DNA of 64,000 nt from assembly GCA_902728285.1 (NCBI GenBank), contig CACVBU010001358.1, forward strand, positions 1 through 64,000, given 5' to 3'. Both the position numbers and the translations under genes were made by a program. The notes under the pieces were generated by a model. That model was given only the letters and a program-made list of their open reading frames with translations. It ran no database searches and was not told the origin of the DNA. This document shows positions 1 through 64,000 of the stretch, one piece after another. Within the stretch, counting starts at the first letter, position 1, and each line of letters opens with the position of its first letter. Source of the DNA: Clytia hemisphaerica (lineage: Eukaryota > Cnidaria > Hydrozoa > Leptothecata > Clytiidae).

Positions 1-182
1 ATTTTTGGGATTTTTTTTCTTCTAAAGCAAAGAATTTAACTCTAAAAGAAATTTAAAACAGAGATGAACAAAGAGAAAGTGAGTTAAAGTTATGGTACGT
101 GAAATGCATGAAAGGATTGAATATAGTTTTCAGGATTTTGATGTTTTCCCCATCTAATCAATAACGAAAATAAAGAAAAAAG

Positions 183-3100
183 ATGTCTTTCACCAAGAAC
201 ATGCTTTATGTACCTTTTGATTTTGAAAGAGATCATGCAGGATCTGGTCTGGATATCAACAACTTCATCTCAATGATTAATCAAGAAAAGAAACCAAAAC
301 ATCTCCTACACTTTGTTGACTGTTGTAGGAATGGAAGAGGTATGTATTTTCATTTGTTTCTCTGAACTTGCTAAGAATTTCTTCATGTTCAATTCATAGA
401 AAAGTCTAGACTTTAAAAGTGTTAGTTGTGTGAAAAAACATTTCCAAAGCTTTTACATTGAAGCTTTTTTATTATGATTTTTTGGGATATTCGAATTTGC
501 TGTTCAATGAGATTGAGGCGAACAATGATCAGGGTAGTATAATGAGTAAACTTTGTTTTATCTTTGTTTTGTAAAGATTTTTTGAAATGCATTTATATAT
601 TTTGTAGAGCGTTCTGCACGTTCAAAGTCGAGTTTGAAACAACAATGGAACTACCTTTCCACGTTTGACGTCACAATCAATGATGAATGGAATTTACAGA
701 GAGTTCAACGGAAACAAAGGTATGATTATTTTGGCCAATCAACTGTGGGATTAGATTTTTTGTCAACTACAATTACCTTAAAACTTTAAAATGCAAGTGA
801 TTTTTAATTGCGTTAATGTACGGTTAGAAAGTAGAGTTTTTAACCCTGAGTTTCAACACTATAGAAGCTTTAGAGTCTAACACATCTCGGGGTCTAAAAG
901 CTCAAGAATGTTCCAATAAGGCTGAAAACATAGCCACTTAACCACTCCACAGGAACAAAGTGGAAGTACTGAAATTACAATTCTCGTCCGAGCTTTAAAT
1001 TCTAGAAAACGTTAAAATACCCAAAATTGGCAATATGTTTCGGCGCTGATTGTAGCAAAGAAAATGGTTTGTTATAAGCAAAGATCACAGAACTCGATTT
1101 TTGATAGAAGATAATGTATTCATTTTTAGCTGTGTTATTTTTCGATTGTGGATTGTTTCGGCAATAAACCATCAACCAAATTGTAGTTTGACCTTTTACC
1201 AAATGGTGAAGTTTAATCGTGTATTTAATCTATTCAATATTATAAATCACAATTTTCAGGATCTGGTTTTTGTGGCTTGACGAACATTAAATGTGGAAAA
1301 GTGAAAGCAATTGGTCAATGGACCAATAAGTAAGACTATACTTACCTCGAAAGACACTTTATTGGTAAGAAAGACACTTTATGGAACTTTGATTGAACTT
1401 TGATTGATATTATTTGCTTATTGGACCTACCTAGAGATCCTATAAATTAACCTGTGTTCGTCCGTTCGTTTGTCTGTTACCAAATTTTCTCAGGATTGAA
1501 TCATAGGAATTTTGTGATTTTTCTGAAGAATACCTGGCTTCTTCACAATCTCTCTTTTTTGTTTCGAGCGTAATACTCTTACTCTTTGGGATTTTAGAGA
1601 GTTTCGAACCTACACATTAAGCCAATCATCTGTGTTTTAAACATTCTTTTACTTGACCCAGTGCTGAAGTTAAATCTTAAATGAAATCTATATAAATCAC
1701 AATTTTCAGGATTTAGTTTTTGTGCATAGATGAACATGCGACGTGGAAAAGGGAAAGGAGTTGGCCAAGGCTCTACACTTAAGCAAACTTCTTAGATGGG
1801 TAAGACTTCATCTTGAAAGATATTTTATTGAACTTTCATGTTGATATCAATTGCTTTTTCCGAACAAAACTAGGTCACCTTTGTTTCGAGCGTAAAACTC
1901 TTACTCTTTGGGATATAGTGAGTTTCAAACCTATGCATTAAGCCAATCATCTGTGTTTTAAACATTCTTTTATTTGACCCAATGCTGAAGTTAAGTCCTA
2001 AATGAAATCTATATAAATCACAATTTTCAGGATTTGGTTTTTGTGGCTTGATGAACATTCAACGTGGAAAAGGAAACAGTTGGTCAAGGCTCTACACTTA
2101 AGAAAACTTCTTGGATAGGTAAGACTTCATTCATCATTATTTTTTGATAAAACTAGGCTACGTCATATTCCCCTTTGTTTCGAACGTAAACTCCTACATA
2201 CTCTTCAAAACTAAGGTCTAAAAAACTAGGAGCTGTGTATTGTGTAGACTAGAACAAAAACTAAAACGCTGAAAAATATCACCATAACCAGGCTTAAGAA
2301 ACAACATCGAACAAAATGGATAAACTTAATACCTCGTAAAATGTTCTTATTCCATGCAAAAAGTAATAGTAGTTGCAAAACTTTTTAATCAAACCCATGT
2401 TACTTACTCTTAGATTTGACAGACGTGATGAATGGTATGCAAAACAATTTTTAGATGACCTGAAGATTTTAAAGTAAGAACTTATTGTTATCTATTTTCA
2501 GCCGAAAATTTAACCAAATCTATCATATTGTTGTCAGTCGCACCTTGGAAACAGAAGCTTTCATCTCCTCAGTGGGAAAAAGTCCTACCGGGGCTTTGAT
2601 GTAGCTGTGTATGTTTCAAATTCGATACATGGTAATAAAAAAATGCCTATCAGATTTTGTATAAGGTTTTTCATTCCTGTTGATTCATATAATTTGACAT
2701 CTTTTTATAAGAAACTCAATTTTAGCTTCCTTCTTGCTTTTGCTTAGCTTTATGCTTAATGTTTGAAAAATGTGGTGCGATCACTCCTGATATTATACGA
2801 TATTTATGCTTATTGAGTTAAGAGCTGTCGTTTGCCATGGTTAGATCCAAAAAATGCTATTTCGAGATAATAAAGGCTCAAGCTTATAAGAAAAAGAAGT
2901 GTGTTCTTTCATGGCTTTCCCCCTTTTCAATAGAAAAGAAAACACAATGTATCGGACAGTTTTGGACACATTTAGCATTCAAACTCGTCTACCATTTTGT
3001 CTGTAATGATACAAAAAATAATTTTAGTGTCTTTATTCAGCTTTACTAAAACGGTATAATTGTTCTCTCATACTAGGTTTCCATCGATTATGCTGACTGC

Positions 3101-3960
3101 ATGGTTCGCACAGCAAACGGATTCAAATTAACTTCTATCAGCAACAGGCCAGTCATAAAAGACCTATTAATTGCACCACTTGGGAACTCACCTTACTGTG
3201 TGAAAAGGTAAGGCAATACTTACATGATTTCACTTTTTATCCGTGATATTCGAGACGTAAGGTTTTATAGGGAAGCACACATCGGATGTTTGCAACTACT
3301 TTTGAACTCGAAAAGTAAAACTAGTTACAAACGTCTGGGATAGTTTTGAGTGTTTCTGTATAAAACATTACGTCGTGAATATAATAACTGTTGAGTAACG
3401 AGACTTAATGAAACTGACGTTATAAATGGAACTCTCTCGACTAAACCAAAAATGAAATAATTCATCAAAAGCATATTTTCTGTGTGTCAAAAGTTTAATC
3501 CTAATTTAACGAGCATTCGTACTAATCGTTGTCTAGTGAGGGATTTTCATTTTAGAAGGTGAAATAATTGTCAACAAAATCCATATCTTTACTCTGAAAA
3601 TTTTATCGGTACACCTGGTGGGTACACTGAGATTCATGATATGCACCGTTGCACTGTCTTCCACGGACTCAACAACTAATTGGTCGCAAGTGACGTATTG
3701 ATCGATTTTACGTCACAACCAATCAGCTGTCGCGTCTGTGATGTAATGTCAAAACATTACAACGGCGCATATCATCAAATGTAATTGTTAACAAATCTTG
3801 ATTATGATGAAGTATTTCTCTCATTTTCAGGTCGCTTGATCTTGACATCAACAAAAACAACATAAATTATGAATTTGGATGTCACGCAAAGTTCATCACG
3901 AACCGAATGAGCAGGCAAGCTAAATACATCAGATATGAGGCACATGTACTTCAATTCTAG
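183..3960 (+). CDS. Caspase-like (C14-type) fold gene, 3' part, six exons
   Basis: Exons read by eye: 183-339, 608-719, 2414-2473, 2502-2571, 3077-3207 and 3831-3960 (TAG stop). Phases agree at every join. The first exon reads MLYVPFDFE, then a short helix-like stretch, then LLHFVDCCRNGR. This resembles the end of a C14 peptidase p20 unit, where a loop 'YLVPVDxx' is followed by 'LDACRSG'; the second Cys of DCCRNG (exon 1, about residue 49) would be the nucleophile. The catalytic His motif would lie upstream, so the ATG at 183 may only be an internal Met and the true start lies left of it or outside the window. The later exons (FDVTINDEW, DEWYAKQFLDDLKIL, IDYADCMVRTANGF, FGCHAKFITNRMSRQ) are not recognised. 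The exon 4 donor (TCA|GTGGGA) is weak. I am fairly sure this is a gene and only moderately sure of the fold. Confidence 0.45.
1259..2118 (+). repeat. Three copies of an acceptor-exon-donor-like unit
   Basis: Inside intron 2 of the caspase-like gene, three related segments begin after 'cacaattttcag' at about 1259, 1707 and 2031. Each runs about 70-90 bases to a GTAAG donor. The last two lie in a roughly 322-bp tandem duplication whose flank also repeats (about 1561-1680 and 1883-2000). The third copy (2031-2118) reads open as WFLWLDEHSTWKRKQ but ends in TAG immediately before its donor. Copies 1 and 2 carry earlier stops. Their phases do not fit the neighbouring exons, so they look like duplicated, decayed or alternative exons rather than constitutive ones. 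Confidence 0.55.
3238..3386. mobile_element. MITE, GATATTCATGACGTAA family, copy 1
   Basis: Imperfect inverted repeat. The left end reads GTGATATTCGAGACGTAA, then a GGGAAGCAC block; the right end is the reverse complement (GTGTTTCTGTATAAAACATT, then ACGTCGTGAATAT). The same ends recur at 44533-44668, 44770-44806 (one end only) and 62569-62670, which defines a family. It sits in intron 5 of the caspase-like gene. Confidence 0.6.
3632..3779. mobile_element. MITE, TTCATGATATGCA family, copy 1
   Basis: About 150 bp with inverted ends ATTCATGATATGCAC and GCGCATATCAT, and an inner inverted pair (AATTGGTCGCAAGTGACGT against ACGTCACAACCAATC). Close copies lie at 55782-55935 and 63455-63612, and the shared inner CCAATCAGCT/AGCTGATTGG core makes the family plain. 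No coding capacity. Confidence 0.65.
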
Positions 3961-4196
3961 TTTCACTGGTTTTCGCCAATGAACATACGAACGATATTAA
4001 ATAAATGGATTGGAAAGAAACCTCACACAGTTAATCAAAGATACTTATTATACAAACTTTTGTCTGGAACTCATCCACTGAGTAAGATTGGACTTTCTGT
4101 TATGTTGTTTTGGCGACTATGATTTTTTCATCAAATTAAGTTCAAAAAATGGATCAGAGTACCTTCGTTTTTTTCTTGCAAACTAGCACGTTTTTT

Positions 4197-4400
4197 TATA
4201 AGAACACTCAAAAAATTTGAAGGATGTTCATAACTTAAATTTTAAGCTAAAAAATATTTTTAACCTGTTTTTTTTTTTCACCATCTTATTTTTTTTGCGC
4301 AAGCTTCCTAAGAAATTTGGGTGTCAATAAAGCCTTAAAATGGTCTTACTTAATCTTAAAATTTTTTTCTCATAAAGCATGGGTTATAGCCCTGGGATTG
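4197..4400. mobile_element. Partial MITE, CACGT-T(n)-ATAAGAACA family
   Basis: Starts CACG, a T run, then ATAAGAACACTC, followed by the family's internal 'ttcttaa' and 'gggtgtcaataaagcc' words. The same words occur in the copies at 20868-21070, 21222-21585, 29640-29840, 47868-48066 and 53270-53506. The right end is not clear here. Confidence 0.45.
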
Positions 4401-4556
4401 AGGGACAACTTTGATGTTTTGATTTTTTTAATCTTTATTTTTGATTTAACTCTGTACTCTATATTTACCGTTGAAATGTTTGTGGTAGATTTCAGAGCAT
4501 CGACTATAAACCCAAATTCTTGTCGAAATAGCATTTATCTTTGCTTCACGAGAATT

Positions 4557-5075
4557 GAATGTTGCTTGGGTTTGTGTAGAAAAGTGAGGCAAGGCGATAA
4601 ATGTTGCTTGGATTTGTGTTGAAAAGTGAGGCAAGGTGATAAAAGTTGCTTGGATTTGTGTTGAAAAGTGAGGCAAGGTGATAAAAGTTGCTTGGATTTG
4701 TGTTGAAAAGTGAGGCAAGGCGATAAATGTTGCTTGGATTTGTGTATGCGAAAGTGAGGCAAGGCGATAAATGTTGCATGGATTTGTGTTGAAAAGTGAG
4801 GTAAGGCGATAAATGTTGCTTGGGTTTGTGTTTGAAAGTGAGGCAAGGCGATAAATGTTGCTTGGATTTGTGTATGCGAAAGTGAGGCAAGGCGATAAAT
4901 GTTGCATGGATTTGTGTTGAAAAGTGAGGCAAGGCGATAAATGTTGCTTGGGTTTGTGTTTGAAAGTGAGGCAAGGCGATAAATGTTGCTTGGATTTGTG
5001 TTGGAAAGTGAGGCAAGGAGATAAATGTTGCTTGGATTTGTGATGGAAAGTGAGGCAAGGTGATAGCGTCGCGGT
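4557..5075. repeat. 42-bp minisatellite, about 12 units
   Basis: Unit of about 42 bases (TTGCTTGGATTTGTGTTGAA then AAGTGAGGCAAGGCGATAAATG) repeated about 12 times, with point variants and a few units carrying TGTATGCGAAAG. Because 42 is a multiple of 3 and the unit lacks stops on the minus strand, long open frames arise in all three minus frames (14-residue periods such as NPSNIYRLASLSNT). The frames look like by-products of the period. No splice-linked gene structure is visible around the array. Confidence 0.9.
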
Positions 5076-5424
5076 AAGAGTGTTAAGAAATGTTGTGAGT
5101 TGTGGTGCGAACGTCTTGTGTGCTGGGAAGGATAAAGAGAGCTTGAGTGTTGCAGTGTCTGTACGTATGCTGTGATTAAGTTGTTTTCAAAACCAGGTAA
5201 CATTCAACTTTAAGCAAAGCAAATTAATGTTTTACTCTTTTTCACAATCTAATGATGCTCTTATCTACCACATCCTAATTTTGAATGAAAAACCCTTTTA
5301 TTTTCTTCTTTTATTCTCCTAGAAGTCGTTGGAATTGAGGTTCAATCTCAACTTTTTCCTTATTAGAGGTTGGGGTTTAGTGTATTCTTCTTGAGAAAAA
5401 TGTTTCAGTCAAATTCAACAAGTA

Positions 5425-6100
5425 GTAGGGGGAATTTTGTTCGATTTTTTGGAATCGCTTGACTGTTTTGTTAGAAGCACTTGTTATACATTTTTGGAAA
5501 GCTAAGGGGTAGGGGAATCGAAATTACTATGTTTCCAATTTTTTTTCGGACACTTTGGTGTGATTTTCGGACAAATATGACGGTCTCAGGCAAAAATCAT
5601 AGGGTTAAAAATTAATGAAAATTTTAGCTCGAGAAAACGGAGACCTGTTGTATATTTTTGGAAATCTCTCAAAAAATTAAGATTAGAGATATATTACAAG
5701 TATAGGTGATTTCTGTACCTAACTCGAGATATTAACCCTTGAAAACCGTGTTTTTCAGCCAGAAACAGCTATTTTGTCCAGTTTTTGCGCTTTTTGAAGC
5801 TCAATATCTCGAGTTAGGTACTGAAATCACCTATACTTGCAATATATCTCTAATCCTAATTTTTTGAGAGCTTTCCAAAAATATACAACAGGTCTCCGTT
5901 TTCTCGAGCTAAAATTTCCATTAATTTTAACCTTATGATTTTTGCCTGAGACCGTCATATTTGTCCGAAAATCACACCAAAGTGTCCGAAAAAAAATTGG
6001 AAACATAGTAATTTCGATTCCCCTACCCCTTAGCTTTCCAAAAATGTATAACAAGTGCTTCTAACAAAACAGTCGAGCGATTTTACAAAATGCCCTCTAC
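5425..6100. mobile_element. Palindromic fold-back element, copy 1
   Basis: About 676 bp. Nearly the whole left half is the reverse complement of the right half: GTAGGGGGAATTTT at the left, AAAATGCCCTCTAC at the right, with matching inner blocks (aagcacttgttatacatttt, ggggtaggggaatcga, CTCGAGATATT). A TA lies on each side, as expected of a TA duplication. Only a central segment near 5745-5800 (gtgtttttcagccagaaac) is unpaired. A second copy is at 13339-14026. No transposase is encoded, so this is a non-autonomous element. Transcribed, it would form a hairpin of more than 300 bp. Confidence 0.85.
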
Positions 6101-6642
6101 TAAAGGCTTAGGACACCGTTGCGTATGTTATACTAAGTGTTTTTCAAACATTAAATTTTTAAATCCTTTTTTTGTATTTATAGCTCAAATCTTAATTTTT
6201 GTGTATATATTGTTTTTCTCTGAATTAATAAATTCTAGGTGCAATACAAATTGTAAATTTGTCCCTTCCTTACCGAAATCAATCTTTTTACAAATAGGAT
6301 GTTTTATGGAAATAAATTAACAGACTCTAATAGCCAAAAAACTCTTGCCAACCAACTGTTACTCCTTCTCTCGAACATGAATAGTGTTGGTAGTGGCAAA
6401 TTTGCAAATAATCTGCCCGATGGACTATTCTAAACAGCGTTGTCGTTAAGGTTTTCAATAATTGAACCGATTTCTTTCACGAACCCGACTGTCTTATTTG
6501 ACCCTTACGTGACTTAAAGACTCTGAGTGGTCATAGTGAATTGTTATATTTTATTTTCTCGTTTTAGATGTATACAAGAAAAGCTTATTAACAAGCAAAC
6601 TAAATATTACAATTTTCTTGTTGCATCAATTGGTCGATCACC

Positions 6643-8060
6643 ATGGACAAGTACCTACGTCCAAATCGTTTTGATGCTGAAAAACGATGGAAACACTGGT
6701 ACAGGACAGCTTTATAAGTTCTATAACTTTCCCGGACGGAACAACTGATCGTGATCAAGCAGGTCAAGAACAAAAACTCTTATCAAATACGTTTCACCAT
6801 CACTGTATAAATTTATCGCTGAAGCAGAAAACTACACCAGAGTGATAGAAATTCTTCGTCAACTTTACGTTAAGCCGGTCAATGTTATGTATAACCGTCA
6901 TTACTGTTTTATCACCCATCGCCAAAATGATACAGAAACAGCCGACCAGTACCTTCAAGAACTGGAGAGACTTAGTAAGAACTGTAACTTTGCTGCTGTA
7001 ACAGCAGAGAGTTACTGTCAAGAATAAGTCAGAGACGCTTTCATAAATGGCTTACGTTCTCATGTTTTTCGGCAACGTTTACTGCACTGGAAAGTCCTAT
7101 AGTAACTTTTCAACAAGCCTTCCACAAGCACGTACATTAGAGCTCGCACAAAAACATTCTGATAATTTTCAATTTTTACCAAACATTGTTGCTGCTGTCG
7201 CTGGCAGCTCAATGGATATTCAACTTGATGCTACAATTGCTGGAACTGGAAAAAGGAGCACCTCAGGAACTGAGAAACAAAAGTGCTATTTCTATGGTAA
7301 TGACCTTTATCCTCGCAGCAAATGCCCTGCAAAAGAAAGTACGTGCAATATGTGTTCGAAAATTGGACATCATTGGGAGAGAGTCTGTTGTTCAACCAAG
7401 ACTATTGCCAACCTAGGAGCCGCATCATTGCCATCTTTTTAAAACCCATCACTTTGTGCTACTCAACAAAACAAAGCCTCAAATGGTATTGATTCAACCA
7501 TGACCATTACCTATGTCAATAATCGATCTTTGAATACGCGTTCATTCAGAAAGCGATCTAACTTTTATCAGTGAAAAAGTGGCAAAGAAGTTGAAACTTT
7601 TTACTTCCAGCACCTGCAAAGACCGATACACTTGCAAACCGTTCTCAGTCATGCCCAGTCATTGGAGAAGTATGTAGTAATTAACGTTTTTGTTAATGGG
7701 ACACTTTATACACCGGACAAGTTGTTTTAGTACCGAAAAACTAGTTCGTCGAAATGGTTACCGGTAAAGCCTTTATGAAAAAGCATAAATCAGTCATTCT
7801 TCATTTTGGAGGTTCTGAATCAGCTCTTCAGCTTCAGGGTCAGTTGTAATTTCACAGCTATGAACATTGAACCACCAACTCTCTTCGTCAACATGCCAGC
7901 TAACACTAAGCCTTGCATGCAAGTCCAGAATGTATAATGCATGACAAAATTACATTGCTCAAGAAACCGAACGTTTTCTATAGAAAGGTATCATAGAACC
8001 AAGTACTTCACCTTGGCGCGAGCCCAAAAAGTGGATAAAATCAAAATAACAAACCTGAAA
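6643..8060 (+). pseudogene. Decayed Ty3/Gypsy-type retrotransposon (gag, protease, start of RT)
   Basis: A Gag-like start at 6643 is followed by Gag core similarity in broken frames (about 6842-7130), a zinc-knuckle-like Cys/His region near 7280-7390, protease-like remnants (about 7500-7850) and a short stretch resembling the start of the reverse transcriptase (about 7930-8010). Frameshifts and stops interrupt every part and no intact reading frame survives. LTRs were not recognised and the 3' two thirds of the element are absent. It is an old, inactive copy. The family assignment rests on the order gag, zinc knuckle, protease and on the wording of the Gag and knuckle segments. Confidence 0.65.
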
Positions 8061-8840
8061 TCAAGATCGAAAGGGAAAGAAAAATGGGCAATGACCCCAT
8101 GACGGATACATCTTTTCATCCAAACGCCGAGGTCAAGATGTCCTTATCAGAGGCGTGTACTAAAACGGAGACGGAGGAGAAGTCAAGAGGAGAATATTCG
8201 AAAGTGACATTTCCTATCGACCGAGTTATGATTCTGATTAATTGTTTGGTCAATTTCTTCCTCCTCAGATACGTATGGTTTTTCAGGCTCAAAATCATAA
8301 GGTTTTAAAGAAGTCAGGAAGGCTACATTCACTGTCGCTTGACCCCCCATTTCAATCATTGAAATCATGGTTATTCGAAGACTTACTCGATTCACTTTCA
8401 TTTTCAGATGATGCGCAAGGGCTTGAATAGCTTGAAGGATATTCTAGCTCTTGGGTTAGAAAAACATTTTCAAAATTTTTTTGATTTTCCAATTTTCAAA
8501 AAAACTGAAAGGGTCTCGTTGAAGCGTCAAAGTAAGTTAGAAAGAGGTTGAGTTCCCCTTGAAACTCAGCATTTGTATAAATAAAAAGAGGGTAATAGAA
8601 CATTTTAATAACGTCTTTTTAAAGTTCATAACGTCATTTTTGTAATAAGATTTTTAATTACTCTTGACAGAAAAATCTTCAGATCCATTTAAATTTCTTC
8701 AGTATTACCACATCCCTGTCTCATTGCGACCGTCCTGGAGAAAAAAATCTTTTAGCAAATATTTGAATAAAATGGTAGATATTTAAATAAGAATTGAAAA
8801 TTGACTGGTTCTGGTTAGCTGGGATTAAATATTTTCTATA
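8061..8840. other. No gene recognised
   Basis: Follows the Gypsy relic. Short open frames on both strands overlap each other and show no recognisable domain. No clear repeat ends are seen. Confidence 0.4.
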
Positions 8841-9217
8841 CCCGGGGGGGGCACTCAAGGTAAATGACCTACCAGACGTTCGGCCCTTAAGGGTAGGTTT
8901 TTCATAGTTCAGCTAGTGCACTGTAAGGGTAGGAAATTACAAGACTGCACTGAACTGCACTGTAAGGGTAGGAAATTTTGGTAAAAGGCCAATTTTTTGG
9001 TAAAATTATCACAAAATTGGTCAATTTTGGAGGAAAAAATCCACATTTTCTTGGAAAATTGCAAAAATTTTCGCCCTTACAGGCGAGAAATTTTGAAAAA
9101 GTGCACTGTAAGGGTATGATTTTTCATGGAAATTCACTGCACTGTAAGGGTCCGATTTTAGAAGCCAAATTTTGGGCCGAACGTATGGTCGATTTCAGAT
9201 CGAGTGCCCCCCCCGGG
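8841..9217. mobile_element. hAT-like MITE with CCCGGGGG ends, copy 1
   Basis: 377 bp flanked by a perfect 8-bp duplication TTTCTATA (8833-8840 and 9218-9225), the usual hAT length. Ends are CCCGGGGGGGGCACTC and GAGTGCCCCCCCCGGG, continuing inward as a roughly 50-bp inverted repeat around GACGTTCGGCCC. The interior carries four copies of CACTGTAAGGGT(A). A close copy with its own 8-bp duplication is at 10190-10549 and a relative at 10819-11171. No coding capacity. Confidence 0.85.
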
Positions 9218-9787
9218 TTTCTATAAGAAAAGAAAATTCTTTAGGACCTACAGTGTATGGCATCATGAACATATAAACGACTGGATATATTCTATTATTG
9301 TCTCTTCGAGCGAGCTTTGTTGCCGCCTGTATTTCAAAACTGGTATGAAAAATCCGACAATATTCTCTCATAATTTTATATCTTTGAATTATTTAGGTAA
9401 AAAGATTGATAGAGCTTAAACGTTACTCCTAATGTACAAAAAAATTATTTTCGATTTTTTTTACAGGTTTGTAATTTATTTTATCAACATTTTCAACTCT
9501 GAAATGCAGAATTTCAACTGCGTGTATACTTTTGAATCCCTTTTGTCACTCAAATAATTTTTTTATGACTTGAAAAAAAATAGCTTGCCAAAGTTGAGAG
9601 CCTGTGTCATAAGAATATCAAAATTAGAATGTGACACTCTCTAAAATTATTGGACAAATCAAAATTTAGAAATATTAGTCGGACTTATCACAAGCTGACG
9701 ATGATTTTGCCTCTGTTATCTTTGTTATGATATAGATAAAAGACTTGAGAAGAGTAGAACAACAGAGACTTTTGTCGAAGTTTTGAC

Positions 9788-10149
9788 GGGGCCCCCCCAG
9801 TGGTTTGCGTGAATGCGTGAATGGGCATTTTTGGTTGCGTGAATGCGTGAAAATGGAAAATAAATTGCGTGAATGCGTGAATTGAAAAAACTTGCGTGAA
9901 CGTGAAAATCCACATTTAAATGCGTGAATGCGTGAATCTGGGCTATTTTGTGCGTGAATGCGTGAATTTTCCGCCGATTATGTGCAGTTTTCCTGTTTTT
10001 TAAATGTTTCCCCGATTTTTGCCGAAAATCTTCCGATTTTCTGAAAAATCGGGTTATTGCGTGAAAGCCGAGAAAAATTTGCGTGAATGCGTGAATTTCG
10101 AAAAAAAATTGCGTGATTGCGTGAATTGAGGGTACGCTGGGGGGGCCTC
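9788..10149. mobile_element. DNA element built of GCGTGAAT repeats, 6-bp duplication
   Basis: Ends GGGGCCCCCCCAG and CTGGGGGGGCCTC, flanked by TTTGAC on both sides (9782-9787 and 10150-10155). The paralogous empty site at about 26972 has a single TTTTGACGTTGTTAG, which proves the insertion. The interior is mainly GCGTGAATGCGTGAAT repeated in blocks on both sides of a short unique core. No coding capacity. Confidence 0.85.
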
Positions 10150-10189
10150 TTTGACGTTGTTAGTAAGGTATTCCCAAGTGGTATATCAT

Positions 10190-10549
10190 CCCGGAGGGGC
10201 ACTCAAGGTTAATGACCTACCAGACGTTCGGCCCTAAAGGGTAGGTTTTTCATAGTTCAGCTAGTGCACTGTAAGGGTAGGAAATTGCAAAACTGCACTG
10301 AACTGCACTGTAAGGGTAGGAAATTGTGATAAAAGGCCAATTTTTTGGTAAAATTGGCACAAAATTGGTCAATTTTGGAGGAAAAATTCCACATTTTCTT
10401 GGCAAATTGCAAAGATTTTCGCCCTTATGGGCAAGAAATTTTGAAAAAATGCACTGTAAGGGTATGATATTTCATGGAAATTCACTACACTTAGAAGCCA
10501 AATTTTGGGCCGAACGTATGGTCGTTTTCAGATCGAGTGCCCCCCTGGG
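10190..10549. mobile_element. hAT-like MITE with CCCGGAGG ends, copy 2
   Basis: 360 bp, closely similar to 8841-9217 in the same orientation. Flanked by a perfect 8-bp TATATCAT duplication (10182-10189 and 10550-10557). The intact fold-back copy at 26436-27119 has a single TATACCATC-like site at the corresponding place. Interior GCACTGTAAGGGTA repeats are conserved. One repeat present in copy 1 has been lost near 10490. Confidence 0.88.
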
Positions 10550-10818
10550 TATATCATTAAAATCTATTGTTTCATTTTATGCTTTTAACGAGGCAGCAAC
10601 GAAGCTAGCAGCCCTTTCTGCAAAAAGACAAAGGAGATGGATGTCCAGTCGTTTATATGTTCATGCTTTGATTGATCATAGTGGTTGCATAACTGGCTTG
10701 ATTACACTGAATTTTTAGAAACGAAAATTTACTAGTATCATATAATTATTATATCAGCTACACTTCTTTGCAAAAAGATCGCTGAAAATTGATATTTTTA
10801 CATTCAACATGGAGAATA

Positions 10819-11171
10819 ACCCCGGGGGCAGTGAGTTTACCAACTGACGGTATGTGCGGCAAAAAAAATCGCTTTTAGAATCGCACTCTTACAGTGCAGA
10901 AAGAAATCAGTGAAATTCATAACCTTACAGTACATTTTTTTCAATTTTTTTTCAAATTTTTTTTCAAGTCTTTTCGAGCAAAAAAATCAAGATTTTTGCG
11001 CAAAAATTTGTAATTTTTCCTTGATTTGCTGAAATTTCCACCCATACAGAGCATTTATCAAAAGTCCACCCTTACAGTGCATTTCTGCTATTTTGAAAAA
11101 TGTACCCTTAACCGCTGCACATACCCGTCGGTCAATTTGCCCAATTTGCCTGACTGCCCCCCCCCTCTCCG
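10819..11171. mobile_element. hAT-like MITE, diverged relative
   Basis: Ends CCCCGGGGGCAGTGAG and CTGACTGCCCCCCCCC, with near-identical 8-mers outside (GGAGAATA at 10811, GGAGAATG at 11172). The interior has the same CCTTACAGTGCA motif as the elements at 8841 and 10190, but otherwise differs. Confidence 0.7.
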
Positions 11172-12179
11172 GGAGAATGACAATATCGTTTGAGAGGAAC
11201 ATCTTATAAGTGCCTATATTTCGGAACATCAAACATAGAACGTCTTAAAAACTCAAAAATTTATTGGTAATTCGTAAAATAACTCGAGAAAATCAATATA
11301 ATAACAAACCATCATTTCAGGGAGCCTCTGAGCTGTGATCAAACACGGAAATATTACAGTTTTGAATTTAACTTTCAATTAACTCTTGTCATCATATGTT
11401 TCGAACCATCGGCAGAAGCTTTCTTTCCGCATTGTGATATGAGAACGGAATTAGGAATTGTACTTTGTTTCAAACTGATCTCTTCCTATTTGGTCAGCCC
11501 CGGTGACCCTTCAAATCTCTTTCACGATTTTTTTCTTCGTTTAAGACTCAACTTATAATTCCGTTTTCGGATTATTTTCGGAAAACAAGCTATCGGGAAA
11601 ACTTTGGCGCGAAAAATATTTTTTCTTGGAAGAGAAAAGAAACACATAACTTCATTAAAAGATTTGCGCATCATAATAATAAAAGAATGCTATAATTAAA
11701 AAGAAGAAAGTGAAAAATGATTTTTTTTTTTGTTTATTCAATAAATTGAAAGAAGCTTTTGCATTGTAAATAAATAGAGAGTGCAAAAGAAAGTTTTTTA
11801 TGATTCGTTTTTAGGGTTTCTTGTCTGGAGTTTTTGTGTGTAAGGAAAGGAACATCAAAGTGTGGCGTAACATAAACTTAGAATCGTCATAACTTTTGAT
11901 TGAGTTATCGAAACTGGACGGAATTTCCTAAGCAGCTCCCTAAATATAAAATACCCTATTCATTCACATTATACTAGGTTTAACACGCCATTTAAATCAA
12001 TTTGAATCAATTGACTATTCTTTTCAAGTGGGTAATTCCATGTCAAATCATCCAGAGGCTTGACACCACTACCTCTCAGATTTTCTCCAAATTTTTACCA
12101 GATGGAGACATCCATGAGAAAAGACAATCCTGAAAATTTCACCCTCTAACTCCCAACGGATCAGTTTTTAGGGGACTTT
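11172..12179. other. No gene or clear element seen
   Basis: AT-rich sequence without a supported gene. Only short open frames are present. Confidence 0.4.
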
Positions 12180-12475
12180 TTTAGGCTCTGAAGATATCTG
12201 ACAGGTTCCTAAATTTACTAATTTTTAAGATGTGTATCTGACAGGGTCGATTTTTTATTATTTTGGACTGTTTTGGACAATATTCAGGGTGGAAAACAGA
12301 AAATCTTAAATTTTCGTCTACTTTTATTTTCAGGGCGAAAATGGGAAAAATTTTCAATTTTTTGTTCTGACAGGGTCCTAATTTTGCCAAAAATTCATAT
12401 CTGACAGGGTCCACTTTTCAAACTCCAGCGACACGTCCCCGTCGGCCGTCAAGGTCAATGCCCCCCCCCCCCCCC
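12180..12475. mobile_element. One-sided element of TCTGACAGGGTCC repeats
   Basis: Four copies of (TA)TCTGACAGGGTC(C) lie between 12180 and 12420, followed by a tail TCAAGGTCAATG and a run of C. The tail resembles the right ends of the hAT-like MITEs above. A matching left end was not found, so the element is truncated or its start is unrecognised. Confidence 0.5.
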
Positions 12476-13338
12476 GGAACCGTGCACACTCAACTATAAA
12501 CGAGGGGCGGCCTTGACTGGAGAAAAAATAAATAAATCAACATAAAAATGCCAAAAATGAACAAAAGTGATGAAAGCCGCAGTGAACATTTTATAAAGCG
12601 GCCGCCTCGGATACTTTCTCAGGGAATAAAGAACAGGTTTAAGACATTAAGAAATAATCTATCACATCTCTGTCTGCTTTGGACAAATTCAACTTTGTGT
12701 TAAACTTTTTTTTGTCTGAAGTTCAACCAAAATGAGCTTTTCAACCTCTTTGGCTTTAACACCGAATTAGGTTTTTTGATTGTACTTCCTTCTAATCGTT
12801 TTAAGCTTATTGGGCTGACCTTCCAGCGCAGCTGGTTTATTTCCGCTTGGTCTACAGTATCACATTTACATTTGTCCTTGCAAAGAAGGAATATTTCATA
12901 TTTTCCCTTCCGCTTTCGTTATTGTTAATTTCGCTTCGCATAGCGAAAGTATTACAATAGGCTTTCGCGGTGGCGGCGGTGCGGAAAAAAAATTAGAAAA
13001 CGAAAGTAGTTGAAACTTCTAGAACATTCTCGAAGTCTAAAATATGGGCTCACTCGCTAAGATAAAATTTAATGATTCCAGTCCGCAAGTGCTAGGTAGG
13101 TGGAACCAAGCATTCGTAAACAATGGCGAATTTGATCATGCTGTCACTTGCTCTGGATTTTAGTCTTTTTATCATGTTTTTGGTGTTTTTAGAGTACTTA
13201 AAGAGGTTTATATATCTTTTAGCATAGTATTTTATGTTTGTGTAGTTAGTAAATATGCACCAATAAAATGATAGGAATCTTACAATTAAAGATTTGCTCT
13301 TGAACATCACTACACACAACAACAATACAGACAACATA
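12476..13338. other. No gene seen; small GCGAAAG inverted repeat
   Basis: Contains TTTCGCTTCGCATAGCGAAAG near 12920-12950 with GGCTTTCGCGG and a GGCGGCGG run after it, possibly an element end. A minus-strand open frame at 13092-13379 runs into the next fold-back element and shows no domain. Confidence 0.35.
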
Positions 13339-14026
13339 GTAGGGGGAAATTTGTAAAATCGCTCGAATTTTTTAGTCAAAGCACTTGTTATACATTTTTG
13401 GAAAGCTAAGGGGTAGGGGAATCAAAATAACTTGGGTGCCAATTTTTTTTCGGACACTTTGGTGTGATTTTCGGACAAATACGACGGTCTCAGGCAAAAA
13501 TCATAGGGTGAAAAATTAATGAAAATTTTAGCTTGAGAAAATGGAGACCTGTTTTATATTTTTGAAAAGCTCTCAAAAAATTAAGATTAGTGATATATTG
13601 CGAGTATAGGTGATTTCAGTACCTAACTCGAGATATTGAGCTTCCGAAAGCGCAAAAACTGGACAAAACAGCTGTTTCTGGCTGAAAAACACTGAAAAAC
13701 ACTGTTTTCAAGGATTAATATCTCGAGTTAGGTAAAGAAATCACCTATACTCGCAATATATCATTGAACTTAATTTTTTGAGAGATTTCCAAAAATATAC
13801 AACAGGTCTCCATTTTCTCAAGCTAAAATTTTCATTAATTTTTCACCTAATGATTTTTGCCTGAGACCGTCGTATTTGTCCGAAAATCACACCCAAGTGT
13901 CCGAAAAAAAAATTGGCACCCAAGTTATATTGATTCCCCTACCCCTTAGCTTTCCAAAAATGTATAACAAGTGCTTTGACTAAAAAATTCGAGCGACCTC
14001 AAAAAAACGAACAAATTTCCCCCTAC
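13339..14026. mobile_element. Palindromic fold-back element, copy 2
   Basis: 688 bp, ends GTAGGGGGAAATTT and AAATTTCCCCCTAC with TA on both sides. Both arms match the copy at 5425-6100. The unpaired centre (near 13640-13710) is the same segment in reverse orientation, so the two copies lie in opposite orientation. Confidence 0.85.
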
Positions 14027-14329
14027 TAACACAACCAGACAACAGACAGGTATGATCTTCATTTTTACAGCTAGAATTATTTGTTGATATTTGATTAGGT
14101 TGTGTTGTAAGAAAGATTATCGTTTACTTAGTATTTCACAGAAGAATTCACAGTAGGGGGTGTCAATCAATCTATGACTAATTTATAACCAACCGATTGA
14201 TTGGATGTCGATTGATTTTGATAATCGAGACTATTCTAACTGATAATATATTAGTTTTTTAATCGATTGGCTGTCAATTGTGATAGTATTGTGATCAATC
14301 GAACATCTTTATAATACCAGGCTGGGCTT

Positions 14330-14646
14330 AAAAAATTGTTGGTTTGCCGTCACCCGACCCTAGATTTTGGAGGTGGGTCGGTCAGGCGGCATTTTTTTTA
14401 TTTTGGCGATTTATGAAATTTTCGTCCATGGAAGGGTAAACAGTTTGTTTACATTTAGGTAATTTTGAACAAAAAAACAGAAGTGCTAGCAGGGAATTTA
14501 CGATTCTTATGCTTGAGACAAACAAGATACAAGTTTTGATTTTTTATTGTTTGAAGTTTTTGAAGGAAAAAAATCTTCTTTAAAGTTTTTTGGGTCGGCA
14601 GGTTTCGAGGTAAGGTCGGTGGGTGACGGCAAACCAACAATTTTTT
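14330..14646. mobile_element. MITE with GTTGGTTTGCCGTCACCC ends
   Basis: About 317 bp with an inverted repeat of about 30 bp: AAAAAATTGTTGGTTTGCCG at the left and its complement at the right, each followed inward by TCACCCGACC or its complement. No coding sequence. Inserted in the AATCGATT-rich segment. Confidence 0.8.
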
Positions 14647-15202
14647 GGAAAATCTATCACAATTACAATTGATAGGCAATTGCGCTTCCTGTAAAATCTT
14701 GATTATCGATTGTCTATCAATTATCAATTATCGAAATCAAACAATATGCAATCTATCGATTATTTATCAATTAGTCATTGATTGGAAAAAGTTATCAATT
14801 GTATCGATTGAGAGTCTGGCATGTTGGATTGGCGCTTTGTACGTGGGATAGTGGTCATTGGACCTTGGTTGCTAAGCAGGCGTCAAAGTTTGGGATTCCC
14901 ACTCACAGCGGTTCACTTGGAAAGTGAATGAGCCTTCACCCGGGTCAACCTAAATGGATGCGAGGAAAAACGGCAAGACTGTCGTTGAAGTCTATATCAA
15001 AATCTTACTGGAAAATTTGTATCAACTTTGATTGAATACTGTACAATGGATTTGAGTTTTGATTGATCAGCTATATATAACTCAAAAGACAAACTTTTGT
15101 ATACAGTGCCAGACTCCCACTCAAAACAATTGATTCATTTTCAATCTATGACACATCGATAACAATCAATTGACTGGATATCGATTGGTTCTGGTACCGT
15201 AA

Positions 15203-15320
15203 GTTGGTCTAATGTTGACATCCCTCTTCTAATTCCGACACCCTTCTTTAGAGATACAATTATCCCTATCTTTAAAGAAGGATGTCAAAATTAAAAGGGG
15301 GATGTTGACATTAGACCAAC
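15203..15320. mobile_element. Small MITE with GTTGGTCTAATGTTGACAT ends
   Basis: 118 bp. Near-perfect terminal inverted repeat GTTGGTCTAATGTTGACATC/complement around a core that is itself partly palindromic (CTTCTTTAGAGATA / TATCTTTAAAGAAG). A lone end of the same family occurs at 21052-21070. Confidence 0.8.
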
Positions 15321-15540
15321 GTACAGTAATTGATAGGTATTCGATAATGTTATGCTAATTATTATTCATAGAATTATATTTCACAGGTCTATCGACCTCT
15401 ATTATGACATTAAGGAAGGCTCGATTACATTAGTTGATCGATTATTCAATAATTGCCTCTAAGATGATCAATCCAGATTGATTATTTAATGGTTGCAAGT
15501 TTAATCATTCAAATCCAATCAATGATCAATACTCAAAATT

Positions 15541-17754
15541 TTCTAATAGGTAATGAAGCCTCATTACCTATCGAATATTGAGTATTGATCAAAAAAAGAA
15601 AAAGAAGTCAATCAAATTTGAAAAACATTTTTGCAGAAAAAAAATTGGCCTTAAAATTTCAAATTTAAAATATTTATGTCATTTTCCAAATTTGTGCTTT
15701 TCGAGCCTTGAAACAGTTATTTTTTTTATCTAATAGCAATATTTTGCCAGAAATAGCCCTTAATGGCAAAATTAAATTCTTTTTATATTTATTTTTCAAG
15801 GCATCGGCAAAATAAATGCCCGTCAAAGTTGATTGTGTTTGATTTTGTTTTATTGAGATAGTATATACTAGCAAGTAGCTTTTGCTATGATGCTCCCGAT
15901 GACAGGCATTTGACAGTGATTGATTGAAATTCAGAAAAGGCGAAATGCCGTGTTTATTTTTGTCAGAAATACAGTGATATTGCTAAGTATTCAATTTTTC
16001 TCAGCCATAGCTTGCACTAAACATGCCCCCTTTAATAGATACCTTATAAAGCTTGAATTACAAAGCTTTTCATGTTTTATATGCCAGGGTCTTGGAATAA
16101 TCTTCAGGAAATATTTAGAATGACTTTCTTCTCAAAAGCATTTTCTTTGAAACAACAATAACAAAAATAAAAATAACAAACATATATCAAAACATGAATT
16201 TATAATTTCCAAGACTATATTTTGACAATGATATAATTTTCAGCAAAGTTGTTGTCTATATCTTAATGTAATATTGTTTAGTAAAGAATACAGTGGGTAC
16301 AGAAGCATTCCAAAACCAAAATGATTCAAAATACAACCAAACAACAGGAACATAACATAAAATATCCTTCAGGAATTTCTCCAACAAAAGGAGTGTTAAT
16401 GTCAAGTTTGTGTACTGCTCTAAAATGGGATTACTTGAGATAACATGGGACATACTGCTTTCTGGTCAGCTTTTTCTCTCCATCGTCACATCCTCTTCAA
16501 CAACAAACAGATTTCCATGTTTCTTGGACAGTACAAAAAAGATGATTCTGTGGAGGTTCGGTTAAAATGGTTGCTGTTTTGGTGTCTCGTTGCACGAACA
16601 TTGCACAGTCAGCTCCATTAAAAACGCAGACAATTCATTCCAATTCTTGTTCAACATTTTGAAGCCAAAACTCTCTTGTCATTAAAACGTTAGATTAAAA
16701 TGAAGTTTGATGATTGGTTGAACAGCTGCTATCTTTGTGTGCAAACTCAGCGTTTTTGAAGCAGCGACCTTGTAAAAACATATAATGTCAATCTGGCTTT
16801 AAACCAGTTGACGGTACATCCAACGTGTAAAACTACTTTAATGGTTAATATGGTATTTGTCATGGTGAATGAACGAAGGCTGGAAGGCAAACCCATAAAG
16901 CTGAAATAGGAATAGAGAAGAAGAAACTGTCATTAGATAATTTGTAATAAATATCCAGGTGATGTCAATCAGACTGTTTGATTACCGTGAAAAAGGGTAA
17001 TCACTGGAGGGAAACTGGTATCGCCTCCAAATAGTAGAGCTTTCTGGTAATAAAATTGTAAAAATTCAAAAGTCAAAAACATTTAATTTACATTTTAGCT
17101 TAGACAAAGTGCAGACCAAGAAAGGTCTGCAGTTTGGAGTCAATGTAAAGTTTCCCTCAAATGATGCAAATTACCCTTCACCTCACGGGTGACAATCTAA
17201 TCTAACATTATCAAACGATAGGTGTTAAATTACCGCAACCAAATCGAACAGTCATGAAACTAAAAGATTCTGGTAAAGTTGAATTACTGTTTGAATGACC
17301 CTGCCGATTCCCCGGACTCCAGGGATTTTCTTGTTGCGTGTCCAAGGATTTTAACATTATTTTTTGAGACTCACCCCTGACTGAACGCGTGGTCTGCAAG
17401 ACGTACTTAAACAAGGTGATCGCAACGGACTATTGAATAAGTAATTCCACCGTCTAAAACTCACCCCCTCACGCCCAAATTCCGAGATTATGTATGTGTG
17501 TTTTTCAGCGACGGAGACGGTAAGGTTCTAATTTGACTAGATCCTGACCAGCTGAGGATGACGGTAAATCTTACCTTACTTACCTTTCTCTGTCTGATCA
17601 GGATCCATTTTTCAGCTTTCGGTTAGATTTTAGAATTTGATTGCTGAACAAACCACGCTTGAGATTTAAGGTTCAAATACAGGCCTCACACACGAAACGC
17701 CAAAATCAGGACATTACAAGATCTTTTGGAAGACGGCGTTTGTCCACGGAAGAA
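15541..17754. other. No gene seen
   Basis: AT-rich, with only short overlapping open frames and no recognisable protein, RNA gene or repeat boundary. Very small donor/acceptor pairs near 17495-17520 were not enough to call an exon. Confidence 0.4.
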
Positions 17755-17756
17755 TA

Positions 17757-17931
17757 GACCTTTTTTCAAAGAGGCCACCCTGTTGAATAATTATGTAGTC
17801 CAGCAGAAAAAACAATGATAAAACCATGCGTAATTATTACAATATGCATGATGAAGTACACTATCATTGTTTCTATTCCTATGGCTGGACTACATAATTA
17901 TTCAACAGGACGTCCTCTTTGAAAAAAGGTC
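17757..17931. mobile_element. MITE with GACCTTTTTTCAAAGAGG ends
   Basis: 175 bp flanked by TA on both sides. The terminal inverted repeat is about 48 bp: GACCTTTTTTCAAAGAGG, then TGTTGAATAATTATGTAGTC, and the complement at the right. The outer GACCTTTT motif is shared with the 1.27-kb element at 33970-35236. Confidence 0.88.
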
Positions 17932-17954
17932 TATATTTCAATGAATTAGAAAAA

Positions 17955-17998
17955 AGCCCGCGCGGTCAGCGATTCTATAAAAAGCGACCGCGCGGGCT
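17955..17998. repeat. GC-rich perfect hairpin
   Basis: AGCCCGCGCGGTC pairs with GACCGCGCGGGCT (13 bp) around an 18-base loop, in otherwise AT-rich DNA. GGGGC/CCCCGG words follow to about 18090. It may be the end of another element; its role is unknown. Confidence 0.6.
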
Positions 17999-18089
17999 GT
18001 CTGGGGCTTCCGGGGTAGTCTCTCAAAAACAAATAATACGGACCCCGGGCACGCATCGAAAAAACCCCGGACTGTCCGGGGCATAGGCA

Positions 18090-19585
18090 GGGTCGTCAAG
18101 TTACACACGCGTTATTTGTTAATCCAATCGGGCATTCTCTAATTCTCCAATCAGCGCTATCAGTGAAAGCTCGTGACTTGTTATGAAAGGAAGTATATGA
18201 TTGATAAACTTGGTGGAGTTATAAAAACAAATTTGTTGTCAAAGAGATTTACCAAGTTAGTGAAAATACAGACCAGATATCCCATCTGCAAAAGTTTCGA
18301 CCAATCGTCCAAAGTTAAAGCAGTTGACGGTATGTACATTTAAAACGTGGAAACTTTTGTGATAAATTTGCATTGGAGATTTTCTTACATGTGCATTCAA
18401 AACGTGGAAAACTTTTTTCGTGAACTTGACATTTTCTTCCACATGCATTTAAAAAATGAAGAAAACTCAAGTGTGATTTCCTGGCATGACAATTTATTTT
18501 CATTTCTGACATTTTTTGGAAATTTTGATTGTTTCCAAGTATGTGACATTTTTTGCTCTTGCAGCATGCTTTTGGAAATCATAAAATGGCTTCTGTTAGG
18601 GGAATTTTTTCCTATCGACATTCTTTCAGATTATGAAATGTTTCCCAGTATATAAAAATGAGATTTTTTTTTTGCATTCTGTCGGAAAATATGAAATTGT
18701 TTCCCTATTTTGAAAGATTTTTACTTTTTAGCACGTACATTATTTCAAAAAACTCATTTTTTACAATATTTTATATATGAAAGTATAATGCAAAACATTT
18801 CATCTCATTTTGAAAATATATAAAATTTTCTTTGGTTTTCTTACTGTGAAATATTCTCCTTTTTGCCATTCTTTCATTTTACCGCTAGTATAATACTAAA
18901 ATCCATTTAAAGTCCACCCAACGAAAATTAAAGTTCCAGCCAATTTGATTACTGCATTGTTGTTCTCAGCTTGGATATATTCCGTGATCCGTAGCTTTGA
19001 ACCTACAGTCATCTTATGAATAATCCTGTAAATACTGGCAATAACATAAATGGAATTTTGAAATTCTTAGGGACTTGCGTTGCTTGATGTTATCTGAGAT
19101 AAAGTACTTTGAAATCTTTTGAGGACATCAATAATTATTTTATCATTTGTAAAGGAAATATTTATCCGCATCTTTGCGGCTCTTGTTTTCTTATATTTCG
19201 GTGTTCTTATAAATAAAAACATTTAATCTGATAAAGAAGGGGGTAATTAACTTTTGTGGTCTTTTGTGGTGAAAATTTAGATTGGTAAAATGGTAAACTA
19301 TAGATTGCAGATTGTTGACAAAGAGGCGTCAACATATTCTTATGCAAAATATTGTGCTGGTTGGATGCTGCTGAAATATAATGGTACGATACGATGAATT
19401 ATGAATTTATGATGTTGGCTGCTATCTTCTTTTACTTTGTTACTTTGTTACACCCAGTTTTTTACTAAATATCTTAAATAGCAAATAAAGCCTGGGATAT
19501 ATGGAGATGGGCTGTAAGGCAGAAGCAGATTTCTTTACTTAGCGATCAGAGAGGACGATTTTTTCAACCTGCAAGCTTATTTACA
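18090..19585. other. No gene seen; one short tandem duplication
   Basis: Near 18330-18450 a segment with CATTTAAAACGTGGAAA is repeated two or three times (about 75-bp spacing), producing overlapping open frames on both strands. Nothing else is supported. Confidence 0.4.
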
Positions 19586-20861
19586 CAGGAAAAAATATTC
19601 GATTTCCAAGGTTGGAAATTTCAAGTTTTCTTAGTTGGAAAAAAGATAAAATCCAATGGAAAATCCAACCTGAAAATGTGGGACATTGTCCAAGGTTGGA
19701 AATGTTGCATTTTCCATGGCTTGGAATTTTTGAAAATTCAGTTGGAAAAAAGCCAAAATCCAAGCTTAAACAAGGTTGGAACTTTCCAAAATCGAGGTTG
19801 AAAAAAGCTAAAATTCAAACTTAAACAAGGTTGGAATTTTCGAAAATCGCGGTTGAAAAAAGCGAAAATCCAAACTTTAACAAGGTTGGAATTTTTTAAA
19901 ATTCAGTTGGAAAACAAGGTTGGAATTTTCGAAAATCTAGGTTGAAAAAAGCCAAAATCCAAATAACAAGGTTGGAATTTTTTAAAATTCAGTTGGAAAA
20001 AAGCCAAAATCCAAATTTAACAAGGTTGGAATTTTCGAAAATCTAGGTTGAAAAAAGCCAAAATCCAAAAAGTGATGGCAGAGATGTGGAAAAGAGATCT
20101 TAAGCAAGGTTATTGTTTTTGTGTACAGTCACTCGCTAGCCTAGGCTCGATGGCTCCCGGTCAATCTCTCGTTATTGTTCGCACAGTTACGTGGTTGATC
20201 TTAGATCACTCACACAGCTCAGCAGGGCGCTATTTGAAACTATGACACAAGTACCCTATGTGCTTCACTGTGCGAACTCACTGCGATTGACCGAGGCCGC
20301 TCCGAAGCGACGCCTCACCTGACGGAAACTTACAGCTTGACTGCTCACATTATAGTCTAATATCCAGGTTTGCTATACATCAAAACAGTTTTGAGCGAAA
20401 AATCGCTTGTGGTTTTCTCAAAGGAGCATGCGCAGAAAATGGTTAGAAAAACGTAATTTCCACATGGATTTTTAACGTTTTCCAAACTGTTTGGAGAAAC
20501 ACAAATTTCCAACCCAAAAACTCTAGTTTTCCAACCTGAGGTATCAAATTTACAAAAATATGTATTTTCAGATCGATTTTTGACCTTTTTTTTCAATTTC
20601 CAAACTGTTTGGAAAATAAAAATTTCCCACCCAAAAAGTCATGTTTTCCAACCAGCCTTGGAAAATTGTCATTTCTACATTGTTTTTTTTTCACTTGATT
20701 TTTCAAGCGCATTGGTTTATTCTACAAAACCTATGGGTAATTTACGTTTTCCAAATCACTTTAAAGTAATCGCTCAAATTTCCAACCTTCAATTATAAAA
20801 CCAAAATTTCCAACCCAAAAATATCGAATTTCCAACCTTGGAAATCGAACATTTTTTCCTG
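19586..20861. mobile_element. 1.28-kb element of AAGGTTGGAATTTT repeats
   Basis: Ends CAGGAAAAAATATTCGATT and the complement AATCGAACATTTTTTCCTG, continuing inward as TTCCAAGGTTGGAAATT on both sides. The left interior (19600-20060) is a tandem run of AAGGTTGGAATTTTCGAAAA-type units; the right interior has the same words reversed (TTTCCAACC). A unique, more GC-rich core lies at about 20090-20345. Flanks resemble each other (TTTACA / GTTACA) but are not an exact duplication. No transposase seen. Confidence 0.75.
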
Positions 20862-20867
20862 TGTTAC

Positions 20868-21070
20868 AAGAACATAAAAAGTTTTGAGTTTTAAGTCTTA
20901 ATATGGTTCTTAAAATATCCTTAATATTACCATTTTGTGATTATTTTTGTGCAATTTAGGGTTTAGACTCTAAATGCCTTAAAATGTTCTTAGCTTATTC
21001 TTAATTTTTTGGCCATCAAAGTTTCAAAGTTTTTAATAAAGAGTTTTTCTCGACATTAGACCAACTTACG
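20868..21070. mobile_element. Partial MITE, CACGT-T(n)-ATAAGAACA family
   Basis: Carries the family's internal words (ttcttaa, 'ggccatcaaagtttc', 'aaaatgttctta'). It lies just upstream of the MFS gene and next to the lone GACATTAGACCAAC end at 21052-21070. Confidence 0.45.
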
Positions 21071-21150
21071 AAAAGCTGAGAAGTTAAAAACACCACCTAA
21101 TCTGAGTATTGTTTAACATTTTTTTTCTTTTAGAAATCTAAATCTGAACC

Positions 21151-23535
21151 ATGTTGAAATCCTCAGAAGAAAGCTTACTATGTGACTGGTACAAAAAACG
21201 TAAATATAATTTAATCATCTACACGTTTTTTTTTTTATTAGAACACCTAAAATTTGGCTGAGCCTGGATGTGCTTATTTTTTTAGCAATTTTCAGCCTAA
21301 AATGTTCTTAAATGCGTTCTTAATTTTTTAGACTACTCTAAATCGATAATATGATACAAAATAAAGAGCACTTTAATTTGGCAAAATTTGGACAATATTT
21401 GACCCTCGAATTTGAAGATCCACCCCTAAATTCGGTTAAAACTGCTTAAAAAGAGGAAAAAATTGTAGTTTCTTGTCATTTTTTTCCAAACTGAGGCTGG
21501 GCATGTTCTTAAGATGTTCTTAATTTTTCGACGAATTTCAGCCTATATGTTCTTATAAACTAGGTTCTAATAAAAAAAAAACGTGTATACCATCGCTAAA
21601 GCTCTGCACGCATTCGAAAATTCGGCCATCCAGATTTCTGCTTTGTATTATTTTCAAAATATTATTCACGTCGAGAATGCGAAATTGTATTATTCTTTGA
21701 CGATGGGTGGTTTGTTTTTATCGGCAACTCTATCCTCGATTGTGATTGGTCGATATATGGATCATTATCGTAATCTTCGGAGCACGGCTCTGGCGATGGC
21801 TTGGTTTAACATTGCTGGTAATTTAATATATTTGATACCGGTTTTAAACTGGTTCCCAATCTTTGGTCGATTTTTATGTGGAATTGCAGATGGAATCAAA
21901 CCAGCTTATCAAGGTTAGTCACAAACCAAACTCGTACTCAGGCCTTTTGTTTATAAACCCCGAAGTGCTAGATGTCGTACTTTAAGCTCTTCCAAGTAAA
22001 AAAAAAGTGAATATCGCAAAGAATATTGCTGCTATTGTTTTTGAAAGCCCAAGGAGCATCTAACTGGTCAAGCACTGAACTTCTATTGTAATGTCACGTG
22101 ACCTAGGTATAGAATTTCCTACCTAACCTTGGCATATATAACATTTTTTGAAAATTAGCCCCCTCGGACATTGTGACTTTTGACCTCCTGGGCAGCAGGT
22201 CCCCGGACAAGCATGACACTAAAAATTACCCTCAAACAGAGCAAGTTTACCCCCCGGACAAGGCAAATTTTGTTGATTTTTCACAATGCGCCCGAACACT
22301 ATATCCACCAACCCCCCCCCATGTACAGACATTTTTTGGAAGAGCCCAAAAGAAAGATGTTTAAAAACTTGATTTAATTTACAATCATTCTATTTTTAGG
22401 AGAATTAACTCGAACATACCCTTCTAAAGAACTTTCTGTACTGGTCACAATGATACAAACATTAACCATCATTTGCCATGCCTTAGCCCCTGTGTCACCT
22501 ATCATATTCAAATGGGTCAACTTCAAATTATTTGGGCATGAAATCAATCAATACAACTGTGTTGCTCTGTTTCTGGCTGGGTGCACACTAACATACGGGG
22601 TCGCCGCTTACTTCTTGTTAACTGATTTGACTAAAAACCCTGGTTATCACGTTTACTTAAAAGTCAATCAAAAACTCAGTGAAAGATCAAGAAAATCAGT
22701 ATCTATATGTCGATTTAGCGGTGACAATAAGAAAAACACTGATATATCAAACGAAGAAGTTTCAAAAGAAAGTCTATATTCGTCTAACAAACCAGAGGCA
22801 ATAGCAAAGAAGGATCAATCAGAAAATTCCAAAGAAAGTTTATATCCGTTTACAGAATCGGAGATAATTGGAAAGAATGACCAAGCAGAACTTCTACCAG
22901 TAGCTAATAAACCCGATATTGTTGATCTCAATCCGAAACCGTTAACACTAACAGAGCTATTGAAAAATGTGGACGTTCTAGTTCCACTGTATGTAATATT
23001 TTTAATCAATATTGTTTATGCTCAATCTGAGTTAATGATTAACATTGTAGCTGTTAATCTATTCCATTGGAGCATCCAACATCTGAGTATTTTGACCATA
23101 ACAGTAGTTATCATTGCAGTATTAACATTGAAATATATTGAAAGATTCAACACGTATATTGATGCGTATTACATACTTGTGTTATGTACGACTGGAAACG
23201 CACTTAATCTGACAATTATTCTTCCTTTAGCTAAGGAGTGTATTGGAAATGACGCTTTGAGGAACGTTGCAATATTTATGACACAATGTTTTAATATCCT
23301 GTTTAGCTATCCTGCCACTGCTTTTACAACTGTCATTCTCTCTGTAGTGGTAGACCATCATTCAAGATGTTCTGTGTTAGGACTGCGACAAATGGCAATG
23401 AAATTGGCGTGTTGTTTTGGATATTTTTCTGCAGCTTTCTTGTTCATTGTTATCGATAAAGCGTATATCATTTTGACATTATTTTGCTTGTCAACCTCAC
23501 TGGTTTTGTTATTAGGAGTCGATCTTATATTTTAA
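21151..23535 (+). CDS. MFS transporter, MFSD8-like, first coding exon split by a transposon
   Basis: Coding pieces: 21151-21221, 21588-21913 and 22400-23535 (TAA). A polypyrimidine tract and AG just before 21132 suggest a 5'UTR intron. The protein would be about 511 residues with about 12 membrane segments, typical for the major facilitator superfamily. TM1 is NLIIY+TIAKALHAFENS, followed by LTMGGLFLSATLSSIVIG and then GRYMDHYR in the place of MFS motif A. TM4-like GRFLCGIADGI precedes the 21913|22400 intron (phase 1). A long polar loop (about residues 205-300) rich in Ser/Lys/Glu separates the two halves, and six more segments follow. The spacing of the start (KRKYNLIIYT) matches lysosomal MFSD8/CLN7-type proteins; the substrate is unknown. 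The break: 364 bp of transposon between codons for Y and T brings an in-frame TAA, so this copy cannot give the full protein unless the element is removed from the RNA. It may be a null allele, a pseudogene or an insertion polymorphism. Confidence 0.75.
21222..21585. mobile_element. MITE inside the MFS coding exon, TA duplication
   Basis: 364 bp with inverted ends CACG, a run of 10-11 T, ATTAGAAC (left) and the complement at the right (GTTCTAAT, A run, CGTG). TA is duplicated at 21220-21221 and 21586-21587. Excising the element plus one TA rejoins the transporter frame exactly. Same family as 4197-4400, 20868-21070, 29640-29840, 47868-48066 and 53270-53506. No coding capacity. No GT-AG pair at its edges would splice it out cleanly. 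Confidence 0.88.
21914..22399 (+). other. Intron of the MFS gene
   Basis: GTTAGT donor and TATTTTTAG acceptor. It contains two short overlapping plus-strand open frames (22173-22377) without recognisable content. Confidence 0.6.
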
Positions 23536-24152
23536 AGTATAAAGAGTTATAAATTACGTATGAAAAGTTTTGTTTGGTGATCAATGCTGCAGATATCACG
23601 GGTGTCGAAACGCCCGTCACCCCCCCGCGAACTGATGGATGGGTACTAGTACTCAGTCCCCGTCATTTTGAATTGGATAAAACTTGAAAATGAAGCGAAC
23701 GGTCAGATAAAATCTCGAGATGAAGCAAGCCGCATTGTGAATGGATTGCCCACAATGCGGTCAGGCCAGGAATTTGTAACGTATATGGTAGCTACAATCC
23801 TAAACAGAACCCCAGTATCAATGTTGATGGTGAGGCGAGTCTGAACGTGAGGTGAACGTGCGAAAATTCAACTCCAACATTGATTTTGGGAGGTGGAAAA
23901 GGGTCATGTTCGGACACCACTTTTGACCACGATATATCTTTTTACTTGCTGTTGTGACGAAAGATATCTTTTAATATTGGAGTTATGCTTGTTATCGTAG
24001 GAGTTGTAACGTAAGTGTTGTTTTGCTTTAGAAACAGAAATACTGAAGAATCACTTCTATGTGAAGTGGTGTGTGACAAAGAGGGCTCAATGAAATCAGA
24101 GCCAAGTAAAATATTTAAAGTGACATATTAAATTATTAATAGTAATGTTGTA
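23536..24152. other. No gene seen downstream of the MFS gene
   Basis: Contains GGGTGTCGAAACGCCCGTCACCCCCCC near 23600 in short repeat-like form and a partly inverted pair around 23815-23890 (TATCAATGTTG / CAACATTGATT). No supported coding region. Confidence 0.4.
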
Positions 24153-24621
24153 CAGGGTGTCCCTAATAAAAGTATCGAGTTTGAACATGCGATTGAGTAG
24201 AAAGTTTTAAGTGTGTATTCACAAAATTGTATTTTAAGCTCTCCCTCTTTTTTCTTTGTCATTACGTAACAATAAAAACATACTCTGCCTGTTTACAAAT
24301 GCAACGAAATTACGATCATGAGAAAAACGCAACAATTAAAACATGTTTGTAAAGAATCGTATGTAAAACTATGAAAATAATAAAAATGGAATGTATGGAA
24401 CAATAAAAAAGTAAAACTAGGCAGCAATTTTGATTTTTAAAGACGTACATTTATGCAACAGGGGAATAGTAAAAAGGGCTATTGATTAATTTATACGTTG
24501 TAACTACCTTTTGTAATGAGCCTATGTGATGGAGAACGTTCTTATATTTTAGCGATAACACACACAAACTTTTTTATTCAATCGCATGTTCAAACTCGAT
24601 ACTTTTATTAGGGACACCCTG
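24153..24621. mobile_element. MITE with CAGGGTGTCCCTAATAAAAG ends
   Basis: 469 bp with an inverted repeat of about 44 bp: CAGGGTGTCCCTAATAAAAG, then TATCGAGTTTGAACATGCGA, complement at the right. TA on both sides (24151-24152 and 24622-24623). CAGGGTGTCCC ends with TA duplications are typical of mariner-derived MITEs. No transposase. Confidence 0.88.
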
Positions 24622-24834
24622 TATTATAGTAATTATTGTATTAATGTTAATTATTTCTGAGCTTTTAAGATTGTTACCCAGGGTACCAGAGGCCAAGTTC
24701 AAGAGATAATTTATTCGAGCTGTGTTATACTCACGGTATAAGATTGTATTGCTTGTTTGAATTATTTTTTGATTATCTGTGGTAGTCTGTAGTCAGCCTT
24801 ATTGAGAGAAAATTTACCACTTTCACGCGCACAG

Positions 24835-26339
24835 CAGGGGGGGTCATGCAGTTAGTACCAGACACTATGGGTACTAACTGCAGAATCCAAATTTTGAAAT
24901 ACACCCACCACCCTTCTGCAGTTAGTACCCTAAAGTACTAACTGCATTCGGGGTCGAAAATTGGATACCACCCCTAATTAAGCAGTAAGCACCCCTGATA
25001 CTATTTGTTTTACATAGAAAAGAATGATTCCCCCTGTTTTCGGCTCTAAATGACCCGAAATAAGCTCATAAACCTGATAACACAGAAAAACCTCCGGACG
25101 GCCTCCTACTTGACCGCCAATCTAAGATAGGCACAGGGTTGCCCATATCAGCCACGGTAGGTATCCAAGAGACCCGACCAAGCAAGACCATGGTGTACTG
25201 ACCCGACTAATCAATAAGCTCTTGTCCAGTCTCGTCTGTTTTGAAAATATTCTCTCCCTAACGACTCACTCGCGCATTTTCTTTCTTTCTTTCAACCGAA
25301 ACTTTTCACCCACCCTTCCTCTTTAATAGTCCTTTATATTGTAGCACAGTGTAGCCTGAATCCTGTGAATAGAAGACACTGCAAAGTCAATATGATATAT
25401 TGTTCATTGTAAAATTAGAAGACATTGTAAGGTCAAAACATTTGTCGAGGGGCAAATCACTAAAATAAATCTCGTACACAATTTTTATAAATCAAAAATA
25501 AGTCAAAAATAAATCATAAATCAAAAATAAATCATAAATAAATCATAAATCAAAAATAAATTAGAAATAAATCATAAATCAAAAATAAATCAGAAATAAA
25601 TCAATAAATCAAAAATAAATCAGAAATAAATCAAAATCAAAATAAATCATAAATAAGAAATAAATAAAAAATATTCGAAAAAAAATACTTTTCAACTTTT
25701 TTTATTTTTTTGACAATGATTTTGAGTATCAGTTCGTTAAAATTTGAAAAAAAATTCATAAATTACATTCAAAAATAAATAAATCAAAAATAATTCAAAA
25801 AAATCATAAATAAATCATAAATCAAAAATAAATCAAAAATAAATCATAAATCAAAAATAAATCAAAAATAAATCAAAAATAAATCAAAAATAAATCATAA
25901 ATCAAAAATCATAAATAAATCATAAATCAAAAATAAATCATAAATAAATCATAAATAAAAAATAAATCAAAAATAAATCATAAATCAAAAATAAGTCAAA
26001 AATAAATCATAAATCAAAAATAAATCAAAAATAAATCATAAATCAAAAATAAATCATAAATCTCGTACACCATTTTTCGAGTGATTTGCCCCTCGGAGTG
26101 AGTAATGTCAAAATATTTCAGCTAAGACTTTTTTTAAAAGGCAGACAGTAGACAGCAACCCATTTTCAAGCACTTAGTATCCTAAAGTACTAATTGATTT
26201 TTTGAAAAATTCTGAGATACCACCCCCTTTCAGCAGTTAGTACCCAGTAGGTACTAACTGCAAAATCCTTAAAATGAAAATGACCCACCACGGTACTAAC
26301 CGCCAACGTGTCTGGTACTAACTGCATGACCCCCCCCTG
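24835..26339. mobile_element. 1.5-kb hAT-like element carrying a second element
   Basis: Ends CAGGGGGGGTCATGCAGTTA and TAACTGCATGACCCCCCCCTG, with CGCACAG repeated outside (7 bp, part of GCGCACAG at 24827-24834). Inside each end are several copies of AGTTAGTACC / GGTACTAACTGC. CAGGG ends and a 7-8 bp duplication suggest hAT. The middle is occupied by the separate element at 25446-26095. Confidence 0.82.
25446..26095. mobile_element. Nested element filled with AAATCATAAATCAAAAAT repeats
   Basis: Ends CGAGGGGCAAATCACT and AGTGATTTGCCCCTCG, then AATCTCGTACAC on both sides. Almost all the interior is the simple-sequence repeat AAATCATAAATCAAAAATA in many variants, with one different core (about 25670-25780). 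No target duplication was resolved. Confidence 0.75.
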
Positions 26340-26435
26340 CGCACAGTGATACTTTGGAGTATTTTTCGATAAGCCCTTATTCTGACTTCCAGTGAGATTT
26401 GATTATGGATTATGGAGTTTGGATTTCCCTGAGAA

Positions 26436-27119
26436 CATGAACATATAAACGACGGGACATCTATCTTTTATTGTCTCTTTGAAGCGAGCTTCGTTGCCGC
26501 CTGTATTTCAAAATTGCTATAAAAAATCCGAGTTCTGACAATATTCCGTCGTAATTTTATTTCTTTGAATTGTTTAGGTAAAATGATTGATAGAGCTTGA
26601 ACATTACTCCTAATGCACAAAAAAATTATTTTCAATTTTTTTCATGAGTTTGCAATATATTTTATCAACATTTTCAACTTTGAAATGATGCAGAATTTCA
26701 ACTGCGTGTATACTTTTGAATCCCTTTTGTCACTCCAATAATTCTTTTTATGACTTGAAAAAAATAGCTTGCCAAAGTTGAGAGCCTGTGCCATAAGAAT
26801 ATTGAAATTAGAATGTGACACTCTCTAAAATTATTAGACACTTTTAAGTCAAAATTTGGAAATATTAGTCGGAGTTTTGACAAGCTGACGATGATTTTGC
26901 CTCTGTTATCTTTGTTATGATATAGATAAAAGACTTGAGAAAAGTAGAACAACAAAGACTTTTGTCGAAATTTTGACGTTGTTAGCAAGGTATTCCCAAG
27001 AGGTATACCATCAGAATTTATTGTTTCATTTGATGATTTTAACGAGGCGGCAACGAAGCTAGCAGTGTTATCTTCAAAAATACAAAGGAGATGGATGTCC
27101 AGTCGTTTATATGTTCATG
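26436..27119. mobile_element. Fold-back element, uninterrupted copy
   Basis: 684 bp, ends ATGAACATATAAACGAC and GTCGTTTATATGTTCAT, flanked by CTGAGAA on both sides (7-8 bp). Inner blocks GAAGCGAGCTTCGTTGCCGC and GCGGCAACGAAGCTAGC pair. It is the intact counterpart of 9264-10665 and provides the empty sites for its two insertions. Confidence 0.85.
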
Positions 27120-28684
27120 CTGAGAACAAATGGAAGAAATTGTTTGCATCGTATTATAATTATTCTAAACTCCAGTGATATAGAGTATTCATTTTATATA
27201 AAAACTGCACTTTTTTCCGGACACACTGTATATTGAATCGCTAAATTGCGTCGGATTTTCGTCACTTGCAAATATTTCTAACTTTTCACCGACAATTGTT
27301 TTTTCAGTGTAACGTTGCCTTTTTTGAGAAATTAACGCTTGGCAATTTTTGAATTTGCTCTGTCATAAGTAGCACAAAACCCAGGAAAGGGGTCAAGCAA
27401 TTACTCTGAAGAGTACTAACTGATTTTTGATAATTTTGAAAAGGTCAAATTTTCATACACCACCCCCAAAATCGCATAGTTACCCATTTTTCAAAGTTTG
27501 CCTTTGGGGGAAGCTTTCCAATATCTTTCATGTTGAAGAAATATTATGTTAGAAATTAAACATATCCTAGAAAAAATGTAAAATTTTTGCAGTTTTTTTC
27601 TATTTTCAAAAATTTTTTTTTGCAAAAACTTTAAAATAATTTTTACCCCATGGGAAAATGAAGAAACTCTTAGACCCACTGGAAATTCAAGTTATTAAGC
27701 CCTGGAACCGCTCGGAAATGTGGCTATTACATGAAATGGCCCATTTCCATTGAAGTTCATATGACTAGAAGACATTGTTACACAGCGGAAAAACACGCAA
27801 GAACATTGACAAAAACGGGTTAGTAATAAAAATGATAATTTCTCTTTCGTAATAAAACCATAAAAGAAATATAGGATAAAATAATGACAACATCATCGTG
27901 AAAACTCATTACAAAGTTCAAGATCAAAGCAAACGAAATTACATGTTAACAAATAGACACGTGTAATCTCTGTTAAATACCAAATAAAATTATCCTTATA
28001 GAAAATACAATGATTTTTTATATCATGCATCTGGGTGAATGCGACTTTTTTTATAGAGCGCCAACGAGAAAAACTCGCACTCCAATAATTCATACCATTG
28101 TTCTCAGCATCAAAGAATTATCCTAGAGCATGAAAAATAAAGATCTTCACTATGTATGTATGAACTTTGTCTGGTAAGAATAAATTGCACTTTTAAAAAG
28201 GTTGTTATAAAATCTCGACATCAACCATTCCGTTATAAAATAAAACAATTTCGATTCATTTAAAGTTGTCAGCAACATCTCTGTACACCTCTTCTTATTT
28301 ACAAATTCTCTCAGAACTTCATTTGCTTATATCATAAAAAAACAGATTCGTCACGCTCTGTCCTGTGTAGGAGGACTTCTTCAGGCGGATTACAACAACA
28401 GAACGTTTTTCACGTTGTTTTGTGAGTAAAGTATGGCAAAATGAAAATCACGTATGAAAATGAATATGTACAAAAACCATCCCAATTACTTTTCTTCTTT
28501 CACTCCTCAATTGGCCTGGAAAAAAGAAGGATAAAAACGTTTTTATCTTTCAATTCAAAATTTTACCTAAAGATTACAGTAAACAAGTACACTGAACAAG
28601 TTCTAGAAATCTATGAGGCCAAACAACCCGTAAACATTTGCTTTTATATAATATTGACGCCATACCAAATTGCGTAACCTTATC
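27120..28684. other. No gene seen
   Basis: AT-rich. A weak relic of the AGTACTAACTG repeat lies near 27400. If ALYREF has a further 3' exon it should lie here on the minus strand; several short candidates exist (for example an acceptor TACACAG near 28373) but none could be chosen. Confidence 0.4.
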
Positions 28685-31600
28685 TCATGAATGGGGGTTA
28701 AACTTTATACTTACAGCTTCAATGTAGCTGTCTAATTCTTTATCCAAGTCTTCTTTAGAGGGTGGGGGACCACGCCCTTTGCCTCCACGGGCACCACCGC
28801 GAGCACCTCTGCCACCGCGGGACGATCCTCGGCCACCACCGCGGGTGCTTCCACCACGTGTGGATCCACGTCGGTTACCACCATCACCACCTCGAGCTCC
28901 TCGTCCTCCTTGGCGCGTGTTCATTCGCCCGCCACCGTAATTATTGCTCGTGCCACGTCTAAAATGCAAGAACATTTGATTTAAACCGATTCTCAAATAG
29001 TTGAAGCGACAAAAAATTATATTGCCTCCGTCCTATCATTGAATATTTAGATTTCTTTTGAAAAAAAAAATTTGTGCAACTTGCAGAGCAATTATTGCCA
29101 TTGAACATTCTAAAACTTTTATAGCTTCTCTTTGTCATTTTATTATATTTCGGCTTGCAGAGCAATTATTGCCATTGAACATTCTAAAACTTTTATAGCT
29201 TCTCTTTGTCATTTTATTATATTTCGGCATGCCCCTGAAGACATTCTATCAACTTTCTAAAAAAAACATTCCTCATTGACTTTATGGCCGACTTGTGCCA
29301 TGAGGTTTTTTTGTTTATAGGGCTTTGATTTATAGCGAACTTATATAAGAATATATATGTAAAAATTTATTGTTTCTCTTTTTGAAGATATGATAGCAAT
29401 ATATTAAACGGAAGAATTACAGCATGATTTTACAACAACCTTCAAAAACCAAAGGAAATCCCTCAAATGCAAACGCACAACAGAAAACATTCCTATAATG
29501 ATGCATTTCCTGACTCCATAATTAGACTAATTATTGGAAGATGAAGTCATCAACAGAATGACAAACGTAATTCTAACGATTATACTGTTACAAAAACATT
29601 TCTCGTACACAAGCAATATCTTGATACATACAAATTCTTTTATATAAGAACATCCAAGTTTTTGAAGCCTTTGGATGTTTTAAACTTTTTCACCATTTTC
29701 GGAGTATTTTTGTTCATTTTTCTAAAAAATTGGGTGTCCGTAAAGCTTCATAACGTTCTTAAAAACTTGTTCTTAATATTTTTGCCATCAAAGCCTTGTG
29801 TTCTTGTACGATTTGTTCTCATGATAAAAAACATGTACATACCTCCCGAAATTTGTTGATACTTGTGGTGTAACTTGTTCGATTTTCATTGGTCGACCTA
29901 AACAGCAAAAATAAATGATATTGAAAATCTTAATTATTCATAATTTCCATATTTTCCATATTATGAATAAATCCATACTATGCCTCTGTTCCCCGCACTA
30001 ATCGCTTTTCAGAGCTTTGATAATGCTTTTTGTGCTTAAAACTAAATCTCTAACCAAATTCAGACTTTTTTCAAATGTTTTTGTTCCCTAGAAGGCGCTG
30101 TTTCAAAATGAAAATAAACTTAAGCGATCTAATGATTTTTTAATTGCTGATGATATTTGAGCTCTTAAAGCTTTCTTGAAATATAAATTTTTCAGATTTG
30201 TGTTATTTTTTTAATGCTTGGCAGTGCTTGGGGAAGAAAATCTTTGACCCATATTTGAAGTCCTAAATTTCACTTTTATTTTCGACCCCACCAAAAGAAG
30301 TCACACCGGGGCCACCAATAATGGTCAAATATATATTTCTCACCACATGTTTTGGTGAAATAGGGGGCTTGAAATAATGGTCTGACATCGGTTATTGTGC
30401 GACCTAGAAAGCTTTTTGTCCGACCCAGAAATCATAACGTTCAAGCTAAAGCAACTCTGATCTGACATTTTGTCTAACCCACTTGAAATTGTTATTTTGA
30501 CCTTTGAGTTTGCCAATTCAGAAAGTAATCTATTTTACTCTCAGTATTTTGGGAAAATTGGTAACAAGGAGAGTAAAGGGTTATGTCTATTTCAACATTA
30601 ATTGTTAAAATTCCTAATATTTATGGGAGCAGAAATGGAGGAGGGAGAAGCTTAGTTCTGAGAAGACAAAATACAAAATACCAAGCTTCTCTAAAAAGGG
30701 TGAAGATATGCGAAAAATTCTTGAAAACCCTTTTAGTAAACGTTTTACTCACAGGTGCCTGTCTGCTTGTTTATTTTTCAATTTTTTCTAAACCCCAGAC
30801 TTTATTAGGACCCCTGTTAATTAGTTTTTATATATTTTCAGTTGTCAGGTTTGATCTAAAGAGTCTTCAAGTCTAGAGTCATAGTATAATTTCCAAACCC
30901 TCTGTTTACTTTTTCAAGCACTTTTTTCCAAAAGAAAAAATTATGAAAGTAAATGAAAGTGAATAATGCAAAGTAAGTAAAAATGACTGTACAAAAACTT
31001 GAAGGAAAATCAACTCAATATATTGCAATAAGTCTAACAGTATCAAGATAGTTTTTTCAAGAAAAAGTTAGAATTTTTGGGCTATTTCAAAACATCTTAA
31101 AAAACTTTATGTTTAAGGGACCATTCAAAAAGTACTTATGCTCGAAAATGGCAAATTTTTGACTCATCCTCCCCTTTGTACACTTTATGTGCACCCCCTT
31201 CAGCATACATACGCTTTTTAGTACACCCCCTAACCAATATGTAGGTATCCAATCGTATTTATAACAAAGTCTCAAGAAATTAAAAGAATCTATAAGACAG
31301 TTTAGGAAAAATTACAAGCATACGTACTTCTCCTCAAGGACCCCCTCTCCTTGTACGCTTTCATACGCTTTTGGGATTACCCCCTCCCCCTCTCAAGTGT
31401 ATGTACTTTTTGAGTGGCCCCTAAAAGGCAAAAATTTTCTTCATCCTCCAACTATGGCAGGAAAATTTAATACCATTTGAAACTCAATTTTTCAGAACTT
31501 GCTTACCAGTGGTAAGGAAACGTGCTTAATAGAAAATATTCTGGTCTGAGATTTTAGTACCAACCCCTCACGACCCCAGGCCTTGCATAGGTGTAACTAT

Positions 31601-33034
31601 AATACCACTTTCAAAAGTCGGGTTAAGAGTATGCAAAAAATTATAAGACTTAACATGACTTTTGGTACATGACTGAAAAAGTGAAAACCCCCATGATTAG
31701 GAGTTTGCAACATTTAGTTTGAAACAATGTTTTTCAATTATCAGCAAACCTATGCAAATTGTACAGAAAGAATAATTATCCCAAAGGTTTAGGTTTCTTA
31801 AACAATTGATCACTTGGCCTTACTTTCTGTATGATTAAAAAATGTTCTTACCATCTAAGGGAACTCCATTGTATGTCTTGAAGGCTTTTGCAGCATCATC
31901 TCTTCTTTCGAAAACTACATCAGCTGTACCATGTGATCGTCCTGAACTGTCGTAATTGATTGTTGCCTTTTTAAGTTTTCCAAACTCAGTGAACAATTCC
32001 TGAAAGAAGTTCAAATTTAACTATGAAAACAAGCTTGCCACTTATCTGGGAACCCTAGGTCTTGAAAACAAGCAGCTTACAGATTGCTTTTTCAAAATTG
32101 CTATCTCAAGGGAGCTAATTTTGACAAATTCATCAATTCTGGATTGGAATCAATAAAAAGGGTCCCATTTTGGACTTCACTTCACTGTCTGGTCTTAAAA
32201 ACCCTAAGTTTGAAAAATTTATTTCAACCCCATTCCAAAAACCTATTTCAAAATGAAAACATTTGCAAAAGAAGCATATAACCATACTTTGATGTCTGTT
32301 TCAGTTACTCCAAAATCCAAGTTTGATATTTGAAGATGTGCTCCGGTTGAAACTCCAACACGTCCACTAATGCCACTATCGCTGCGTCGACCTCGCGCTC
32401 CAGCTCCATCATACATGTCATGCTCCCATTTATCTGGGATACCTTTTGGCTAAAATAAATTTTCATTCAAAAGTTCTCTAAAATCACCACATCTGTAACC
32501 ATTTCATCCTTTGCAAATCAAAAGATGCTGGTCAAATTTTCAGATAATGGAGAGATTTATTCTCATATGCAATTTTCTAATATAATTTTATTGTGACACC
32601 TTTCTCAGCATTAATAAAATGCTTTTCATGGGTGGTGTGAATGAATTGATATAATGTAATGACATGTTGGGAAGAAACAACAAGTTGAATCATCTCCTTG
32701 ATGCTAGATAATAATTCATCTCCAGGTTTCATTCACTTCTCTGATGACGAACTCGTTGAAAATGAATATTTTCACTTGAAACTCAACTTTATTTGATAAC
32801 TTTGGTAGATGGGAGCCTTACTCGGTTGTATGGTGCACTTCTAGATCCTCCACGTCCACGTTTGACAGGTCCAGCACTGTCTCGTCTGCCCCCACCGGCA
32901 GCACCAGAAGAACCTCTTCCTCCTCGTGAAGCACCACGTCCACGACCTCTTCCCCTTCCTCCTCCTCTGGACGATTTCTTGTTAGATGCAATGATATCAT
33001 CAAGGGACATGTCGATTTTGTCTTCTGAAACCAT
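28685..33034 (-). CDS. ALYREF: ALYREF / Aly-REF mRNA export adaptor
   Basis: Coding exons on the minus strand, 5' to 3': 33034-32822, 32449-32288, 31999-31852, 29897-29843 and 28958-28715. All have GT-AG introns and consistent phases, giving 274 residues. ALYREF is the TREX subunit that couples spliced, capped mRNA to UAP56 and NXF1 in the nucleus. Order of parts: N-terminal UAP56-binding motif ([15 protein letters not shown]), Arg/Gly-rich arm, one RRM (RNP2-like [13 protein letters not shown]1-like GTADVVFE), then a C-terminal RGG-rich arm and a second UAP56-binding-like end ([11 protein letters not shown]). Length and layout fit the family. The ATG at 33034 has a good context (AAAATGG) and starts the conserved motif. 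A GTAAGT follows the Ala of SYIEA, so a short last exon may exist; read straight on, the frame adds nine residues and stops at 28685. Head-to-head with USP7. Confidence 0.93.
29080..29227. repeat. Perfect 74-bp tandem duplication in ALYREF intron 4
   Basis: 29080-29153 and 29154-29227 are identical over 74 bases (start CTTGCAGAGCAATTATTGCC, end ATTTCGG). Identity in a neutral intron points to a recent duplication or an assembly repeat. It sits about 120 bases upstream of the exon 5 acceptor. Confidence 0.92.
29640..29840. mobile_element. MITE copy abutting an ALYREF splice donor
   Basis: TATAAGAACATCC at the left, internal GGGTGTCCGTAAAGC, TTCTTAATATTTTTGCC and TTGTTCTCATGATAAAAAAC at the right. 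The right part reaches the GTATGT donor of ALYREF exon 4 (29837-29842). Ends are diverged. Confidence 0.5.
31116..31422. mobile_element. Element with AGGGACCATTCAAAAAGTAC ends
   Basis: Left end AGGGACCATTCAAAAAGTAC, right end GTACTTTTTGAGTGGCCCCT, about 300 bp. The interior repeats TACGCTTTT and CCCCCTCC-type words. No exact target duplication was seen. Located in ALYREF intron 3. Confidence 0.65.
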
Positions 33035-33528
33035 TTTGACTGTATTGGGTGTGTCTTCCTGAAGATTTAACTTGATCCTGAAAAGAGGTTGAGAGTAGTG
33101 TCGATTCGAAGGTGAATTTGCGAATTTGACCGCCAACGTTTTAGCCAACTGTTTGAATTTGCCGATTTGCAACGCAGTCACATTTTTTATCCGTATTTTA
33201 GCCTGTACGCTTCAATGAAAAAGTGAATAACGGTATGGAATATTGTGGAATCAAAAAAAAAAAAAGTTAAAATTTTGTCATTTTGAAATAAAAAACTAAA
33301 TTTCTGGACTTTTCTTGGTCAAATATTTAAATTTTCATAATTCTAAGGACTAAAAATGAGCTTCTATTTTTATCAAGCCTAGTGACAAAAACCGTGAAAA
33401 GCAAAGAAAAGTATTATTGCGCATGCGCGATTGTTCTATTTTTAAAGATGGTAGCCGTAGTAGTGAGATAGGCGAAAGAAGGAGCACGGAAAACCAAAAT
33501 ACAAATGAAGTTTGCAAAGAAATGTTAA
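33035..33528. promoter_or_regulatory. Divergent ALYREF/USP7 promoter region
   Basis: ALYREF starts leftwards at 33034 and the first recognised USP7 exon lies to the right, so about 0.5 kb must hold both 5' ends. TGCGCATGCGCG at 33418-33429 is a perfect match to the NRF1 palindrome (YGCGCAYGCGCR). AAAGATGGTAGCC at about 33444 resembles a YY1 site. Both are typical of TATA-less housekeeping promoters. A probable 5'UTR acceptor for ALYREF (CCTCTTTTCAG) lies at about 33080 on the minus strand. Confidence 0.55.

Positions 33529-64000
<30,472 letters not shown>

What the first reader, a model, noticed from the sequence alone, without database searches (positions are those of the whole stretch)
21151..21913. 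A 364-bp MITE sits inside the first coding exon of an MFS transporter, with the frame restored exactly on excision
Seen: TA duplicated at 21220-21221 and 21586-21587, inverted ends CACG-T(n)-ATTAGAAC, in-frame TAA in the element, and upstream (KYNLIIY) and downstream (TIAKALHAFENS) halves of a membrane segment that join without gap or shift. Known: MFSD8-type proteins have their first membrane segment at this place. Inference: a recent disruptive insertion, so a null allele, an insertion polymorphism or a very young pseudogene, with the rest of the gene still intact. A less likely reading is that the element is being handled as a new intron; its edges lack a clean GT-AG pair.
Basis: partly seen in the sequence, partly recalled or inferred. 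Interest (0 to 1): 0.8.

Follow-up and report, generated by a model that had tools for sequence, protein, structure and literature searches.

The report
Mobile element splitting a transporter gene
A short mobile DNA element appears to have jumped into the first coding stretch of a membrane-transporter gene, probably of an animal, so that the gene cannot be read straight through; this is a clean but ordinary kind of insertion mutation, and whether the organism copes by cutting it out of the RNA is unknown.

Summary
A 364-bp element (21222-21585) has near-perfect terminal inverted repeats (23 and 22 bp, differing by one T in the T-run) between TA duplications. Keeping one TA joins the flanks into an open frame; keeping none or both does not. 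In place it gives 36 residues, then a stop, ten in-frame stops in all. The two downstream exons are open for 486 codons and match Pfam MFS_1 at 1.9e-14. Exact frame restoration is what a TA-duplicating insertion at a coding TA predicts. Best reading: a young, MITE-like insertion making a null or strongly reduced allele. None of the three registers of exact removal is GT-AG. The only single GT-AG introns that reopen the frame and spare nearly all of exon 2 run from 21182 or 21200 to 21601 and cut into putative helix 1. Some frame-restoring pair is common: 94 of 102 simulated sites had one. No genome of the organism is held, and I had no reads, RNA or orthologues, so polymorphism and null status are untested. 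'MFSD8-type' is not shown. Ordinary, with close precedents.

The parts
21222..21585 (.). inserted 364-bp MITE-like element, no protein-coding capacity seen
   Evidence: ends and flanks; stops in all three forward frames; single-strand DNA fold of 21220-21587 z -3.63, 0 of 100 shuffles as stable
21222..21244 (+). left terminal inverted repeat, 23 bp (T11)
   Evidence: motif scan, self-alignment; 0 of 2000 randomisations
21564..21585 (-). right terminal inverted repeat, 22 bp (A10)
   Evidence: motif scan, self-alignment; 0 of 2000 randomisations
21220..21221 (.). target site duplication TA, left copy
   Evidence: frame test with 0, 1 or 2 copies kept
21586..21587 (.). target site duplication TA, right copy
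   Evidence: frame test
21119..21133 (+). putative 3' splice acceptor before the first coding exon
   Evidence: matrix from 7 local acceptors: score 5.8, 96.6th percentile of window AG sites
21151..21221 (+). upstream part of the first coding exon (23 codons plus 2 bases), ending in the start of putative membrane helix 1
   Evidence: translation; such an open stretch occurs at 6.2% of TA sites, so likely rather than proven
21588..21913 (+). downstream part of the first coding exon
   Evidence: read as 21589-21915, Pfam MFS_1 E 5.1e-05, 22.8 bits, below the 33.4 cut-off when alone; donor CAAG|GTTAGT after 21913
22400..23535 (+). last coding exon with stop codon
   Evidence: no Pfam match alone; acceptor TTTTTAG ends 22399; joined with the previous exon MFS_1 E 1.9e-14, profile 16-346 of 347
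21200..21601 (+). candidate cryptic GT-AG intron that would remove the element in frame together with 13 residues (replaced by one proline)
   Evidence: donor score 4.8 (92.4th percentile), acceptor 1.6 (80.4th percentile); computed only

Best explanation
A non-autonomous DNA transposon (MITE-like, TA target, 22-23 bp inverted ends) moved into a TA dinucleotide in the first coding exon of an MFS transporter gene, at the start of what is probably membrane helix 1. Shown: the anatomy of the insertion, the frame and the stops, the open downstream exons. Inferred: the upstream 23 codons belong to the gene; the insertion is recent; it was mobilised by a Tc1/mariner-type transposase; and on this haplotype the gene yields a 36-residue peptide or transcripts prone to nonsense-mediated decay, i.e. 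a null or strongly reduced allele, with at most a little in-frame protein from cryptic splicing.
For: TA duplication and near-perfect TIRs (0 of 2000 randomisations). Frame is recovered with exactly one TA kept, not with none or both. Ten in-frame stops, the first at codon 37. Exons 2+3 match MFS_1 at E 1.9e-14 over profile positions 16-346 of 347; the exon-2-only match pairs residue 11 with profile position 12, which puts the junction at the very start of the MFS profile. No stop or frame break in 1527 coding sites: had the gene been free of constraint since insertion, P(no stop) falls to 0.05 at about 0.037 substitutions per site counting stops alone, and at 0.013-0.023 with assumed indel rates. 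Relatives of the element in the window, 54545-54481 (78% over 65 bp, E 3.7e-11) and 53889-53814 (75% over 76 bp, E 2.7e-9; low-complexity filter off), are degraded, so this copy looks younger.
Against: No closely similar full-length copy lies in the 64 kb, so multi-copy status is not shown. Similarity to five short repeats is weak: local scores 56-86 against shuffle maxima 55-70, one of the five only tying its best shuffle. No genome of the organism is held and one viral-contig scan with the last exon found no relative, so an empty site in another individual or species was not seen. The 23 upstream codons have a position-wise GC pattern (0.22/0.26/0.39) unlike the later exons (0.41/0.34/0.32), though 23 codons are few, and 6.2% of TA sites have a comparable open stretch. 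Putative helix 1 is only modestly hydrophobic (peak 0.84). The age bound presumes loss of constraint; a gene rescued by splicing would also stay intact.
Confidence: 0.78

Rival explanations
1. The element is tolerated because the spliceosome removes it with flanking cryptic sites (donor 21200, acceptor 21601), giving an in-frame protein with 13 residues replaced by one proline: a nascent, imperfect intron, comparable to Tc1 in C. elegans exons.
For: Donor AAC|GTAAAT scores 4.8, just under the six local donors (leave-one-out 5.3-9.7); acceptor 21601 scores 1.6, above three of the seven local acceptors in leave-one-out (0.5-1.0); the pair keeps the frame. Precedent: with Tc1 in exon 1 of rsd-3(pk2013), somatic function was kept and 3 of 5 cDNA clones kept the frame with 48 bp inserted; the authors leave open splicing or imprecise excision from the array (PMC4910058, passages seen). 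Introners can take both splice sites from the insertion site (PMC9860276, passages seen).
Against: Acceptor 21601 lies in a stretch without a pyrimidine tract and at the 80.4th percentile only; stronger acceptors 21241, 21331 and 21285 (7.9, 7.5, 6.0) lie inside the element ahead of further in-frame stops. 94 of 102 in-silico placements of the same element at other TA sites of exons 2+3 have some frame-restoring GT-AG pair within 60 nt, so its presence is no sign of adaptation. Putative helix 1 would lose its first part.
Confidence: 0.1
2. The element lies in an ordinary intron: the true first exon is further upstream, the intron ends at 21601, and the 23 upstream codons are chance.
For: 570 of 9188 TA sites (6.2%) have such an open stretch; an AG with a passable score exists at 21601; the GC pattern of the 23 codons differs from the later exons.
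Against: The exon-2-only MFS_1 match extrapolates to profile position 2 at the first residue after the junction, so TIAKA would be expected to be coding; dropping it leaves a less hydrophobic helix 1 (window means 0.84 and 0.68 with it, 0.18-0.53 in the windows starting at residues 31-40 after it); an acceptor-like site ends 17 bases before the ATG; one-TA joining gives a continuous frame.
Confidence: 0.08
3. The gene was already a dying or redundant copy before the insertion.
For: None direct; null insertions survive more easily in dispensable genes (general knowledge).
Against: No stop or frame break in 1527 coding sites. A tblastn of exons 2+3 hit only those exons in the window, so no local duplicate is seen; elsewhere is unknown.
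Confidence: 0.04

Closest known systems
MITEs with TA target duplication (Tc1/mariner type)
   Same: TA duplication, short size, terminal inverted repeats, no coding capacity
   Different: no autonomous partner could be looked for; a T10-11 run directly behind CACG is not a terminus I recall for a named family; no close sister copy in the 64 kb
Tc1 insertion in exon 1 of C. elegans rsd-3 (pk2013; PMC4910058, passages seen)
   Same: a TA-inserting transposon (TA target of Tc1 recalled) in the first coding exon near the start codon
   Different: there cDNAs show that some messages keep the frame; here no RNA was available, and the element is 364 bp rather than 1.6 kb
Introners (PMC9860276, passages seen)
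   Same: DNA-transposon-like element with TIRs and a target duplication inside a coding exon
   Different: no canonical splice borders for clean removal; no family of related introns was shown

Membership tests
MITE | short (a few hundred bp) and without coding capacity | tested here: met
   364 bp; stops in all three forward frames
MITE | terminal inverted repeats | tested here: met
   23/22 bp, no substitution, one gap; 0 of 2000 randomisations
MITE | target site duplication | tested here: met
   TA on both sides; of 0, 1 or 2 TA kept only 1 restores the frame
MITE | many similar copies in the genome | tested here: inconclusive
   only degraded or distant relatives in 64 kb; no genome held
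Tc1/mariner superfamily | TA target duplication | tested here: met
Tc1/mariner superfamily | ends shared with an autonomous element that encodes the transposase | not testable with these tools
   genome not held
Introner | splice borders that allow clean, length-preserving removal from mRNA | tested here: not met
   the three exact registers run TA..TG, AC..GT, CA..TA. Not a rule-out of splicing: two single GT-AG introns spare nearly all of exon 2, a GC-AG pair 21257-21601 and an AT-AC pair 21217-21582 also leave the frame open
Introner | family of near-identical introns in other genes | not tested
   no genome or transcriptome
Major Facilitator Superfamily (PF07690 MFS_1) | profile score above Pfam gathering cut-off | tested here: met
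   53.8 bits against 33.4, E 1.9e-14, exons 2+3 joined; exon 2 alone is below it and exon 3 alone matches nothing
MFSD8/CLN7 subfamily | closest relative is MFSD8 | tested here: inconclusive
   NCBIfam none, PDB no MFS chain; no animal protein collection among the tools

The most novel reading that the evidence does not exclude
The element is a newborn intron caught at its origin: the transcript is rescued by cryptic splicing (21200-21601), or by an unusual AT-AC removal of 21217-21582 that would leave a full-length protein with one I-to-V change (ATCTAC does not fit the U12 donor consensus as I recall it).
Probability: 0.06. Interest if true: 0.6.

Novelty: new member of a known kind. Interest (0 to 1): 0.22.

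Why it matters
It is a clean example of a young transposon insertion in a coding exon with target duplication and full-length ends. If the allele segregates, it is a natural knockout of a transporter. If transcripts are rescued by splicing and the organism is an animal, it would show an early step of intron birth in a group where introners are rare (PMC9860276, passage seen: among animals and land plants, introners in only two groups, both animals). Otherwise it is an ordinary insertion allele.

Tried and rejected
Rejected: exact splicing of the element with GT-AG borders (three registers). Rejected: no target duplication, or a target duplication that leaves both TA in the ancestral site (frame breaks). 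Not used as evidence: the mere existence of frame-restoring splice pairs, since 94 of 102 in-silico sites (TA sites at least 90 nt from the ends of exons 2+3) have one within 60 nt.

In one search, single introns that leave the frame open to 21913 number 10 (GT-AG), 8 (GC-AG) and 34 (AT-AC; the 9 with an acceptor before 21660 were printed). Of the 10 GT-AG ones, two (donors 21182 and 21200, acceptor 21601) spare nearly all of exon 2; the other eight end at 21782 or later. 45 two-intron GT-AG combinations with the last acceptor up to 21700 exist; 25 were printed, of which 10 lose the ATG. The best-scoring upstream donor, 21189 (5.5), pairs in frame as a single intron only with 21782.

Led nowhere: own-genome search (none held); PDB searches (no MFS chain up to E 10); one viral-contig scan (7 pattern matches, none confirmed; the other 7 scans and the one scan of prokaryote genomes were not used, as I expected no animal sequence there); NCBIfam. 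My TA-flanked inverted-repeat scan did not list this element (its complexity filter drops the T-run ends); the motif scan in the same call did. The similarity to the five short repeats was tested with 60 mononucleotide shuffles per pair, so it is only suggestive.

Literature: seven searches. Seen as passages: PMC9169325, PMC9860276, PMC4910058. PMC2447444 and PMC4910058 gave the reference-list title of Rushforth & Anderson 1996, which I did not read. The organism is not identified, so nothing was searched by species; I make no claim that this element is or is not in print.

Full report
Observation. The window holds a 364-bp element at 21222-21585 flanked by TA (21220-21221, 21586-21587). Its ends are inverted repeats of 23 and 22 bp that differ only by one T in a T-run (11 against 10); none of 2000 first-order Markov randomisations of the element had ends pairing as well (best 8, observed 17). 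The strand 21220-21587 folds better than all of 100 shuffles (z -3.63). The coordinates in the finding are right.

Gene. The part of the exon after the element (read as 21589-21915) matches Pfam MFS_1 at E 5.1e-05 but below the curated cut-off (22.8 against 33.4 bits), with residue 11 at profile position 12; the last exon alone matches nothing. Spliced together across an ordinary GT-AG intron (21914-22399) the two are open for 486 codons and match MFS_1 at E 1.9e-14, 53.8 bits, profile 16-346 of 347. The upstream 71 bases give MLKSSEESLLCDWYKKRKYNLII plus two bases that complete Y after joining: a basic cluster and then a hydrophobic start of putative helix 1, behind an acceptor-like site ending at 21133. 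Against this: a stretch as open in the right phase occurs at 570 of 9188 TA sites, the GC pattern of the 23 codons differs from the later exons, and putative helix 1 is only modestly hydrophobic (peak 0.84). This part rests on the combination of evidence.

Frame. With one TA kept, the flanks read continuously; with none or both kept they hit stops. That is what a TA-duplicating insertion at a coding TA must give; it supports the target duplication and the absence of later frame breaks, and nothing more exotic. In place, the element gives 36 residues and then TGA at 21259-21261, the first of ten in-frame stops. After the last of these stops the first methionine in frame is that of YYSLTMGG within exon 2, so re-initiation there would lose helix 1.

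Age. The TIR arms show no substitution and the coding parts no stop or frame break over 1527 sites. If the gene lost constraint at insertion, absence of stop mutations has probability 0.05 at about 0.037 substitutions per site, or at 0.013-0.023 if 0.05-0.15 indels per substitution are assumed. Related sequence in the window is degraded: a minus-strand relative whose two ends lie at 54545-54481 and 53889-53814 with other DNA between, and five shorter repeats near 4187, 20866, 29635, 47865 and 53480. The five resemble each other clearly (local scores 93-158, shuffle maxima 54-73) but the element only weakly (56-86, shuffle maxima 55-70, one tie; 60 mononucleotide shuffles per pair).

Could it be spliced? 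I built small position matrices from six donors and seven acceptors that I inferred by eye from TMEM117-like exons and this gene. The three registers of exact removal run TA..TG, AC..GT and CA..TA: none is GT-AG. Of the ten single GT-AG introns that leave the frame open to the end of exon 2, two keep nearly all of exon 2: donors 21182 (score 2.5) and 21200 (4.8) with acceptor 21601 (1.6). The local acceptors themselves score 0.5-9.6 in leave-one-out, three of seven below 1.6, so the matrix does not exclude 21601. Both introns drop the first part of putative helix 1. Better-scoring acceptors (21241, 7.9; 21331, 7.5; 21285, 6.0) lie inside the element. A GC-AG pair 21257-21601 and an AT-AC pair 21217-21582 also leave the frame open; the latter would leave a full-length protein with one changed residue but lacks the U12 consensus as I recall it. 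As a control, the same element placed in silico at 102 other TA sites of exons 2+3 had a frame-restoring GT-AG pair within 60 nt at 94, so finding one here means little.

Literature. Passages of PMC4910058 report Tc1 in the first exon of C. elegans rsd-3 right after the start codon; the insertion allele rescued somatic function, and 3 of 5 cDNA clones kept the frame with 48 bp inserted while 2 of 5 had a frameshift; the authors leave open splicing or imprecise excision from the array. Passages of PMC9860276 describe introners, many with TIRs or TSDs, some taking both splice sites from the insertion site, and only two animal groups with them. Passages of PMC9169325 treat intron gain in nematodes. 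These make rescue by splicing a real possibility and the insertion itself ordinary.

Verdict. An ordinary, young, MITE-like insertion in a coding exon of an MFS transporter of an unidentified organism, probably an animal (TMEM117 and USP7 domains nearby; their animal range is recalled); most likely a null or strongly reduced allele on this haplotype. What would change that needs RNA, reads or orthologues, none of which I had.

Noticed in passing
24153-24621: TA-flanked element with inverted ends of about 51 bp starting CAGGGTGTCCC, just downstream of the transporter gene; it looks like a mariner-type MITE (recalled resemblance).
   Followed up: no
5416-6102 and 13332-14028: Two long palindromic repeats of about 690 bp, 89% alike, each pairing with itself over most of its length.
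   Followed up: no
57916-58573: Inverted arms of 90 bp, 98% identical, about 480 bp apart; TA flanks the stretch 57920-58569.
   Followed up: no
53814-54545 (minus): Degraded relative of the finding's element whose two ends are separated by DNA with a plus-strand ORF (53952-54389) that recalls the tail of an invertebrate retroelement; Pfam gave no convincing match (best E 0.13).
   Followed up: partly
42691-53040 (minus): Apparently two tandem TMEM117-like genes: three ORFs match PF15113, further exons by eye; a short repeat related to the one at 20911 lies near 47923-48039, probably in an intron.
   Followed up: partly
4558-5065: Twelve copies of a 42-bp minisatellite with long open frames on the minus strand in three frames.
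   Followed up: no
22761-22890: Tandem duplication of about 66 bp within the transporter's last exon, the frame staying open.
   Followed up: no
20866-21050: Degraded short repeat, weakly related to the element, directly upstream of the gene's putative first splice acceptor.
   Followed up: partly
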